NCBI GenBank assembly: GCA_017626035.1 | Contig: JAGAJR010000017.1 | Span: 149,628-213,627, forward strand | Direction of reading: 5' to 3' | Length of the DNA: 64,000 nucleotides | Origin: Alphaproteobacteria bacterium | GTDB taxonomy: Bacteria > Pseudomonadota > Alphaproteobacteria > RF32 > CAG-239 | In this document: positions 1 to 64,000 of the stretch, piece by piece | Layout of the letters: each line of letters starts with the position of its first letter | How positions within the stretch are numbered: position 1 is the first letter of the stretch | The notes under the pieces: generated by a model | What the model was told of the DNA's origin: nothing | The model's input: only the letters and a program-made list of their open reading frames with translations | Database searches by the model: none | Translations under genes and position numbers: made by a program

Positions 1-200
1 ATCAGGCTGCCAAAGCTCGTATTGACGGATTGAACGGAAGTTATCATATGGACAGCTATGATGCTCAAAGAGACCGCGGCGTTCTGTCTGCCCGGGCGGA
101 CTATAAACATAACGAATTTAACTTCTATGCCGAAATCAACAAGTATCTTGAAGAAGACGACGGATACTCAATCAATGCCGGCGTAGGATACCGTTTCTAA
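1..200 (+). CDS. C-terminal end of an outer-membrane beta-barrel (autotransporter-like) protein, partial
   Basis: The reading frame enters from the left edge (first full codon at 3) and ends at TAA 198-200, giving the last 65 residues. Alternating polar and hydrophobic strands end in GVGYRF, a terminal aromatic residue of the kind recognised by the BAM machinery. This is typical of autotransporter barrels and related outer-membrane proteins. The passenger or upstream part lies outside the window, so secretion type and function cannot be told. The barrel protein at 15971-17041 ends similarly (GVNYRF), which suggests a family in this genome. A strong terminator follows 50 bases later. Confidence 0.6.
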   Translation, partial: QAAKARIDGLNGSYHMDSYDAQRDRGVLSARADYKHNEFNFYAEINKYLEEDDGYSINAGVGYRF

Positions 201-251
201 ACAATTCCAGAAGAGAATAGCCGGATCCCGACATAAAACACAATCCGGCTT

Positions 252-279
252 ATAAGGCTCCCTTTCCCGGGAGCCTTAT
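252..279. terminator. Bidirectional hairpin terminator
   Basis: An 11-bp perfect stem (252-262 with 269-279) with a 6-base loop lies between the barrel gene (+) and the convergent phosphatase gene (-). The T-tract on the plus side is weak (GTGTTTATAT), so Rho-independent activity is likely but not certain. Confidence 0.6.
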
Positions 280-283
280 GTGT

Positions 284-832
284 TTATATCTCAATCACGA
301 AATACTCGCAGTTTCTAAATTCGTGAAATACGCCATACAAGCGGTAAAAAAACATGGCCATAAATGTTCCGTGCGTAGCGACACCGGCTTTGTCGTGAGG
401 ACAGTTGTTTTTTATATATTCAATGACCCGCTCAAAACGGTCGTAATTATCCTGAATACTTTCTCCTCCCGGAATCTTAGCCGTTAAAAAATCCGGATCG
501 GAAGGATTAAGCTGAGATTTAAACACGCTGTCGTATTTTCGGAGCATATCCGCCTCATACATTCCCTCTCCTTCACCAAACATGGTTTCATGCAGGTCAT
601 AAACGGTTTCTATCGGCGTATGATTATGTTTGGCCACGGCCTGTGCCGTCATTTGTGCTCGCAACTGCGGACTGGCATAAATAACCGGAAGCTTCAACAT
701 AGCCAATTCTTTGCCAAGCTCCTCCGCCTGATTTATTCCGGTGTCATTCAGCGGCAAATTCCCGCTCAGTCCCTGACAAATTTCCTGAATATTGGCTTCG
801 GTCTGCCCGTGTCTGAAAATGTACAATTTCAT
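284..832 (-). CDS. Histidine phosphatase family protein (phosphoglycerate mutase-like)
   Basis: This cytoplasmic protein of 182 residues begins MKLYIFRHGQTEAN and carries the RHG signature, whose histidine is the phospho-acceptor of the histidine phosphatase superfamily. A second conserved histidine is in the C-terminal motif ATHGTFM. Family members dephosphorylate sugar phosphates, nucleotides or cobalamin intermediates; the substrate here cannot be read. I chose the ATG at 832 because GAGGG lies 5 bases upstream and the homology starts there. The gene overlaps the end of the upstream MATE gene by about 89 bases, far more than usual, so the two are co-transcribed and probably translationally coupled. 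Confidence 0.8.
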   Translation of the reverse strand: MKLYIFRHGQTEANIQEICQGLSGNLPLNDTGINQAEELGKELAMLKLPVIYASPQLRAQMTAQAVAKHNHTPIETVYDLHETMFGEGEGMYEADMLRKYDSVFKSQLNPSDPDFLTAKIPGGESIQDNYDRFERVIEYIKNNCPHDKAGVATHGTFMAMFFYRLYGVFHEFRNCEYFVIEI

Positions 833-2189
833 TTTTTCCCTCATCAATTCCGATTAATTTTTGAGGCTTATTTTTGCTTAATAAGGTTAAAGAAATTATA
901 ATGGTTACCAATTCGGCCATCGGAATACTCATAAAAATTCCGTCCGTATCAAAAACCTTCGGCATCAGCATCAGGAAGACAACCGGAAAAATCAGGCTTC
1001 TGGATAATGCCACGACGGCGGATTCCAACGGACGCTGAATGGCCGTAAAATAAGCCGACAGGATAATGCTGATTGAGCTGAACAAAAATCCCCATTTCAA
1101 CAAGTCGATAAATTCCAAAGCCAGAAGTTTGGTTTCCAGAGAGTCCTTACCTAAAAAGAAGTTCACAAAAGTTTCCGGCATCACAATCAGAGCCGCAAAA
1201 ATCGAAACGCCCAAGCCAACGCCGCTGAAGAGCGATATTCTCAAGAAGCCCGAAACCCGGTTCAGTTTCCCCGCTCCCAGGTTCGTGCTTATCAACGGAA
1301 CAATCGAATCGCCGATACCATAGGCCACCATTGTTCCGAAAAAGATTGAATAGTTAATCACGGTATAAGCAGCGACACCGATTGTGCCCAGATTGGTAAT
1401 CATTATCCAGTTAAAGATAAAAGTCGTAATTCCGATGGAGAGCTCATCCACCAGTTCGGACATTCCGTTATAACAGGCTCCGGCAATATCCTTCCAACTG
1501 CCCAGCCCTCTCATGATAAACCGCAGGCCGCTTCTTTTTGAGAAAAAGTGGGAGAAAATAATAAAAAACGTAACCGTCTGAGACATTCCGGTAGCCAAAG
1601 CAGCTCCTTTAACTCCCAAATGCAATTTGAATATCAATATCCAATCCAAAACGATATTGACGCTTGTTCCGATTAAAATCGCACTAAAAGCCAGCACCGG
1701 ACGCTGCTCAACCCGGGCAAACCCCGACAAGCAATAGGAACCTAAAAAGAAGGTTATAAAGATTGAAACATAAAACAGGTAATTGGCCGAATCAGACAGC
1801 AATTCCCCGTTTGCTCCCAGCATTTTGACAATCCGTTCTGGGAACAAAACGCCCAGTGTCGTGATTATCAAACAAAAAGTTATATTACAGATAATTACCT
1901 TACTGAAAATCTTAGAAGCGTTGAGATAATTCTTCTCCCCGATAAAAGTCGCACAGATAACGTTGCCGCCGGTGCAGAGCATAATTCCCAGCCCCATAAT
2001 CAAAGAGAAGAACGGCAAGACAAGGTTAATCGAGGCCAAAGCGGCTCCGCCGGCATAATTGCCGATAAAAAAGGCATCAATAAGCTGAGCTGAAGACAAA
2101 GCCAACATTCCCAAAATATTCGGGATACAGTATCTTAAAAACAAGGGTTTGGTTTTGCCGTTGACGATATCAAATTTTCCATTTTGCAT
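744..2189 (-). CDS. MATE family efflux transporter (MepA/NorM-like)
   Basis: The 481-residue inner-membrane protein has about twelve hydrophobic helices in two homologous halves. The N-terminal helices read PNILGMLALSSAQLIDAFFI and GGAALASINLVLPFF, typical of multidrug and toxin extrusion carriers that export cationic compounds by H+ or Na+ antiport. ATG at 2189 has AGGTGG upstream. The last 30 or so residues (after SLTLLSKNKP) are polar, look unlike the family, and are read from DNA that also encodes the phosphatase start in another frame. The natural stop may therefore have been lost. Substrate is unknown. Confidence 0.85.
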   Translation of the reverse strand: MQNGKFDIVNGKTKPLFLRYCIPNILGMLALSSAQLIDAFFIGNYAGGAALASINLVLPFFSLIMGLGIMLCTGGNVICATFIGEKNYLNASKIFSKVIICNITFCLIITTLGVLFPERIVKMLGANGELLSDSANYLFYVSIFITFFLGSYCLSGFARVEQRPVLAFSAILIGTSVNIVLDWILIFKLHLGVKGAALATGMSQTVTFFIIFSHFFSKRSGLRFIMRGLGSWKDIAGACYNGMSELVDELSIGITTFIFNWIMITNLGTIGVAAYTVINYSIFFGTMVAYGIGDSIVPLISTNLGAGKLNRVSGFLRISLFSGVGLGVSIFAALIVMPETFVNFFLGKDSLETKLLALEFIDLLKWGFLFSSISIILSAYFTAIQRPLESAVVALSRSLIFPVVFLMLMPKVFDTDGIFMSIPMAELVTIIISLTLLSKNKPQKLIGIDEGKNEIVHFQTRADRSQYSGNLSGTEREFAAE

Positions 2190-2200
2190 GATCCACCTGA

Positions 2201-2272
2201 GTGTTGAATTAACAGTGTTTTTTTTATAACTTATTTCATCCCATCTTTAAGCTAAAGATGGGCTTTCAACAC
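2201..2272. repeat. Nested inverted repeats in the MATE/adhE intergenic region
   Basis: Inner perfect 10-bp stem (2240-2249 with 2253-2262, loop AGC) enclosed by an outer 8-bp pair, GTGTTGAA at 2201-2208 with TTCAACAC at 2265-2272. It lies just upstream of the MATE ATG, so in the MATE mRNA it would form part of the 5' leader. Neither strand has a T-tract directly after the inner stem, so it is not an obvious terminator. The rest of the 346-base gap (2190-2535) holds the adhE promoter region and otherwise AT-rich sequence. Confidence 0.55.
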
Positions 2273-2483
2273 TATCGCGAAACACAGCCCTGGATAATTT
2301 CAAAAAATATGCAAAATTGTTTTCAGACATTTTATTCACCATCGAATATATTTTTAATATAACATTTTTGTCTTCAGCCGTCAACCCCGCCGATTTATCA
2401 TACATTTTTGTAACATTTTTTGATGTATAAAATCGTATGTTTTATAGCCGATTTCCTATTTAGAAACTAATAATTAATCAATG

Positions 2484-2489
2484 TATAAT
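2484..2489 (+). promoter_or_regulatory. Candidate -10 box of adhE
   Basis: A perfect TATAAT at 2484-2489 stands about 45 bases before the adhE ATG. No good -35 hexamer lies at 16-18 bases, which would suit an activator-dependent promoter. A second AT-rich candidate (TATAAA) lies some 50 bases further upstream. Confidence 0.4.
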
Positions 2490-2535
2490 ATAAATGTTGC
2501 GAATTTGAAAAACCTGCTTAAGGAGAAAATTGTAA

Positions 2536-5163
2536 ATGGTTGGAAAATCAAAAGAAATTGACACTTTAGAGCAAGAAGAAAAATTTATTGACGATTTGGT
2601 TAATAAAGTAAGCAAAGCTCAGAAAGAATATGCTACTTTCCCTCAGGAAAAAGTTGACGAGATTTTCAAACGCGTTGCGTTGAAGTTAAGCTCTCTGCGT
2701 ATTCCTTTGGCTAAAATGGCAGCGGAAGAAACCGGTATGGGCATTATGGAAGACAAGGTTATCAAAAACCATTTTGCCGCCGAATATATTTATAACAAAT
2801 ACAAGAAAACCAAAACTTGCGGTGTTTTGGAAGAAGATCCTCTTAACGGGATTATGACCGTCGGCGATCCTATCGGCGTTGTTGCCGGTATTATTCCGAC
2901 CACAAATCCGACTTCCACCACTATTTTTAAAGCCTTGCTGGCCTTAAAAACCAGAAACGGAATCATCTTCTCTCCGCACCCGAGAGCAAAAAAATGCACG
3001 GTCGAGACAGCCCGCCTGATGCTTGAAGAAGCCGTCAAAGCAGGTGCTCCGAAAGACATCATCGGCTGGATTGAACATCCGACCATCACTTTGTCGCAAT
3101 ATTTGATGAAACATCCGAAAGTTGACACGATTTTGGCAACCGGCGGTCCGGGTATGGTCAAGGCAGCCTACACTTCCGGAAAACCGGCTCTCGGTGTTGG
3201 TCCGGGCAACGTTCCGGCCGTTATTGACGAGACGGCAGAAATCAAACCGGCCGTTTCATCGGTACTCATCAGTAAAACCTTTGACAATGGTATGATTTGT
3301 GCCTCCGAGCAATCCATCGTGGTTGTCAAAAGCGTTTATGAAGACGTTAAAAACGAATTTATCACCCGCGGGGCTTACTTCCTGGCCGATAAAGAAAAGA
3401 AAGCTCTGAGCAAAATTCTTTTAATGGAAGACGGACACGTCAACCCTGCAATCGTCGGTCAAAGAGCAACGACAATTGCCGAAATGGCCGGTATTAAAGT
3501 TCCGGCATATACCAAAGTCCTGATTGCGGAAGTTTCCGAAATCGGAACAAAAGAGCCATTCTCCGCGGAAAAACTTTCTCCGGTTTTGGCAATGTATAAA
3601 GCCAATGACTTTGAAGATGCCGCCGCTAAGGCTCATTCTTTGGTTTTGTTCGGCGGTGCCGGACACACGGCTGTTTTATATACCAATCCGAACAACAAAG
3701 ACCGGATTACCCATTACGGCGAACTTATTCCTACTGCCCGCATTATCATCAACAGCCCTTCTTCTCAAGGTGCATTGGGCGATTTATACAACTTTATTTT
3801 GGAACCGTCTTTAACTTTGGGCTGCGGCTCTTGGGGCGGAAACTCTGTCAGCGGAAACTTGGGAGTAAAACATCTGATGAATATTAAAACTATCGCAATG
3901 AGACAAGAAAATATGCTGTGGTTCAAAGTTCCTCCTAAAGTTTACTTCAAAGCAGGATGTCTGCCGCACGCATTACGCGAATTAAAAGGACGCAAAAAAG
4001 CCTTTATTATTACCGATAAACCGTTGTTTGACTTGGGCTACACCCGTCCGATTACCGATGTTCTGGAAGAAGTCGGAATCAGTTTCCAAATCTTCTCCGA
4101 TGTTCATCCGGATCCGGATTTGTCAACAATTAACATGGCTTTGGATTTGGTTAAAGGTTTCCAGCCGGACATCATTATCGCTCTGGGCGGCGGTTCTCCT
4201 ATTGACGCGGCTAAAATCGTTTGGTTAATGTATGAACATCCTGAATTGCAGTTTGACGATTTGGCTATGCGATTTATGGATATTCGTAAACGTATTTTTG
4301 AATTTCCGGAAATGGGAAGCAAGGCCTATATGGTTGCTGTTCCGACAACTTCGGGTACCGGTTCGGAAGTTACGCCGTTTGCGGTTATTACCGATGACGC
4401 AACCGGAATTAAATATCCAATCGCCGATTATGCCTTAACACCGAATATGGCTATTGTCGACGCCAATCTGGTTCTTTCCATGCCGAAAGGTTTGTGTGCC
4501 GCAGGCGGTATTGACGCTTTGGTTCACTCTCTTGAAGCTATCGGCTCCACAATGGCTACGGAATATACCAACGGTTTGGCATTTGAAGCTATCCGGTTGA
4601 TTTTCAAATATCTTCCGGCTTCTTATAATGAAGGTTCGCAGAATGCCGTTGCCCGTGAGAAAATTCACCATGCCGCCACCATGGCCGGTATGGCCTTTGC
4701 CAACGCATTCCTTGGCGTCTGCCACTCAATGGCTCACAAACTCGGTGCGATGTATCATATTCCGCACGGTATCGCCAATGCCCTGCTCTTAACTCAGGTT
4801 ATGAGATTTAACGCTTCTGACCATCCGTTTAAGCAGGCTGCCTTCTCCCAATATAAATATCCGAGTGCAAAATCACGTTATGCTCGTGTTGCCGAATATT
4901 TAAATCTGGGCGGCAAAAATAAAGACGAGAAGTTGGATCGTTTAATTGATAAAATTGAAGAGCTCAAAAAAGTTCTCAACATTCCGGCATCCATCAAAGA
5001 TTACGGTATTGACGAGAAAACCTTTGAAGCTAATCTGGATGAACTTGCCGAATTGGCATTTGACGACCAGTGCACTTCGGCCAACCCTCGTTATCCGCTG
5101 ATTGATGAAATCAAACAGTTATATCGTTATGCTTATAAAGGCACGACAAAGTTTGACATCTAA
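2536..5163 (+). CDS. adhE: Bifunctional acetaldehyde-CoA/alcohol dehydrogenase AdhE
   Basis: The 875-residue enzyme converts acetyl-CoA to acetaldehyde and then ethanol, reoxidising two NADH in fermentation. The N-terminal aldehyde dehydrogenase domain (about 15-440) has the catalytic cysteine at residue 255 in NGMICASEQS and the GVGPGNVPA motif. The C-terminal iron-dependent alcohol dehydrogenase domain (about 460-870) has GGGSPIDAAK near 550, PTTSGTGSEVTPF, and the iron-ligand histidines in GVCHSMAHKLG and HGIANA. Length matches the family, whose members form long helical filaments (spirosomes). AAGGAG precedes the ATG. It is monocistronic, with its own promoter region and a strong terminator, and implies growth with little oxygen. 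Confidence 0.97.
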   Translation: MVGKSKEIDTLEQEEKFIDDLVNKVSKAQKEYATFPQEKVDEIFKRVALKLSSLRIPLAKMAAEETGMGIMEDKVIKNHFAAEYIYNKYKKTKTCGVLEEDPLNGIMTVGDPIGVVAGIIPTTNPTSTTIFKALLALKTRNGIIFSPHPRAKKCTVETARLMLEEAVKAGAPKDIIGWIEHPTITLSQYLMKHPKVDTILATGGPGMVKAAYTSGKPALGVGPGNVPAVIDETAEIKPAVSSVLISKTFDNGMICASEQSIVVVKSVYEDVKNEFITRGAYFLADKEKKALSKILLMEDGHVNPAIVGQRATTIAEMAGIKVPAYTKVLIAEVSEIGTKEPFSAEKLSPVLAMYKANDFEDAAAKAHSLVLFGGAGHTAVLYTNPNNKDRITHYGELIPTARIIINSPSSQGALGDLYNFILEPSLTLGCGSWGGNSVSGNLGVKHLMNIKTIAMRQENMLWFKVPPKVYFKAGCLPHALRELKGRKKAFIITDKPLFDLGYTRPITDVLEEVGISFQIFSDVHPDPDLSTINMALDLVKGFQPDIIIALGGGSPIDAAKIVWLMYEHPELQFDDLAMRFMDIRKRIFEFPEMGSKAYMVAVPTTSGTGSEVTPFAVITDDATGIKYPIADYALTPNMAIVDANLVLSMPKGLCAAGGIDALVHSLEAIGSTMATEYTNGLAFEAIRLIFKYLPASYNEGSQNAVAREKIHHAATMAGMAFANAFLGVCHSMAHKLGAMYHIPHGIANALLLTQVMRFNASDHPFKQAAFSQYKYPSAKSRYARVAEYLNLGGKNKDEKLDRLIDKIEELKKVLNIPASIKDYGIDEKTFEANLDELAELAFDDQCTSANPRYPLIDEIKQLYRYAYKGTTKFDI

Positions 5164-5182
5164 CCAACGGTAATGCACAAAT

Positions 5183-5220
5183 AAAAACTCTCTGCGATTT
5201 TTAAGTTGCAGAGAGTTTTT
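5183..5220 (+). terminator. Rho-independent terminator of adhE
   Basis: A 13-bp stem (5183-5195 with 5208-5220) containing AACTCTCTGC and GCAGAGAGTT, followed by a T-run reaching 5223. It lies 20 bases after the adhE stop. Confidence 0.85.
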
Positions 5221-5260
5221 TTTAAGGCTAGATTCAAAAAAACATCAGAAAGGTTTGATA

Positions 5261-5740
5261 ATGAAAAATAAAATTGCTTATATTCTGGCTACATATTTGG
5301 GCTTGGGGTACTCTCCCAAAGCTCCGGGGACAGCCGGTTCTCTGGGAACAATTCCCCTCGCCGCCCTCTTGGCTTATTTCTTCGGAACAGAAGGAATTTT
5401 AGCCGCAGCCATTGTTGTCTTTTTCATCGGAGTTTGGGCAACAAATGAAATTATAAAAAATCAGGAAAACAAAGATCCGTCTATTGTGGTTATCGATGAA
5501 GTTGCCGGACAACTGCTGACTTTTACGTTTGTCGCCTCCTCTTTGGTTCATAATTTTGACAAATGGTATCTTTACCTTATCGGTTTCGGCCTGTTCCGCC
5601 TTTTTGACATTGTTAAACTTGGTCCGGTCAAATGGGCCGACACCAAGCTGAAAAACGCCTGGGGTGTTATGCTTGACGATGTGTTTGCCGGAATTATCGC
5701 CAGTATATTTTTGTTATTAATCAATATTTATATGCAATAA
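5261..5740 (+). CDS. pgpA: Phosphatidylglycerophosphatase A
   Basis: PgpA removes the phosphate from phosphatidylglycerol phosphate to give phosphatidylglycerol, an essential membrane lipid and cardiolipin precursor. The 159-residue inner-membrane protein shows the family motif GYSPKAPGTAGSLG at the N-terminus and DPSIVVIDEVAGQ near residue 73, with about four membrane helices. The ATG at 5261 is chosen because AGAAAGG lies just upstream; an in-frame TTG two codons earlier is inside that ribosome-binding site. In many Alphaproteobacteria it lies elsewhere, so the neighbours give no functional hint. Confidence 0.92.
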   Translation: MKNKIAYILATYLGLGYSPKAPGTAGSLGTIPLAALLAYFFGTEGILAAAIVVFFIGVWATNEIIKNQENKDPSIVVIDEVAGQLLTFTFVASSLVHNFDKWYLYLIGFGLFRLFDIVKLGPVKWADTKLKNAWGVMLDDVFAGIIASIFLLLINIYMQ

Positions 5741-5768
5741 AAGAAGCCCCTTTTTCAAGGGGCTTCTT
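5741..5768. terminator. Bidirectional terminator between pgpA and ppa
   Basis: Perfect 12-bp stem (5741-5752 with 5757-5768) around a 4-base loop, directly after the pgpA stop and one base short of the ppa stop on the other strand. A/T-rich arms give a T-run in either direction. Confidence 0.85.
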
Positions 5769-5769
5769 T

Positions 5770-6321
5770 CTATTCTTCATATCCGGTCAGGTGGGTTTTA
5801 TTTTGCTGATAAAGCTCAAAAGCGTCCGTAATGGTCTTTCTTGCCTCATCAGGTCCCAAAAACGTTTCAATTATTACCTGTTTATTTTCCAGAACTTTAT
5901 AATCCTCAAAGAAACGACGCAGCATTTTCAAGACATGAGGCGGAAGTTCGTCAATTGAGTTATAGTGGCTGTATTCCGGATCATCCATGTGAACGGCAAC
6001 GATTTTATCATCCATTTCGCCCTGATCAATCATCTTCATAACGCCAATCGGCTTGGCCCTTAAAATAGACAGAGGCAAAACCGGCTCCTGCCCCAAAACC
6101 AAAATATCCAACGGATCATTATCTTCGCAATAGCTTTGCGGAATAAAGCCGTAATTGGCAGGATAATGCACTGCACTATACAAAATTCTATCAACTTTTA
6201 ACAGTCCGCTTGCCTTATCTAATTCATACTTTACGCTTGAACCGCGAGGCACTTCAATAATAGCCGTAACAATTTCAGGGGCATTTTCTCCGGCATCGAC
6301 CCCATGCCATGGATGTAACAT
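5770..6321 (-). CDS. ppa: Inorganic pyrophosphatase (soluble family I)
   Basis: The enzyme hydrolyses pyrophosphate to two phosphates in the cytoplasm, pulling biosynthetic reactions forward. The 183 residues match the bacterial hexameric family I type. Visible motifs are [14 protein letters not shown] (substrate binding), [13 protein letters not shown], and the metal-binding signature [12 protein letters not shown]. Later active-site residues are in [10 protein letters not shown]. Start ATG at 6321 has AAAGGA upstream. The gene stands alone, converging on pgpA. Confidence 0.96.
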
Positions 6322-6391
6322 TTTTAATCCTTTATTTGGTTAATTTAATTTTATGGCAACAAAATATTATAACCAGAAATAAAGTCAATTA

Positions 6392-7051
6392 TTAATTGTG
6401 TCTTTCCCGCCGTTTGTGAATGATATACAGCCCGATAAACACGGCATAGAACAAAGAAACGGCACCAATCAAAAATGTTCTGACTTCCTTTTCATTCCAA
6501 GTTTTAGAAATACCGTTCACATTAACCGCACTTCCGACGATGGAAAAATCATCGCTTTCTTTTTCATGCAAAATGTTAATTCCAATCTGATTGTCGGGAT
6601 TAATAAAATCAAAGCTGATAACCAAATCCCCTTTATACGGAATAAGCTTTGCACTGATAGACGGAGATGTCAAATTATTGTCAATTTGATATGAAACAAT
6701 CTCTATCCCTTTTGGAATTTGCACTCTTATCGGATCATGCCCCATTTTAGAAACATCATTCCCAGACAAGGCCAATGCTCCGGTGTTGGTCAGAATCAAT
6801 GTGGTTTTATATAAATCCTTATATTCTTTTTCTTTTATTGTAACTTTTAAATCATTGATATTATTGGATGAAACGATATTTGAAATATCCGTTTCATATT
6901 TCATAATCGGTTTGTTTATATAAAACTGATAACTTCCGACCGCAATTGCCGAAACCCCGATTAAAAAAGCACCGGTTTTACTGGTTAGAAAATCCCACAA
7001 ACTCATAAAAAAACGTTTATACGGATGATGATGTATCAAAGGTATTTTCAT
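6392..7051 (-). CDS. Unknown membrane protein with a large extracytoplasmic domain
   Basis: I do not recognise this 219-residue protein. It has a basic N-terminus, a membrane helix at about 27-45 (TGAFLIGVSAIAVGSYQFYI), a beta-rich middle domain of about 140 residues, then a second helix near 190-208 (FLIGAVSLFYAVFIGLYII) and a basic tail RRERHN. This predicts both ends in the cytoplasm and the middle part in the periplasm. The middle resembles an immunoglobulin-like sandwich by its pattern only. The ribosome-binding site lies in a small hairpin. Confidence 0.7.
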   Translation of the reverse strand: MKIPLIHHHPYKRFFMSLWDFLTSKTGAFLIGVSAIAVGSYQFYINKPIMKYETDISNIVSSNNINDLKVTIKEKEYKDLYKTTLILTNTGALALSGNDVSKMGHDPIRVQIPKGIEIVSYQIDNNLTSPSISAKLIPYKGDLVISFDFINPDNQIGINILHEKESDDFSIVGSAVNVNGISKTWNEKEVRTFLIGAVSLFYAVFIGLYIIHKRRERHN

Positions 7052-7055
7052 ATCA

Positions 7056-7076
7056 ATCTCCTCTCAAAAAGGAGAT
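7056..7076 (-). promoter_or_regulatory. Hairpin enclosing the ribosome-binding site of the 6392-7051 gene
   Basis: On the minus strand ATCTCCT (7076-7070) pairs with AGGAGAT (7062-7056) over a 7-base loop. The GGAG ends 6 bases before the ATG, so the Shine-Dalgarno sequence would be inside the stem. It may limit translation; chance is possible given the short stem. Confidence 0.4.
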
Positions 7077-7112
7077 ATATTCTTATGTTTTGAAATTTAA
7101 AGTTTGAATTTT

Positions 7113-7523
7113 TTATTTGGAAACTTTTGCCAAGGAAACAGCCAGTTCTTCTTTCATGGCTTTCAAATCTCCGATTAGGGAGGTTATCAATTCTCTCGTC
7201 TGTTGATTTAACTCCATATCGGCAACAGTTTCTTCAAAGAAATCCTTTTGAATCTCTTCGCCGAGAATCGCTTTTACGCCTTTTTCTTTAAAAAGCTTTT
7301 GAACACCTTCAATCGTATAACGCCGATCATAAAGATATTCTTTGATTTTGCGAACCAATTCCACGTCATCCGGACGATAATAACGACGTCCGCCGCTGCG
7401 TTTCATCGGTTTAATTTGTGAAAACTTGGTTTCCCAAAAACGCAAGACATGGGTAGCAACGCCCAGTTCCTCGGCAACTTCGGCGATTGTTCTGAACGCT
7501 GCTTTTGATTTATTTACAACCAT
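7113..7523 (-). CDS. MerR-family transcriptional regulator
   Basis: The 136-residue protein starts with a winged helix-turn-helix of the MerR type ([20 protein letters not shown], then [19 protein letters not shown], about 10-70). A helical C-terminal part follows, with no obvious cysteine metal site. It lies 23 bases after ihfA, the usual position of this uncharacterised MerR protein in Alphaproteobacteria, and is probably co-transcribed with it. The target promoters are not known. Without a coiled-coil effector domain like that of MerR or CueR, the inducer cannot be guessed. Confidence 0.88.
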
Positions 7524-7546
7524 GTCCTTAAAATCTCTTAATATAA

Positions 7547-7831
7547 TTAAGCGTTAATCGTCTTTCTCATGGTTTGAGACGGTTTGAAAGAGATAACTCT
7601 TCTTGGGGAAATAACGGCATCGACACCGGTTTTCGGATTACGACCGGCACGAGCTTTCTTATCTTTCAAAGAAAAAGTGCCGAAAGATGACAATTTAACA
7701 TCATTGCCTTTTGACAATTCCTGAACAATTTCATCCAAAATCATATCTAAAATATCATTGGAATCTTTACGAGATAAACCGATTTCTTCATAAATTGTCT
7801 CTGCAACATCCGCACGAGTAATTGTTTTCAT
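7547..7831 (-). CDS. ihfA: Integration host factor alpha subunit
   Basis: This 94-residue HU/IHF-family protein bends DNA sharply at specific sites and acts as a heterodimer with IhfB in recombination, replication and transcription. The sequence shows the dimerisation helices ([19 protein letters not shown]) and the beta-arm with the DNA-intercalating proline in GRNPKTG. The alpha subunit assignment rests on position next to fabH and the MerR gene as in other Alphaproteobacteria, and on the arm sequence. ATG at 7831 is chosen, with GGAAAG 5 bases upstream, over the in-frame GTG at 7837. Confidence 0.9.
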
Positions 7832-7885
7832 ATCCACTTTCCTTAATTATACTAAAATTATCATATTATTTTTTTCATGAACAGG

Positions 7886-7919
7886 ATTATATCATAGTCA
7901 ATATAATGACAAGAGTCAT
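7886..7919 (-). promoter_or_regulatory. Candidate ihfA-merR promoter with an overlapping dyad
   Basis: TATAAT (7891-7886) and TTGTCA (7912-7907) are separated by 15 bases. The -35 region is inside a dyad ATGAC-N4-GTCAT (7906-7919) that could be an operator. The spacer is shorter than the ideal 17, so the promoter call is tentative. Confidence 0.35.
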
Positions 7920-7945
7920 ATATACTTATTAAACAGATATTTTCC

Positions 7946-8923
7946 TTAAATTCTGACGAGGGCTCCGCCCCAAGTAAAACCGGCTCCCATAGCGGTTAAG
8001 GAGACTAAATCCCCCTTCTTAAGCTTACCGGAAGCATAGCTTTCAGACAAGGCCAACGGAATGGAAGCGGCAGAGGTGTTTCCGTGATGATCAACGGTTA
8101 CAATCACTTTTTCTTCCGGGAGTTCCAACTTTTTGCCAACCCCGTCAATAATACGGACATTAGCCTGATGAGGAATCAGCCAATCAATTTCAGAAGAAGT
8201 TACACCAGCCATTTTCATTGTTTCTTCAGCAGCTTGCGTTAAAGAGTTAATCGCATACTTGAAGACTTCCTTGCCATCCATAAAGATAAATCCGGATGTT
8301 TGAGTGCTGGCAACGCCGCCTGTCGTCTTTAAACTGTCATAATGAGAACCGTCGGCAAAAATCTTAGTTGCCAAAATTCCCGTATCTGCAGAAGTTCCTT
8401 TCCCTTCTTTAGCTCTTAAAACAACCGCACCGGCACCGTCCCCAAATAAAACGCAAGTATTGCGGTCTGTCCAATCCGTAATTTTGGAAAGGCTTTCCGC
8501 ACCGATAACGACGGCAGTTTTAACCTGTCCCAGACGAATCATATTATCAGCCATGGTCAAAGCATATACGAAACCGGAACAAGCAGCAGACATATCAAAA
8601 GCCGGCGTTCCCGGTTTTGTTCCCAAAGCTGCGGAAATTTTACCGGCCATTGCAGGTGTTGTGTTATCCGGCGTTACCGTTGCAACGACAACAAGCTCAA
8701 CTTCCTCTCCGGAAATTTCAGCCACTTTCAAAGCATTAGACGCAGCTTTTAAAGCCATATCCGAAGTTAATTCTCCCTCGACAACATGTCTGGATTTAAT
8801 TCCGGTACGAGTACTAATCCACTCATCACTTGTCTCAACCATTTGAGACAAATCATCATTAGTTAAAATTTTATTTGGAAGATAATGTCCAAAGCCAATA
8901 ATTTCAGATCTAATAAGAGTCAT
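7946..8923 (-). CDS. fabH: 3-oxoacyl-ACP synthase III (KAS III)
   Basis: FabH starts fatty acid synthesis by condensing acetyl-CoA with malonyl-ACP. All of the catalytic triad is visible in this 325-residue protein: Cys115 in MSAACSGF, His252 in LIPHQAN and Asn282 in HHGNTSA. Length and order fit the thiolase-fold family. It overlaps the plsX end by 14 bases and follows rpmF-plsX, the usual order, which ties supply of acyl chains to phospholipid synthesis. ihfA follows 114 bases later. Confidence 0.96.
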   Translation of the reverse strand: MTLIRSEIIGFGHYLPNKILTNDDLSQMVETSDEWISTRTGIKSRHVVEGELTSDMALKAASNALKVAEISGEEVELVVVATVTPDNTTPAMAGKISAALGTKPGTPAFDMSAACSGFVYALTMADNMIRLGQVKTAVVIGAESLSKITDWTDRNTCVLFGDGAGAVVLRAKEGKGTSADTGILATKIFADGSHYDSLKTTGGVASTQTSGFIFMDGKEVFKYAINSLTQAAEETMKMAGVTSSEIDWLIPHQANVRIIDGVGKKLELPEEKVIVTVDHHGNTSAASIPLALSESYASGKLKKGDLVSLTAMGAGFTWGGALVRI

Positions 8924-9959
8924 ATATAATTTCCTGAGATAATAAGTCTAAATCTACATTTTCCAATTCATTTTTAATCGTAGAAACAAAGTCTTGACGA
9001 ACTAACTTCAAGGCATTGTCCACGGCAACGGAATATCCGAGAGCATCCGTTCCGCCATGACTTTTAACAGACAAACCATTAAGTCCGACAAACATAGCTC
9101 CGTTATAGAGTCTCGGATCCATTGTTTTTTTCAGGCTAAGGCCGACGCCCAACATAAAAGGCAGACCTATCTTAGCCAAGAATGACTTCTTTACGGAATT
9201 TTTAATCAGACGCAATATCAAGCGAGCCGTTCCCTCAATGGATTTAAGGGCAATATTTCCGGTAAAGCCGTCGGCAACAATGACATCGGCGACGCCGTTC
9301 GGAATATCATGCGGTTCGACATAGCCGATAAAATTAATATCCATATGGGAGTTTTTGATAATCTGAGCCGCGTGGCGGATTTCTTCTTTACCTTTCATCT
9401 CTTCGGCACCGATATTCAGCAAGGCAACACGAGGATGTTCCAATCCGAGAGCGTGCTTGGCCAAAATATTTCCCATCAAGGCAAATTCGGCCAGGTTTAA
9501 CGCATCACATTCTGTATTTGCTCCAAGGTCAAGCATTACATATTTTCCGTTTTGGTGCGGCATAATGCTGACAATGGCCGGACGGTGAATTTTCTGAATC
9601 GTCTTCAACGTAAGCTTGGAAATAGCCATTAAAGCACCGGTATTGCCGGCAGAGACGATTGCTTTGGCCTCGCCTTTCCGAACCGCATCAATAGCCATAT
9701 ACATACTGGTATTGCGGTTGCGGATAACCTGAGACGGCTTGTCATCGTTCCGAACGACTTCATTGCAATGGCGAATCTCACAAACTTTTTTTAATGAAGG
9801 ATATGTGTTTAAGATTGGAAGGACTTTTGCTTCATCCCCGAATAAAAGAAAGCGAACATCGGGATTTTTTTTAGCGGCAACAGCCAGCCCTTCTATGACA
9901 ACTCGAGGGGAATTATCTCCCCCCATAGCGTCAATGGATATGACCAGATTATCAGACAA
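8910..9959 (-). CDS. plsX: Phosphate acyltransferase PlsX
   Basis: PlsX makes acyl-phosphate from acyl-ACP, the substrate that PlsY uses to acylate glycerol-3-phosphate, the first step of phospholipid synthesis. The 349-residue sequence begins with the family motif ISIDAMGGDNSP and contains SAGNTGALMA and GADGFTGN-like VADGFTGNIALKS. The start codon is TTG at 9959, with GGAGCAGG upstream; no in-frame ATG precedes the conserved motif. It is a peripheral membrane enzyme. The gene lies between rpmF and fabH and is translationally coupled to fabH. Confidence 0.95.
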   Translation of the reverse strand: MSDNLVISIDAMGGDNSPRVVIEGLAVAAKKNPDVRFLLFGDEAKVLPILNTYPSLKKVCEIRHCNEVVRNDDKPSQVIRNRNTSMYMAIDAVRKGEAKAIVSAGNTGALMAISKLTLKTIQKIHRPAIVSIMPHQNGKYVMLDLGANTECDALNLAEFALMGNILAKHALGLEHPRVALLNIGAEEMKGKEEIRHAAQIIKNSHMDINFIGYVEPHDIPNGVADVIVADGFTGNIALKSIEGTARLILRLIKNSVKKSFLAKIGLPFMLGVGLSLKKTMDPRLYNGAMFVGLNGLSVKSHGGTDALGYSVAVDNALKLVRQDFVSTIKNELENVDLDLLSQEIIYDSY

Positions 9960-10012
9960 AAACCTGCTCCATATATTGTCAGGCCTTCAGAACAAAGACC
10001 CGTAGTTAAAAA

Positions 10013-10201
10013 TTATTCTTGAGTTGTATTCTGAGCAACAACTTCTCTTTTGTCATACTGTCCGCATTTAGGGCAAACATTATGAGGTCTTTTCAACTCA
10101 CCGCAGTTCGGGCATTCCATATAAGAATTGCTCTTCAATGCATCATGAGAACGACGCATATTACGGCGGGATTGAGATGTTTTATGTTTTGGTGTAGCCA
10201 T
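10013..10201 (-). CDS. rpmF: 50S ribosomal protein L32
   Basis: This 62-residue protein of the large subunit begins [20 protein letters not shown] as L32 does. It keeps a zinc ribbon with four cysteines (ECPNCGE and VCPKCGQY), so it is the zinc-binding C+ form rather than a zinc-free paralogue. It sits between the DUF177 gene and plsX, the classic order that couples ribosome and membrane synthesis. Confidence 0.97.
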
Positions 10202-10346
10202 TTTCTTATACTCTATTGTTTATTATTAACCAATTTCCAGACGCCATTAATAAACCATTTAGTTTTTAAAATCAACTAATAAATGGCATAGGGAAAGCTT
10301 TTAGAGACCTTTTATATAAAATTTTATTATTTTGCAAGCATAATTT

Positions 10347-10865
10347 TTATTTTTTGAGCTTTGACAAGACGCTGAACGGGTTTAACGCCTGAGTATCCGC
10401 ATCATCGAACTCGGACTTATAGCTGAAAACTTCCCCTTCCTGTCTCGGGTTGTCTTCCATAACCAAAGCCAGCTGTTCTATCGCCACATCAACCAAATCC
10501 AGTTTTCCGTTCACAATGATTTCCGGAGCCTCATCATTAAAATCAAGTTCCAACTCCTTGATTTCCTTATAAGTTGCTTTTGTGTCATAAACGGAAGAAA
10601 ACTCTGTTTCATATTTTTTGGTAAAATATTCAAGACTGATAACGCTTTGCAGTTCCAATTCGGCAGAAACCTTTCCGCAGACATCGAGACGATGTTCTTT
10701 TTTATTTAATTTCAAACTGATGTCTGCCGAAAAAGCTTTCACATCCGGCACCTGCAAAACATCTTTCAGGTATTCCAAATCCTTATCCGCCGCTTTAATG
10801 TGATATTTTTTTTCATTAGCAGATAAATCATCTATCGTAACCGGATAAGAAAAAAGATTTTGCAT
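10347..10865 (-). CDS. DUF177 (YceD) family protein
   Basis: The 172-residue acidic protein has the YceD/DUF177 pattern: beta-rich N-terminal half, then the conserved segment EAPEIIVNGKLDLVDVAIEQ followed by LALVMEDNPRQ. Family members are encoded immediately before rpmF in most bacteria and are linked to 23S rRNA accumulation in the family's plant and bacterial members. The conserved C-terminal cysteine pair found in some homologues is absent. It lies 145 bases upstream of rpmF in the same direction, so the operon probably starts here, with a second promoter possible in that gap. Confidence 0.85.
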   Translation of the reverse strand: MQNLFSYPVTIDDLSANEKKYHIKAADKDLEYLKDVLQVPDVKAFSADISLKLNKKEHRLDVCGKVSAELELQSVISLEYFTKKYETEFSSVYDTKATYKEIKELELDFNDEAPEIIVNGKLDLVDVAIEQLALVMEDNPRQEGEVFSYKSEFDDADTQALNPFSVLSKLKK

Positions 10866-10926
10866 TAATAAATTCCCTATGCTATATATTTAACGATAGT
10901 AATGATATAATGTTAAGGATGAAGAG

Positions 10927-11385
10927 ATGTCAATAAACAAAAGTATTTTTTTAAGCCTGTTTGTTCTGCTTACAACCTCGTGTTCTCAGGATTTGTTCAT
11001 TACTCACAACGGAAATATGCCGATTAACGAGAGAATCTCCCAAGTTAAGGAAGGGCAATCCAAAGCTCAGGTTCAAAATATTCTCGGCACGCCGTCTTCT
11101 GTCGTTTCTTTGGATGAAAACACTTGGATTTATATGTCTTGCGATATTAAAAAAGTTGCATTTTTTAAACCGGAAGAAGTCAACCGTGATGTTTTGACGA
11201 TTAAATTTGACGATAAAGACCAAGTGAGAGACATTCAAAGAATGACCAAAGTAAACGGCAAAGAAATTTCCGTCAGCGAAGATAAAACCGTTACAGCCGG
11301 ACACCAACCGGGATTTTTTGAAAAATTCTTCGGCGGTGTTACCCAGTTTCTGCCGTTGGGCGGCAACGATCCGAGAGCCCTTTAA
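10927..11385 (+). CDS. bamE: Outer membrane assembly lipoprotein BamE (OmlA/SmpA)
   Basis: BamE is a small lipoprotein of the BAM complex that inserts outer-membrane barrels. The 152-residue protein has a lipoprotein signal ending in LLTTSC (Cys19), then the family core MPINERISQVKEGQSKAQVQ with LGTPSSV and TWIYMS. This is the two-helix, three-strand SmpA/OmlA fold. The C-terminal tail (about 105-152) is longer than in E. coli. Its stop is 2 bases from that of the convergent DUF502 gene. Confidence 0.88.
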   Translation: MSINKSIFLSLFVLLTTSCSQDLFITHNGNMPINERISQVKEGQSKAQVQNILGTPSSVVSLDENTWIYMSCDIKKVAFFKPEEVNRDVLTIKFDDKDQVRDIQRMTKVNGKEISVSEDKTVTAGHQPGFFEKFFGGVTQFLPLGGNDPRAL

Positions 11386-11387
11386 TT

Positions 11388-12101
11388 TTATTTATGTTTC
11401 TTTTTCGGCATAGATTCCGGATCAACCAATCCGCCGGAAATAACGAACTTAATCCCCTCTTCCACGGTCATATTCAATTCAATCGTGTCTTTCTTCGGCA
11501 CAAAGATTAAAAATCCGGAAGTCGGGTTCGGAGTGGTCGGGATAAAGACATTTAACATCTTATCATTGACTTTTCCGGCAACTTCTCCGGTTGTTTCCGT
11601 GCTGACAAAACCCAAAATCCAAATTCCCTTTCTCGGGTATTCAAGCAGGACAACCTTTGAAAATGCTTGGCTTTTATTGGAAAGAAAAGTCTCAAACACC
11701 TGTTTCAACAACGAATAGACACTGGAAATGAACGGCATTTTATAAACAATCCATTCCCCCAGTTTTAAGAAGAATTTTCCCAGGAATCCGGCTGCGAACA
11801 TTCCTATCAGAATCAACAGCAAAACAAGGAGCATCACTCCCAATCCCGGAATACTGAACGGAAGCTGTTCGTCAATCCGTTCCCTGAGCTGCGGCGGAAT
11901 CATTTTATTCACGCTGCGGTCAATAAAAAATATCAGTTTATAAGCGATGTAAAAGGTTATGGCAACCGGTGCCGTTACCAAAATACCGGTAAAGAAATAA
12001 GCCCTGATTTTGGCACCAAGTTTCATAAATACGGCCTTTTCGCGTTCCAAACGGATTTTTTTGATATTTTTAGCCCGTTGTTTGACATTTTTCTTAATCA
12101 T
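11388..12101 (-). CDS. DUF502 family inner-membrane protein
   Basis: The 237-residue protein has a basic N-terminus, two membrane helices (about 33-56 AYFFTGILVTAPVAITFYIA and 83-110 GVMLLVLLLILIGMFAAGFL), then a soluble beta-rich C-terminal domain with TTPNPTSGFLIFVPK, the typical DUF502 block. Function is not established. Start ATG at 12101 overlaps the recJ stop by 8 bases with AGGG ahead, implying translational coupling; an internal ATG at residue 26 is possible. Pairing with recJ suggests co-transcription only. Confidence 0.85.
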   Translation of the reverse strand: MIKKNVKQRAKNIKKIRLEREKAVFMKLGAKIRAYFFTGILVTAPVAITFYIAYKLIFFIDRSVNKMIPPQLRERIDEQLPFSIPGLGVMLLVLLLILIGMFAAGFLGKFFLKLGEWIVYKMPFISSVYSLLKQVFETFLSNKSQAFSKVVLLEYPRKGIWILGFVSTETTGEVAGKVNDKMLNVFIPTTPNPTSGFLIFVPKKDTIELNMTVEEGIKFVISGGLVDPESMPKKKHK

Positions 12102-13869
12102 TACCAGCCCTCATCGCATCATCAATTATAAACTGAACGGAATTTCTTCCCTGCCAATTGTCTTTTCTCAACACGCCGACAACATCAAAGCTGTCCCCTT
12201 TGCTGTTCAGCATCGCTTTGCCCAATTCGGTATCGGCAGTCCGAAACGCCATAGCTTTCAACCCGCCGCCGTTTGCAGAACTCAAAAAACACCTGACATG
12301 ACCGCTGCCGACGATACTCGGTTTATTGATTCTGACATGGCGGAGAACTAATTTCGGCTCGCTGTTTCCGGCTCCGAAAGGTTCCAACAGTTCCAATTTA
12401 TCGGCTAATTCCGTTGTCGCACCTGCCAAATCCAAACTGCCGTCCACTTCTATAATCGGGGAAATTTCTTCGTTGCCGACTTTAGAAAGCACATATTCTC
12501 CGACAAATTTCTTAAATTCCGGGATTTTATCTTCCGTCAAAGAGAATCCGGCAGCCATCGTATGTCCGCCCCCTTTGGTAATAATCCCCTGTTCCTTGGC
12601 GGAAATAATCAGGGATCCCAAATCTATTCCGGGAATGGAACGGGCAGACCCTTTTACCTCATCATTTTCGATAGACATTACAAAAGACGGAACATTATAG
12701 CGTTCCTTCAACTTTCCGGCGACAATGCCGATAACCCCCTGGTGCCAGTCTTTTCCGGCGACAAAAGCTATCGGATAATCTTGAGGAGAACCTTCCAGCA
12801 TTTCAATTGCGTTTAACAGGACATATCCCTCGATTTCTTTTCTCTGGTCATTAAACTGGTTTAGTTTCTCGGCCAATTGAGCCGCATTGAATTCATCTTT
12901 CACACAAAGCAGCCTGTTGCCCATGGAAGATTCTCCCACACGCCCGCAGGCATTAATTCTCGGACCAAGGACATAACCGAGGTGAAACGTGTTCGGAGCT
13001 TCCGAAATACCGGATTTGTCAATCAGAGCTTTTAAGCCCGGATTGTTTCGCAGAGACATAATTTTAAGCCCCTGTCTGACAAACGCCCGGTTTAATCCCA
13101 GCAGCGGAACAACATCGCAAACCGTTCCCAAAGCCACCAAATCCAGCCACTGCATTAAATTAGGTTCTTTTCTGACGTTAAAGAAGCCTTGTTTTCTCAA
13201 TTCCCGGTTAATGGCAACAATTGTGCAAAACACAACGCCTACCGCCGCCATATATTTTAAATAAGGATAATCGTTTTCTTCATCCAGACGCTTGGGATTA
13301 ACAACCGCATACACATCAGGCAGGCGGACTTCCGCTTCGTGGTGATCTAAAACAATGACCTCTATGTTTTTGGTTTTGGCATAATCAAAAACATCAAAAG
13401 CCGTTGTTCCGCAGTCCACGGTAACAACCAATTCCACGCCTTGGGCGGCAAATTCGTCAAAAGCCTGCCGGCTCGGCCCATAGCCTTCGTCCCGTTCGGG
13501 AATATGCACCAAAGGTTCAATGCCGACATTTTCCAAAAACAAGCGGAGAACAGAAGATGACGTTGCCCCGTCCACATCATAGTCGCCGATAATCGCCATT
13601 TTTCTTCCGGACATAATTGCTTCGGCGATTTTTTTACTGGCTTTGTCGACGTCTTTCAGACAGGACGGATCAGGCATCAGATTTTGAAGTTTCGGTTCAA
13701 TAAAATTCGGAACATCATCCACCTCAATACCTCGGGCGGAAATTATCCCGGAAATAATCGAAGGCAGAGCATAGCGTTGTGCTATAAGCTCTGCTTTTCT
13801 TTCATCTCCGGAAGAAAGCTTCCAGATATTTCCGTTTAAAGACTTCTTATTTTCAAAATCAAAAGCCAA
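12094..13869 (-). CDS. recJ: Single-stranded-DNA-specific exonuclease RecJ
   Basis: RecJ degrades single-stranded DNA 5' to 3' in RecF-pathway recombination, mismatch and base-excision repair. The DHH phosphoesterase core is visible in order: IIGDYDVDGATSS (motif I), TVDCGTT (II), VLDHHEAE (III), followed by the DHHA1 domain with GGGHTMAAGFSL near 430 and an OB-like C-terminal domain. At 591 residues the length is normal. The start is TTG at 13869 with AAGGA 8 bases upstream, 18 bases after the OmpA-like gene, so it lies in an operon with that gene and DUF502. Confidence 0.95.
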   Translation of the reverse strand: MAFDFENKKSLNGNIWKLSSGDERKAELIAQRYALPSIISGIISARGIEVDDVPNFIEPKLQNLMPDPSCLKDVDKASKKIAEAIMSGRKMAIIGDYDVDGATSSSVLRLFLENVGIEPLVHIPERDEGYGPSRQAFDEFAAQGVELVVTVDCGTTAFDVFDYAKTKNIEVIVLDHHEAEVRLPDVYAVVNPKRLDEENDYPYLKYMAAVGVVFCTIVAINRELRKQGFFNVRKEPNLMQWLDLVALGTVCDVVPLLGLNRAFVRQGLKIMSLRNNPGLKALIDKSGISEAPNTFHLGYVLGPRINACGRVGESSMGNRLLCVKDEFNAAQLAEKLNQFNDQRKEIEGYVLLNAIEMLEGSPQDYPIAFVAGKDWHQGVIGIVAGKLKERYNVPSFVMSIENDEVKGSARSIPGIDLGSLIISAKEQGIITKGGGHTMAAGFSLTEDKIPEFKKFVGEYVLSKVGNEEISPIIEVDGSLDLAGATTELADKLELLEPFGAGNSEPKLVLRHVRINKPSIVGSGHVRCFLSSANGGGLKAMAFRTADTELGKAMLNSKGDSFDVVGVLRKDNWQGRNSVQFIIDDAMRAGND

Positions 13870-13887
13870 CTAAGGAATCCTTGCCTT

Positions 13888-14616
13888 CTAGTAACTGATA
13901 TAAACTTCAGCCCGGCGGTTCAATCTTTCGCCTTCAGGCATAACTTCCTGATAAGCAGGAACCGTATCAGACAAAGCTTCCACTTGAATTTGTTTGGCCG
14001 GAACGCCTGCCCGTCTTAAAGCTTGGGCAACGCTTTCGGCTCTTTTCATCGAGATATTGAAGTTGGCCAGTTTATGGCTGACGGCATCCGTATTGCGGGT
14101 GCGGCTGGAAGCATAGCCGTAAACATTAACCATGGCTTTTTTCTGTTTGGCCAATTTGGCAATGTTGCGGATTTGAGCATTATACTTTCCGCTCAATACA
14201 GCACTTCCGTTGTCGAAATAAAACGTTTCCATACGATAGCTTACACTCGGGAGAACTTCCTTTTCCTCAGAAGTGGAATATTTCTTTTCAGAATCCTTAT
14301 CACCGAAGAGTTCCGGAAAATCCTTTTCGGTTTGTTCCAAAACTTTTTCATCGTCGTCAAAAGAAGCGTCGGCTTTTTTTACCGGCTTGGTTTTCGCAGC
14401 TTCGACTTTATCTTCATCAGGAATCTCATCCCCTTCATAAGCGGCGTTCTTTTGGTCGGAAGCAAGAGATTTACTTTCTTTCAAAACCGTTTTTTCGCCT
14501 TCCACGGTGCTTTCATCCCCGTCGAGTTCCGGAAACGGAGCATTGGCACAACCGCCAAGCAGGAACAAAACACCCAAAACACTATATACTGTCTTATTAT
14601 TTCTGAACAAAAACAT
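13888..14616 (-). CDS. OmpA-domain lipoprotein
   Basis: The 242-residue protein has a lipoprotein signal ending VLFLLGGC (Cys23), a long acidic linker (about 24-125, rich in E, D and K), and a C-terminal OmpA-like peptidoglycan-binding domain (about 130-242; YFDNGSAVLSGKYN, VNVYGYASSRT, SMKRAESVAQALRR, NRRAEVYI). It would be lipid-anchored in the outer membrane and touch peptidoglycan. The linker and the lack of tol neighbours argue against being Pal itself. It heads the run leading to recJ and DUF502. Confidence 0.85.
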   Translation of the reverse strand: MFLFRNNKTVYSVLGVLFLLGGCANAPFPELDGDESTVEGEKTVLKESKSLASDQKNAAYEGDEIPDEDKVEAAKTKPVKKADASFDDDEKVLEQTEKDFPELFGDKDSEKKYSTSEEKEVLPSVSYRMETFYFDNGSAVLSGKYNAQIRNIAKLAKQKKAMVNVYGYASSRTRNTDAVSHKLANFNISMKRAESVAQALRRAGVPAKQIQVEALSDTVPAYQEVMPEGERLNRRAEVYISY

Positions 14617-14782
14617 TTATCAGGCCCTTAAAATGATAATTACGCGTATTTCATAACTTTTATATTGATATAATATTAAACAAGATAACACAAGGGATAA
14701 AAGACAGATAAGAACAAAAAATATTTGCTTTCTTCTTTTTATGTTTTATACTTGGAAAATACAATATTTTCAGGGGACAGAA

Positions 14783-15349
14783 ATGGTTACGTCAGCAACA
14801 CAATCCGCCATTGAAGTCGCTTATTGGTTCTTTGAACAGGCTGATGACGACGGCATATATATTGAAGATGAAAAATTGCAACATTTGCTTGTTTTATCCC
14901 AAGTTCATTACGCCGTTTCCTACAACATGGAAATGCTGATGCCGAGTTTGTTTGTCTGCGACGGTTCCGGTTTTTCGGAGCCGACACTCCGCCTTATTTT
15001 TACACAAGGGCGTCCGTTTATGCCCAAAGCAAAACTTCCGGCAAAGGTTACCTCTTTTCTTAAGGAAATTTGGAGAAAATACGGCAAAATCCCGCTTAAA
15101 GAACTGACCCGTCTGGTTAAAGAAACTCCGGCTTACAAACAAACATACGCCGCCGGAGCAAAAAACATTGTACAGTTTAATTCTCTTGTTGAAAAATTTA
15201 TAACTAATAGTAATATAGAAAAAAATAATAATGCTTATTCGGATAACCGCAAGAAAGTCCTTCTTTCTCAAAACGGGCCGGTTGTCGTTTCAAAATGGCA
15301 GCCGCGAAAAGTTGCCGAACACACCTCTAAAGGAGAAAAAAATGTTTAA
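14783..15349 (+). CDS. DUF4065-like (Panacea/SocA-type) protein
   Basis: The 188-residue protein shows the pattern of DUF4065: an N-terminal helix SAIEVAYWFFEQA, then IEDEKLQHLLVLSQVHYA, corresponding to the 'KLQKLLYYAQ' helix of the family, and a helical core with GKIPLKELTRLVKETPAYK. In Caulobacter, SocA of this family is a proteolytic adaptor and antitoxin; other members are phage- or TA-linked. No toxin gene is adjacent here. ATG at 14783 is chosen for the CAGGGGAC just upstream. It overlaps the next gene by 8 bases. Confidence 0.65.
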   Translation: MVTSATQSAIEVAYWFFEQADDDGIYIEDEKLQHLLVLSQVHYAVSYNMEMLMPSLFVCDGSGFSEPTLRLIFTQGRPFMPKAKLPAKVTSFLKEIWRKYGKIPLKELTRLVKETPAYKQTYAAGAKNIVQFNSLVEKFITNSNIEKNNNAYSDNRKKVLLSQNGPVVVSKWQPRKVAEHTSKGEKNV

Positions 15350-15926
15350 GTTCGTAAAAGTATTTTTGGCAGTTTTGCTGATTGCCGCCTGCTCCAAACA
15401 AGATGATGCCGCTAAGGAAGCCAATATGATTATTTCCACGGCCAACGGCGATGTTAAATATGTTGTTGAAGAAGCTCAAACTCCCGATGAATTGCAAAAA
15501 GGGCTTATGTTCAGAGACAGCGTTGCCGAAAACGGCGGTATGATTTTTGATTTGACCAATGTTCAAAACGTTGCCATGTGGATGAAAAACACTAAAGTTC
15601 CTTTGGATATGATTTTCTTGGACTCTGACGGAACCATCAGCTGGATTTTTGAAAATGCCGTCCCGATGTCCGAAGACTACATCATTCCGCCTATTGCTCC
15701 GGCTGCAGTTATTGAAGTCAACGGCGGCGATGTTCAAAAGCATGGTATTAAAATCGGCGATGTTGTTAAACACAAGTTTTTGAACAATGTTGCTGAAACC
15801 GCTCCTGCGGCTCCTGTTGCAGAATCCGAAGAAACACCTGCACCGGCCGTTGCCGAAGAAACTTCCGTTCAGGAACCTGTTGCCGAAGCTCCGGCTCCGG
15901 AAATAACAGAGACTCCGGCAAACTAA
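15342..15926 (+). CDS. DUF192 lipoprotein
   Basis: The 194-residue protein has a lipoprotein signal ending LLIAAC (Cys18) and a DUF192 domain (about 28-140) with QKGLMFRDSV, MWMKNTKVPLDMIFLD and AVIEVNGGDVQKHGIKIGD. The last 50 residues are a low-complexity A/P/E/T tail. DUF192 proteins are secreted or lipid-anchored, and their function is unresolved. AAAGGAGAA precedes the ATG, and the start overlaps the DUF4065-like gene, so the two are translated together. Confidence 0.88.
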   Translation: MFKFVKVFLAVLLIAACSKQDDAAKEANMIISTANGDVKYVVEEAQTPDELQKGLMFRDSVAENGGMIFDLTNVQNVAMWMKNTKVPLDMIFLDSDGTISWIFENAVPMSEDYIIPPIAPAAVIEVNGGDVQKHGIKIGDVVKHKFLNNVAETAPAAPVAESEETPAPAVAEETSVQEPVAEAPAPEITETPAN

Positions 15927-15943
15927 AGTTTCCAAAATGTTGT

Positions 15944-15971
15944 AAAAGCCTCCTTAAATAAGGAGGCTTTT
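15944..15971. terminator. Bidirectional terminator
   Basis: Perfect 12-bp stem (15944-15955 with 15960-15971) and 4-base loop between the DUF192 gene and the convergent barrel gene, whose stop codon begins at 15971. T-runs flank it in both directions. Confidence 0.85.
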
Positions 15972-17041
15972 TAGAATCTGTAATTTACGCCCAAGCTGTA
16001 GGCTGTGCTGTCCGCGTCTTTTACATAATAGCGGAAATCAGCGTATATTCCGACCCCGTTCGAAAATCCATAATTCAGGTAAGCTTTCCAAGTTACATAA
16101 TCCCTTTTGTCTTTACGGTCTTTAAAATATAAAACATCCGTTCCGTTTAAGGCATAAAAACTATCATACGGATCACTGAACACCCTTGTCAATTCCGGCC
16201 CTGCTTTCAGGTTATAAGTGTTTTCAAAAGCATCTTTTCCTTTAATTCCCAAATATAAATCCAGAAAACCATACCATAAAAAGCTGTCGGAAGACGGCGA
16301 AGAATATATTCCGTCGTCAAAGGCATTTCTCTTCACGCCCAGCCCGTTGATGTCAATCTGCGGCTGGACATAAAAGATTCCCTTTTGAAAAGTCTTGCTG
16401 ACGGAATTCTCCCATCCATAATAGAAACTGTTGAAATCATCTTTATAAATTCCGGTCAGCGAACGGCGGGACATATCGTTTTCAGCATATCCCAAATAAG
16501 CCCGGCTGCTGAAACGCACCTGATTTTCGGCATCGTTATATATGGCGTAAGCCACTGCCAAAACACCGTCTTCCTTTTGTTTTAAGCCATTGGCAAAATC
16601 TCCGTCATATTTAGAGAAAACGCCTCCGCCGCCGATATGCCAATTTGGCTTGCAGACAGCTTTGTCCGACAGAAAATAAAAACTTCCGGACTCTTGCTCA
16701 TATCCATAATTCCCTTTAGAATTTTTGGTTCGTTTCCCGTCATATTCAAACCCGCTCATTACCCGGTATTCTTTATTCCAATCGCCATAGCCGACAGCCG
16801 TTTTTACCGTGCGGGCAATATTTTTGAACTGATTGTATTGGAGTTTGGCGATATTAGGGTAAAATCGTGTTGCCGAAGCCTCATCCGTATCTAATACATG
16901 ATTATAGTTGTCTGTTGCCAATTTCGGTCCGAAATAACGATATTTGGCAAAAGCATAATACCCCGTGTTTTCCGAAGCCCATGCCGCCGATGACAAGCAT
17001 AAAGCCGATACGGAACATAAAATCGTTTTAAAATTCAACAT
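15971..17041 (-). CDS. Outer-membrane beta-barrel protein
   Basis: The 356-residue protein has a signal peptide (MLNFKTILCSVSALCLSSAAWA, cleaved after about residue 22) and then alternating amphipathic strands rich in Tyr, Gly and Asn, ending YSLGVNYRF with a terminal Phe. This predicts a barrel of perhaps 12-14 strands in the outer membrane. No known porin or receptor family is recognised. Its first 14 bases overlap the end of the TerB-like gene. Surface-exposed repeats and phase-variation signals were not seen. Confidence 0.75.
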   Translation of the reverse strand: MLNFKTILCSVSALCLSSAAWASENTGYYAFAKYRYFGPKLATDNYNHVLDTDEASATRFYPNIAKLQYNQFKNIARTVKTAVGYGDWNKEYRVMSGFEYDGKRTKNSKGNYGYEQESGSFYFLSDKAVCKPNWHIGGGGVFSKYDGDFANGLKQKEDGVLAVAYAIYNDAENQVRFSSRAYLGYAENDMSRRSLTGIYKDDFNSFYYGWENSVSKTFQKGIFYVQPQIDINGLGVKRNAFDDGIYSSPSSDSFLWYGFLDLYLGIKGKDAFENTYNLKAGPELTRVFSDPYDSFYALNGTDVLYFKDRKDKRDYVTWKAYLNYGFSNGVGIYADFRYYVKDADSTAYSLGVNYRF

Positions 17042-17699
17042 TCGGTTCCAGTCCGTGTTCTCTCAATGTTTGTAAAATTTCAGCCAGATATAACCGCTCC
17101 TGATAGTGAATCGCCCCGTCCGAAATGCTGATTTTTACGGCTTCCTGCATAATCTCCTCGGCTTCTTCCGGCGTTTTTGACTTCAAATTATCCAAAGCCT
17201 TATAAAAATCATCTTCATTCGGTTTCAATGATTTCAAATAAGACGTGATATACTGATTGCTCAAAACACAGGCTTTGGGCTTGTGAGCATTGATAAAGTC
17301 GTGAATAGCCTTGGTTTTGACATTGGTAAAATTCAGGTTGCATTTGGCCATAAAGGTTAAAATAATCAAGTCATCCCGTATTTCTTCCAGATGGCGGAAA
17401 TCGGCATTATGTTCTTCCGGCTGACAATTTTCCTTTTTGTTCTTAAGAAGAGAATAATCTTCCAAAAAGGCCTTGGCATCCCGATAATATTTCTCGGTAG
17501 TCAAATCCAACAAATCATGAACATACACCGAATCAATTACCTGGGATTTTTTTTTGCGGTAAAAATACAAATCAAAGAAAACAATGTCATTTTTCTTCCA
17601 GACATTTTTAACTGCCACATTTTCTTCCACCAGTTTGTTTTGGTGGACAATATGGGCCAGCATATTATAAAAAGACGTATTTGGAACAGTTTCAGACAT
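17028..17699 (-). CDS. Protein with a TerB-like C-terminal domain
   Basis: The 223-residue soluble protein is not assigned to a named family over its N-terminal half. The C-terminal part (about 120-220) is all-helical and ends in the TerB-like signature KISISDGAIHYQERLYLAEILQ, where an acidic residue in the helix start may bind metal. TerB-like domains occur in tellurite-resistance and envelope-stress proteins. The gene overlaps the following barrel gene by 14 bases, which suggests paired expression. Function is inferred only at fold level. Confidence 0.6.
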   Translation of the reverse strand: MSETVPNTSFYNMLAHIVHQNKLVEENVAVKNVWKKNDIVFFDLYFYRKKKSQVIDSVYVHDLLDLTTEKYYRDAKAFLEDYSLLKNKKENCQPEEHNADFRHLEEIRDDLIILTFMAKCNLNFTNVKTKAIHDFINAHKPKACVLSNQYITSYLKSLKPNEDDFYKALDNLKSKTPEEAEEIMQEAVKISISDGAIHYQERLYLAEILQTLREHGLEPNVEF

Positions 17700-17759
17700 T
17701 GCTTTCCTTTGTTTTTAGTTCATAACCGATTATGCTGAAAAGGTTTTAATTTTCGGTTA

Positions 17760-20700
17760 CTATTCAGGAAGCATTCCCACTAATTTGGAAATATAATTCT
17801 TAATCGTTTCTACCCTGACTTTATAGCTTTCCAAATTTTTCTCCACAAACAACTTCTGATCCGGACGGATTTTTACGGCTCCGAACTGGCGGGCGATAAA
17901 ATCTATCAACTTTTCAGGGGCTGCAAACGTATTGTTGCGGAAAGCGATTAAAATTCCCTTGCTGCCGGCATCAACCTTTTCAACATTCGCCTTGCGGCAA
18001 AGCTGTTTTATCTCCACGGTTTTCAAAAGGTTATCCACTTCTTCCGGCAAGGCTCCGAAACGATCAATCAGTTCTTCTTTAATATCCAGAAGCCCGTTGA
18101 TGTCCTGAATCTCGCCAATGCGTTTATACAACCCGAGACGCACACCTAAATCCCGGACATAGCTTTCCGGTATCATAATCGGAATGCCGGTGGTAATCTG
18201 CGGAGCCCAATCTTCAATCTGTTTTTGTTTTTCATCCGTTCCGCCGGCTTTCATCCGCATAATTTCTTCTTCCAGCATATGCTGGTATAAAGCGATGCCG
18301 ACTTCTTTAATATGTCCAGACTGTTCCTCGCCCAGAATATTTCCCGAACCGCGAATATCCATATCATGGCTGGCCAAAGAGAAACCCGCTCCCAAAGTAT
18401 CCAGAGCCTGAAGAATATTCAAGCGTCGTTCGGCAATCGGTTTCAGGTTCTTTTGCTTCGGAACGGTGAAATAGCAATATCCCCGGACTTTGCCTCTGCC
18501 GACACGCCCTTTTAACTGATACAGTTGTGCCAGACCAAACATATCGGAACGATACACAATCATCGTATTCACGCTCGGCATATCAATTCCGGATTCAATA
18601 ATCGTGGTGGAAAGCAGCATATCCGCCTTGCCGTCAGCAAAATCGTTCATGACTTCTTCTAACTTGGACACCGGCATTTGTCCGTGGGCGACCAAAATTT
18701 TAATATCCGGCACCAATTCCCGAAGTTCTTTTTCCACACCGAAAATATCCGACACCCGCGGACAAACAAAAAACACCTGTCCGTTACGGAATTTTTCGCG
18801 ATAAATCGCCTCTTTTATCATTACCTTGTCAAACGGCATGACAAAAGTTCTGGCCGCCAGCCTGTCTACCGGCGGTGTGGCGATAATGCTCAGCTGTTTA
18901 ACTCCGGTCAACGACAATTGCAATGTTCTCGGAATCGGCGTCGCCGTCAAAGTCAAAACATGGACATCCGACTTTAATGATTTTAACTTTTCTTTATGAG
19001 CCACTCCAAAATGCTGTTCCTCATCAATAATCAACAAGCCGAGATTACAGAATTTCAAATCCTTGGAAAGCAGAGCATGTGTCCCGATGACAATTTCCAC
19101 CGAGCCATCGGCAATTCCCTGTTTGGTCAACGCCGCTTCTTTCGGACTGACTAAACGAGAAAGCATTTTAACCCGTATCGGAAAACCTTCCATTCTCTTT
19201 TTGAAGTTGTAATAATGCTGACGAGCCAACAAGGTTGTCGGCACAATCAAAGCCACTTGAGCTCCCGACATTGCCACCGCAAACGCCGCTCTTAAAGCAA
19301 TCTCCGTTTTGCCGAAACCGACATCGCCGCAGACAAGCCTGTCCATCGGTATTCCCGCATTCAAATCCGCCAGAACATCGGTTATCGCATTTAACTGGTC
19401 ATCGGTTTCATTATAAGGGAAACCGGCACAAAATTCGTCATAGCTTCCCGCCGGAGGGATGAAATTATCAGCCTTTTTCAGATGTCGTTCCGCCGCGATT
19501 TTAATCAGTTTTTCGGCAATGTCTTTAATCCGTTCCTTTACTTTGGCTTTTTTCGCCTGCCATGCCGCTCCGCCCAAGGTATCCAACTGAATATTATCAT
19601 CTTCAATACCGTAGCGGGAAATGACATCGATATTTTCTACCGGAACAAACAATTTGGCATCATTGGCATATAAAATTTTCAAACAATCATGCGGGGCTCC
19701 GCCGGCGGTTATATTTTCCAGCCCGAGAAACTTTCCGATACCGTGTTCGATATGCACGACCAATTCCCCGATACTCAAAGATGAAACATCGGCAATAAAG
19801 TCTTTGGAACTTGCTTTTTTGGTTGTTTTCCGGTGTTGTCTTTCGCCCAGAATATCCTGTTCGGATATCAGGCAATATTCCATACTGCGGAATCCCCGGG
19901 AGAGATTAAGCAATACCATAACGACTTTCTTATGAGCCGCTTTCTTTTCCGCCTCTTCCCAGTTTTCGGCAAAGGTAATTTCATCAATGCCGTGTTCCGC
20001 CATTAAAGAAAACAGACGTTCTCTGGAACCTTCCGTATAACAGCAGATAATTCGCTTCAGTTTTTTGTTTTCATTCAGGTAGTCTTTCAGTTCCGCGTAC
20101 ACCTGAGAAGCACCGACATTTTTCGCATTGGAAAAATCACGTCCCGGAATGACGCCGGCATTAATAACGCCTTCTCCGTCCGGCGTGCTCATCGACGTGA
20201 AACAAAGCGGAGATTTTTCTTTTATGATTTTATTAAAAGCGGCTTCGTTAAAAAACATCAGTTCCGGTTTGACGGGACGGTATGTATCCACCTCATTGGC
20301 GGATTTTATATTCAAAGCCTCCAGACGTGCCTGATAGTAATCGGCAATGCTGTCCTCTTTTGATTTCAAAGCATCGGCGACGTTTTTGCCGATGATAATC
20401 TGTGCCATGGGCAGATAATCGAATATGGAAAGAAGCGGTTCTTCATAAAAAAACGGAAGCCAGTTTTCCATGCCCATATATTTACGCCCTTCCGACACGG
20501 CCTCGTAAATTTCATCGCTTTGGCTGACGGCTCCGAATGTTTCCCGATATCCGGTTCGGAAGTTCTTAACGGTATTATTATCCAAAGACACTTCGCCCAT
20601 AACCTGAAACGTATATTTTTCCAGATTGCCGGTTGTCCGCTGCGACAACGCGTCAAAAGTGCGGATTTTTTCCACTTCATCGTCAAACAAATCTATCCGC

Positions 20701-21239
20701 AGAGGTTCGGGCGTCCCTACCGGAAAAATATCCAGAATATCTCCGCGAACGGCATATTCTCCCGGTTCCATAACCTGTTCCACCCGGTTATATCCGTTTA
20801 CGGTAGCATAATGGATAAACTCATTAAAATTCAAATTTCCGCCGACTTTTATTTCCCGCACGGAATTGAGGAATATTTTTTTCGGCGGCAGTTTCTGTAT
20901 GGCTGCCCCGATACTGGCAATGATTATTCTCGGCTGTTTTGTCTGCGGATTGGCAGCCAGTTCCGCCAACGTATTCACTCTCTCGGCAACAATATTGGCA
21001 TTCGGAGAAACCCGATCATAAGGAACGGTATCCCATGCCGGAAACTTCAGAACTTTTGTGTGCGGAGCTATGGTGCCAAGAATGTTTGCCGCCTGCTCCA
21101 AGGCCATGCCGTCGCTGACAATATACAACAAATCCCTTTTTGACGAGGCAATAAGGGAACGAAGCAGAAAAGCGTCATACCCTTCCACAACCGATGAAAC
21201 CGTATAATTTCTTAATTTATCAATATCGTCCAACATCAT
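17760..21239 (-). CDS. mfd: Transcription-repair coupling factor Mfd
   Basis: Mfd displaces RNA polymerase stalled at DNA lesions and recruits UvrA. The 1159 residues carry all expected parts: UvrB-like N-terminal module (1-340), CarD-like RNA polymerase-interaction domain near 470-540 (SIGELVVHIEHGIGKFLG), the RecG-like translocase with GDVGFGKTEIALRAAF (Walker A) and DEEQHFGV (Walker B), and GRVGRGKVRGY with the TRG motif region, then the C-terminal UvrA-binding regulation domain. Length is normal. It is divergent from recG with a 118-base gap that must hold both promoters. Confidence 0.97.
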   Translation of the reverse strand: MMLDDIDKLRNYTVSSVVEGYDAFLLRSLIASSKRDLLYIVSDGMALEQAANILGTIAPHTKVLKFPAWDTVPYDRVSPNANIVAERVNTLAELAANPQTKQPRIIIASIGAAIQKLPPKKIFLNSVREIKVGGNLNFNEFIHYATVNGYNRVEQVMEPGEYAVRGDILDIFPVGTPEPLRIDLFDDEVEKIRTFDALSQRTTGNLEKYTFQVMGEVSLDNNTVKNFRTGYRETFGAVSQSDEIYEAVSEGRKYMGMENWLPFFYEEPLLSIFDYLPMAQIIIGKNVADALKSKEDSIADYYQARLEALNIKSANEVDTYRPVKPELMFFNEAAFNKIIKEKSPLCFTSMSTPDGEGVINAGVIPGRDFSNAKNVGASQVYAELKDYLNENKKLKRIICCYTEGSRERLFSLMAEHGIDEITFAENWEEAEKKAAHKKVVMVLLNLSRGFRSMEYCLISEQDILGERQHRKTTKKASSKDFIADVSSLSIGELVVHIEHGIGKFLGLENITAGGAPHDCLKILYANDAKLFVPVENIDVISRYGIEDDNIQLDTLGGAAWQAKKAKVKERIKDIAEKLIKIAAERHLKKADNFIPPAGSYDEFCAGFPYNETDDQLNAITDVLADLNAGIPMDRLVCGDVGFGKTEIALRAAFAVAMSGAQVALIVPTTLLARQHYYNFKKRMEGFPIRVKMLSRLVSPKEAALTKQGIADGSVEIVIGTHALLSKDLKFCNLGLLIIDEEQHFGVAHKEKLKSLKSDVHVLTLTATPIPRTLQLSLTGVKQLSIIATPPVDRLAARTFVMPFDKVMIKEAIYREKFRNGQVFFVCPRVSDIFGVEKELRELVPDIKILVAHGQMPVSKLEEVMNDFADGKADMLLSTTIIESGIDMPSVNTMIVYRSDMFGLAQLYQLKGRVGRGKVRGYCYFTVPKQKNLKPIAERRLNILQALDTLGAGFSLASHDMDIRGSGNILGEEQSGHIKEVGIALYQHMLEEEIMRMKAGGTDEKQKQIEDWAPQITTGIPIMIPESYVRDLGVRLGLYKRIGEIQDINGLLDIKEELIDRFGALPEEVDNLLKTVEIKQLCRKANVEKVDAGSKGILIAFRNNTFAAPEKLIDFIARQFGAVKIRPDQKLFVEKNLESYKVRVETIKNYISKLVGMLPE

Positions 21240-21357
21240 TTTTCCCGTTTGTTTATAGACAATATCGTTGTTCTTGTAAATACCAAAAACTTCTTTTGTT
21301 TTGTAAAATCATAGTTTATAGTTACCCATTATGGCATCAAAATTTTAGAGAGTTAAT

Positions 21358-23436
21358 ATGCGGCCGCAACTTTTGTTTCCTTTATTTACGAGCATTACCA
21401 CACTGACCGGCGTCGGTGCCAAGGGCGAAAAGCTTTTAAACAGCCTGTGCGGGGACAAAATCATAGACCTTATCTGGCATCTGCCTTCCGGTTTGGTCAA
21501 CCGTTCTTATTCTCCCCAATTAATCTCAGCCAGAACAGGCTGTATTTGCACGCTTAAAGTCAAGGTTCTTGAACATATTCCGCCGCAAACGAAAAAACAA
21601 CCGTATCGGGTCGTCTGCACAGACGGAACCGATCAGGTAACAATCAGTTTTTTCAAAGTCTATGCAGACTCCATTGCCAAAAACCTGCCTCTCGGAGCGG
21701 AACGGATTGTCAGCGGAAAACTGGAAAGTTTTAACGGCATTCTGCAAATTTCTCATCCGGATTATATCATTCGTCCCGAAGACATTGACAAACTTCCTCA
21801 AAAAGAAGCCGTATATCCTCTTACTGCCGGCATCACCAATAAAATGCTCGGCAAGGTTATCGCTCAGGCCTTAACCCGGCTGCCTCAGCTTCCAGAATGG
21901 CTGGACAACGAATTTGTGCGTCAACAGCAATGGGAAACATTCAATCGGGCAATCGTTCGGGCTCATCATCCCCAAACCTCGGCGGATTTGGAACCCGGCA
22001 CCCGAACCCGCACCCGTTTGGCCTATGATGAACTTTTAGCCAACCAGCTGGCTTTGGCGATTGTTCGCGAAAGGGTAAAAAAACAGGCCGGACGGGAATT
22101 TAAAGGCAGCGGGTTGCTCAGAAAAAAAACTTTAGAACTTTTACCGTTCAAATTAACCTCCGCCCAAGAAAAAGTCCTTAAAGAAATTCACGCCGACCAA
22201 GCCCAGCCTTTTCGTATGCTGCGTTTGCTGCAAGGAGACGTCGGCAGCGGAAAAACCATCGTTGCCCTTTTAACCATGCTTAACGCCGTTGAATGCGGTG
22301 CCCAGGCCGCCATTATGGCTCCGACGGAAATTTTGGCCAAGCAGCATTTGGAAACTATTCAGCCTTTGTGCGAGAAAATCGGCATCAGAGCCGAACTCTT
22401 AACCGGAAGAATCAAAGGCAAGACCCGCCAAAAGATTCTGGAGGAATTGGCAAACGGAGAAATTGACATTCTCATCGGCACTCATGCTTTATTTGTGGAA
22501 GATGTTTCCTTTAAAGACTTAGGCTGTGTTGTCATCGACGAACAGCACCGTTTCGGCGTTCATCAACGATTGAGCCTGTCTTCCAAAGGCAACAAAGCCG
22601 ATGTGCTCATCATGACTGCAACCCCTATTCCGAGAACATTGGTGCTGACTGCTTACGGCGATATGGAATATTCCAAAATAGACCAAGTTCCGGAAGGACG
22701 AAAGCCGGTTGACACCAGAGTTATGCCGATTACGAAAATGAATGACGTTATCTGCGGCCTGCAGAGAAAACTTGCCGAAGGTGCCCGAGCCTACTGGGTC
22801 TGCCCTCTGGTCGAAGAGTCCGAAAAAATCGATTTGGCGGCGGCGGAAGAACGTTTCGAAAGCCTGAAAAAAATCTTCAGAAATGACGTCGGTCTGGTTC
22901 ACGGCAAAATGAAAGAAAAAGACAAAGATGCCGTCATGGAACAATTCAAAAAAGGCGAAATAAAAATTCTGGTGGCAACAACGGTAATTGAAGTCGGCGT
23001 TAACGTACCGGAAGCAACCGTCATGGTGATTGAACATGCCGAGCGTTTCGGACTGGCTCAGCTGCACCAACTCAGAGGACGAATTAAACGCGGTTTTCAA
23101 GCCTCTAACTGCATGCTTTTATATGCTTATCCGCTCAGCGAAACCTCCCGTTCCCGTTTGAATACAATGAAAGAAACGGAAGACGGATTTGAAATTGCGG
23201 AAAAGGATTTGGAACTTCGCGGCGGCGGAGAAATTCTCGGCACCAGACAATCCGGTTTTTGCGAATTTCGTTTTGCCGATATGAATATTCACAAAAGCCT
23301 GTTGCTGACAGCCAATCGCGACGCCCAGATGATTTTGGCCAATGATCCCAATCTTGAAACGCCCCGGGGACAGGCATTGCGGATTTTGCTTTATCTGTTT
23401 AACAAAGACGAAACAGTTCAAACTTACCGAAGCTAA
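21358..23436 (+). CDS. recG: ATP-dependent DNA helicase RecG
   Basis: RecG reverses stalled forks and branch-migrates junctions. The 692-residue protein shows the N-terminal OB wedge domain (about 60-160), Walker A LLQGDVGSGKTIVAL near 295, VVIDEQHRFGVHQR (motif II, DEQH), TATPIPRTL (III), VATTVIEVGVNVPEA and QLRGRIKRG (motif VI; RecG usually has GRVGRG, here GRIKRG). It ends with the TRG-type segment LRGGGEILGTRQSG. Start ATG at 21358 has AGAGAG upstream. Beside mfd, as in many Alphaproteobacteria. Confidence 0.96.
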   Translation: MRPQLLFPLFTSITTLTGVGAKGEKLLNSLCGDKIIDLIWHLPSGLVNRSYSPQLISARTGCICTLKVKVLEHIPPQTKKQPYRVVCTDGTDQVTISFFKVYADSIAKNLPLGAERIVSGKLESFNGILQISHPDYIIRPEDIDKLPQKEAVYPLTAGITNKMLGKVIAQALTRLPQLPEWLDNEFVRQQQWETFNRAIVRAHHPQTSADLEPGTRTRTRLAYDELLANQLALAIVRERVKKQAGREFKGSGLLRKKTLELLPFKLTSAQEKVLKEIHADQAQPFRMLRLLQGDVGSGKTIVALLTMLNAVECGAQAAIMAPTEILAKQHLETIQPLCEKIGIRAELLTGRIKGKTRQKILEELANGEIDILIGTHALFVEDVSFKDLGCVVIDEQHRFGVHQRLSLSSKGNKADVLIMTATPIPRTLVLTAYGDMEYSKIDQVPEGRKPVDTRVMPITKMNDVICGLQRKLAEGARAYWVCPLVEESEKIDLAAAEERFESLKKIFRNDVGLVHGKMKEKDKDAVMEQFKKGEIKILVATTVIEVGVNVPEATVMVIEHAERFGLAQLHQLRGRIKRGFQASNCMLLYAYPLSETSRSRLNTMKETEDGFEIAEKDLELRGGGEILGTRQSGFCEFRFADMNIHKSLLLTANRDAQMILANDPNLETPRGQALRILLYLFNKDETVQTYRS

Positions 23437-23472
23437 AAAAAGAGGTTACCCTGATAAGGTAACCTCTTTTTT
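23436..23472. terminator. Bidirectional terminator after recG
   Basis: 15-bp stem (23436-23450 with 23458-23472) overlapping the last base of the recG stop codon, with A-run and T-run flanks. It also serves the convergent gene ending at 23501. Confidence 0.88.
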
Positions 23473-23500
23473 GAAACTTCCTAAAAAGGAACGGCAGAAC

Positions 23501-24106
23501 TCAGAAGAACTCGGAATTGTCGGGCATTGCCAGATTAACATCGTTGAATATGACGTTGTGTTCAACTTTCACAGATTTTTCTTCGATGAAGATGATGTCC
23601 GTCAGTTCTTTGTCTTTGGCAGACGCTTTTGCCCCCACCAGCCAGATGTTTCGGTTGTTGTAGATGCAGGCTATCGGGCGGCGGTAGAAGTTGGAGTATC
23701 CGTATTTCCGTATGTATTCCATTTTATACTCGCCCCAGATTTCAGCGATATCTTCTTCCTGAAGCTTTTGTTCTTTGAGGAAGACTTCCACATAAACCTC
23801 TTCATTTCTTTTGAGGACGCGGAGAATTTTGTTGTGATCCTCATGCTCTTGCCCTACTTCGCATTCTTCTGCCTGAACATTTCCGAAATAGGTATAAGCC
23901 CGGCCGGAAATTTGTTCATAACAGATATGGTCAAGATTGTTGCCGTCTTTTATCGGGAACACCCAAACCATACGAATTTGTTTTTCACAGGGAAGATAGA
24001 GGTTTACCAGTGTTCCCTTCAGTTCCTTATCGAACAGTTGGTCTATATCAGGGAAAATGTCTTGGACAATCCCCTTCACTGTTTCTGAAAAATAATTTTT
24101 TACCAT
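23501..24106 (-). CDS. Unknown soluble protein
   Basis: I do not recognise this 201-residue acidic protein. It has no signal peptide or membrane helix. It is mixed alpha/beta with an aromatic-rich middle (YKMEYIRKYGYSNFYRRPIA) and a basic patch there. The ATG at 24106 follows AAAGAG. A plus-strand frame covers the same DNA, but it starts inside recG, crosses the terminator and is Phe-rich, so the minus strand is preferred. The single gene stands between recG and the porin. Confidence 0.6.
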   Translation of the reverse strand: MVKNYFSETVKGIVQDIFPDIDQLFDKELKGTLVNLYLPCEKQIRMVWVFPIKDGNNLDHICYEQISGRAYTYFGNVQAEECEVGQEHEDHNKILRVLKRNEEVYVEVFLKEQKLQEEDIAEIWGEYKMEYIRKYGYSNFYRRPIACIYNNRNIWLVGAKASAKDKELTDIIFIEEKSVKVEHNVIFNDVNLAMPDNSEFF

Positions 24107-24167
24107 CTCTTTTATATTTAGAAGTTCAACATAATTTTTAGTTACAATCCTTAGTAAAAGTTTCTTG

Positions 24168-24225
24168 AGAGTAATACAAAATTAGACAAAAGTCAACATC
24201 GAATAAAAAAAATCAGCATTACTCT
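24168..24225 (+). promoter_or_regulatory. Inverted repeat upstream of the porin gene
   Basis: AGAGTAAT (24168-24175) and ATTACTCT (24218-24225) are exact inverted repeats 42 bases apart, 60-120 bases before the porin ATG. They may be paired regulator sites; a loop this long makes a plain RNA hairpin less likely. Confidence 0.25.
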
Positions 24226-24288
24226 TCATATTTTAAAATTTGCATATAAATATTCTCGGTATTTTAACCAGCAAAAGGGATTTATATC

Positions 24289-25530
24289 ATGAACGCCCGC
24301 AATTCTCTTATCTTTTCCTCTGTTCTGTTATGCGGATTGTTATCCGCAGGAATGCAAACCGCTCATGCAGCCGAAGATACCTCTTCTCTGCTTCCCAAAA
24401 GTGCACAGCAGCGTTCCGAAGCCGGAAAAATCCGCCGTAACCATAATTTTACGGATTTAGGACAAGAATATACCGATTTCAAAAACATGCTGAACAAGAA
24501 ATATGGTTTTGATTATTCGATTGATGTTTCCTACATGGGACAACGTGCCGCTCCAAGCGGGAAAAAATCTTCTTATCAAACAATCATCTATCCGTCTTTT
24601 ACCTGGACAACTTTTCAAAACGAATATGGGACGGGAACATTAAACTTTGCCTATAATATTGTCCGTTACGGAGGTATTCAGGGCAGCCGCCTTAATTCTA
24701 ACATCGGAGCGGTTACCGGGATTAACGATTACACCTCCAAAGCGACTTCCATGGATGAACTATATTACACTTATCAATTGGGCGGAAACTGGAATTGGCT
24801 GACCTTGGCTCTCGGTCAGTTCCCGTTGTATAATTTTGACGGCTCCTCTTACAACTCCAATCAACAAGTCAACTTTATCAATGAAGCCTTATCTCAAAAC
24901 GCAAGTTCAACCTACTCTACCGCGGGGGTCGGCACTTATGTCCAGATAGACCCGAATGAGGACTGGAGTTTTGCTTTCGGTGCACAGGACGCCACGGATA
25001 TTGACGGACAAAGTTTCAGAGTGAACGATTTTGACCAGAAACATTTTACCACATTCGGGTATGCCGCTTATACACCGACAATCAAAGGTCTGGGGCAAGC
25101 TCAATATTCCGTTTTGCTGTATAACCAGCCGGGCGTTAAAGCACAACCGCAGACAACCAACGGATGGTCTTTTAACATCAGTCAAAATATCGGAGAAAAA
25201 CTGAACATTTTCGCCAGAGTAAACGGTGTTTCCGGAAATGTGGCTGAAATCGATCAGTCCTGGGTTTTGGGCAGCATATACAACGATCCTCTTGACCGTA
25301 ACCCTTTAGATCAAATCGGCTTGGCTTTTGCTTATAATAAAATTAATGAGAAAGCCGTCGGAGAACCGTTAAACAGCAGTGCCGAAAAAGTTATTGAAAC
25401 TTACTGGGCGTGGGGTATTTCAAAATGGATGACTCTTACCCCGGATATTCAGTTTATTATTGACCCTGCTCAAAATCCGAAATCTGATTTTGATACGGTA
25501 TTTTCACTTCGCGGAACTTTCTTCTTCTAA
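24289..25530 (+). CDS. OprB-like carbohydrate porin
   Basis: The 413-residue protein has a signal peptide (cleaved after AHA, about residue 27) and a beta-barrel pattern ending in SLRGTFFF. The strand pattern, a WNWLTLALGQFP-type segment and the closing motif SKWMTLTPDIQFIIDPAQNP resemble OprB carbohydrate-selective porins. These passively admit sugars through the outer membrane. The family is a pattern-based call; a generic porin is the alternative. It is a single gene with its own 180-base upstream region and terminator. Confidence 0.7.
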   Translation: MNARNSLIFSSVLLCGLLSAGMQTAHAAEDTSSLLPKSAQQRSEAGKIRRNHNFTDLGQEYTDFKNMLNKKYGFDYSIDVSYMGQRAAPSGKKSSYQTIIYPSFTWTTFQNEYGTGTLNFAYNIVRYGGIQGSRLNSNIGAVTGINDYTSKATSMDELYYTYQLGGNWNWLTLALGQFPLYNFDGSSYNSNQQVNFINEALSQNASSTYSTAGVGTYVQIDPNEDWSFAFGAQDATDIDGQSFRVNDFDQKHFTTFGYAAYTPTIKGLGQAQYSVLLYNQPGVKAQPQTTNGWSFNISQNIGEKLNIFARVNGVSGNVAEIDQSWVLGSIYNDPLDRNPLDQIGLAFAYNKINEKAVGEPLNSSAEKVIETYWAWGISKWMTLTPDIQFIIDPAQNPKSDFDTVFSLRGTFFF

Positions 25531-25534
25531 TAAA

Positions 25535-25557
25535 AAAGCCCTCTGAACGAGGGCTTT
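25535..25557. terminator. Bidirectional terminator between porin and protease genes
   Basis: 9-bp stem AAAGCCCTC/GAGGGCTTT (25535-25543 with 25549-25557), 5-base loop, in the 32 bases between two convergent stop codons. Confidence 0.8.
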
Positions 25558-25562
25558 GCTTG

Positions 25563-27011
25563 TTACCGATTTCTTTCAGCCAAAGCAATATCTATCATTT
25601 TAATCCGAGGTACAGCCGGCTCGGTAAGCTTTGACAATGTCTGAGAAACATTATTAACAGGCTGCCATCCCGTCGCGGCCAATAAAGTCCCATCGTTCAT
25701 ATTATTTATTCTGTAAGCTTGGGCAAAATTCGCATATTCATTATTGCGAAAATCTTCACTTCCACGCTCGCTGACATTGGCAACCGTTCCACTGTTTTTC
25801 ATACCGACAAAATACTCTTCCGCATCGTCAATATGTTCGCCGTTTTGAGAGAAAACTTTCACCTTACCCGGGTTTTCTCTATCCCGCATGGCCACAACGG
25901 CATGAAACCCGCTTCCCGTTCTATTGCCCTTGGACTTGTGAACTACCAGAAAAACAGAGTTTGGATTACTTTCCAGCTGGGCATTGATTTCATCCAGCAG
26001 ATTAGAAGTTTCAACCACCTGTCTCGGTTTGTTCAATTTCTCTGCACTGCTTTGCAGCAAAGCCATTCCTTCTTCGGAAAGCTTATCTTTATCCAAAGCC
26101 TTAAGCCCCGGAGTACCTAATGCCTTTTGGGCACCTACAAACAGTTTTTGTCGGTCTTCAACAGACAGAGTGTCATTGCCCAAACTTTCCATATAAGCGG
26201 CAATTTCACGACAGGACTGTGTGGTCGGGCTCTTATGTACATGTTTCTTGACGGCATTCAAGAATGCACTTAAATCTTTTGTTTCGGCAGAAACCGGAAG
26301 GCTGTTAAGATAACTGTTAATTTCCTGATCAAAATCTTTTAAATCCACATTTTCTTTTAAACCATTCACGACACTCGGGCAATAATGTATGTTATCAATA
26401 CATTTGTTCAGATAAGCAAATTCCGAACACCCGGTTTCCTGTGCCGTTTGGTTCATGGCCGAAATGCTGGCATAAGCACAATAAAAACGAACATTAATGC
26501 TTTTACCGTATAATTTTCTTAAAATAGAAGCCGGTGCCCGTCCTTTTCTGGGAGTTACCTTCTTAATCGTCGTTATGTTATCCGTCAGGCGGTCATACAC
26601 ACCATCATAAAAAGTCTGCTGACGCTGTTGAACATAAGCATCAAAAGCAGAATCAATCTGCTGCTGTATTTGGGCTTCTCTTTTTGTTTCCGCGGCATTA
26701 AAATCTTCCACATTGTCATAAACTTCCACTCCGCCGCTGCTTTTAAAACTTCGAACATCTTCAATATTATTTCCCGACTTGAAAAAAACGTCATCGCCGG
26801 TTTGATGCTTAACATCGGTAGAAGCACTTATCGGCAACGGCAATGCCGCTATTGCGGAAATTTCGATGATTTTGTTTAATAAAAGAGATTTTCGCTCAAG
26901 AATGGCCTTAGTTTTACGCTCCAACGTATCTTTGGCTCTTTTGTATTTGATGGCGGCAATTCTCTCCAAATTTGATTTTTTGGGTATTTTTTTACTGTTT
27001 TTCTCAGTCAT
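25563..27011 (-). CDS. Candidate secreted papain-like cysteine peptidase
   Basis: This 482-residue protein has a long basic N-region (1-40) followed by a hydrophobic stretch (about 45-62, IIEISAIAALPLPISAS) fitting an unusual signal peptide or membrane anchor. A possible papain-type triad is visible in the right order: Cys178 (FYCAYASISAMNQ), His370 (GSGFHAVVAMRD) and Asn390 (FSQNGEHID). Between them lies a helical insertion with several cysteines. No family is recognised, so peptidase activity is inferred. Start at 27011 is chosen because GGGGGAG lies 10 bases upstream. It is divergent from the retropepsin-like operon. Confidence 0.5.
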   Translation of the reverse strand: MTEKNSKKIPKKSNLERIAAIKYKRAKDTLERKTKAILERKSLLLNKIIEISAIAALPLPISASTDVKHQTGDDVFFKSGNNIEDVRSFKSSGGVEVYDNVEDFNAAETKREAQIQQQIDSAFDAYVQQRQQTFYDGVYDRLTDNITTIKKVTPRKGRAPASILRKLYGKSINVRFYCAYASISAMNQTAQETGCSEFAYLNKCIDNIHYCPSVVNGLKENVDLKDFDQEINSYLNSLPVSAETKDLSAFLNAVKKHVHKSPTTQSCREIAAYMESLGNDTLSVEDRQKLFVGAQKALGTPGLKALDKDKLSEEGMALLQSSAEKLNKPRQVVETSNLLDEINAQLESNPNSVFLVVHKSKGNRTGSGFHAVVAMRDRENPGKVKVFSQNGEHIDDAEEYFVGMKNSGTVANVSERGSEDFRNNEYANFAQAYRINNMNDGTLLAATGWQPVNNVSQTLSKLTEPAVPRIKMIDIALAERNR

Positions 27012-27188
27012 TTTACATAGACTCCCCCTATATTTTGTTTCATTTATTCCGTTCGTTTTTACTTTATCATATCCATAGAAAATATCCACCAAAAATTTTA
27101 TTAATACCCATTAAAATTAACTTTACTTTTATGACGTTTTGAGCATAAATAGATGTAATTTTTAACATAAAGAAATTATGGCAGGGTT

Positions 27189-27716
27189 ATGAAATTTATA
27201 TCAAAATTCTTTTTTGTATGTGTGGCGGCCGTTCTTCTCCCGTCTTGCAAAACTCAAGTTACTCCGGCAATTGTTCCGGCTGTGGAAGTAAAAAAGCCCA
27301 GCGGATATCCTTTGGGGATTATCGGAGCCGTTGAACCGGCTTATATTCTGCCGATGAAATCTCAGTTTTTTTCCCGTATTGACACCGGAGCCGAAAACTC
27401 ATCCATCGACGTGGACAATAAAAAAACTTTTGAACGGGACGGCGAAAAATGGGTTTCTTTTGATATTACAAATCGGGAAACCGGAGAAAAGCACCATTTT
27501 GAAAAACCGGTTATCCGTCAGGCGACCATTAAACGTATTCACAAAGACGAAAAAAGAACCGTTGTTTCCATGGATTTGAAAATCGGCGATAAAATTATTA
27601 CCGAAAACTTTTCCCTCGCCCATCGCGACAAGTTTGAATATCAGGTTCTTATCGGCAGAAACATCCTGACCGGAAGGGCTTTGGTGGACACCTCCCTGTC
27701 CAATACTCTCAATTAA
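27189..27716 (+). CDS. Retropepsin-like lipoprotein (RimK-associated 'Zn_protease' family)
   Basis: The 175-residue protein has a lipoprotein signal ending VLLPSC (Cys20) and a domain of the family once called ATP-dependent zinc protease (PF05618). The sequence shows an aspartyl-protease motif, FFSRIDTGAENSSIDV, and a second conserved block IGRNILTGRALVD. No zinc site is seen, so a homodimeric retropepsin fold is more likely. It would sit on the periplasmic face of a membrane. It is the first gene of a three-gene operon with a transglutaminase-like membrane protein and an ATP-grasp ligase. Confidence 0.82.
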   Translation: MKFISKFFFVCVAAVLLPSCKTQVTPAIVPAVEVKKPSGYPLGIIGAVEPAYILPMKSQFFSRIDTGAENSSIDVDNKKTFERDGEKWVSFDITNRETGEKHHFEKPVIRQATIKRIHKDEKRTVVSMDLKIGDKIITENFSLAHRDKFEYQVLIGRNILTGRALVDTSLSNTLN

Positions 27717-27736
27717 TTATAAAAGGCATATCAAAT

Positions 27737-29275
27737 ATGTTAAAAAAATTTGCTTCGGTCAGGTTTATCCTTTCTCTCGGTTTAATACTCTCCATTATCT
27801 TTGCCGCCTATAACGCATATTACAAAATAAAATACTGGGGTTTCAACATTACTCCGAAAAAAATGACCGATGTTTGGACCATTGAAACACACATCTCTTT
27901 TGAACCGACCGGAGAACCGATTAAGGTTTCAATAGCCTCCCTTTCGTCAAGCAAAGAATTTAAAATTCTGGATGAGAACATTATCGCTCCCGGATACAAA
28001 ACCAAAAAACAAAAAAAAGACGGCGACAACCGTTTGATTTTGACCACCTCTGCCAAAAACGAACCGCAAGATATTTATTACAGAGTTTTGTTGTTTGACA
28101 ATGAAGACGGCAAAGGCAAAATGACGGCTCCCGTTCCTCCTGCCCCGCAGAAACCCGTTTTGGACGAGCAGCGGACAGCTATTGCCCAAGAGTTGATTGT
28201 TCAGGCCGAAAAACTGCAAGGGGACATGCCGCAGAAATTTATCCGTCTTTTAAACCAAACACCGCCAAACTCCACTGTCCAATCCTTCTTTCCGGTTCGC
28301 AAAACCCAACAGGATATTGCCGAAGCATTATCTTCCCTGTTATCCATTAAAGGAGTTCCGAACAGAATCGTTAAAGGAATTAAATTGGAAGAAGACAAGA
28401 AATCATTCAATCCGGATTTTATGTTGGAAGCTTATACAGGAAGCCGTTGGAAACTTTATAACATAAAAACAGCCCAAGTCGGAATGCCTGAAGATTTCAT
28501 TATTCTTCAAAGGGGCAACGCTGCTCTGCTTGATGTTGAAGGAGGCGAAAATTCTTCCGTCAAATTCTCGGTTTTGAAATCCATCAGTTCTTCTTTCAAT
28601 CTTGCCGGAAAGCGAGCTAAACTTGCCGACCAGAAAGCGTCTTTTGAGTTTTCAATCTTCAACCTTCCGCTTTTGGAACAAAATACCTTAAAATGGCTGA
28701 TGATTTTCCCGCTGGCTATTTTGGTTATTGTGTTAATGCGTAACGTCATCGGAATTCAAACCATGGGAACATTTACGCCGATGCTGCTTTCCATGGCTTT
28801 AGTCAAAACAGGATTTTGGCCGGGATTAATTTGCTTTACGGTTATTATCGGTATCGGCCTCATTATCAGGGCTATGCTTTCCAAACTCAACCTGTTGTTG
28901 GTTCCGAGAATTTCCGCAGTGGTTATTTTCGTTATCCTGATTATGCAGGTTATGACAATCTGCGGATATCGTTTCAGTTTGGAAATCGCTTCTTCCGCCG
29001 TGTTCTTCCCTATCATCATCATGGCTTGGATTATTGAAAGAGCCTCCATTACCTGGGAGGAAGACGGACCGATTAATGCCGGAAAAGAAGTGTTTAACAG
29101 CACCCTCGTTGCCATTATTACCTACTTTATCATCAGCAGCGAATACATCCGCCATATTATGTTTGCATTTAACGAACTTAATCTTGTCATTTTGTTTATC
29201 GTCATGCTTTTAGGAACTTATACCGGATATCGTCTGACGGAACTGAAACGTTTCAAACCTCTGGCAAAGGACTAG
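27737..29275 (+). CDS. Inactive transglutaminase-like domain fused to seven membrane helices
   Basis: In this 512-residue inner-membrane protein a single N-terminal helix (about 12-30) leads to a large extracytoplasmic part with a transglutaminase-like domain (about 160-270; FFPVRKTQQDIAEALSSLLS). The usual catalytic cysteine is absent, as in the family named for it. Seven or so helices follow from about 315 to 500. The family always accompanies the retropepsin-like and ATP-grasp proteins; its biochemical role is not known. The stop is 4 bases before the next ATG, so translation is coupled. Confidence 0.85.
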   Translation: MLKKFASVRFILSLGLILSIIFAAYNAYYKIKYWGFNITPKKMTDVWTIETHISFEPTGEPIKVSIASLSSSKEFKILDENIIAPGYKTKKQKKDGDNRLILTTSAKNEPQDIYYRVLLFDNEDGKGKMTAPVPPAPQKPVLDEQRTAIAQELIVQAEKLQGDMPQKFIRLLNQTPPNSTVQSFFPVRKTQQDIAEALSSLLSIKGVPNRIVKGIKLEEDKKSFNPDFMLEAYTGSRWKLYNIKTAQVGMPEDFIILQRGNAALLDVEGGENSSVKFSVLKSISSSFNLAGKRAKLADQKASFEFSIFNLPLLEQNTLKWLMIFPLAILVIVLMRNVIGIQTMGTFTPMLLSMALVKTGFWPGLICFTVIIGIGLIIRAMLSKLNLLLVPRISAVVIFVILIMQVMTICGYRFSLEIASSAVFFPIIIMAWIIERASITWEEDGPINAGKEVFNSTLVAIITYFIISSEYIRHIMFAFNELNLVILFIVMLLGTYTGYRLTELKRFKPLAKD

Positions 29276-29279
29276 TCTG

Positions 29280-30239
29280 ATGTTTGGAAAACTCTTCTCT
29301 TCCTATGCCTCTCCGTCCAGCTTGAAAAAAGCCGGCGTATTGGGAATGAACAGCCGAAACTATAACTTCATTTCCAAGTATAACCGCCGTGATTTATACC
29401 CTTTGGTAGATGATAAGGTTCAAACAAAAATTCTGGCAAACAAAATCGGAATTAACACTCCGGGACTTATCGGAGTTATTGAATATCAGCATCAGGTTGA
29501 CAATATTCTCAACATTGTCAAAGATTATAAAGAATTTGTCATCAAACCGGCTCACGGCAGCGGCGGAAAAGGCGTGCTGGTTATTAAAGGGTATACTCCT
29601 GACGCATTTACCAAAGCCTCGGGAGAAGTTTTGTCCTATAATGAAATTTATCAGCATATTTCCAATATTCTCAGCGGATTATACAGCTTGGGCGGAAAAT
29701 ATGACGTGGCCGTCATTGAAGAGCTGGTTCATTTCAGCAATATCTTCAAAGATTACAGTTTTCAGGGAATTCCCGACGTCCGCGTTATCGTGTATAAGGG
29801 GTTTCCGGCTTTAGCCATGATGAGGCTGGCAACGAAAATGTCCGGAGGAAGAGCTAATCTCCACCAGGGAGCTGTCGGGGTCGGGTTAGATATCAGCACC
29901 GGTTCCGCCTTGAAAGCCGTGATGAGAAATGTCCCTATTCATCTTCATCCCGACACGCATGCCGAACTTAACAAAATTCAAGTTCCAAACTGGAGAGAAC
30001 ATTTGGAGATTGGTGCCAAAGCTTATGAAATGACAGGTCTGGGCTATTTGGGAGCGGACATTGTTTTGGATGCGGATCGCGGCCCGATGATGCTGGAATT
30101 AAATGCACGTCCGGGGCTGGCCATTCAAATCGCCAACGGTATCGGTTTGGCCGGTGTTCTGAAAAATATCGACGACACTTATCCGTCCGGATTAACCGCA
30201 CAACAGCGTGTTGATTTTGTTCTCGGTAAAAAATCTTAA
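29280..30239 (+). CDS. RimK-like ATP-grasp ligase (alpha-L-glutamate ligase-like)
   Basis: The 319-residue cytoplasmic protein is an ATP-grasp enzyme: KEFVIKPAHGSGGKGVLVIK (ATP-binding lysine and glycine loop, about 82-101) and MMLELNARPGLAIQIAN (metal-binding Glu and Asn, about 270-286). Such enzymes join a carboxylate to an amine through acyl-phosphate. RimK itself adds glutamate to S6; this subfamily (TIGR02291 type) has no established substrate. With the two membrane-facing partners it probably makes or attaches a peptide or amino-acid tag that the others handle across the membrane. Confidence 0.88.
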   Translation: MFGKLFSSYASPSSLKKAGVLGMNSRNYNFISKYNRRDLYPLVDDKVQTKILANKIGINTPGLIGVIEYQHQVDNILNIVKDYKEFVIKPAHGSGGKGVLVIKGYTPDAFTKASGEVLSYNEIYQHISNILSGLYSLGGKYDVAVIEELVHFSNIFKDYSFQGIPDVRVIVYKGFPALAMMRLATKMSGGRANLHQGAVGVGLDISTGSALKAVMRNVPIHLHPDTHAELNKIQVPNWREHLEIGAKAYEMTGLGYLGADIVLDADRGPMMLELNARPGLAIQIANGIGLAGVLKNIDDTYPSGLTAQQRVDFVLGKKS

Positions 30240-30320
30240 AATTAATCCGTCTTTTTAGTGCATTTTTAAATTCTAATTCCTATATTATCATCAGTTAAAA
30301 CATCTAATGAGGATAAGGTT

Positions 30321-30965
30321 ATGAAAGCAGTGAAAAAATCGGTTTCCGAAACAAAGGATAAAACCCCGAAACTGGCAAAAACGGAAACAAAATCCCTGAA
30401 AAAATCAGAAACAAAAGGTATTCAGAATCAGGAAACAAAAAAAATAGGCATCAGCCCTTCCCGAGCAAAAAAAATCAAACATTCCTATAAGGTAAAAGAT
30501 CCGGAAAACGCTTTGGTTTTGAAATTAAAAGACGGTGATGTCGTTATTGAAATGTTTCCGGACGCTGCCCCAAACCATGTTGCCAGAATTAAGGAATTGG
30601 TTCGGGCTCAATTTTATAACGGATTAAAATTCCACCGCGTTATTGACGGTTTCATGGCTCAGACCGGATGCCCTTACGGAAACGGCACCGGCGGGTCAGG
30701 AAAAAAACTGAAAGCAGAATTCAATAAAATGCCGCACAAACGCGGCACCGTGTCCATGGCTCGTTCTATGATGCCGGACTCTGCCGACAGCCAGTTCTTT
30801 ATCTGTTTTGCAGATTGCGACTGGCTCAACGGGCAATACACCGTTTGGGGCGAAGTTACTTCCGGTATGGAATATGTTGACTTAATCAAACGCGGCACAG
30901 GTTCCAACGGGATGGTATCTAATCCGGATGAAATTATCAGCCTTGCGGTTATTGCCGATTTGTAA
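30321..30965 (+). CDS. Peptidyl-prolyl cis-trans isomerase, cyclophilin type
   Basis: The 214-residue protein has a cyclophilin domain at about 65-214: FHRVIDGFMAQTGCP, SMARSMMPDSADSQFFICF and LNGQYTVWGEVTSGM contain the active-site Arg, Phe, Met and Gln. It catalyses proline isomerisation in protein folding. The first 60 residues are an unusual Lys/Thr/Ser-rich extension with imperfect KTETKSLKKSETK-type repeats and no signal peptide. It should therefore act in the cytoplasm, the tail perhaps binding RNA or ribosomes. Its own promoter region of about 80 bases and a strong terminator suggest a single-gene unit. Confidence 0.93.
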   Translation: MKAVKKSVSETKDKTPKLAKTETKSLKKSETKGIQNQETKKIGISPSRAKKIKHSYKVKDPENALVLKLKDGDVVIEMFPDAAPNHVARIKELVRAQFYNGLKFHRVIDGFMAQTGCPYGNGTGGSGKKLKAEFNKMPHKRGTVSMARSMMPDSADSQFFICFADCDWLNGQYTVWGEVTSGMEYVDLIKRGTGSNGMVSNPDEIISLAVIADL

Positions 30966-30988
30966 TTTTTCAAATAGAAATAACCTAC

Positions 30989-31018
30989 AAAAAAAGCTCC
31001 TTATCGGGAGCTTTTTTT
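30989..31018. terminator. Bidirectional terminator after the cyclophilin gene
   Basis: 12-bp stem (30989-31000 with 31007-31018) with seven A's and seven T's at its ends. It overlaps the last codons of the convergent HAD gene. Confidence 0.88.
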
Positions 31019-31492
31019 ATTGATATAATTTTCAATTTCTAGCAGAGCCGTTTCCGGAGAATGGGATAAATCTATCTTTACCCCTTCTATTTCGCAGGCT
31101 CCTTTGTTTTTATCATATAAGCAGTAAGGCGTTGTGTAATATTTTCCGTAAATACGACTGTCATCTATATGAAAATCTATTTTATTCTCCGAGCAAAACA
31201 CGCCTTTGGCTTTATCCCACAAATCATCGTCAATATGGAAATTACCATTTTCAAAAAACGTTACTTTCCCCTGAGCGTCATAAAAATCCAAAATAGTAAA
31301 AAGTTTATGATATTTTATTCCCCATGTTTTCAGAAACTTTACTATAACGGCATAAGGTCCGCCGGTAATGACATAAATTTCCCAATCTTTCTTCTTCGCC
31401 AACTCCGTAAACCGATGAAAATATTCTGGATTGTCGGTAATAACGCCATGAAAATCCAAGCCTATTTTTATTTTAACGTTGTTTTTTTTCAT
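31001..31492 (-). CDS. HAD-like phosphatase
   Basis: The 163-residue protein begins with the HAD motif I GLDFHGVITDN (nucleophile and acid/base Asp replaced by the DFH pattern: Asp then His). Motif II is VITGG and motif IV is IDFHIDDSRIYG. HAD enzymes usually have DxD; the second Asp is His here, which is seen in some noncanonical HAD groups and may change the reaction. Substrate is unknown. The ATG at 31492 overlaps the AsmA-like gene by 20 bases. It ends a long minus-strand operon. Confidence 0.7.
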   Translation of the reverse strand: MKKNNVKIKIGLDFHGVITDNPEYFHRFTELAKKKDWEIYVITGGPYAVIVKFLKTWGIKYHKLFTILDFYDAQGKVTFFENGNFHIDDDLWDKAKGVFCSENKIDFHIDDSRIYGKYYTTPYCLYDKNKGACEIEGVKIDLSHSPETALLEIENYINKKSSR

Positions 31493-34400
31493 TTTTGTTT
31501 CCAAATAATGAATTCATTAAATCTTTCAGAGAACTCGGGCTCAATGCCGACAGCGGATTTATATTAACCTGCGGATCGGACAAATCTCCGGTAATGGAAT
31601 AATTGGCGGCGAACACCGTTCCGTCTTTGCCGGAAAGCAGATTTCCCACCAACGGGATTTTTCCGATAAACGTATTAATGCTGTATGCCGGTGCAATCAC
31701 GCCTTTGATGTCAAATTCTTCTTGTCTTCGGTCATAAGAACCGTTGGCGGTTATGCCCATAACATTACCAAAAGCTTTTGCCTCTTTTAAGCTCAGAACT
31801 TTATTTTTATATTCAAACGGGGCATCCGCATGAGAAAAGGCCAGCCCTTCGCCGGTTAACAGATTAAGCATTCCCGTAAACGACGCCACGGTTAAAAGTT
31901 TGGCTACGACAGGCGTATTATGAATACTGAAATCCCGCATTTTGGCATGTCCGATAAATTCTTTGTTTTTATTTCTCTTAGCCTCAATCCGCAAATTTCC
32001 GCCGCTCATATTATCATAAATACGCAGCACCTTTAATGTTGCTCCGGCATTATTACTGTCAATCGCCAGCAAAAATTCGCCATTTGGTCTCGGAACATAA
32101 TCAAACTTTAAGGTAATGTCTTTTTTATTGCCATAGTTTCCGACCATGTGCATTTCCTGTACGCCGACACCGTTTACCAGTTTTGCGGTACCGGCAAAAT
32201 TGGTTACGGGAACATTCGGGTTAGTCCATAACTTGTTAACCGCAATAAAAATATCCGCATCCGTTACATTTTCCAAATCATCATCGTCATCGTTTTTAGA
32301 CGACGATTTTTTTGTTTTTGAACTATTCTCTTTTTTATCAAAAAATTCCGTTAAATCATAACTGTTTCCCGAAACATTTAATTTGACTTTTTGTTTTTTG
32401 GTATTGGCAAACTCTATCTTTGCCTTGGCAGAAGTTTTCGGGCCTTTAATGTCATAAATGTCGACAATTTTAACGTCGCCGTTTTTATCCAGGTCAATTT
32501 TTCCCTTCAGGCTGAAATCGGATTTTGACAAACTAAAGGAAGGAATCCCGTTCAACTTGTCCTTTTTTATATCCAGCTTTGCCGTAATTACCGCCGGCAG
32601 GTTAACGTCTTTCTTAAAGCCGAGGAACGAATAATCTATATCAGCATTATTCAGATTAGCCTTCAGATTGACAATCGTCTTGTCATCATTATAAGCAAGG
32701 ATTTCGGCATCAACATTGGCATAGCCGGATATATACGGCGGGTTAAGGATGCCGAAGTTAATTCCCAGTTTTTTCTTCGTTTCCTCATTCAACTTAAATG
32801 AAATTTTGTATTTGCTTTTATAATCTTTGTTATTGAAATTTTCATCCCAAACCAAAGCTATCGGAATATCTTCCAGTTTGGCTTCTCCGATGACGGACAT
32901 TCCTTCGTTCGTAACCAAAAGTTTCAATTCTTCCGCAGTCAACGCTTTACCTTTAATAACGTCAGGGATTTCGACATTAAGCAAATTTGACTTGACCTCA
33001 ACTTTGACCTCTTCCGGTTTCAAATCGTTTTTCAATTCAAAGTTCAGCTTTAATTCCGTTTCCGTATCCCCTTTTATGGCACTCGGATCCAAACCTAAAT
33101 CGCTGGTATATCCCAAAGGCGGATGATCAATCATTTTCAAAGCGTCTGTAATGGAAGAACTCATAACCAAATCTATTTCGGCAAAATTATCATATTTGTT
33201 AAGATCATACAGTTTAACAAAACCACCAGTCAGGAAAACCTCTTCCGACACGCCTTTGTCAACATTAATTTTAATCGTGTCATTCGAAAATTCGGCACGG
33301 CCATACAGATTTTTCAAGTCAGGCATTCCGGTCAGATAGTTCAGATTTGAATCCTCAATATCGCCTACGCCGGACAGTTTATCAAAAGCAAACGCCTGTT
33401 TCTTTTTATCATACGCAAAATCAAAACTGAAATCGGCATTTTTAATCTCGCCGCCATAAATACTGTCCTTACACCATTCCCAGGCCGGAGTGGCAATATA
33501 TTTCGGCCAATATTTGGACAAGTCGTCAAATTTCATATTATCCACTTTGGCTTGGAGGGTTAATTTCAAATCTTGCAGAGATCCTTCCAACAAAAGTTTT
33601 TTCATTCCTTCGGCAGAGAAACTTAACTTGGTTTTCTGTCCGCCCAAATCAAAATCGGCATCTTTGATATTCAGCCGGTTTAATCCGCCTGCAATCGTTC
33701 CTTCCAACAAGAAGGAAGAGATTTTATAAGCGGAATCTTCATTATCCTCAAAAAGAATGTTTCCGCTGCCGCCTTCCACTTGGAAGTTAAGTTTTTCAAC
33801 CGCGGTATCCAGACTTTTTATAATATCTTCTTTATTCTTCATTACTTCGGCAATATTGACCATACCGCCGATTTTACCGCTGACCGGAAGATTGATTTTA
33901 TATAAGCCCGGAATTCTTTCATCATTGAGGAGATTATCCATAACCGCATAAGGTATTAAATCCGAAAAATAAACCTGAAGTCCGATTTTATTGCTTATCG
34001 GGCGGTATTCCGCTTCCAATCCAATCGGAATACTCTTATCCTGAACATTCAATAACGCATTAACCTCGGTTTCAATGTTCATCAAATTCCGTTCAAAAGA
34101 ATAGTTCACATCCGACAGAATCCATTTCCGACCCAAATCAACTTCGTGAAATTCCACCTCGGCGTTTTTCACTCTTATATCATTGATGTAACTTTCGGGA
34201 TAAGTATTGTCTTCCGAGTTAAACTTCTCAATAAAATCCTCAAACTCATCAAAATAATATTCCAGTTTTTTCTTGCTGACTTCATCTTTTTTATTTTTAT
34301 CTTTCACACCGTAAGTCGTAAAAATATATACGGACGGGTCTTTTACCTCAATGGAACTCGGTGCAACCACGCCTCGGAGAAGAGCTTTGATACTGAAAGA

Positions 34401-34703
34401 CACAAAAGTCCGGGGGGCATTAACGACAAAAGTTTCATCATTTTTGCGATATACCACATTATTGGCAATAATTTTTATCGGACGGATAGAGCGGACAAGT
34501 TCCAGATTGACAGATTCCACGGTTACCTGATATTCCCCGTTGTCATGATTTAATGCTTTAACGATATACGGCTGCAAAAACGGAACGGCAATCGGCCCTT
34601 TATACAACTGCCAAATAAATATCAACAGCAGTAACAGGAAGATTACGCCGGTATAATCCAAAATTCTTCTGGTCAAATAAAGTTTGTTTGATACTTTCTT
34701 CAT
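31473..34703 (-). CDS. AsmA/YhdP-like inner-membrane protein (DUF3971 type)
   Basis: The 1076-residue protein has one N-terminal membrane helix (about 17-36) and a very long beta-rich periplasmic part, as in the AsmA-like family (YhdP, TamB, AsmA) that forms bridge-like channels carrying phospholipid to the outer membrane. DUF3971 spans the first two thirds. The C-terminal AsmA_2-type block has GEGLAFSHADAPFEYKNKVL, INTFIGKIPLVGNLLSG and NYSITGDLSDPQVNINPLSA. An acidic-lysine linker (about 790-805) is low-complexity. It overlaps the preceding hydrolase stop by 4 bases (ATGA). Confidence 0.88.
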   Translation of the reverse strand: MKKVSNKLYLTRRILDYTGVIFLLLLLIFIWQLYKGPIAVPFLQPYIVKALNHDNGEYQVTVESVNLELVRSIRPIKIIANNVVYRKNDETFVVNAPRTFVSFSIKALLRGVVAPSSIEVKDPSVYIFTTYGVKDKNKKDEVSKKKLEYYFDEFEDFIEKFNSEDNTYPESYINDIRVKNAEVEFHEVDLGRKWILSDVNYSFERNLMNIETEVNALLNVQDKSIPIGLEAEYRPISNKIGLQVYFSDLIPYAVMDNLLNDERIPGLYKINLPVSGKIGGMVNIAEVMKNKEDIIKSLDTAVEKLNFQVEGGSGNILFEDNEDSAYKISSFLLEGTIAGGLNRLNIKDADFDLGGQKTKLSFSAEGMKKLLLEGSLQDLKLTLQAKVDNMKFDDLSKYWPKYIATPAWEWCKDSIYGGEIKNADFSFDFAYDKKKQAFAFDKLSGVGDIEDSNLNYLTGMPDLKNLYGRAEFSNDTIKINVDKGVSEEVFLTGGFVKLYDLNKYDNFAEIDLVMSSSITDALKMIDHPPLGYTSDLGLDPSAIKGDTETELKLNFELKNDLKPEEVKVEVKSNLLNVEIPDVIKGKALTAEELKLLVTNEGMSVIGEAKLEDIPIALVWDENFNNKDYKSKYKISFKLNEETKKKLGINFGILNPPYISGYANVDAEILAYNDDKTIVNLKANLNNADIDYSFLGFKKDVNLPAVITAKLDIKKDKLNGIPSFSLSKSDFSLKGKIDLDKNGDVKIVDIYDIKGPKTSAKAKIEFANTKKQKVKLNVSGNSYDLTEFFDKKENSSKTKKSSSKNDDDDDLENVTDADIFIAVNKLWTNPNVPVTNFAGTAKLVNGVGVQEMHMVGNYGNKKDITLKFDYVPRPNGEFLLAIDSNNAGATLKVLRIYDNMSGGNLRIEAKRNKNKEFIGHAKMRDFSIHNTPVVAKLLTVASFTGMLNLLTGEGLAFSHADAPFEYKNKVLSLKEAKAFGNVMGITANGSYDRRQEEFDIKGVIAPAYSINTFIGKIPLVGNLLSGKDGTVFAANYSITGDLSDPQVNINPLSALSPSSLKDLMNSLFGNKNEKKQR

Positions 34704-35533
34704 TTTTCCTCAAGCCAATTTAAGACATCTTTATCGTTTCGATAATTAAACAGATTACTGTGTTTTCCGCCTTTATAGATTATCAACTTTTTAGGTTCGG
34801 CCGCATGATTATAAAGATTTTCCGCCAAACGGACGGGAACGGTCGTATCTTTTGTTCCTCCCATAATCAACACTCTGGTATCTATTTTACTTATCATTCC
34901 CAAATTATCATATTTATCTTTGACAATCAGAGAAAAAGGCAACGGAAACGGAACCACCGATTTGACAACATTAGTCAGATTATCAAACGGGACTTCCAAA
35001 ACCAACGCCGCGAATTTTCCCTCTTTTTGCAGTTGATATACCGTGTTGGTGGCCATGTGGGATCCCAAGGACATTCCATACACGATGATATCCTTATTCT
35101 GATAGCCGAGATGATGCAGATAATTTATTGCCGCAACGGCATCTTCTTCCAGATTTTTTTGGTTGATTTTGCCCTTAATACCGCCAAACCCCCGATATTC
35201 AGGAAGCATTGTTCCGTATCCGGCTTTTTCAAAAGGAATCATTTTGTAAAAAAACTCTTCTACGGAATAAGAATTGCCATGCATAAACACAACCATCTTA
35301 TGTTTATTTCCCGGCCGGCTCAGCCAAGCAAACAAAGGCGTACCGTCTGCGGATTTATACTCCACCTCTTCTCCTACATAACCATATCGGCGGACAGTTT
35401 CAATATCCGCCCGTTCCGAATAAGGATTATAGAAAAACAATTCCGGCATAAAATAAACGATGCCGCAGAACAAGGCATACACTCCGGCAAAACATATCAC
35501 ACATCCGAGCAAAAACTTTTTAATTTTTGCCAT
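34700..35533 (-). CDS. Alpha/beta hydrolase, membrane-anchored
   Basis: The 277-residue protein has an N-terminal hydrophobic anchor (about 7-28) and an alpha/beta-hydrolase domain with [10 protein letters not shown] (oxyanion region), GMSLGSH (nucleophile Ser), GGTKDTTVP (Asp) and GGKHSNLF (His). It resembles the Bem46/ABHD13 group, which hydrolyses unknown small or lipid esters. It overlaps the prfB end by 14 bases and the AsmA-like start by 4, so the three are translated in series. Confidence 0.88.
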
Positions 35534-36633
35534 TACCGCCTACCTTTCCGGCCAGTGCCGCCGACAAAAACAAATCAATATCACCGTCAAGAACCGCTTT
35601 GGTATCTGAGGTTTCGACTTCCGTCCGCAAATCTTTTACCATCTTGTATGGCTGTAAAACATAAGAACGGATTTGGTGTCCCCAGCCGTTATCACCCTGG
35701 GCGTCGCGTATTCCCTGAGCTTCTTCCTCCCGTTTTTTCAGTTCAATTTCATACAAACGGGCTTTTAACATTTTCCAAGCGGCATCCCGGTTTTGGAACT
35801 GAGATCTCTGCGATTGGCACTGCACCACAATTCCGGTCGGAATATGAGTGATACGCACGGCCGAATCCGTCTTGTTAATATGCTGGCCGCCGGCACCGCT
35901 TGCCCGATATGTATCTACCCGGCAATCCGCTTCATTGATTTCAATTTCTATTTCATCGTCAATTACCGGATAAACGCCTATGGAGGCAAAACTGGTGTGG
36001 CGGCGGGCATTGCTGTCAAACGGAGAAATGCGGACCAGGCGGTGAACGCCGGTTTCAGATTTTAACCAGCCGTAAGCATTGTGTCCGGAAATTTTAATCG
36101 TTGCCGATTTCAAACCGGCGACATCTCCTTCCGTTTCTTCAATATATTCGACTTTATATTTATGGTCATCTGCCCAACGGGTATACATTCTCAGCAGCAT
36201 TTCCGCCCAGTCCTGAGATTCCGTTCCTCCACTTCCGGAATGAACTTCCAAAAAGGCATCATTGGCGTCAACCTCTCCGGAAAGCAAAGCTTCCAACTCT
36301 CCCCGGCGGGTTCTTTCCCTAAGCTCTTTCAGCTGCTCCAAAACATCCGCCGTTACGGCCTCATCCTTTTCGGCGTCTGCCAATTCAGCCAATTCATATA
36401 AACTTTGAAGGCTGTCCGCCATCTCTTTATAATCATTCAGATTATTTTCCAATGCCGTCTTTTCGCTCATCAGCTTTTGGGCTTTGGCAGCATCATTCCA
36501 CAGGTTCGGATCTTCAGACAAGGCATTCAATTCGTCTAAGCGAAGCAACGCATTGTCATAATCAAAGAGACCTCCTCAGCAGTTCCAGAGACTGCTTGAT
36601 ATCCTCAGACAAGTCAACAATTTCAGCTTGCAT
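35520..36633 (-). CDS. prfB: Peptide chain release factor 2, with programmed +1 frameshift
   Basis: RF2 ends translation at UGA and UAA. The zero frame starts at ATG 36633 and reads 23 codons to an in-frame TGA (36564-36562). A +1 shift at CTT-TGA (36567-36562) continues as [13 protein letters not shown] to the stop at 35520. AGGAGG (36576-36571) lies 3 bases before CTT, the standard internal Shine-Dalgarno that drives the shift, so RF2 level controls its own synthesis. The full protein has 370 residues, with SPF at 203-205 (stop-codon recognition) and GGQ at 248-250 (peptidyl hydrolysis). It follows mrcA by 14 bases. Confidence 0.97.
36562..36576 (-). promoter_or_regulatory. prfB: prfB +1 recoding site
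   Basis: AGGAGG (36576-36571), a TCT codon, then CTT TGA (36567-36562). The ribosome reads CTT, skips the T at 36564 and decodes GAT. Spacing from the stimulatory Shine-Dalgarno to the slip codon is 3 bases, as in E. coli prfB. Confidence 0.95.
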
Positions 36634-36647
36634 TTTTATCTTCCCTT

Positions 36648-39119
36648 TTAATACTGTGTTCCGAGTTGGAAAGCCGCATCATCATCTTCTTCAAAAACAT
36701 TTTGAGTTTCAGCCTGCCCGTTTTCGGAACCGGTGCCGCCATCATTTCCGATAATTCTTTGTTTGTTGGCATCCAAATCAAAATCAGGTTTCAGAGCTTC
36801 GACAATAACCGACGTATCCTGCGGGGTTGCAGCTTTGCCGGAGTGATAATCAATCCTGACCAATTTTATGCCGTTTGGAATACGGAACGGAATATCTGCC
36901 TGTTTAGCCAGAGCTTTTTCCATAAATCCGTAGAAAATAGGCAATGCAACCGCCGCTCCCGTTTCCCGGCGACCCAAACTTCTCGGTTCATCAAAACCGA
37001 CATATATACCGACAACCATATCCGGCGAAAAGCCCATAAACCACCCTTCTTTATTGTCATTGGTTGTTCCGGTTTTTCCGGCCAGATGCTTATTCAACGC
37101 ACGCAGTCTGGCTCCCGTTCCGCGGATGGCCACACCTTCCAAAATAGACGTCATTTGATAAGCGGACAGCGGATCAACTATTTGTTCTCTGGTATCAGGA
37201 AGTTCAGGAATTTCCTGATCTTTCCAAACATCGGAATTACAAGTCGGGCATTCCCGCTTATCTTGTTTTAAAATTGTTTTTCCCGTGCGATCCTGAATCC
37301 TTTCAATGAAATACGGCGTTACTTTTTTACCGCCGTTAACAATAACGGAATAAGCACTTGCCATATCTATCAAACGGGTATCTCCCGCCCCCAAAGACAT
37401 AGACAAAAGCTTTGGCAAATTAGCATTCACACCGATTTTTTCCGCCATTTGGCAAACCTTGTCCATCCCCAAGTCTTGTGCCAGACGCACGGTCATCAGG
37501 TTTCTGGATTTTTCAACACCTTCACGCAACGTCATCAAACCATAGAATTTTTTAGAGTAGTTCACCGGTTTCCATTTCGGCAGGCCGGCTCCCTGGTCCA
37601 AGACAAAAGGAGCATCCAAAATTAAATCTGTCGGAGAATAGCCGTTTTCCAAAGCTGTCAGATATACAAAAGGTTTGAAAGAGGAACCCGTTTGGCGGCG
37701 AGCCTGAGTTGAACGGTTAAACTGAGATTTTTCAAAAGAATATCCGCCCACGGAAGCTAAAACCTTGCCGGTGTGAGGATCCATAACAATCATTGCCCCT
37801 TCCACATCCGGAACCTGACGCAGTTCATAAGAATTTCCCGGCAGTTCTTTTTTGCGGATAACGTTTGTATCGGCTTTTTCGACCCAGACGACATCGCCTT
37901 TTTTAAGAACGTCTGCCACTGATTTCGGAGCCCCGCCGACATCCTGTTTTTTTAGAGTTTTTCTGGCCCAGGACACTAATTTCAAAGGTATTACGCCCGG
38001 ATCCCCGTCTTCCGTTTCAATAGAGGCACGGTCGCTTTCAACACCCAGAACAACGGCTTTTTCCCAAGTATTTTCCGCACCTTTAGGCATTTCGACCGCA
38101 GCCAAACTTTTTTTGTAATCTTTTTCATCAACATCAATGTTGGCAACGGCTCCCCGCCAACCGTGGCGAAGGTCATAATTCTGCAATTCTTTATGAAAGA
38201 CTTTTGTTGCCAGGCTTTGCAGTTTCGGATCCAAAGTCGTACGGACAATCAAACCGCCTTCATACAAAGCATCATCGCCAAAATCACTGCTGATTTCCCG
38301 ACGGACTTCCTCACTGAAATATTGGGCGTCCTGAACAAATTCATTATTGCGTTCCACAGTTTCCAACGGTGTTGCTTGGGCGGCTTGAGCTTCCTCTTTG
38401 GTAACGAATCCCTCTTCCAACATCCGTTCAATTACCCAATTGCGGCGGGCAATTGCCGCATCGTATTTGGTTTTGGGATTATAGTTGTTCGGCCCTTTAG
38501 GCAAAGCTGCCAAATATGCAACTTCCTGAAGATTTAATTCATTCAGGGATTTTCCGAAATAATTCAAAGCCGCAGCGGCCACACCGTAAGACCGGTTGCC
38601 CAAATAAATCTCATTTAAATACAATTCCAAAATATGCTGTTTGCTGAACGCCTGCTCTATTCTGGTTGCCAAAATGGCCTCTTTGATTTTACGGGTATAG
38701 GAAAGTTCGGAAGAAAGAAGGAAATTCTTGGCCACCTGCTGTGTGATTGTGGATGCCCCGGCCGGCCGGCGACCGCTTCCCAAATTTTTGATATTACCCA
38801 AAACAGCACGAACGATACCCGTATAATCAATTCCGGAATGGGTATAGAAGTTTTTATCTTCCGCGGAAATAAATGCGTTTTTAACCAAATCCGGTATTTT
38901 TTCTTCCGGAACAAACAAGCGTTTTTCAGCGGCATATTCCATCAGGAGCTGTCCGTCTCCCGCAAACAGGCGGGTCGTAACCGACGGTTCATATTTGGCC
39001 AGCTGTCTGTAATCAGGCAATTCATCGGATATTTTCCACAAACTGCTGATGACAAGCACAAAAACAATAACCGCAAAAAAGAAAAAAGTACTGATTAATG
39101 AAGATAAAGTTTTAAACAT
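36648..39119 (-). CDS. mrcA: Penicillin-binding protein 1A (bifunctional)
   Basis: PBP1A polymerises lipid II into glycan and cross-links peptides in the periplasm. The 823 residues show an N-terminal membrane helix (about 5-27), the GT51 transglycosylase domain (about 55-235; AEDKNFYTHSGID with catalytic Glu, GASTITQQVAKN), an OB-like middle part, and the transpeptidase domain with SxxK in TGSSFKPF, the SRN motif (KSRNLM) and KTGTT. The order and length match class A PBPs. A promoter is visible just upstream. Located between amiC and prfB, a common alphaproteobacterial order. Confidence 0.96.
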   Translation of the reverse strand: MFKTLSSLISTFFFFAVIVFVLVISSLWKISDELPDYRQLAKYEPSVTTRLFAGDGQLLMEYAAEKRLFVPEEKIPDLVKNAFISAEDKNFYTHSGIDYTGIVRAVLGNIKNLGSGRRPAGASTITQQVAKNFLLSSELSYTRKIKEAILATRIEQAFSKQHILELYLNEIYLGNRSYGVAAAALNYFGKSLNELNLQEVAYLAALPKGPNNYNPKTKYDAAIARRNWVIERMLEEGFVTKEEAQAAQATPLETVERNNEFVQDAQYFSEEVRREISSDFGDDALYEGGLIVRTTLDPKLQSLATKVFHKELQNYDLRHGWRGAVANIDVDEKDYKKSLAAVEMPKGAENTWEKAVVLGVESDRASIETEDGDPGVIPLKLVSWARKTLKKQDVGGAPKSVADVLKKGDVVWVEKADTNVIRKKELPGNSYELRQVPDVEGAMIVMDPHTGKVLASVGGYSFEKSQFNRSTQARRQTGSSFKPFVYLTALENGYSPTDLILDAPFVLDQGAGLPKWKPVNYSKKFYGLMTLREGVEKSRNLMTVRLAQDLGMDKVCQMAEKIGVNANLPKLLSMSLGAGDTRLIDMASAYSVIVNGGKKVTPYFIERIQDRTGKTILKQDKRECPTCNSDVWKDQEIPELPDTREQIVDPLSAYQMTSILEGVAIRGTGARLRALNKHLAGKTGTTNDNKEGWFMGFSPDMVVGIYVGFDEPRSLGRRETGAAVALPIFYGFMEKALAKQADIPFRIPNGIKLVRIDYHSGKAATPQDTSVIVEALKPDFDLDANKQRIIGNDGGTGSENGQAETQNVFEEDDDAAFQLGTQY

Positions 39120-39164
39120 CTATAATTCCATTATTTTTTATTTTAACGCACTATAGACCGCAAT

Positions 39165-39194
39165 TTATAACAAAATAAATTAATATCCTAGCAA
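39165..39194 (-). promoter_or_regulatory. Candidate mrcA promoter
   Basis: TTGCTA (39194-39189) and TTATAA (39170-39165), spacer 18, about 45 bases before the mrcA start codon. It would transcribe mrcA, prfB and the genes after them separately from amiC. Confidence 0.45.
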
Positions 39195-39239
39195 AAATTA
39201 TATTGCTTTGGATAAAAAACACAACTTTTTGCAAATTAA

Positions 39240-40535
39240 TCAGAAAATTGAAGCGTGCTGCATATTGTCAAAATATTTTTCAATAGCCTTATTGGTTGAA
39301 GCAGCCAATTTTTTGCGATAATTCTGTTGTTTCAAAAGGCGTTCTTCCGTCCGGTTGGAGAGATAGCCCATTTCAAGCAAAACAGAAGGAACGTCAGGAG
39401 CCTTCAAAACGGCAAAACCGGCAAAACGGTGCGTATTGTCAACCAATTTGACTGATTTACGCATTTCCTGAACCATAAAGGTTGCAAATTCGGAAGAACG
39501 GTTCATCGTTTCCCGCTGAGCCAAGTTAATCAAAATATCAGATACTTCCTTGGAATGTTCCACCAGATTTAACCCGGCAATCACGTCCACTTTGTTTTCA
39601 CGTTCAGCCAAAGCGGCAGCTTCTTTGTCGGAAGCGGTTTCAGACAAAGTGTAAACAGAAAGCCCTTTAGCACTACGGTTAACCGCACTGTCGGCATGAA
39701 TCGACAAGAATAAATCGGCATTATAGCGACGGGCGATTTTAACTCTGTCCCGCAGCGGAATAAATATATCCGTGCTTCTGGTCAGATAAACTTTATATTT
39801 TCCTTCTTTATCCAGAATTTTTTTCAATTCCTTAGCCATAGCCAAAGTAATGTTTTTTTCATACACGCCGGAATATCCGATTGCTCCCGGATCTTTTCCG
39901 CCGTGCCCCGGATCAAGGACAATCACTTTTTTAGAAGCTCTTTTTTCCGCCGCTTTTTTAGAAGCATTGCTCTTTTGAGCCACAGAATAAGAGGCATTAA
40001 AGCCGCCATCACTCGTGAAGGCGTGGCCATTGCCGAGCTTGGAAGCAAATTCCCGTTCGGAAGCCAGCATTACATCGACAACGAATCTCCAACCGAAACT
40101 GCTTTGCGGCGGCAGCATAAAAGCTTTTTTAATTACGGCCGGTTTTAACAAATCAAACACGATACGGGTGCTGTCCGGTCCAATCTCGCCCAAACGGGTT
40201 TGAGAAACCAAATTATTCTTATCGCTGTATTTTTCGATTTTCGGATTAACTTTTACGCCTTGGGTATCAATAACCAAGCGGCGTGGATTATTCAGCACAA
40301 AAGCTTTATATTCAAAATTCCGGTCAGCATCAAAAACAATGCGGACGCTGCCGACACTCTGCCCGATACGCATGGAGGATATTCCGGAAAACGCCGAAGC
40401 GGACGTGCTGAAAAACAAAACCGACAAGCATAGGAAAACAGCCGGAAAAAACCTTTTGAGTTTACCGGAAAAACAGTCAAACATATCATGCAAGACAGCT
40501 TTCATAAACATGTACCCAGTCTGTTGACCCATCAT
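39240..40535 (-). CDS. amiC: N-acetylmuramoyl-L-alanine amidase (AmiC type, AMIN + Amidase_3)
   Basis: This periplasmic enzyme cleaves stem peptides from glycan at septation. After a signal sequence (LKRFFPAVFLCLSVLFF, ending TSASA) come an AMIN domain (about 55-150; IVFDADRNFEYKAFVLNNP) and an Amidase_3 zinc domain (about 205-420) with VLDPGHGGKDPGAIG, SIHADSA and LLEMGYLSN. Total 431 residues. The start is uncertain: the ATG at 40535 is only a few bases from a -10 box, and later in-frame ATGs exist at residues 9, 11 and 18. It is divergent from rne. Confidence 0.93.
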   Translation of the reverse strand: MMGQQTGYMFMKAVLHDMFDCFSGKLKRFFPAVFLCLSVLFFSTSASAFSGISSMRIGQSVGSVRIVFDADRNFEYKAFVLNNPRRLVIDTQGVKVNPKIEKYSDKNNLVSQTRLGEIGPDSTRIVFDLLKPAVIKKAFMLPPQSSFGWRFVVDVMLASEREFASKLGNGHAFTSDGGFNASYSVAQKSNASKKAAEKRASKKVIVLDPGHGGKDPGAIGYSGVYEKNITLAMAKELKKILDKEGKYKVYLTRSTDIFIPLRDRVKIARRYNADLFLSIHADSAVNRSAKGLSVYTLSETASDKEAAALAERENKVDVIAGLNLVEHSKEVSDILINLAQRETMNRSSEFATFMVQEMRKSVKLVDNTHRFAGFAVLKAPDVPSVLLEMGYLSNRTEERLLKQQNYRKKLAASTNKAIEKYFDNMQHASIF

Positions 40536-40543
40536 ATAAAAAA

Positions 40544-40549
40544 ATTATA
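40544..40549 (-). promoter_or_regulatory. -10 box of amiC, implying a leaderless or near-leaderless mRNA
   Basis: A perfect TATAAT (40549-40544) lies 8 bases before the ATG at 40535. Transcription would begin about 2 bases from the ATG. No ideal -35 at 17 bases, so the call is moderate. Confidence 0.4.
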
Positions 40550-41028
40550 AAGGATAGTTGGTTACCAATATATTAAAAAACTTAGGCAAAGTAAAAAAAT
40601 CATATTGTGTTTTAAACAAAACAGTATATTCTAGTTTGCGATTATATGTTTTTTATGTATCGGATTTAAGTCTTTACTACAAAATTTTAAATTTATTTTC
40701 AAGGCTTAAATTTGGTACCGCCGCTTTTTCATTGCGAAAAGCGTGCTTGCATATAAGAAGATGAAAAGTTTTTGCCGGAAGGGTTTTATCGTATCTCGAG
40801 CCGCAATCAATCAAACAATAACTCAGGTTCGGATACAAAAGAGAGGTTTTATATTTTTGAATACTTAGATTTAAAGTATTCGCAGAAAAGTGCCGTTGAC
40901 GCAAACAAAACGTTTCCATTGTGTCTTACCCGGTGCTTAGGTTATGTATTCTTTCGCATTCCCCTCCCGCAACTGTGGAAAACGTCCATCCGTCCTTACG
41001 GATGATAAATGCGGAGTAACATATTATA
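40550..41028 (+). other. Long non-coding leader of rne
   Basis: Nearly 480 bases upstream of the rne start hold no credible gene. The first part is very AT-rich. Two hairpins are visible: GAATAC/GTATTC (40859-40882 region) and ATCCGT-CCTT-ACGGAT (about 40988-41003) shortly before the ribosome-binding site GCGGAGTAA. Long, structured leaders let RNase E cut its own mRNA in enterobacteria; the same role here is inferred only. Confidence 0.45.
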
Positions 41029-43599
41029 ATGACTAAGAGAATGCTTATTGACGACACACAGCCGGAAGAAACCAGAGTTGTCGTCATCAACGGAAATAAA
41101 CTGGAAGATGTTGAATTTGAATCCAGTTCAAGAAAACAAATCAAAGGCAATATTTATTTAGCCAAAGTTATGAGAATCGAACCTTCCCTGCAGGCCGCTT
41201 TTGTGGACTACGGCGGAAACAAACACGGATTTTTGGCTTTCGGAGAAATTCATCCGGATTATTACAACATTTCCGATGAAGAAATGGCTGCCGTTGACAA
41301 AGAAGTCGATGAAATTATTGAAGCAAAAAAACAGGCTCTGAAAGAAAGAGAACTGGAACGCGAACGCCAACGGGAAGAAAGAGCCGCTTACCAGGCCAAG
41401 CTGGAAGAGGAAAGACGCAAAGCCCAAGCCGAGGCGGAAGCTGCTCAAAAAGACGCTGAAGAATCAATTGCAGAGACTCCTGCGGCCGAAACTGCCGAAG
41501 ACACTCAGAACGTTGAAGTTTCTCCGGCAGAAGAGACTGCTGCCGAATCAGTTACAGAGGAAGGGAAACAAAAAGAAACCGAAACGGTTTCCGAAGAAAC
41601 TCCGAAGAAGAATCAGAAAAAGCGGATTGCCAAAAAACGGTTTAAAAAACAAAAATCTGCCGAAACCGAAAAAGAAAATGCCGAAGAATTAAAAGTTATG
41701 GCAGAATCTACCGGAACGGAAGACGATGTTATCAGCGAAGAGGTTACGGCTGTCAGCGAACAGGAAGAAATTTCCGAAGAAACGGCTGCCGAACTTTCCG
41801 AAAACGACAAATCCAGCACCTACAACAAACTGGCTGAAGAAGATTTGAGCGATGACGATGAAGATGACGAAGAAACCGAAAACGATTTCGAATTGCAGAG
41901 AAAACTTCTGAAGGTCAGAAAATTATTCCACCGCAGCAACATTCAAGACGTGATTAAAGAAGGTCAGATTTTGCTGATTCAAGTGGTTAAAGAAGAAAGA
42001 GGCAACAAAGGTGCCGCTTTGACAACTTATTTGTCTTTGGCCGGAAGATATTGCGTTTTGATGCCAAACCGCATCAAAAGCGGCGGTGTTTCAAGAAAAA
42101 TCACCAATGCATCTGACAGAAAAAGACTTAAAGCAATTGTTAAAGAACTGCCTTTAACGTCCGACATGTCGATGATTGTCCGCACCGCCGGCGAAGAAAA
42201 AACCAAAGCCGACATTGTCCGCGACTACAACTATCTGATGAGAAGCTGGAACCAAATCCGTCTCAGTTCTTTGAAGGCCCAGGCTCCGGCTCTTATTCAC
42301 GAGGAAGGAAACCTGATTAAGCGTGCCTTGCGGGATATGTATACCAAAGATATTTCCGAAATTATCGTTGACGGCGAAGAAGCCTATAAAACCGCACGCG
42401 ATTTTGTGAAGATTTTATCTCCGCACAGTCTGAAGAAAATCAAATCCAGCAAAAAAGGCGATATGCCGTTGTTCCAAAGATTCCAAGTTGAAGGACAATT
42501 GGATAAACTGCATGACACCAACGTTCAGCTTGAATCCGGCGGCTATCTGGTTATCAACCCGACGGAAGCTCTGGTTTCAATTGACGTCAACTCCGGACGT
42601 GCCACCAAAGAAAAAGATTTGGAAGAAACCGCCCTTAAAACCAATTTGGAAGCGGCAGACGAAATCGCCCGCCAGCTGAGAATGAGAAACCTTGCCGGAT
42701 TGGTTGTGGTCGACTTTATTGATATGGACGAGCAGAAAAACAATCTGGCCGTTGAAAAGCGGATGAAAGAAGCCATGAAAAAAGACCGAGCCAGAATCCA
42801 AATTGCCAAAATGAGCATTTTCGGCCTGTTGGAAATCTCCCGCCAGAGAATGCACTCTTCCTTTATGGAAAGCAATTATCAAGTATGCCCTCACTGCCAG
42901 GGTAAAGGCATGGTCAGAACAATTGAATCCGGAGCCGTTTTGGTTCTGCGTTCCATTGAAGAAGAAGGTATCAAAAACCGCTCTTCCAAGATTAATGTTT
43001 TTGTTCCGTCAGACATTGCCATTTATCTTTTGAATCAGAAACGCCAAACGTTGTGCGATTTGGAACAAAAATATAAAATGGACATCATCATCAGTGCCGA
43101 CGACAGCCTGAAAAACGTTTCAGAATTCCGCATTGAAAGAACAAAAACGGTAAAAGCTCAAAACGAAAACAAGCCTGCCGACGAAAAGGAAGCCGTTAAA
43201 GAAAAACGGGAGAAAAGACAGCCTGCTCCGGCAAAGTCCACCGAAAATAAAAAGGAAACCCGTCCGGTTCAGGAGGAAACTCCGGAGACTGCCGATGTTC
43301 AGGAAAATGCGGAAAGTGCTCAGGACACGGCAGAAAACGGTAAAAACAACCGCCGCCGCAGAGACAGACGCAACCGTTTTGACCGCAATAACAGAAGAAA
43401 CCGCCGCAACCGTTACAACAATAACGAAGAGGTTTCCGAAAACGGCGGCAACACTTCCGAAGGAAAAGAAAAACAGGAAGCCGTTATCTTGTATAACAGC
43501 CACGAAGATATTACATCTAAGGAAAATTCTTCCGAAAATACGGAAGAAGCCCCGAAGAAAAGGAAATCAACTTGGTGGAAAAAACTGATAAACGGTTAA
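41029..43599 (+). CDS. rne: Ribonuclease E (RNase E/G family)
   Basis: RNase E is the main endonuclease of RNA decay and rRNA/tRNA processing. The 856-residue protein has an S1 domain (about 36-80 and 300-360) interrupted by about 220 highly charged Glu/Lys/Ala-rich residues, then the 5'-sensor and DNase I-like domain (about 370-620; catalytic SIDVNSGR with the Asp, and VVVDFIDMDEQKN), the zinc link CPHCQGKG, the small domain, and a basic tail rich in Arg/Asn (RRRRDRRNRFDRNNRRN). The tail likely binds RNA and partners of the degradosome. The stop overlaps the M48 peptidase start. Confidence 0.96.
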   Translation: MTKRMLIDDTQPEETRVVVINGNKLEDVEFESSSRKQIKGNIYLAKVMRIEPSLQAAFVDYGGNKHGFLAFGEIHPDYYNISDEEMAAVDKEVDEIIEAKKQALKERELERERQREERAAYQAKLEEERRKAQAEAEAAQKDAEESIAETPAAETAEDTQNVEVSPAEETAAESVTEEGKQKETETVSEETPKKNQKKRIAKKRFKKQKSAETEKENAEELKVMAESTGTEDDVISEEVTAVSEQEEISEETAAELSENDKSSTYNKLAEEDLSDDDEDDEETENDFELQRKLLKVRKLFHRSNIQDVIKEGQILLIQVVKEERGNKGAALTTYLSLAGRYCVLMPNRIKSGGVSRKITNASDRKRLKAIVKELPLTSDMSMIVRTAGEEKTKADIVRDYNYLMRSWNQIRLSSLKAQAPALIHEEGNLIKRALRDMYTKDISEIIVDGEEAYKTARDFVKILSPHSLKKIKSSKKGDMPLFQRFQVEGQLDKLHDTNVQLESGGYLVINPTEALVSIDVNSGRATKEKDLEETALKTNLEAADEIARQLRMRNLAGLVVVDFIDMDEQKNNLAVEKRMKEAMKKDRARIQIAKMSIFGLLEISRQRMHSSFMESNYQVCPHCQGKGMVRTIESGAVLVLRSIEEEGIKNRSSKINVFVPSDIAIYLLNQKRQTLCDLEQKYKMDIIISADDSLKNVSEFRIERTKTVKAQNENKPADEKEAVKEKREKRQPAPAKSTENKKETRPVQEETPETADVQENAESAQDTAENGKNNRRRRDRRNRFDRNNRRNRRNRYNNNEEVSENGGNTSEGKEKQEAVILYNSHEDITSKENSSENTEEAPKKRKSTWWKKLING

Positions 43600-44942
43600 A
43601 ATCCAACTTTTTATTCTTCAAAAGGCTAATATGCAGTTTAGTGCTGCTATTAGCCTTTTTGGCTTGTTCTGACGCCAAAGCCGCCATTAATCTGATTACC
43701 GACGAGGAAACGGAACAATATCTTGCCGGAGTGCTCCGCCCTATTTTCAAAGCGGCAGGCATTCCTTTCAAAAGAAACAACATCCATATTGTTGATGATA
43801 ACAGCCTTAATGCTTTTGTCGGAGACGGCAACAATATGTTCATCAATACCGGAACATTGATAAAAGCCGGAAGCTCCAACGAAATCAAAGGCGTCTTGGC
43901 TCACGAAACGGGACATATTCAAGGCGGACATATTCTCAGGCAGAAAATAAAAAATCAGGAAATGCAGCAAATCAGTCTCGGTTCCTTAATTCTGGCAGGA
44001 GCTGTCGGTGCCGCCACGGGCAGAGCCGATGTCGGAATGGCCATTGCCCTCGGTTCACAAAGTTCTGCCATCAACAATTATCTGACCTATCGGATTGAAG
44101 AAGAACGCAGTGCCGACGAAGCTGCCGTCAATCTGCTCGGTAAGACAAAACAATCTCCGCAGGGAATGCTTACCTTTATGAAAAGAATTCAACAGCAAAA
44201 CCGTTTAAGCGGTGTGGATGAAACCGCTTACATCCGCACACACCCGGTAACCGGAGAACGTGTCGCGTTTATGCAGCAGGCCGTTTCAGCCTCCCCTTAT
44301 CCGCAGAAGGATAAAGACGAAGAACAATTCCGCCGCGTTCAGGCTAAACTTTCGGCTTTTTTGTCAGAACCTTCTCAAACCTTACAAAAATATCCGTTAT
44401 CGGATAAATCCGTTCCGGCACGTTATGCCCGGGCAATTGCTTACTTCAAACAACTGAAGACGGCTCAGGCTCTTAACGAAATCAACAGTCTAATTGCTCA
44501 GGAACCGGATAATCCGCATTTTAAGGAACTTAAAGGGCAAATATATATGGAAACGGGAAAAGTCAAAGAAGCAAAAGCCGAGTTTCAAAAGTCTCTTGCC
44601 CTGATGCCAAATTCTGCTTTATTTCAAATTAATTTGGCACAAGCGGTTTTGGAATCATCCCCTTCCCAATCCGAATTGCGAACAAATGTTGATATTCTCA
44701 ATAAATCCCTTGTCCAAAATCCAAATTCTTTTGCTTGGCTGCTCTTATCCCGCACTTACGGAGAATTAGAAGATTACGCCGCTTCCAATTATGCCGCGGC
44801 AGAACACAGTTTGGGCATCGGAGCCGTCGACATTGCCGAAAAACAGGCAAAGCAAGCCGAAAGCTCAGCCACGGACAGTAAATTAAAGTTAAAAATCAAT
44901 GATTTGTTAACAAGGATTAAAGAAATAAAAAATAACAGTTAG
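43572..44942 (+). CDS. Periplasmic M48 metallopeptidase with TPR repeats (BepA/YfgC-like)
   Basis: BepA-type proteins degrade or help assemble stalled outer-membrane proteins. The protein has about 456 residues: a signal peptide (LVLLLAFLACSDAKA, cleavage after AKA likely), an M48 domain with the zinc motif HETGHIQGGH near 111 and a downstream Glu in EERSADEAAVNLLG, and TPR-like helices from about 275 to the end. The start is TTG at 43572 with AAGGA 7 bases upstream; GTG at 43575 is the alternative. It overlaps the end of rne, so the pair is translationally coupled, as in other Alphaproteobacteria. Confidence 0.88.
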   Translation: MVEKTDKRLKSNFLFFKRLICSLVLLLAFLACSDAKAAINLITDEETEQYLAGVLRPIFKAAGIPFKRNNIHIVDDNSLNAFVGDGNNMFINTGTLIKAGSSNEIKGVLAHETGHIQGGHILRQKIKNQEMQQISLGSLILAGAVGAATGRADVGMAIALGSQSSAINNYLTYRIEEERSADEAAVNLLGKTKQSPQGMLTFMKRIQQQNRLSGVDETAYIRTHPVTGERVAFMQQAVSASPYPQKDKDEEQFRRVQAKLSAFLSEPSQTLQKYPLSDKSVPARYARAIAYFKQLKTAQALNEINSLIAQEPDNPHFKELKGQIYMETGKVKEAKAEFQKSLALMPNSALFQINLAQAVLESSPSQSELRTNVDILNKSLVQNPNSFAWLLLSRTYGELEDYAASNYAAAEHSLGIGAVDIAEKQAKQAESSATDSKLKLKINDLLTRIKEIKNNS

Positions 44943-45116
44943 TTTTTCTCTATTTTTTGTCAAAAATATTATTGCATCACTATAAATAATGTGCTATAAA
45001 TAATGTTCTAATAAGGCATTATTATGGAATTATCATGAACATACGAAATAAATTCGTTACCTGATTATTTCATATATAATGCTTTTTCTTTGATTATTCA
45101 CTAAAACACATAATAT

Positions 45117-45875
45117 ATGAAAAAGAAAATCATCAGCCTCCAACCGATGTTGTTTAAATGCTACGACATCTGCTACGGTACCGTTACTCAAAGTAATTCT
45201 GAAGGTCTCTTTGTTTCTCTGGATGGCGGGGCTTACGGTTTTGTTATGATGGCAAACATCCCCACAAACCCCGACAAGTATCCCACCAACGGCCATTTCA
45301 AATTTATGGTCATCGGATTCAGAAACGGAGGGCTTCTGGAGTTGATTCCCAGGGGTTTCGATGATCCGAGCTATCCGGCAATTGTCAGAACCGTTACCGA
45401 CAGAGGGCTTATTCTGGAAATCCCAGATCTGCCGGAATTTCCGGAGAACACTCTGGTACCTTACTGTCCTCCCGGAGGAGTGGAAAAAAGATGGGCTGTC
45501 CAGACACCTGGCCAAAAAGTCCACTGTCATGTATGGAAAACATACAACGGATGGTTTGTAAGCGGCCTTACCAGAACAAATCGCAACTTAGGATACATTA
45601 ACGATTTCAATCCTGAAATCGCCAAGACCGCTGTTGCCAAAGGTTCTGAGAGAGAAAGAAACGGTATCCGCGTTGGAAAGATTTACATCGTACAAAAACT
45701 GCCTACCAAGGCTCTTCTCGACGGTGAACCGGTATCGCTGGAAATTCCGGAAGGAATCAATCCCGGAGAATTTTCTACCTTAGAGGTGGTTATTACCTAT
45801 ATCCCCTCTTTCCGGCACAAAAAAATCTCTGCCCGCGTCATCTCTGTTCTAGAAAAAAATCAAGTAACCATTTAA
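45117..45875 (+). CDS. Unknown protein with S1/OB-like repeats
   Basis: The 252-residue protein matches no family I know. By pattern it has three S1/OB-like units: CYGTVTQSNSEGLFVSLDGG, then VRTVTDRGLILEIPDLP, then HVWKTYNGWFVSGLTRTNRN. Its last part (EVVITYIPSFRHKKISARVI) resembles the end of the next gene's product, so the two may be related. RNA binding is inferred. No Shine-Dalgarno precedes the ATG (ACATAATATATG), and TAC, GAC, ATC and TTC codons are used more than in neighbours, which suggests transfer, perhaps from Bacteroidota. Confidence 0.6.
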   Translation: MKKKIISLQPMLFKCYDICYGTVTQSNSEGLFVSLDGGAYGFVMMANIPTNPDKYPTNGHFKFMVIGFRNGGLLELIPRGFDDPSYPAIVRTVTDRGLILEIPDLPEFPENTLVPYCPPGGVEKRWAVQTPGQKVHCHVWKTYNGWFVSGLTRTNRNLGYINDFNPEIAKTAVAKGSERERNGIRVGKIYIVQKLPTKALLDGEPVSLEIPEGINPGEFSTLEVVITYIPSFRHKKISARVISVLEKNQVTI

Positions 45876-45886
45876 AACTTAATCGT

Positions 45887-46132
45887 ATGAACACACAAAG
45901 AAAAGCTTCGGACAAAGTTTACAACCGCGACGTCAAACTGGAACGCCTTTACAAGGCTACAGTGCTTCCTACCGAAGAGGAAGATTACCCTTACCGGGTA
46001 ATGCTCGACAGCGGCGACCGTGCCACCATCATCTCGGACAGAACCAAACTCAAAGCGTTTGACAAGGTTCATGTCTTGGTAAAATACATCGACACGGAAA
46101 AGCACATTCTTGAAGTGAGGGTTATTGACTAA
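45887..46132 (+). CDS. Small unknown protein, OB-like C-terminus
   Basis: The 81-residue charged protein follows the previous gene by 11 bases with no Shine-Dalgarno (ACTTAATCGTATG). The C-terminal half (LKAFDKVHVLVKYIDTEKHI) looks like the closing strands of an S1/OB fold, as at the end of the upstream protein. Both presumably form one transcript ended by the hairpin at 46154-46189. Function unknown; nucleic-acid binding is a guess from fold pattern. Confidence 0.6.
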   Translation: MNTQRKASDKVYNRDVKLERLYKATVLPTEEEDYPYRVMLDSGDRATIISDRTKLKAFDKVHVLVKYIDTEKHILEVRVID

Positions 46133-46153
46133 TCCCTCTCTTCAATCTCTGAT

Positions 46154-46189
46154 AAAAAAGGCCTGTTTCATTCGAAACAGACCTTTTTT
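46154..46189 (+). terminator. Terminator after the S1/OB-like gene pair
   Basis: Stem of 16 positions with one mismatch (46154-46169 with 46174-46189), TTCGAA-type loop and a T6 run. Confidence 0.85.
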
Positions 46190-46230
46190 GTTACAGAAAT
46201 ATAAAAAAATCACTATTTTACACTTTTTTG

Positions 46231-46260
46231 TTGCAAAAAAAAAAAAACGCTTAGTATGGA
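46231..46260 (+). promoter_or_regulatory. Candidate promoter with an A13 tract in its spacer
   Basis: TTGCAA (46231-46236) as -35 and TATGGA (46255-46260) as a weak -10, 18-base spacer. Thirteen consecutive A's at 46235-46247 overlap the -35 end and spacer, so slippage would change spacing. The true -10 is uncertain. Confidence 0.35.
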
Positions 46261-46302
46261 TAGTATATAGGCTTTGGTTCTTAATTACTATGAGGTGATA
46301 CT

Positions 46303-47847
46303 ATGATTAATACTAAGTACTTATTGCTTGCTTCCGTCTGTGTTTTGCTCAACGGCAACGCTCAGGCTTCCGAAGTAAAGAATTTAACCTTTGATTATTC
46401 TGGTTCTCCTCTGGTAAACACCCACACATACACCACACACACACCTATGGAGCTGAAGCCTATATCCTCTTTGGATAATGCCGTTAAGCTTGCCGCTGTT
46501 TGTGCCGTTACCGGCGGATGTAACGGAATGGACTTTGACAAATCCGATAACAAAATAGATTTTGACAATGCTTATCTTTGCCGAGAAGACGGATATACTT
46601 TATCTTCTTGTCCGGAAAACTACATCAAAGGGGCTGCCTGCCCTTTGGATGCTTCTTGGGTTAAGGAATGTATTTCTCCGGAAACCTGGTGTCAAAACAA
46701 CGGATACAACATCAAGGAATGCCTCCTTCCCGATTATCCTGATACGTCCTGTCCGTACAGTCCGGAATATTACAAAACCTGCAAAACAGATAATGTTCGG
46801 GCTTGCAAAGAAGAAGGATATTCTCTGGTCTGCGATACGGGAAAAGTTCGGGACGGCAACCAAGTTTGTTCTTATGACGACTCTTTTGCAAAATGCGTTT
46901 GCGACCCATGTATCGGATTTGACTACACAATAGCCCAGACCAGCGAGCAAGGTTATGAACCGGGAGAAATCTGTAACTCATGCGGAACCATAAAATACAA
47001 ACGGGTTGAAAATGCCTGCGAGGGATACAAAACCTGCGACTGCGGCGGAGAAGTCGGTGCTGACGTTTGTTATTCCGGCACCACTCAAAAATTTGATACC
47101 TGCAAAGAATGCTGTGACGCTTCCGTTTATAAATACGACATTTCAAATTGCAATAACGGATATTTTCCTACCGGTAACTCTTGCGGTGGGAAATTTAATG
47201 AATGTCAACCTATAAAACTGCTTTATGGAGACGGAAGCGTTTCTATCGGTTTAGATAACAACAAAAAAGTAATCGGTATTGTTTTTGATGAAAGCAATCG
47301 ATTAGCCATGGCGGTAACGAATGTTAATCAAGACGGTTCGGCTACAGTACTATTTGATGAACATAATGTTATTGATCATTTTAACAGTATCGATAAAGAA
47401 ATGCCATGGGCTGAATCCCCGAGAAATACAATTAACATTTCAGGCTTAGAAAATTGTGTAAATACTGAAGAATTGAACATCTGCGGTGTTGACGGACAAA
47501 CTAACACTACCGCCATTCTCAAAGATACGACAATCGGAACTCAATATGCTGCAATTGCAGCAAACAAATTTAGTCCTGATGGATGTGAAACAGATTTTTG
47601 TAAATCCGGAAATTGGTTTTTACCGAGCATGCGAGATATAAACAATATGATAGCAACCAGATATATGATTTCTAACGGAGGAGGATCATCTAACATCAAC
47701 CCATATTTATGGTTTACTAATGTTTGCGATCATCTTTGGTCATCCACATGGCATGTCAATGGAGCTTGGAAATCTCTTAACGGTTATATGGCTAGAATAT
47801 ATGAATATGGCAAAGAAGAATGTGTTCAACCTGTCGTAAAATATTAA
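46303..47847 (+). CDS. Cysteine-rich secreted protein with a DUF1566-like C-terminal domain
   Basis: The 514-residue protein has a signal peptide (cleaved after AQA, about residue 22). Its middle (about 92-290) holds some 30 cysteines, including three tandem units of about 30 residues of the form C-x5-GY-xn-C-xn-C-xn-C starting CREDGYTL, CQNNGYNI and CKEEGYSL. The C-terminal part (about 300-510) has GNWFLPSMRDINNM and LWSST, the pattern of Lcl/DUF1566 domains found in surface proteins. It is likely disulfide-stabilised and cell-surface or secreted. GAGGTGA precedes the ATG. Confidence 0.75.
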   Translation: MINTKYLLLASVCVLLNGNAQASEVKNLTFDYSGSPLVNTHTYTTHTPMELKPISSLDNAVKLAAVCAVTGGCNGMDFDKSDNKIDFDNAYLCREDGYTLSSCPENYIKGAACPLDASWVKECISPETWCQNNGYNIKECLLPDYPDTSCPYSPEYYKTCKTDNVRACKEEGYSLVCDTGKVRDGNQVCSYDDSFAKCVCDPCIGFDYTIAQTSEQGYEPGEICNSCGTIKYKRVENACEGYKTCDCGGEVGADVCYSGTTQKFDTCKECCDASVYKYDISNCNNGYFPTGNSCGGKFNECQPIKLLYGDGSVSIGLDNNKKVIGIVFDESNRLAMAVTNVNQDGSATVLFDEHNVIDHFNSIDKEMPWAESPRNTINISGLENCVNTEELNICGVDGQTNTTAILKDTTIGTQYAAIAANKFSPDGCETDFCKSGNWFLPSMRDINNMIATRYMISNGGGSSNINPYLWFTNVCDHLWSSTWHVNGAWKSLNGYMARIYEYGKEECVQPVVKY

Positions 47848-47851
47848 TCAA

Positions 47852-47875
47852 AAAGCCCCTCGTTTGAGGGGCTTT
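47852..47875. terminator. Bidirectional terminator
   Basis: 10-bp stem AAAGCCCCTC/GAGGGGCTTT (47852-47861 with 47866-47875), 4-base loop, between the cysteine-rich gene and the convergent mrp gene. Confidence 0.85.
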
Positions 47876-47877
47876 CT

Positions 47878-48876
47878 TTAGAGTTTTAATTTTTCCTTTA
47901 CCTTGGCGGCGATTTCTTCATAAGCTTTTGTATGAGGGCTTTCCGGTTTGGAGAAGACTATCGGCGTCCCGTTGTCGGAGTTTTCTCTGATTTCCAGATG
48001 CAGAGGAATTTCGCCCAAGAAAGTTTCGCCCATTTCCTCTGCCGTTTTTCTGGCTCCGGCATGGCCGAAAATATCAGCACGATGTCCGCATTTTTCACAG
48101 AGATAATAACTCATGTTCTCCACAATTCCCAAAATCGGAACATTTACCTTCTTAAACATATTCACGCCTTTAACGGCATCAATCAAAGCGATGTCCTGCG
48201 GGGTGGAAACAATCACAATCCCGTCCAAATCTATCTTCTGCGACAAGGTTATCTGAATATCTCCCGTTCCCGGCGGCATATCAATTACCATAACATCCAC
48301 GTCGCCCCAATTCACTTCGGTCAGAAGCTGTTCAATTGCTCCGCAGGCTTTAGCCCCCCGCCAGATTAACGGCGTATTCCTGTCAATCAGGGTGCCGATG
48401 GACATGGACTTAATCCCCATATACTGAAACGGTTCAAACGTTTTACCGTCAAAAGAAATCGGGGCAACGCCTTCATAACCGAGCATGGTCGGAACGGACG
48501 GACCGTAAATGTCAGCGTCAAACAAGGCGACTTTCAAATTCAAATTAGCCAGTGCCAGAGCCAAATTTACGGATGTCGTCGACTTGCCGACGCCGCCTTT
48601 TCCCGAAGCAACTCCGATGATTTTTTTCACCCCGCGAATTTGCCATTTGTCATTTTCCGGCTTTATTCCCGAAACGGCTTTTGCCGCGGTGTAAACAACC
48701 GTAACTTTTTTGACTCCCGGCAAGGCGGCAATTTGTTCTTTCAACGCCGAAGCCTTTTTTTCATCATCGGCCGTGCTCAGCAGCGTTACGATAACTTTGC
48801 CGTCAAAAACTTTTACGCTTTCAATTTCATTGCCGTTAAAATATGTTCCGACAATTTCCTTTATCTGATTTTCCAT
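47878..48876 (-). CDS. mrp: Mrp/ApbC/NBP35-family iron-sulfur carrier ATPase
   Basis: Mrp-type ATPases carry and hand over Fe-S clusters in the cytoplasm. The 332-residue protein has an N-terminal MIP18/DUF59 domain (1-75), the deviant Walker A GVASGKGGVGKSTTSVNLAL near 90, IDMPPGTGDIQ (switch II), and YYLCEKCGHRADIFG, whose CxxC binds the bridging cluster. It faces hflK divergently with a 112-base gap, an arrangement known in Alphaproteobacteria. Confidence 0.94.
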   Translation of the reverse strand: MENQIKEIVGTYFNGNEIESVKVFDGKVIVTLLSTADDEKKASALKEQIAALPGVKKVTVVYTAAKAVSGIKPENDKWQIRGVKKIIGVASGKGGVGKSTTSVNLALALANLNLKVALFDADIYGPSVPTMLGYEGVAPISFDGKTFEPFQYMGIKSMSIGTLIDRNTPLIWRGAKACGAIEQLLTEVNWGDVDVMVIDMPPGTGDIQITLSQKIDLDGIVIVSTPQDIALIDAVKGVNMFKKVNVPILGIVENMSYYLCEKCGHRADIFGHAGARKTAEEMGETFLGEIPLHLEIRENSDNGTPIVFSKPESPHTKAYEEIAAKVKEKLKL

Positions 48877-48988
48877 AACCGTCCTTTCCGGTTCCCCTGT
48901 TGATATAGTTTTATCTTCAATTGTTTTTATGTATTAATTACATTATATATATCTGAGACGCAATAAAATAAATACAGAGGTGCAAAAT

Positions 48989-50020
48989 ATGGCAAAAAAT
49001 CAAGGACCATGGGGAAACAACGAAAATAATCCCTGGGATGACGATACATCTTCCAACAAACCCAAAGTTGTCAATTTTACCAAGATAACCCATTTGAAAA
49101 ACAATGACGGTTTTGAATTCAAACCGCAATTGATTGTTTTGGCGGTTTTACTGCTTTGGCTCGCTTCCGGTTTTTATCAGGTTCAGACAAACGAACAAGC
49201 CGTTATCTTAAGGTTCGGAAGCTATGCCTATACGACCGATGCCGGTTTGCACTATCATCTCCCTTATCCGATTGAAAGCGTTGAAAAAGTCAGCATGACT
49301 CAGGAACGCAGTATCAACATCGGAGAAACCGCCGCCTATGACACGGATGTCAAATCCTTTACCGAAAGCCATATGCTGACCGGAGACGAAAACATTGTCG
49401 ATATCAATCTGACAATTGTCTGGAGAATCAAAAACGCCAAAGATTATTTGTTTAATATGCGTAGTCCCGACCAGACCGTCCGTGTTGCCGCACAGTCCGT
49501 TTTGAGAGAAATTGTCGGACAATCCGAAATGCAGCCGATTATTACCGGAGACCGCGGCAAAGTTGAAGACGAAACTAAAGACGAACTGCAAAAGGTTCTG
49601 GATGAATTCGGTTCCGGCATTGAAATCGTTCGTGTCAAACTGCAAAAGGCCGACCCTCCGAAACAGGTTATTGACGCTTTTAATGAAGTGCAGCGTGCCA
49701 AAGCCGATATGGAACGTTTCAAAAACGAAGCGGAAGCATATCGCAATGAAGTTTTGCCGAAAGCACGCGGTGAAGCTGCCAAACGCCTTCAGGCCGCTCA
49801 GGCTTACAAAGAAGCCGTTGTCAACAAAGCCCAAGGCGACGCCGCCCGTTTTATTTCCGTATATAATGCTTACAAAGAAGGAAAAGACGTAACCATTAAA
49901 CGCCTGTATCTGGAGACTATGGAAGATGTTCTTTCAAAATCCAACAAGGTGATTGTCGATCCGTCCTCCAAAGGCGGAAACGTCCTCCCTTTCCTTCCGT
50001 TAGATAAAATGAATAAATAG
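48989..50020 (+). CDS. hflK: FtsH protease regulator HflK
   Basis: HflK pairs with HflC in a large SPFH-domain cage around FtsH in the inner membrane and modulates its proteolysis. The 343-residue protein has a Gly/Asn/Trp-rich N-terminus (GPWGNNENNPWDD), a membrane helix (about 48-65, QLIVLAVLLLWLASGFYQV), the SPFH domain and a long coiled coil with AKADMERFKNEAEAYRNEVL. ATG at 48989 is chosen with GAGGTG 6 bases upstream. It is followed by hflC and degP, the usual order. Confidence 0.95.
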   Translation: MAKNQGPWGNNENNPWDDDTSSNKPKVVNFTKITHLKNNDGFEFKPQLIVLAVLLLWLASGFYQVQTNEQAVILRFGSYAYTTDAGLHYHLPYPIESVEKVSMTQERSINIGETAAYDTDVKSFTESHMLTGDENIVDINLTIVWRIKNAKDYLFNMRSPDQTVRVAAQSVLREIVGQSEMQPIITGDRGKVEDETKDELQKVLDEFGSGIEIVRVKLQKADPPKQVIDAFNEVQRAKADMERFKNEAEAYRNEVLPKARGEAAKRLQAAQAYKEAVVNKAQGDAARFISVYNAYKEGKDVTIKRLYLETMEDVLSKSNKVIVDPSSKGGNVLPFLPLDKMNK

Positions 50021-50034
50021 CAGGAGTTCAGCCA

Positions 50035-50910
50035 ATGACCGATAAAGTAAAAATTTATATCGCCGCTGTTGCCGCCGCCGTTATTTTTGTTGCGGCCAAT
50101 GCCTTTTACATTGTCAATCAGGCAGAACAAGCCATTGTCCTGCAATTCGGGGAACCGGTCCGACTGATTAAGGAACCGGGGCTTAAAGTGAAAATTCCGT
50201 TCATTCAGAATGTCGTTTTTTATGACACCCGCCTGCTCAACCTTGATCCTCCGGCTCAGGAAGTCGTTCTGAATGACAAGAAACGTCTTGATGTTGACAG
50301 CTTTACCCGTTACAAAATCGTCGATCCGCTGAAGTTTTATCAGACGGTTCGCACCGAATATCAGGCTCAGAGCAAATTGCAGGAAATCGTCAACTCCTCT
50401 CTGCGTAAGGTTCTCGGACGGATTACGTTAACCGAGCTTCTTTCTCAAAAAAGAACGCAGATTATGGCTGACATAAGCACCGCTGTTAAAAAAGACGCCC
50501 AGCAAATCGGTGTCAGTGTTGCCGATGTCCGCATCCGCAGAGCAGACTTGCCGATTCAGGTTTTGCAAGCCATTAACGACCGGATGAAAACCGAACGTGA
50601 AAAAGACGCAAAAGAATTTCGTGCCCAAGGCCAGCAGCAAGCTTTGCAAATCAAAGCCACTGCCGACAAAGAATCCACCATTATTGTTGCCGAAGCTGAG
50701 AAAAAATCTCAGATTATCAAAGGTGAAGGCGACAAGAGTGCTATTGAAATCTGGACTTCGGCAGCTAATCTGGATCCTAAATTCTATGCTTTTTACCGCT
50801 CCTTGGAAGCTTACAAAAACGCTTTGAGCGACACCAACGCTTCTATGGTTTTGGCTCCGGATTCCGAGTTTTTTGAATTCTTCGGAAAATCTTTAAACAC
50901 AGGAAAATAA
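50035..50910 (+). CDS. hflC: FtsH protease regulator HflC
   Basis: This is the HflK partner: 291 residues, an N-terminal membrane helix (about 6-25), then an SPFH domain beginning QAEQAIVLQFGEPVRLIKEP. A coiled coil with EREKDAKEFRAQGQQQALQI and the C-terminal segment follow. It lies 14 bases after hflK, with AGGAG before the ATG, and 6 bases before degP, so the three genes form one operon for membrane and periplasmic protein quality control. Confidence 0.95.
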   Translation: MTDKVKIYIAAVAAAVIFVAANAFYIVNQAEQAIVLQFGEPVRLIKEPGLKVKIPFIQNVVFYDTRLLNLDPPAQEVVLNDKKRLDVDSFTRYKIVDPLKFYQTVRTEYQAQSKLQEIVNSSLRKVLGRITLTELLSQKRTQIMADISTAVKKDAQQIGVSVADVRIRRADLPIQVLQAINDRMKTEREKDAKEFRAQGQQQALQIKATADKESTIIVAEAEKKSQIIKGEGDKSAIEIWTSAANLDPKFYAFYRSLEAYKNALSDTNASMVLAPDSEFFEFFGKSLNTGK

Positions 50911-50916
50911 GTCAAA

Positions 50917-52341
50917 ATGAAACGTGTCTTTTTTCTCATTTTGTTTTTAAGTGCCGCAATGTTATTCCGGATTTCTCCGGCGGCGGCACAAATGCCTTTT
51001 CCTTCCTTTGCGGATTTGGCGGAAAGGCTTATTCCCAGTGTCATTAATATTTCAACGCTGCACAGCCCTGAAAACGAAGAGGAAAATGATACGGATTTTC
51101 AAAGCGGAACACCGGGAATTGACCGTTTTTTTAACCAAAAAGGAAATAATCAGGTTTCACTCGGTTCCGGTTTTGTCTTAAGTGAAGACGGATATATCAT
51201 TACCAACAACCATGTTATTGACCAGGCGGAAGAAATTTCGGTCATCTTGTCCGACAATACCAAAATCGAAGCCGAATTAATCGGCCGGGATATGAAAACA
51301 GACATCGCCCTTATTAAAATCAACACCGACAAAAAACTGATTCCGGTTGTTTTCGGAGATTCCGATAAAATCAGGGTCGGCGACTGGGTTCTGGCTATCG
51401 GAAACCCGTTTGGTCTGGGCGGAAGCGTTACCGCCGGAATTGTTTCGGCAAAATCCAGAGATATTGAATCCGGACCTTATGACAACTTTATTCAGACGGA
51501 TGCCTCCATCAATCAGGGAAGTTCCGGCGGCCCGATGTTCAATATGAACGGCGAAGTCATCGGCATTAACAGTGCGATTTTTTCAACAACCGGTGCCAGT
51601 ATGGGAATCGGTTTTGCCATTCCGGTTAATTTGGCTAAATGGGTGGTTTCTCAACTCAAAAACACCGGAGAAGTCAAACGCGGCTGGCTGGGCATTAAAA
51701 TTCAGCCCAACACGCCTGAAATTGCTTCAAGCCTGGGGTTATCTTCCGAAGCCGGAGCTTTGGTTTCCGGTTTAAGTGAAAATTCTCCGGCTCAAAAATC
51801 GGGGATTAAGGCAGGAGACATTATTCTGGACTTTGACGGGCACAAAATCGACAATACGAAAAACCTTTCCCGTCTGGCGGCAGAAACGCCTATCGGAAAA
51901 AAAGTTTCCGTTACTTTGTGGAGAGACAAAAAAGAACTCAAAATTCCGGTTTTAATCGAACAAATGCCGGAAGATGTTCCTGAAAGCAAAAAAACGGAGG
52001 CAAAACAACCCGCCGTCGAAGGAAATGAAGTTTTAATCGAAGGATTTGGCATAACCGTTACCGAAATGAGTCCGGAAACCATTGATAAATACTCTCTTAA
52101 TCCGGAAATTAAGGGAATTGTCATTACCGGCGTTCGTTCCGGTTCCGATGCCGAACAAAAAGGGCTGAAAAAAGGCAATGTTATTGTTAAAATCGATAAA
52201 AAAGACGTTTTCGGCATTAATAACGTATTGCAATTTGTTGATGAAGCCAAAAGGGAAAATAATCGTCCGGTGTTACTGTTAATTCAAGACAACGAAACAG
52301 TTCATTTTGCGGCAATCAAACCAGACGGAGACAGCAAATGA
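50917..52341 (+). CDS. degP: Periplasmic serine protease Do (DegP/HtrA family)
   Basis: The 474-residue protein degrades or refolds damaged envelope proteins. After a signal peptide (cleaved after AAA, about residue 24) comes a trypsin-like domain with His99 (NNHVID), Asp129 (KTDIAL) and Ser203 (NQGSSGGPMF). Two PDZ domains follow (about 255-350 and 375-470; GWLGIKIQPN, GITVTEMSPE). It overlaps the holC start by 4 bases. Whether it is closer to DegP or DegQ cannot be decided by eye. Confidence 0.93.
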   Translation: MKRVFFLILFLSAAMLFRISPAAAQMPFPSFADLAERLIPSVINISTLHSPENEEENDTDFQSGTPGIDRFFNQKGNNQVSLGSGFVLSEDGYIITNNHVIDQAEEISVILSDNTKIEAELIGRDMKTDIALIKINTDKKLIPVVFGDSDKIRVGDWVLAIGNPFGLGGSVTAGIVSAKSRDIESGPYDNFIQTDASINQGSSGGPMFNMNGEVIGINSAIFSTTGASMGIGFAIPVNLAKWVVSQLKNTGEVKRGWLGIKIQPNTPEIASSLGLSSEAGALVSGLSENSPAQKSGIKAGDIILDFDGHKIDNTKNLSRLAAETPIGKKVSVTLWRDKKELKIPVLIEQMPEDVPESKKTEAKQPAVEGNEVLIEGFGITVTEMSPETIDKYSLNPEIKGIVITGVRSGSDAEQKGLKKGNVIVKIDKKDVFGINNVLQFVDEAKRENNRPVLLLIQDNETVHFAAIKPDGDSK

Positions 52342-52793
52342 GCCGATTTGACTTTTATCATCTGCAAAATCAGACGCTTGAGGATGTTCTTCCGAAGTTG
52401 GTTGAAAAAGCTTACGGGACGGGAAAACCCATTAAAATCAAAATCGGGAACGAAGAACGCGTGGAATTTTTGAATTCCCTGCTCTGGACCTATAGCGATA
52501 CTTCTTTTATTCCGCACGGAACAAAAAAAGACGGCTTTGCCGACGCCCAGCCAATCTGGCTTTCCGCAGAGGATGACAACCCCAACGGAGCGGTTATGCT
52601 CTTTTTGGCGGACGGGGCAAAAATCTCCCTGGAAGAGGCTCAAAAATATGAACGTATCCTCAATATCTTTGACGGAAACTCCCAAACCGCTTTGGAACAA
52701 GCCCGCTCTTTCTGGAAAGAATTAAAAGCTTCCGGACAAGAGCTTTTTTATTGGCAGCAAGATAATCAAAACAAATGGCAGCAAAAAGCATAA
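52338..52793 (+). CDS. holC: DNA polymerase III chi subunit
   Basis: Chi links the clamp loader to SSB. The 151-residue protein has the HolC pattern FYHLQNQTLEDVLPKLVEKA, then IKIGNEERVEFLNSLLWTYS, FIPHG and the conserved PIWLS. The length fits. The start overlaps degP by ATGA, and the stop overlaps the dipeptidase start by TAATG, so translation is coupled along the operon, though the functions are unrelated. Confidence 0.88.
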   Translation: MSRFDFYHLQNQTLEDVLPKLVEKAYGTGKPIKIKIGNEERVEFLNSLLWTYSDTSFIPHGTKKDGFADAQPIWLSAEDDNPNGAVMLFLADGAKISLEEAQKYERILNIFDGNSQTALEQARSFWKELKASGQELFYWQQDNQNKWQQKA

Positions 52794-53383
52794 TGGTTAA
52801 TCTCGAACATCTTATTCAGGAATACAATCTGGTTGAAGTCAGAGGCGACGACTTCATTATTGATATGATGTATGCCCGCAGCAACAACATTGTCAGCACG
52901 CCCGTTTATAAAAATATCGGGTTTGGAGACAAAGCTTTTCTTAACGCCAAAGCATATGCCGCATTAAAAAAACTGGAACCGGAATTAAAAAAACTCAATA
53001 TGAAACTCAGAATCTGCGATGCCTTTCGACCGCTGGAAGCTCATCGGGAATTTTTGCGTCTGGCTCCGGTAAAAGGTTTATTTAAAGCTGTTCCCGAAGA
53101 ATCTCTGCATTGCCACGGGCTGGCCGTTGACTGCTGTTTGACGGACGAAAACGGCAAAAACCTTTCCTACCCGACAGAAATTGACGCTTATACGCCGGAA
53201 TTTGCAAAAGAACTGCAAAATAAAAACTATGACAATTACTTTCGCCACTTATCCAAAGCCGGATACAATTTTGAAAATTGTTCCGAAGAACAAAAACAAA
53301 ATCGTCAATTTTTAAGACAATTTATGCAAAACGCCGGTTTTTCCCCTATTCCCAATGAATGGTGGCATTTTAATTTCATCTGA
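52793..53383 (+). CDS. D-alanyl-D-alanine dipeptidase (VanX/DdpX family)
   Basis: The 196-residue enzyme hydrolyses D-Ala-D-Ala. The zinc site is in SLHCHGLAVD (SxHxxGxAxD; His and Asp ligands) and EWWHF (catalytic Glu and third zinc His); the substrate-binding Arg is in DAFRPLEAHREF. No signal peptide is present, so it is cytoplasmic and likely recycles peptidoglycan dipeptide for carbon and alanine. There are no vanA-type neighbours, so it does not indicate glycopeptide resistance. ATG at 52793 is preferred for the TAATG junction; an in-frame ATG at 52775 lies inside holC. Confidence 0.9.
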   Translation: MVNLEHLIQEYNLVEVRGDDFIIDMMYARSNNIVSTPVYKNIGFGDKAFLNAKAYAALKKLEPELKKLNMKLRICDAFRPLEAHREFLRLAPVKGLFKAVPEESLHCHGLAVDCCLTDENGKNLSYPTEIDAYTPEFAKELQNKNYDNYFRHLSKAGYNFENCSEEQKQNRQFLRQFMQNAGFSPIPNEWWHFNFI

Positions 53384-53478
53384 CACAAAGCCTTAAAGCC
53401 GACTATAAAAATTGCAACAACAAACGTCTCTCAGAATTGGAAAGACGCTTACTCAGCCTTTTCCCAAGCATTACATTA

Positions 53479-53507
53479 TTGTTTTCTTAACAGACTTATG
53501 CTATTCT
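53479..53507 (+). promoter_or_regulatory. Candidate promoter of the split two-domain gene
   Basis: TTGTTT (53479-53484) and TATTCT (53502-53507), 17-base spacer, about 50 bases before ATG 53561. It starts the accessory region after the degP operon. Confidence 0.45.
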
Positions 53508-53560
53508 GACGGAGAAATATAACAAATACTTTTATCAACTCTAGATAGGTGTGTCAAATC

Positions 53561-53830
53561 ATGAGTAGTTTTAACGAAGATTTTAAAAATCTAATCGACG
53601 CTTTCCATAAAGCCGGATTAGGCAATTCCTCCCTGCCGACATTTGCTGCCGGAGACGATTATAAGATTGAAACGGTAACCGAAATCGTTCTTATGCGAAT
53701 TAATAACGCAATTCAAAACTGCAGCGATCCCGAAAAGAAAAAACTATTGCAAAGTGTTGCGGCAAAAGCCACTACACCGTATTTTACCCACGGGCATAAC
53801 GCACTCTCTGCCGATATGAAAAAAGCCTGA
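53561..53830 (+). CDS. Unknown two-domain protein, N-terminal piece before a frameshift
   Basis: Reads 89 residues from ATG 53561 (AGGTGTG upstream) to TGA 53828. It contains most of a helical repeat domain (FNEDFKNLIDAF ... SVAAKA ... LSADMKK). The same domain is repeated in the next frame (WNDDFGSLRAEF ... VLAAKA ... LPNDMKK), and the missing end of repeat A is encoded in the -1 frame (SLNKIYGTDNLVFIP). The two pieces are therefore one gene of about 490 codons interrupted at the A6 run 53819-53824. Function is unknown. Confidence 0.7.
   Translation: MSSFNEDFKNLIDAFHKAGLGNSSLPTFAAGDDYKIETVTEIVLMRINNAIQNCSDPEKKKLLQSVAAKATTPYFTHGHNALSADMKKA
53819..53824 (+). other. A6 run at the frameshift point
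   Basis: ATG AAA AAA GCC TGA in the upstream frame. A -1 slip on the A run (or an A7 template) gives AAA AGC CTG AAC and joins the two pieces. The shift must occur between 53800 and 53830, because a stop in the downstream frame lies at 53797-53799. Confidence 0.75.
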
Positions 53831-53853
53831 ACAAAATATATGGTACGGATAAT

Positions 53854-55038
53854 TTGGTTTTTATTCCTCAAAATGCCGCTTTTCAAGAAGCTTTAAGCCA
53901 GCCAAAATCAACTTGGAATGACGACTTTGGTTCTTTGAGAGCAGAATTTTCTACCCTTGTTCATCACAGTTTTCCTAATCCGGGAAACGGAGATTATGAC
54001 TTAGACACTCAGTTTCATCTTTTGCTGGCTCGCCTTCATGACGGAAAAAGTACGATGCGTGACAGCGAAAAAGCAGACCGCATTAAAGTTTTGGCCGCAA
54101 AAGCCGTTGAACTTTATTTGCACAAAAGCGGAAAAACAACCGCTCAGCTGCCTAATGACATGAAAAAGCAAATGACAGAAATTTTGGGCAAAGATGCAAA
54201 AATCGTTTCCAATACACCGGAAAAACAAATGAAATTTGACGTTGCCGCCTGTATCGTAAAAGAACCTAAAGCTCCGACACCGGAAAAGAAGCCTTCTTTA
54301 TGGTCTCGTTTTAAAAGTAAAACGAAAAAATTTCTTTCCAAACCTGCCGTAAAAGCCGTCGGTTATACAGCCTTGGCCGCAGGGTTCGGTGCCGCCGCCG
54401 TCGGAATTACCGCTGTTGCCGGAACCGTTGCCGCAGGTGCTTACGGAGCGGCAACTCTGGGGAATGCCATGTTGCTCGGACTGGCCGTAACGACAGCCGG
54501 ATGCGGAACCAGCTTATATGTTGCGGGCAGAAAGCTGAAACAAGCTTGGCAGGAACGTCGCGAAGCCAGACTGCAAAAAGCCAACTTTGCGGCAAAGAGA
54601 GAAAAGGTAATTTTGACTTTCCGAGACAAAGTTAAAAAGCTTCAACAAGACGGGAACATGGCTTCTGCGGTCTTTGAAATTATGAAACTTGACAATCAAT
54701 TAAAACCACTAACCGCGGAAGAACACAAGGAAACGGGGAAAAAAGACAAACAAGTTTCAGGTCTTAAATCTCAGGAATATGATTGGGTTAAAAACTTTTA
54801 TCCCGGTGAATTTCATCCTTTGCTGGCCAATACTCTGAAATTTTCCAGATTAGGGGAAAAGGAGTCTGAAATTCAGGCGAAAATTGCTCCGATGATGGAA
54901 AAAGCCAAACACGACTATGCCGTGAGATTGGAAAATGAAAAAAATGCCAAACCAAAATCGAGACGCACGCCTCAAAAACAAAGAGATATGCATCGGTTGT
55001 CCAGAGAATACAGAAAACAAGCAAGCCGTATAGGTTAA
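53854..55038 (+). CDS. Unknown two-domain protein, C-terminal piece
   Basis: The frame is open from about 53800; a TTG at 53854 is the first plausible start if it is translated alone. It has the complete second helical repeat (about residues 20-115 of the piece), then a Gly/Ala-rich hydrophobic segment (about 167-215: VGYTALAAGFGAAAVGITAV, GNAMLLGLAVTTAGCG) that could cross a membrane twice, and a basic helical tail rich in Lys and Arg. No family is recognised. Hydrophobic hairpins with basic flanks occur in secreted effectors, but nothing else supports that here. Confidence 0.65.
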   Translation: MVFIPQNAAFQEALSQPKSTWNDDFGSLRAEFSTLVHHSFPNPGNGDYDLDTQFHLLLARLHDGKSTMRDSEKADRIKVLAAKAVELYLHKSGKTTAQLPNDMKKQMTEILGKDAKIVSNTPEKQMKFDVAACIVKEPKAPTPEKKPSLWSRFKSKTKKFLSKPAVKAVGYTALAAGFGAAAVGITAVAGTVAAGAYGAATLGNAMLLGLAVTTAGCGTSLYVAGRKLKQAWQERREARLQKANFAAKREKVILTFRDKVKKLQQDGNMASAVFEIMKLDNQLKPLTAEEHKETGKKDKQVSGLKSQEYDWVKNFYPGEFHPLLANTLKFSRLGEKESEIQAKIAPMMEKAKHDYAVRLENEKNAKPKSRRTPQKQRDMHRLSREYRKQASRIG

Positions 55039-55048
55039 TTGTTTAAAG

Positions 55049-55075
55049 CACCCCTCTCCTTCACAGAGAGGGGTG
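55049..55075 (+). terminator. Terminator after the split gene
   Basis: 10-bp stem CACCCCTCTC/GAGAGGGGTG (55049-55058 with 55066-55075), T6 run. Confidence 0.85.
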
Positions 55076-55092
55076 TTTTTTCAACCGCATTA

Positions 55093-55761
55093 TTATTTTT
55101 CGGCCAAAAGATAACTTTCATCAATCCGGCGGCAAATTTCTTCGGCAGAAACGCTTCCGTCCAAACAAATCGTAAACCAATGTTTCTTATTCATGTGCCA
55201 ACCCGGAAAGTATTCCTTGCCGTTGACTAATTGCTCAATCTCTGATGTTTTTCCTCTTAAGTCTATAATCTCAACTATTTCATCCGAAGGTAAACCTAAT
55301 TTGTCTTTTGTTACCGTCAGAATTGCCGCATACCATTTGCCATTATCTCTACGGCGGAAAACGGCGTTTTTAGGAAACTTAGGCCATAAATATTCCAATT
55401 CATCATTATACTTATCTTTCACATAACGAATAACGTTCCTGGCAGAAAGGCTTTTAAAAACATCGGCCACACAACATTGTTTACGGATATCAGAAAGCAG
55501 GGTTTCAAATTCTTCCCTTATTTTGCCGACAAAAGCACCTACGGCTTCCGGAACTTTGACCAATGCATAAATATCTCCGGTCTCGGCATCAAACACATCC
55601 GCCGTTATTTTATTTTCATTAACAACAATCCTAGCCTCAAACGGCGGAGTAGACAGCCGCCGGGAATAAACATATTTTTCCTCTTTTTTCTCAAAACCGA
55701 AAGCAAGCAGTTTTTCTTCCTCAAACGAGTAAATTGAAAATAAGGTATCAATATCTTTCAT
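55093..55761 (-). CDS. MmcQ/YjbR family protein
   Basis: The 222-residue protein has the MmcQ/YjbR ('double wing' DNA-binding) domain in its C-terminal half: RNVIRYVKDKYNDELEYLWP, NAVFRRRDNGKWYAAILTV, FPGWHMNKKHWFTICLDG. The N-terminal half (about 1-95) is an extra beta-rich part of unknown role, found in longer homologues. Cytoplasmic; the biological role is not established. ATG at 55761 is preferred over the GTG two codons earlier. Confidence 0.85.
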   Translation of the reverse strand: MKDIDTLFSIYSFEEEKLLAFGFEKKEEKYVYSRRLSTPPFEARIVVNENKITADVFDAETGDIYALVKVPEAVGAFVGKIREEFETLLSDIRKQCCVADVFKSLSARNVIRYVKDKYNDELEYLWPKFPKNAVFRRRDNGKWYAAILTVTKDKLGLPSDEIVEIIDLRGKTSEIEQLVNGKEYFPGWHMNKKHWFTICLDGSVSAEEICRRIDESYLLAEK

Positions 55762-55834
55762 CCACACATCTCTTTTTCATTATTCATATTTTCAGGAATT
55801 ATACACTAACACAAGGAAACCAAACATCAACAAC

Positions 55835-55868
55835 AAAAAAGCTCCGACATCTTACGATGCGGAGCTTT
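55835..55868 (-). terminator. Terminator of the foreign-looking lipoprotein gene
   Basis: On the minus strand CGGAGC-type stem (55868-55860 with 55846-55838), with an inner GATG/CATC extension, followed by six T's (55840-55835). Confidence 0.7.
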
Positions 55869-55895
55869 CGTTGGTGTTAACCGGCGAGAAAAAGT

Positions 55896-56402
55896 TCACT
55901 TGCGATACTTAATCTCTCCGGCCGGCAGATTACGATATGAGTTTGGCTTAATCTTCTTCCCATTGTATTGGGGATCACCGTAGAAGACAAACTCCATAAA
56001 GCGGCCCTTCTTGCTCTGTCCCTGCAGCCATACGGTGCATTTATCATCAGATACTACCCTAAATTTGCCGGCCTGGTTCTTCCAGAGTCCGAAGTCGGCG
56101 GGAACGACGAAGGTATACGTATCGCCGTTGGCGTAAGTATACTTCACACTGATTGGCTTGGCGTAGGGTGTCTTCTGGTCGTAATCAACGGAAACACTTG
56201 TTGCGGCCTGGGTCTGCGGTGCTTGGAAGTAGTTGTACTTCTGCAAGCCTTCCAACTTGACCTCCTGCTGCTCGTGCTTGGGCTGATAGACTTCCTTCAC
56301 TGGCTCCTGTACGGGAACGGGCACACTCTCTTCTTTCTTGTTGCAGGATGCAACTGTTACTGCGATGACCAGCATGGCAATAACCTTCATTAAACTTTTC
56401 AT
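55896..56402 (-). CDS. Small lipoprotein of foreign (Bacteroidota-like) composition
   Basis: The 168-residue protein has a lipoprotein signal ending VTVASC (Cys20) followed by NKKEES, then a Pro/Val/Glu-rich linker and a beta-rich C-terminal domain with QKTPYAKPISVKYTYANGD, YTFVVPADFGLWK and MEFVFYGDPQYNGKKIKP. No family recognised. Codon use is unlike its neighbours: nearly all Lys are AAG and Gln CAG, against AAA and CAA around it, and GC is plainly higher. There is no Shine-Dalgarno (CAACAGCTATG), as in Bacteroidota. Recent transfer is likely. Confidence 0.75.
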   Translation of the reverse strand: MKSLMKVIAMLVIAVTVASCNKKEESVPVPVQEPVKEVYQPKHEQQEVKLEGLQKYNYFQAPQTQAATSVSVDYDQKTPYAKPISVKYTYANGDTYTFVVPADFGLWKNQAGKFRVVSDDKCTVWLQGQSKKGRFMEFVFYGDPQYNGKKIKPNSYRNLPAGEIKYRK

Positions 56403-56711
56403 AGCTGTTGAAGTTTAGATTGTGAATAATAAAGAAATTTACGACGCATATTGCGTTTATGTTGTTTTCTATGACAGAAAAATCGAATTAAGTTCTTTCT
56501 TTTTAGCACAAAAAATTTTTTTGTCAACTTTTTTAGGCACATTTTTTTATAAAATTTTGCATTTTCTTTTTGCTGTTATCTCATTCTCCTTCCTCATAAA
56601 ATAAAAAAGATTATAAATACGTATATTTACTGAATAATTATTGTTAAAAATTTCAATATACAAATGTTCTTTTTCCTGTTATTTATGCTAAAAAATTTCA
56701 GGAGGTAAGCC
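56403..56711. other. AT-rich divergent intergenic region
   Basis: About 309 bases with no credible gene. They must contain promoters for the lipoprotein (-) and the MazG-like gene (+). AGGAGGT just before the MazG ATG is a strong ribosome-binding site. Confidence 0.5.
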
Positions 56712-57041
56712 ATGATTTTAGAACTCAAATCAAATCCGACGTTAAAAGACTTTCAAAACTACGTTATGCAAATGAAACAAGAACGCGGTTTTAACACGAC
56801 AGATAAATTTTACGAATGCTGCCTCTTGGCCGAGGAATGCGGCGAAGTTATTTCCGCTGTCCGCAAAAATTCCAAATCAGGTTCCATTGGTTCGGGCTCT
56901 GTTGCCGGAAATGTTGCCGAAGAACTGGCGGACGTTTTTATTTATCTCTGCTCTTTAGCCAATATGCACGATATTGATTTGGAACAAGCTTTTCGTGAAA
57001 AAGAAGAAAAAAACAAACAACGTACATGGAAGAGATTATAA
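56712..57041 (+). CDS. MazG-like nucleotide pyrophosphohydrolase
   Basis: The 109-residue all-helical protein has the MazG-type metal-binding pattern: ECCLLAEECGEVISAV (ExxE type) and NVAEELADVFIYLCSL (ExxD). Single-domain MazG-like enzymes hydrolyse noncanonical or regulatory NTPs to NMP and pyrophosphate. The substrate is unknown. Its last codons (WKRL-stop) lie in the first of two 20-base tandem copies. The kinase gene begins 24 bases later, so the two are probably co-transcribed. Confidence 0.85.
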   Translation: MILELKSNPTLKDFQNYVMQMKQERGFNTTDKFYECCLLAEECGEVISAVRKNSKSGSIGSGSVAGNVAEELADVFIYLCSLANMHDIDLEQAFREKEEKNKQRTWKRL

Positions 57042-57065
57042 CCTAATGGAAGAGATTATAATCTA
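57026..57065 (+). repeat. 20-base tandem duplication at the MazG/P-loop gene junction
   Basis: 57026-57045 and 57046-57065 are identical but for one base. The first copy contains the MazG stop; the second ends right before the next ATG (57066), moving that gene one repeat away. Confidence 0.85.
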
Positions 57066-57548
57066 ATGGCCGAGATTCATCTTATTTGCGGATTTATGGG
57101 ATTTGGAAAAACAACCTATGCAAAAATGCTGGAGCAAACTTTGCCAGCAATCCGATTTACCCATGACGAAATCATGCAGCAACGATACGGACGAACACCG
57201 GATAATTTTCAAGAACAATATAAATTTGTCGATGACTTTATCCGTCAGGAAACAAGCAAACTCATCGAAGCCGGGAAAAACGTCATTTTAGATTATGGGT
57301 TTTGGAGCAAAGATATAAGAAAACAATATTACGAGTGGGCAAAAAACTTAACTCCGAATGTTTTCTTTCACGCCGTTACCTGTGATATTGAAACGGCCAA
57401 AACAAGAGTTTTAGCCAGGACATCAGAAAACAAAGACGCTTTATATATCGATGAAAATTGTTTTGATTCCCGTTTATCTCAATATGAACCCCTCACAGAA
57501 GAAGAAGGATATCCGGTAATTTTTTACCATTCGGAAATTACTACTTGA
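57066..57548 (+). CDS. P-loop ATP-binding kinase-like protein (AAA_33 type)
   Basis: The 160-residue protein begins with Walker A GFMGFGKTTYAK (residues 9-20) and has an FTHDE motif near 33, like zeta-toxin/2',3'-cyclic phosphodiesterase-linked kinases of the AAA_33 group. NVILDYGFWSKDIR fits the strand with the general base. It probably phosphorylates a nucleotide, sugar or antibiotic. No toxin or antitoxin partner is adjacent, so it is not called a zeta toxin. It follows the MazG-like gene closely. Confidence 0.8.
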   Translation: MAEIHLICGFMGFGKTTYAKMLEQTLPAIRFTHDEIMQQRYGRTPDNFQEQYKFVDDFIRQETSKLIEAGKNVILDYGFWSKDIRKQYYEWAKNLTPNVFFHAVTCDIETAKTRVLARTSENKDALYIDENCFDSRLSQYEPLTEEEGYPVIFYHSEITT

Positions 57549-57590
57549 GTAAAATCACTAAGTTCCCGTTACGGGAACTTATATACTACA

Positions 57591-57617
57591 GGGCAATAAA
57601 CAAAATGTTTATTGCCC
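57591..57617 (+). terminator. Terminator after the P-loop gene
   Basis: 10-bp stem GGGCAATAAA/TTTATTGCCC (57591-57600 with 57608-57617), then TTAATTTTTA. A second perfect hairpin AAGTTCCCG/CGGGAACTT (57560-57580) just before it lacks a T-run. Confidence 0.75.
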
Positions 57618-57629
57618 TTAATTTTTATA

Positions 57630-58496
57630 TTACAAACTATGTTGATTATCTTTATTTAATATGCTGATTCTATTTTTATTATTCTGATTTTGTTGTTGTA
57701 AGTTTCTTTCAATGATGGCTTTTTCTTGAGCACATCTCATCAGGCGAATTTTTTCAAGTAAATCCAACGAAATATTTTCTCCTGTTCTACGATTAAACTC
57801 TTTTAGCAAAATCTCATTCTGTTCATTGTCCAAATACCCGGCCAATTTACTTAAATCAAAACAATAATTGGACAACCCCGTCATATTAAAATCGATTATT
57901 CCGCTAATATGCCCATCTTTTTTCAGCAAGATATTATTGGCATTCAGGTCGCCATGAATAAGGTGAAAATCTTGTTTTTCCATATCTTTGACAAGACCAA
58001 ACAACTCTTTGTTTTTGGGAATGCGATATCTGCCCAACATTCCTTCAATTTGGGAAAAAATTCCGGTTTGATATTGTTCATCAAGACTATTGCTTCGAAT
58101 CTGTCTCATTTCTTGAATAAAAGTAACCAAATCCCGGCAAAAATTCATATACTGGCAATCAGAAAGCCCTTCTTTATTAAGACGGTTTAACGTTTCGCCT
58201 TCAATAAATTTATGGATTGTAAAGACCAACCCTTCCTGTTTTGCCAACCTAATTTTAGGAATAGAAAAAGAAATTTTATCCTGGATTTGTTCACAAACAT
58301 ATATTTCCTTTTCCAACAAATTTCTGGCAATTACATCTTTGCAAAAACGAAATACGAAGATTCCCTCTTCCGTTTTAGCCTGCATAACGGTATTGGAATA
58401 TCCGATACTAGTACTGATTTCTGCATCAGGACAAAAAGAACCTACAATTTCAACTTGTTGTTTTAATGTTTCTTGATTAACCGGATAATTTCCCAT
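57630..58496 (-). CDS. Aminoglycoside phosphotransferase (APH/choline kinase) family protein
   Basis: The 288-residue kinase-fold protein has the catalytic loop LIHGDLNANNILLKK (HGDxxxxN; catalytic Asp) and the metal-binding GIIDFNMTGLSNYCFDLSKL. The N-terminal lobe is near 1-100 (EGIFVFRFCKDVIA with the ATP-binding Arg/Lys area). Family members phosphorylate antibiotics, choline, homoserine or sugars; the substrate here cannot be told, and resistance should not be assumed. ATG at 58496 is chosen with GGGAGAGG 5 bases upstream. Confidence 0.85.
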   Translation of the reverse strand: MGNYPVNQETLKQQVEIVGSFCPDAEISTSIGYSNTVMQAKTEEGIFVFRFCKDVIARNLLEKEIYVCEQIQDKISFSIPKIRLAKQEGLVFTIHKFIEGETLNRLNKEGLSDCQYMNFCRDLVTFIQEMRQIRSNSLDEQYQTGIFSQIEGMLGRYRIPKNKELFGLVKDMEKQDFHLIHGDLNANNILLKKDGHISGIIDFNMTGLSNYCFDLSKLAGYLDNEQNEILLKEFNRRTGENISLDLLEKIRLMRCAQEKAIIERNLQQQNQNNKNRISILNKDNQHSL

Positions 58497-58511
58497 ATTT
58501 ACCTCTCCCAA

Positions 58512-58795
58512 AGAAGTTAATTTGTTTTGGCTATTTCGTCAAGTGTTTATCTCTGTTTTAATTTACCGGTTAAAAACAAAATTTATCAAAATTAGTTTTC
58601 TTTTTGCAAGTAATTAGCTGGAATAAACCCGTCTTTCAAAACAGTATTTCCGGGTTTGGCGTAATGATACATTTTCAGCATGGCATTTCTGTATAATCAG
58701 CTTTATTGAAATGTAAAAAATGATTCAATTTAAGACAAGATTCATTTTTTTATGATATGTTTTCTGAAATTTAAATTTTCAAGAAAGACATTCTG
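58512..58795. other. Intergenic region with gene debris
   Basis: About 284 bases before the acyltransferase gene. It holds the protein-like fragment at 58592-58681 (-) and otherwise AT-rich sequence, presumably the promoters of the divergent APH-family and acyltransferase genes. Confidence 0.4.
58592..58681 (-). pseudogene. Short reading frame that looks like the start of a longer lost gene
   Basis: Reads 29 codons: MLKMYHYAKPGNTVLKDGF, then IPANYLQKEN and a stop. The YHYA...ILK/VLKDGFIP-type opening recalls the N-termini of ADP-ribosyltransferase-like or DUF-type proteins, but is much too short. It is probably a remnant; a small real gene is possible. No ribosome-binding site was seen. Confidence 0.3.
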
Positions 58796-59479
58796 ATGGA
58801 AAGCTTAATTCGAGAACGTTTTGTTCCTTATAAAATTAACGGAGAAAACAATCGTATTTTTATCATAGAAAACGGTGAAAAGCACCTTCTCTCTTCAAAC
58901 GAAGGGGTTCCCGGTCTTGATATTGTCATTAACGGAAACAACAATAGTATAGCCATTGAAGCTCCCAACAGTTTTACAGACACGCTGATTAATATTAAAG
59001 GCGATAACTGCACTTTTTCTTGCGGTTCAAGCGATGTACGGTATCAAGAAGCCGTCTTTCTCCTTCAAAATTCCAACTTTGTTAAAATCGGAAGAAATGT
59101 TCTGTGCAGTCCGGGTTTTCGTCTTTATGCCAAAGAAAAACAAAATTCGGGCATAACTATCGGCGACGATTGTTTTTTTGCCGTTAATACGCTTATCCGC
59201 AATGGCGACGGGCACACTCTTTTGGACCAAAACACGGGAGAAATATTAAATGAACCGGAAGAAATCGTTCTCGGCAGCCATATTTGGGTAACTTCAAACT
59301 GCACTATTTTGAAAGGAAGTTATATTGCGGACAATTGCGTTGTCGCCGCCGGATCTCTGATTAATAAAAAATTTGAGGAAGAAGGATGCCTTCTGGCCGG
59401 AACTCCCGCTAAAATCATTCGTCGCGGGATAAATTGGGACCGACGTTGTTTTCAAGAATATATCTCGGAAAGAGAATAA
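58796..59479 (+). CDS. Left-handed beta-helix acyltransferase (hexapeptide family)
   Basis: The 227-residue protein is built of hexapeptide turns (about 45-200): IVINGNNNSIAIE, ITIGDDCFFAVNTLIRNGDG, IVLGSHIWVTSNCTILKGSY and NCVVAAGSLINKK, and ends with AGTPAKIIRRGI. This is the family of O- and N-acetyltransferases (maltose/galactoside/serine acetyltransferase-like) that acetylate sugars of capsule or LPS. The active-site His is in GDGHTL. Acceptor unknown. There is no clear Shine-Dalgarno. It stands alone. Confidence 0.88.
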   Translation: MESLIRERFVPYKINGENNRIFIIENGEKHLLSSNEGVPGLDIVINGNNNSIAIEAPNSFTDTLINIKGDNCTFSCGSSDVRYQEAVFLLQNSNFVKIGRNVLCSPGFRLYAKEKQNSGITIGDDCFFAVNTLIRNGDGHTLLDQNTGEILNEPEEIVLGSHIWVTSNCTILKGSYIADNCVVAAGSLINKKFEEEGCLLAGTPAKIIRRGINWDRRCFQEYISERE

Positions 59480-59603
59480 AAATCTCACCGGTATGATTAA
59501 CAGCTTACTTTACTGTTATTGAGCTATATATATTGACTTAAATTAAATAGGTTATACAATGCTGTAAAACATAAATTATTGTAACACTTAAATTTTTATA
59601 CAT

Positions 59604-60425
59604 ATGAGAATAATAGAAACTATTACAACCGCTAAAGATATTTTAGCTTTGGTTGATTATGTTTGTTCTCAAAGAACAGATATAGAGTATGAATTATGTG
59701 CCGAACATGAAATTAAGCTGGAGTATTCTTTTCCTATAGAGTCTCCTAAATGGATTGTTCCGATAACATTTTGCCATTTAAACAGAAGAGATAAATATCA
59801 GACTAAATATTTCATATTTGATCATGAATTTTGCTCATTAACTGTTCAAAATGCGGATCCAAACCAAACTATTACTTATTCGGCAAAACTTACGGATTTA
59901 GACGCATGGATTTCACATTTTCATTATTGGATTATCAATGATGAGGTCGTGAAAACTGTATTTACCATTATTCATGATGCAAAACCAATTTACCTTCCTG
60001 ATCATTGGGTCAATCGTTGCTTTAATGAACACCAACATCCGTGTCAGCTTCTTTTCTTAACACCTGATGATGTAAGGAATGGTTTTCCATTCAGAGAAAT
60101 TGTTAAACAGGTAAAAAACATTGAACTAAAAGTAACAAGCTATAATGAACCTGTGTGGCTTTTAACTCAAAACACGGGGAAAAAGTATGTTATCTATCCT
60201 TGTTCTTTGCACCGATTTTGTGATGAGCTAAATGTTTCTCATGATTTTGACGGGGAATTAAGGATGCCGCAAAAAAATGAAGAGTTTCTGGTTAGCCATT
60301 TTGTATCACACGGTATTTACCCTGTGATTGCCTTTAAGGCCAAAAATGAACAAGAACTTTCGATTTTGCGTTTTAGTGAGATGAATTTGAAACACAAAAT
60401 GAATTTTACCAATCTAAATTTGTAA
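59604..60425 (+). CDS. Unknown 273-residue protein
   Basis: The protein has no signal peptide or membrane helix. It has an aromatic- and His-rich middle (ISHFHYWIINDE, NRCFNEHQHPCQ) that could bind metal, by pattern only. The ATG has no Shine-Dalgarno (TTTTTATACATATG), as with the two foreign-looking regions nearby, and the gene has its own hairpin terminator. I recognise no family. Transfer is possible but codon use is plainly AT-rich like the surroundings. Confidence 0.55.
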   Translation: MRIIETITTAKDILALVDYVCSQRTDIEYELCAEHEIKLEYSFPIESPKWIVPITFCHLNRRDKYQTKYFIFDHEFCSLTVQNADPNQTITYSAKLTDLDAWISHFHYWIINDEVVKTVFTIIHDAKPIYLPDHWVNRCFNEHQHPCQLLFLTPDDVRNGFPFREIVKQVKNIELKVTSYNEPVWLLTQNTGKKYVIYPCSLHRFCDELNVSHDFDGELRMPQKNEEFLVSHFVSHGIYPVIAFKAKNEQELSILRFSEMNLKHKMNFTNLNL

Positions 60426-60432
60426 ATGTATA

Positions 60433-60462
60433 AAACCACAGATATTTTACTATCTGTGGTTT
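60433..60462 (+). terminator. Terminator after the 59604 gene
   Basis: Perfect 12-bp stem AAACCACAGATA/TATCTGTGGTTT (60433-60444 with 60451-60462), 6-base loop, then CATTTTTG. Confidence 0.85.
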
Positions 60463-60490
60463 CATTTTTGCCATTTGGCCGATTAAAAAA

Positions 60491-60712
60491 CTAATCAAAA
60501 GGCAAGATGGTCTGCCCGGGGGTTTCTTCCAACTTGCCTGTTTCTTTATTAAACACTATTCCTCCTTCGGAACGAGGAAGAGAACCGGGATGTTTTTGCT
60601 CATGTCGTAAAGCTTTATAATTGTAATACAGGCGTATTAATTTAATTACGCAAAAGCATGCAAAACAACCCAAAAGAGCAAAGATGCCCAAAATAAACAG
60701 TAATTTAACCAT
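60491..60712 (-). CDS. Small single-helix membrane protein
   Basis: The 73-residue protein starts with a hydrophobic segment (VKLLFILGIFALLGCFACFC) and continues as a charged cytoplasmic or periplasmic tail with GGIVFNKETGKLEETPGQ. Function unknown. ATG at 60712 is preferred, because an earlier in-frame start (60763) would add a second hydrophobic stretch and has no ribosome-binding site either. Confidence 0.45.
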   Translation of the reverse strand: MVKLLFILGIFALLGCFACFCVIKLIRLYYNYKALRHEQKHPGSLPRSEGGIVFNKETGKLEETPGQTILPFD

Positions 60713-60763
60713 ACGCAATAATATTAAAATTGTTACTCTAATTATATAAACATTAAGCAACAA

Positions 60764-61062
60764 TCTATATGATATCTATTCTAAATACAAGGATTAACAG
60801 TAAATAATAAAGAAACATATCATGAAAAACAGTATCTAAACTCAAGGGCTTTTTTAGTGGTGATGCTTAACTCACGGCTTCCGAGCTAGAATTTATGCTT
60901 CATTTTCTACACTTTTTGCTGTTCCGTTTTAGATTTGTCGTAATGAATATTAAAAATATTTGATTTTTCAACTCGTTGAGTATATTATACACATAATAAT
61001 TATCGTGTTTTTGTAAGTAATAGTATTAATGCCCGTATATGATATTAAAATTGGAAAATTAA
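60764..61062. other. Gene-free region of about 300 bases
   Basis: AT-rich, with a patch of higher GC near 60850-60890 that looks like the debris of a coding sequence but has no open frame of note. No tRNA, hairpin terminator or repeat was seen. The 61063 gene must take its promoter from here. Confidence 0.4.
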
Positions 61063-61902
61063 ATGAATATAGATGAGATAAAAGCTAAAAAATCATGTCC
61101 ACTGCATAGACTGTTTTGTATAATTTATCACATTGAATGTGAAGAAAGTGTAGAGCCATGGTATAAGCAAATCACAAGATTAGCAGAAGGAACTGATGTC
61201 AGTTCTTCCGGAATGAATAAAGCTGTTATTTTTGGAATGTACCCAGAATTAGAAAAAGCATCGAAAGAATGGTACCGTAGATATGAAGATATTCATAATG
61301 ATTTTGAAAATAATCCTCATAAGGATAGTGGTTCTTTATCAGAATCTCTTAAAGCAGTTAGTTTGCAAATAGGAGAACAATATGGGTTAAATAAAAATAA
61401 ATATTTGTTTAACGAAATGACCGAAGAACAATCAAAAAGAGTTCAAAAACGTAAGAATATTGAAATAACAAAGATGTGTAATGAAAGTGCTGAAGCAAAG
61501 ATTGATTCGTTACACATAATTATGCAGGGGTTATGTAAAAAACTTGATTCTAAAGACTATAAAAAGTTGATGTCTGATTTTAATAATGCACAATATATTT
61601 TTAAATTTGCTAAAGATAACGATATAGAACGAATAGAAAACAGTAGAAAAGAATGTCCGGAAGCATATTCAATATATACACAAGTGAAAAAGTGTTTAGA
61701 AGCATCTGAAATAAAAGATTGCGACCAAACTATTGATGGTAAAGATTATAAAAGATTTATTCAATCACTTGAAAGTTTTAAATATAATGGCAAAGAGTAT
61801 AATTTATTAGATGCGGTAAGACCGATTACTCAAAAACGAAATGTTTTTGGAGAGATTATAGCGAAACGATCAAACGCAGTTTATAGCTGTAGAACGCATT
61901 GA
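61063..61902 (+). CDS. Unknown helical protein
   Basis: The 279-residue protein is Lys/Glu/Asn-rich and mostly helical, with several cysteines (HRLFCIIYHIECEES, CNESAE, CRTH) and no membrane helix or signal peptide. AAATT precedes the ATG without a clear Shine-Dalgarno. Codon use is more AT-rich than in the conserved part of the window, consistent with mobile or phage origin. No family recognised. Confidence 0.5.
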   Translation: MNIDEIKAKKSCPLHRLFCIIYHIECEESVEPWYKQITRLAEGTDVSSSGMNKAVIFGMYPELEKASKEWYRRYEDIHNDFENNPHKDSGSLSESLKAVSLQIGEQYGLNKNKYLFNEMTEEQSKRVQKRKNIEITKMCNESAEAKIDSLHIIMQGLCKKLDSKDYKKLMSDFNNAQYIFKFAKDNDIERIENSRKECPEAYSIYTQVKKCLEASEIKDCDQTIDGKDYKRFIQSLESFKYNGKEYNLLDAVRPITQKRNVFGEIIAKRSNAVYSCRTH

Positions 61903-61924
61903 AATAGACATAGCAAACCTACTT

Positions 61925-62038
61925 TTAGATGTCTGGCCGCTGTCTTAAATATGTCTCTTTAGTTATACTTACCGATTTTAGAATAGCATAAATATCAACA
62001 TTATCTGCTAGTAATTTTTCTTTGTTACAGTCCCTCAT
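61925..62038 (-). CDS. Possible small protein of 37 residues
   Basis: The frame reads MRDCNKEKLLADNVDIYAIL, then KSVSITKETYLRQRPDI and a stop. It looks protein-like but has no ribosome-binding site, and a neighbouring frame just upstream (KRKVFDADGDLFLNEGL) also looks coding. The two could be parts of one decayed gene. Confidence 0.3.
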   Translation of the reverse strand: MRDCNKEKLLADNVDIYAILKSVSITKETYLRQRPDI

Positions 62039-62202
62039 TCAAAAATAAATCGCCGTCAGCATCAAAAACTTTTCTTTTAGGCTGGCTTCAAATCTGATGG
62101 ATGATAAAAAAGTATCTCAAAGACTTAGGCGAGATTCAAACCAACTCAAGGCACTGAAAAATAAAGACTTTTGCATAAACAAATTCGTAAAATCTTCCCA
62201 TA

Positions 62203-62412
62203 ATGACATTTTCAAAAAACGAACATTCGAACTCAGTTAAATGTTTGATTTATAAAAGAAAAACGGCAGTTTTTATACCTGCCGTTTGCATTGGTGACAG
62301 TTTTGCAACGAATTTCGAACTTTGGCTAACCAGAGAGTATTATCAAGCCACAATGGAAACTTACCGATTAGCCAAAGCTTTTTTACAAAATAATCAAGAA
62401 TATCAATTTTAA
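62203..62412 (+). CDS. Possible 69-residue protein or gene fragment
   Basis: ATG 62203 to stop 62410, ending FELWLTREYYQATMETYRLA. It spans a hairpin and has no ribosome-binding site. The C-terminal half looks coding, the N-terminal half less so, so a truncated gene end is more likely than an intact one. Confidence 0.25.
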   Translation: MTFSKNEHSNSVKCLIYKRKTAVFIPAVCIGDSFATNFELWLTREYYQATMETYRLAKAFLQNNQEYQF

Positions 62413-62497
62413 AGTTTCATTTATTCAAGATATTGAAATTTCATATAGAAGAGTTTGTAAGAAATATAAATAATGATTCACACGTTTTAATTCCTTT

Positions 62498-64000
62498 TTA
62501 CCTTCCACAACATTTTTTATATTTCTTACCGCTTTGGCAGGGGCAAGGGTCATTTCTTCCAACTTTTTTAGAAACCACATCTGGATATTCTTTTGCCTGA
62601 AATTTAGTTGCTTTATCTAAGGGCGTTCTCCATATTTTCATTATATTGCGTAGCTCTCTAAATCGTTGTTGTTGTTCATCTGTCCATTGCGAACAATCAA
62701 TAAAAACTATGTCTTCGGAGGTTGTCTTTGAATATTTTACTGGTTCTACTCCGATTGCTATAATTCTTTTTAAAGGATGTTGGGGTAGTTCATCTACAAA
62801 CTTAGCTTTTAAACACATTCCGTAGGCTTCAATCAAATCTCTTCGTTTTTTTCTATAAGTCGCATAAGAGTCTGTAGATAATTGTTTTAGCTGTAAAAAG
62901 AAATATACCTGTTCTCTATTTGTATAGTCATAATATAAGCTAACATAAGGTAAATCTACATCTTTAGGGACAATATCTATAGGATAGCTATCGTAAGCTT
63001 GCTTTAATCTTTCACACAACAATCTTCTACTTGTTCGATCTTCAAGTGCCATGTATCGCAAAGCCCCCTCATGTGGATTTCCTTTGGGACGTTCGGATTT
63101 AGTCTCTCCACTAAGTATACCGAAACCTGTTCTTTGTATTAAGCTGTCCCAAACATAACTAATTCTATCTGCATTTTTTTTAGAAAGATACTGGGGATTG
63201 CTCCATAAACTATTCCAATCTTCTTCGAAAAAAGTACAGAATGTTTCTTTTATTTTTCTATCCGGTGCATTAACAAAAGTATGACGTCGTCTTCTCTCGT
63301 CATAATTTCTAATATAGTGGTATAGCAAATCTTCTTCACCAGTATAGCTTACTCCTTTTGCTTTTCTAATAAATATTTCTTTCTCTTCTAAATAATTAAC
63401 AAAATCTCTAAGAGTATCTAACTCATTTAAAACAAAAGGAAATGAGAAGTCATCAAAAACATGAATAAAGGTTTTTGTATTATCGTAATCAGTAATATAA
63501 AACTCTCCATTTGCTAATTGATTTTCTATCGTAACAACTTTATTTTCCGTTTCCTCATGCAACTTTTTATAATACTCTTTGCTTTTTTTCATTTGCTCTA
63601 AGTCTGTTGTAAACATTAGACTGCCTGTACAATTTACTCCAAATAGCTTTTTACATGCCTCTTTAGCCCCATTTGCAACGCAAATTAAGTGAATTTTCAT
63701 ATCTTTAGCTTGTGGTAAAGGAACATGTAATTTCTGTTTACATTGTGGATCCAGAAAAATTTTCTCTGGAAACATTTTAATTTTTTGTTCTGCTTTTCTT
63801 AATTGTCGTATTGATTCTATTACAGCCTTATTATGCCAACGATTCCAAGCAACAGATACATCAATATTCATATCAAATTTTATTTTCTTATCTGAGAATA
63901 TCAATACGTGATTATCGCAAACAACTAGAAGGTCAGTCAGCTCTTTTCCTGGTTTATAATAAACATTCGGATAACTCCATAATTCAAGAAAAACTTTTTT
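62498..64000 (-). CDS. SEC-C motif protein with a possible PD-(D/E)XK-like N-terminus, partial
   Basis: The frame is open to the right edge, so the N-terminus is missing; 500 codons are visible. It ends with a SEC-C zinc motif, [20 protein letters not shown], seen at the end of SecA and many uncharacterised proteins. Near the visible N-terminus, [20 protein letters not shown] then KK gives D-x(n)-D-x-K spacing like a restriction-endonuclease fold. The middle is mixed alpha/beta with a basic helix ([10 protein letters not shown]). A role in nucleic-acid cleavage or defence is an inference. Confidence 0.65.

Follow-up and report, generated by a model that had tools for sequence, protein, structure and literature searches.

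A putative exported papain-fold enzyme encoded divergently from an Rlo-type operon in an alphaproteobacterial family

The closest described system is the rlo envelope-stress operon (RloA-RloB-RloC) of Pseudomonas aeruginosa. RloA cleaves poly-glutamate in vitro, the loss of the RloA peptidases is suppressed by the loss of RloB or RloC, rloB and rloC are epistatic to rloA, and the Rlo phenotypes are wall-like, comprising hypo-osmotic death, beta-lactam sensitivity and effects on shape (PMC12239564). The physiological substrate of Rlo was left open in that study. The RimB-RimK pair for RpsF polyglutamylation shares a common logic with the operon studied here, namely a retropepsin combined with an ATP-grasp glutamate ligase.

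The window, a stretch of 64,000 nucleotides from an alphaproteobacterium, carries the same three genes as the P. aeruginosa operon in the same order. The host is a gut bacterium. The product of rloA (27189..27716, plus strand) matches PF05618 at 100.7 bits against a cut-off of 27 and has the DTG of a retropepsin-like aspartic peptidase at residues 65-67. The inner-membrane protein encoded by rloB (27737..29275, plus strand) matches PF14400 (88.5) and PF14402 (281.4), both above their cut-offs, as an inactive-transglutaminase/7TM protein. The rloC gene (29280..30239, plus strand) begins 4 bp after rloB, and its ATP-grasp product matches PF14397 (295.8) and exceeds the cut-off of the alpha-L-glutamate ligase-like model TIGR02291 (427.9 bits versus 314.2). 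On the minus strand, an open reading frame at 25563-27092 contains a divergent gene, hereafter PAP. All four open reading frames lie where the preliminary description of this DNA had placed them, and the Pfam matches agree with its naming of the plus-strand triad. That description had called the triad functionally unexplained, which no longer holds since the rlo operon was described in 2025 (PMC12239564).

The NCBIfam models for RloA, RloA2, RloA3 and RimB score the window RloA at 57-101 bits, and none of their cut-offs (200-280) is reached; the RimB model NF052261 gives 57 bits against its cut-off of 200. The window RloB matches NF052267 (inact_TG_RloB) over nearly its full length at 280 bits, below the cut-off of 900. 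Since these scores are below the cut-offs, we regard the operon as Rlo-type and do not assign it to the named models. The residues of RloA are nonetheless highly conserved. DTG is present in all 115 RloAs of the window's family, as are the equivalents of R114 and R137, which coordinate poly-Glu in P. aeruginosa RloA; the window RloA retains both of these Arg residues, which are important for poly-Glu cleavage. The position of K46 is Arg in 115/115, and that of R92 is Arg in 70, Lys in 32 and another residue in 13. The N-terminus of the window RloA is hydrophobic and ends in LPSC, suggesting that the protein is a probable lipoprotein, in contrast to the cytoplasmic RimB. Periplasmic RloAs are described as having two disulfide cysteines, whereas the only cysteines of the window RloA are Cys 11 and Cys 20 in the signal region. 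The window operon further differs from RimB-RimK in its RloB-type membrane protein, and from the P. aeruginosa operon in the additional divergent PAP gene. RloB is found in 119 of 126 genomes of the window's family, compared with 48 of 299 in a sample of the phylum.

For PAP, the ATG at 27011, preceded by GGGGGAG, is the likelier start than the TTG at 27092 and gives a protein of 482 residues (25563..27011, minus strand), a candidate cysteine peptidase or amidase. The Cys-His-Asn order noticed earlier in the minus-strand protein is real and corresponds to C178, H370 and N390. In alignments of 45 and 44 sequences, both including that of the window, the Cys and His are invariant and the Asn is at least 90% conserved (the fragment L226 was omitted from alignment A3). 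The N-terminus of the window protein has a basic stretch followed by a hydrophobic segment at residues 48-62, and an N-terminal 15-mer with a mean hydropathy above 1.3 occurs in 34 of the 45 members and is weak in the other 11. Export or secretion is therefore plausible as a prediction from these N-termini. The PAPs are 11-24% identical to the window protein, compared with 57-71% for 22 RloBs, a very fast divergence at the sequence level.

No confident match for PAP was found in the sequence libraries. In Pfam, the window protein has nothing better than E = 0.14, and no match to PF00877, CHAP or Peptidase_C1 up to E = 1, while NLPC_P60 matches 4 of 45 members at E < 1 (best 8e-4) amid comparable noise. 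The NCBIfam and PHROGs scans gave scattered weak matches only, with TIGR02594 in 3 of 44 members (best 6e-4). PAP thus represents a fast-evolving papain-fold family without a confident name in the Pfam, NCBIfam and PHROGs scans made here. A profile alignment of PAP with NlpC/P60 in hhalign places the catalytic Cys on Cys and His on His, and none of 60 column shuffles reaches its score; its probability is just 11%, and its score of 25.9 is nearly equalled by an unrelated isomerase profile (21.9 with PAP, 23.5 with NlpC).

AlphaFold2 models of the window PAP (pLDDT 72.5, pTM 0.62) and of a relative, L172 (pLDDT 81.3, pTM 0.70), were compared with known structures. Foldseek alone gave nothing at E <= 0.001. 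Among the top 25 VIA-align rows of the L172 model (Z 9.6-8.1), the titles are mostly NlpC/P60, MepS/spr, CwlO and phage endolysin/CHAP; the NlpC/P60 endopeptidases (MepS/Spr, CwlO and gamma-D-Glu-diamino acid enzymes) reach Z 8.6-9.6 and the CHAP domains and endolysins, which share the Cys-His-Asn type with PAP, Z 8.2-8.7. The best matches of the window model are the endolysin Lys2972 (Z 9.6), which we take to be of the CHAP type, and NlpC1 (Z 8.0), with LysGH15 at 6.8 and LysK at 6.7. In this model the NlpC/P60-CHAP rows are not set apart, as many papain-like families lie at Z 5-8, and staphopain and C39-like peptidases appear in the lower rows. A papain C1-type proteinase was considered as the nearest relative and set aside, since NlpC/P60 and CHAP rows head the L172 list. 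The ordered Cys, His and third polar residue, together with model Z scores of up to 9.6, lead to the prediction of a papain-like fold for PAP. The papain-like nature proposed in the preliminary description is thus supported, but the nearest predicted fold is that of NlpC/P60 and CHAP, which are mostly cell-wall hydrolases. We file PAP as probably working like NlpC/P60 and not as a PF00877 member, since the sequence cut-off is not reached. The window protein differs from NlpC/P60 in a long insert between Cys and His and in extra N-terminal helices, and the CHAP endolysins are lysins, whereas PAP is an accessory of a stress operon.

The rlo operon itself was already known (PMC12239564), and what is new here is its pairing with PAP. 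Homology among the divergent genes was established initially with blastp, which clustered 45 of the 47 divergent ORFs; those at L111 and L147 are not homologous to PAP and were dropped. With an HMM built from the PAP group itself, a homologous PAP is found next to rloA and divergent from it in 47 of the 112 rlo loci that could be determined, spread over 10 genera of the window's family, and a count over named loci gave 43/80 in largely the same genomes. The conjectured link between PAP and the triad thus survived the co-occurrence comparison that could have refuted it. The first single-sequence scan of genome contigs gave no match, and a single-sequence search found matches in just 13 of the 126 family genomes, compared with 66 for the profile.

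A strong PAP homologue is present in 49 genomes, at rloA in 47 of them. Inherited synteny alone, with PAP an unrelated secreted enzyme and the divergent promoter region incidental, is a somewhat unlikely explanation. The order porin-rloA-rloB-rloC-isomerase is generally slow to change in the window's family, so that adjacency could be inherited without function. PAP is also absent from 65 of the 112 loci, at least 14 presence/absence changes are required on the RloB tree, and the divergence of PAP far exceeds that of RloB, all of which fit such a neighbour. Against this, a strong PAP never occurs without RloB among the 126 family genomes (49/49), with 0 in the 7 RloB-lacking ones (hypergeometric 0.028; several of the seven are incomplete and all are related). 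PAP also keeps to rloA where no porin gene was found on its other side (16 of the 46 PAP loci, including some truncated at contig ends). One copy, in G080, has moved; because it nests among the rlo-linked PAPs and still adjoins the porin gene, the rlo position is the older. Since 65 of 112 loci lack PAP, it is an accessory that Rlo does not need.

PAP was detected in 75 of 153 genomes in a scan of the order (74 from the window's family) and in 4 of 289 in a scan of the class (three from that family). In G152, from another family of the order, there are PAP-like ORFs with no RloB match. Outside the family, 26 rlo loci (L256-L281) were retrieved and rlo was called in 24, where the PAP HMM had no match among ORFs called mechanically, a procedure that is poor for GC-rich genomes. 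A Pfam scan covered 90 of 131 flanking ORFs there; as 25 of 145 Pfam families were listed, NlpC/P60 neighbours may still occur.

We consider, with a probability of about 0.5, that the rlo operon and PAP, as an accessory exported cysteine peptidase or amidase, serve a joint envelope process with peptidoglycan as the likeliest substrate. Cytoplasmic RloC would attach one or more glutamates to an acceptor, the inner-membrane protein RloB may present or move the product, and the periplasmic lipoprotein RloA would trim glutamate-rich stretches. PAP would act on the periplasmic side by hydrolysing an amide bond within that same envelope material, with peptidoglycan as the likeliest location, and its gene neighbourhood would tie Rlo to cell-wall maintenance through a functional coupling. 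The preliminary description had suggested a system that adds and removes a peptide tag or an envelope modification. Tagging by a ligase plus a peptidase fits the Pseudomonas genetics, but for PAP an action on peptidoglycan is likelier than papain-type tag removal because the predicted fold is nearest to NlpC/P60 and CHAP. We read PAP as a probably exported and probably peptidoglycan-directed peptidase or amidase. Genomes of a second lineage, with an accessory gene of this predicted fold divergent from rloA in 10 genera, point towards peptidoglycan and provide an enzyme with which the substrate question can be tested.

PAP might instead be a second eraser or maturing enzyme of the RloC glutamyl conjugate, cutting an isopeptide or amide bond that RloA cannot. 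The match of RloC to an alpha-L-glutamate ligase-like model and the gamma-D-glutamyl-diamino acid endopeptidases among the papain-fold matches (2evr, Z 8.6, L172 model) are consistent with this, as is a very weak Gsp amidase match (3a30, Foldseek E 4.4); however, Rlo functions in Pseudomonas without PAP, most rlo loci here lack the gene, and we judge this role unlikely. A more specific form of the envelope reading, in which Rlo reversibly glutamylates a peptidoglycan-linked target (a stem peptide or wall enzyme), RloA shortens the chain of glutamates and PAP serves as cysteine amidase on the wall side, is decidedly unlikely; such a cycle would make the rlo locus a writer-transporter-eraser set for a cell-wall modification so far unseen. 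That PAP acts after secretion as an antagonistic or host-directed enzyme, resembling a type VI amidase or an effector, and is kept here by chance is very unlikely. The fast divergence would suit such a role, as would the best, though weak, of three matches in a PDB profile search, type VI amidase effector 2 (E 0.019), and the appearance of Tae4 and papain-like effectors among the lower structural matches, but the place of PAP beside an envelope operon is fixed in 10 genera and an unsystematic look noticed no immunity-like partner gene.

The intergenic region between PAP and rloA (27012..27188) has a layout repeated in relatives. A promoter-like element for rloA, TTTACT-N18-TAAATA (27122..27151, plus strand), recurs in relatives and was not picked up by a sigma-70 consensus scan. 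With the window uncounted, TTTAC-N16..20-TA[AG]AT lies within 200 bp upstream of rloA in 25 of 46 PAP loci and 20 of 65 loci without PAP, and on the reverse strand in 1 of 111. When a motif common to PAP and rloA was sought, only this element emerged, and it is present also without PAP. The analysis gave no sign that PAP and rlo are co-regulated. A terminator-like hairpin (25535..25557, minus strand) directly follows PAP, before an oprB-like porin gene; the consensus scan that found it gave 9 terminator-like sites in the region, compared with 5.4 in shuffles.

The three plus-strand genes make up an rlo operon, the system described by Lormand et al. 2025 (PMC12239564), and encode, in order, RloA (27189..27716; retropepsin, PF05618, named Zn_protease), RloB (27737..29275; inactive transglutaminase with 7TM, PF14400 and PF14402) and RloC (29280..30239; ATP-grasp, PF14397). 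The block at 25563-30239 holds all four ORFs of the preliminary description, which rightly called the plus-strand genes a known set, but they are not functionally unexplained. According to the main text of that paper, Pseudomonas RloA cuts reporters that carry a run of 8 or 10 glutamates and leaves those with 6 or fewer uncut; a triple rloA mutant does not grow in hypo-osmotic medium and shows antibiotic, biofilm, and shape defects, and when rloB or rloC is deleted, growth is restored completely and the other defects in part (PMC12239564). The block is bordered by an OprB-like porin gene (24289-25530) and a cyclophilin-type isomerase gene (30321-30965), and the order porin-rloA-rloB-rloC-isomerase is seen in much of the window's family.

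The window RloC scores 427.9 bits against NCBIfam TIGR02291 (cut-off 314.2). RloB matches NF052267 over residues 15-512 with 280 bits, below the cut-off of 900, and RloA matches the RloA3, RloA, RloA2, and RimB models with 57-101 bits, each below cut-off. In an alignment with chain 9g58, the positions of R114, R137, and R92 of P. aeruginosa RloA are all Arg in the window protein, and Arg replaces K46. D48-T49-G50, R114, R137, and the Arg at position 46 are present in all 115 family RloAs, the window's included; at position 92, 70 of them have Arg and 32 have Lys. Unlike the periplasmic RloAs described in the main text of PMC12239564, the window RloA has no disulfide cysteines. Of the 126 family genomes, 119 have RloB, as do 48 of 299 genomes in a phylum sample.

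The divergent minus-strand gene (25563..27011, 482 aa; hereafter PAP, candidate catalytic residues C178, H370, and N390) matches nothing in Pfam better than E = 0.14, and a single-sequence search found relatives in 13 of 126 family genomes. The rlo loci of 116 other family genomes (5 from a set of 12 stretches, plus 111) were examined, and in 46 of them an ORF of 280 aa or more diverges from rloA, beginning no further than 260 bp from it. With the window's, these make 47 ORFs, of which 45 form one homologous blastp group (L111 and L147 fall outside), and the C...H...N pattern is found with Cys in 45, His in 46, and Asn in 45. The Cys-His-Asn order noted for the window gene recurs in relatives: across the 45-row alignment neither Cys nor His varies, and Asn is conserved in at least 90%.

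A PAP HMM places the gene at rloA in 47 of 112 determinable loci (65 lack it, and 5 further loci are cut); since the HMM was built from the same group, this figure counts the group and is no fresh test. The suggested co-occurrence with the triad spans 10 genera (g1, g2, g6, g7, g9, g10, g11, g12, g13, and g14), and no determinable locus of g3, g4, g5, g8, or g16 has PAP at rloA. PAP also adjoins RloB in four (G126, G128, G135, and G142) of nine additional order genomes picked by PAP profile match. PAP is present in 43 of 80 named loci, most of which belong to metagenome-assembled genomes, gut and rumen ones among them; these are largely the same genomes and provide host names rather than an independent sample. 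One is Azospirillum sp. CAG:239. The record of L240 (JAISVX010000003.1, 3810-5246), with an rlo and PAP locus typical of the window's alphaproteobacterial family, is titled 'Lactobacillaceae bacterium', probably wrongly, and in L233 the PAP gene is duplicated in tandem at rlo (3055-4092 and 4237-5274). Upstream of rloA, TTTAC-N16..20-TA[AG]AT occurs in 25 of 46 PAP loci and 20 of 65 non-PAP loci, and on the reverse strand in 1 of 111; this element is probably the rloA promoter, and it is uninformative on PAP.

Slow loss of synteny could also keep two genes together. Every one of the 49 family genomes whose PAP match exceeds 100 bits also has RloB, and in 47 of them PAP lies at rloA. The exceptions are G109, where the RloB contig ends, and G080, whose PAP is nested among rlo-linked g11 sequences and still adjoins the porin gene, which indicates a later break. 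In 28 of the 46 PAP loci the far-side porin gene is no more than 2.6 kb away; it lies elsewhere in 2 and was not found in 16, which include some short contigs and all 10 loci of g9. None of the seven RloB-lacking family genomes has a strong PAP (hypergeometric 0.028, with several genomes incomplete and all related). G152, which belongs to a different family in the order, lacks a RloB match but has two neighbouring PAP-like ORFs (347 and 393 aa) at 7130-8173 and 8483-9664 of L283. On the RloB tree, the presence of PAP has to change 14 times or more. We conclude that PAP-rloA adjacency has been retained, though repeatedly lost or regained, and we infer that PAP and Rlo may be functionally coupled. 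The window PAP clusters with five g12 PAPs (98% SH-aLRT in a quick tree with long branches), but the window RloB is closer to g16 and g9, so PAP transfer is possible.

AlphaFold2 gave pLDDT 72.5 and pTM 0.62 for the window PAP with 43 relatives, and 81.3 and 0.70 with the PAP of a relative, L172, placed first with 35 others. Foldseek by itself gave weak matches, and its candidates were realigned with VIA-align. NlpC/P60 and CHAP-type enzymes head the list for the L172 model: 4fdy (Z 9.6, 2.8 Å over 117), MepS 8xup (Z 9.4, 4.5 Å over 125), Spr 2k1g (Z 8.9), CwlO 8wt3 (Z 8.8), and LysK CHAP 4csh (Z 8.5). The window model matches Lys2972 (Z 9.6, 3.5 Å over 134) and NlpC1 (Z 8.0), followed by papain-like enzymes from many different families. 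Since, by the tool's own caution, best Z values of 7-8 are common for models with no clear match, the predicted papain-like fold is well supported, and assignment to the NlpC/P60-CHAP sub-family is of moderate strength. In hhalign, 45 PAPs and 32 NlpC/P60 domains pair their catalytic Cys and His (score 25.9, E 0.0026, probability 11%); none of 60 column shuffles reached this score (maximum 14.3), but a peptidyl-prolyl isomerase control scored 21.9 against PAP and 23.5 against NlpC/P60. Four of the 45 PAPs match Pfam NLPC_P60 (best 8e-4), and similar noise surrounds these hits. Few family genomes have canonical PF00877 proteins (2 of 33, G000-G032, versus 29 of 76 in a class sample).

Each of the 45 PAPs starts with a net-positive stretch followed by a hydrophobic one, and export is therefore likely; the hydrophobic stretch exceeds the threshold in 34, is weak in most g10 members and a few others, and has comparable counterparts further downstream in a few. 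In the reading we propose, RloC would write a glutamate-rich modification, RloB would handle it, and RloA would trim it, and PAP would be an optional wall-side amide hydrolase in the same envelope process. Such a wall link agrees with a suggestion made by Lormand et al. 2025 in their main text, namely that peptidoglycan homeostasis is what Rlo acts on (PMC12239564); that text nowhere uses the words NlpC, papain, cysteine protease, Alphaproteobacteria, or MepS. No paper with both 'NlpC' and 'retropepsin' was found in the literature searched, which excluded most subscription journals and bioRxiv preprints.

More distant PAP-like domains lie within membrane ORFs of 923-1082 aa at the four loci examined, each between TM clusters (L289 4611-7382, L290 4531-7548, L291 3455-6703, and L293 4138-7029). 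A single operon, that of L289, was scanned: its neighbouring ORFs are TrbL/VirB6-like, at scores close to the cut-off (29.0, 24.0, and 17.8 bits versus 25.9), and the membrane ORF is possibly a component of type IV secretion that contains a papain-fold domain. Wall-cutting enzymes are often carried by secretion channels, and by analogy this paralogue context gives a hint consistent with a peptidoglycan role of PAP.
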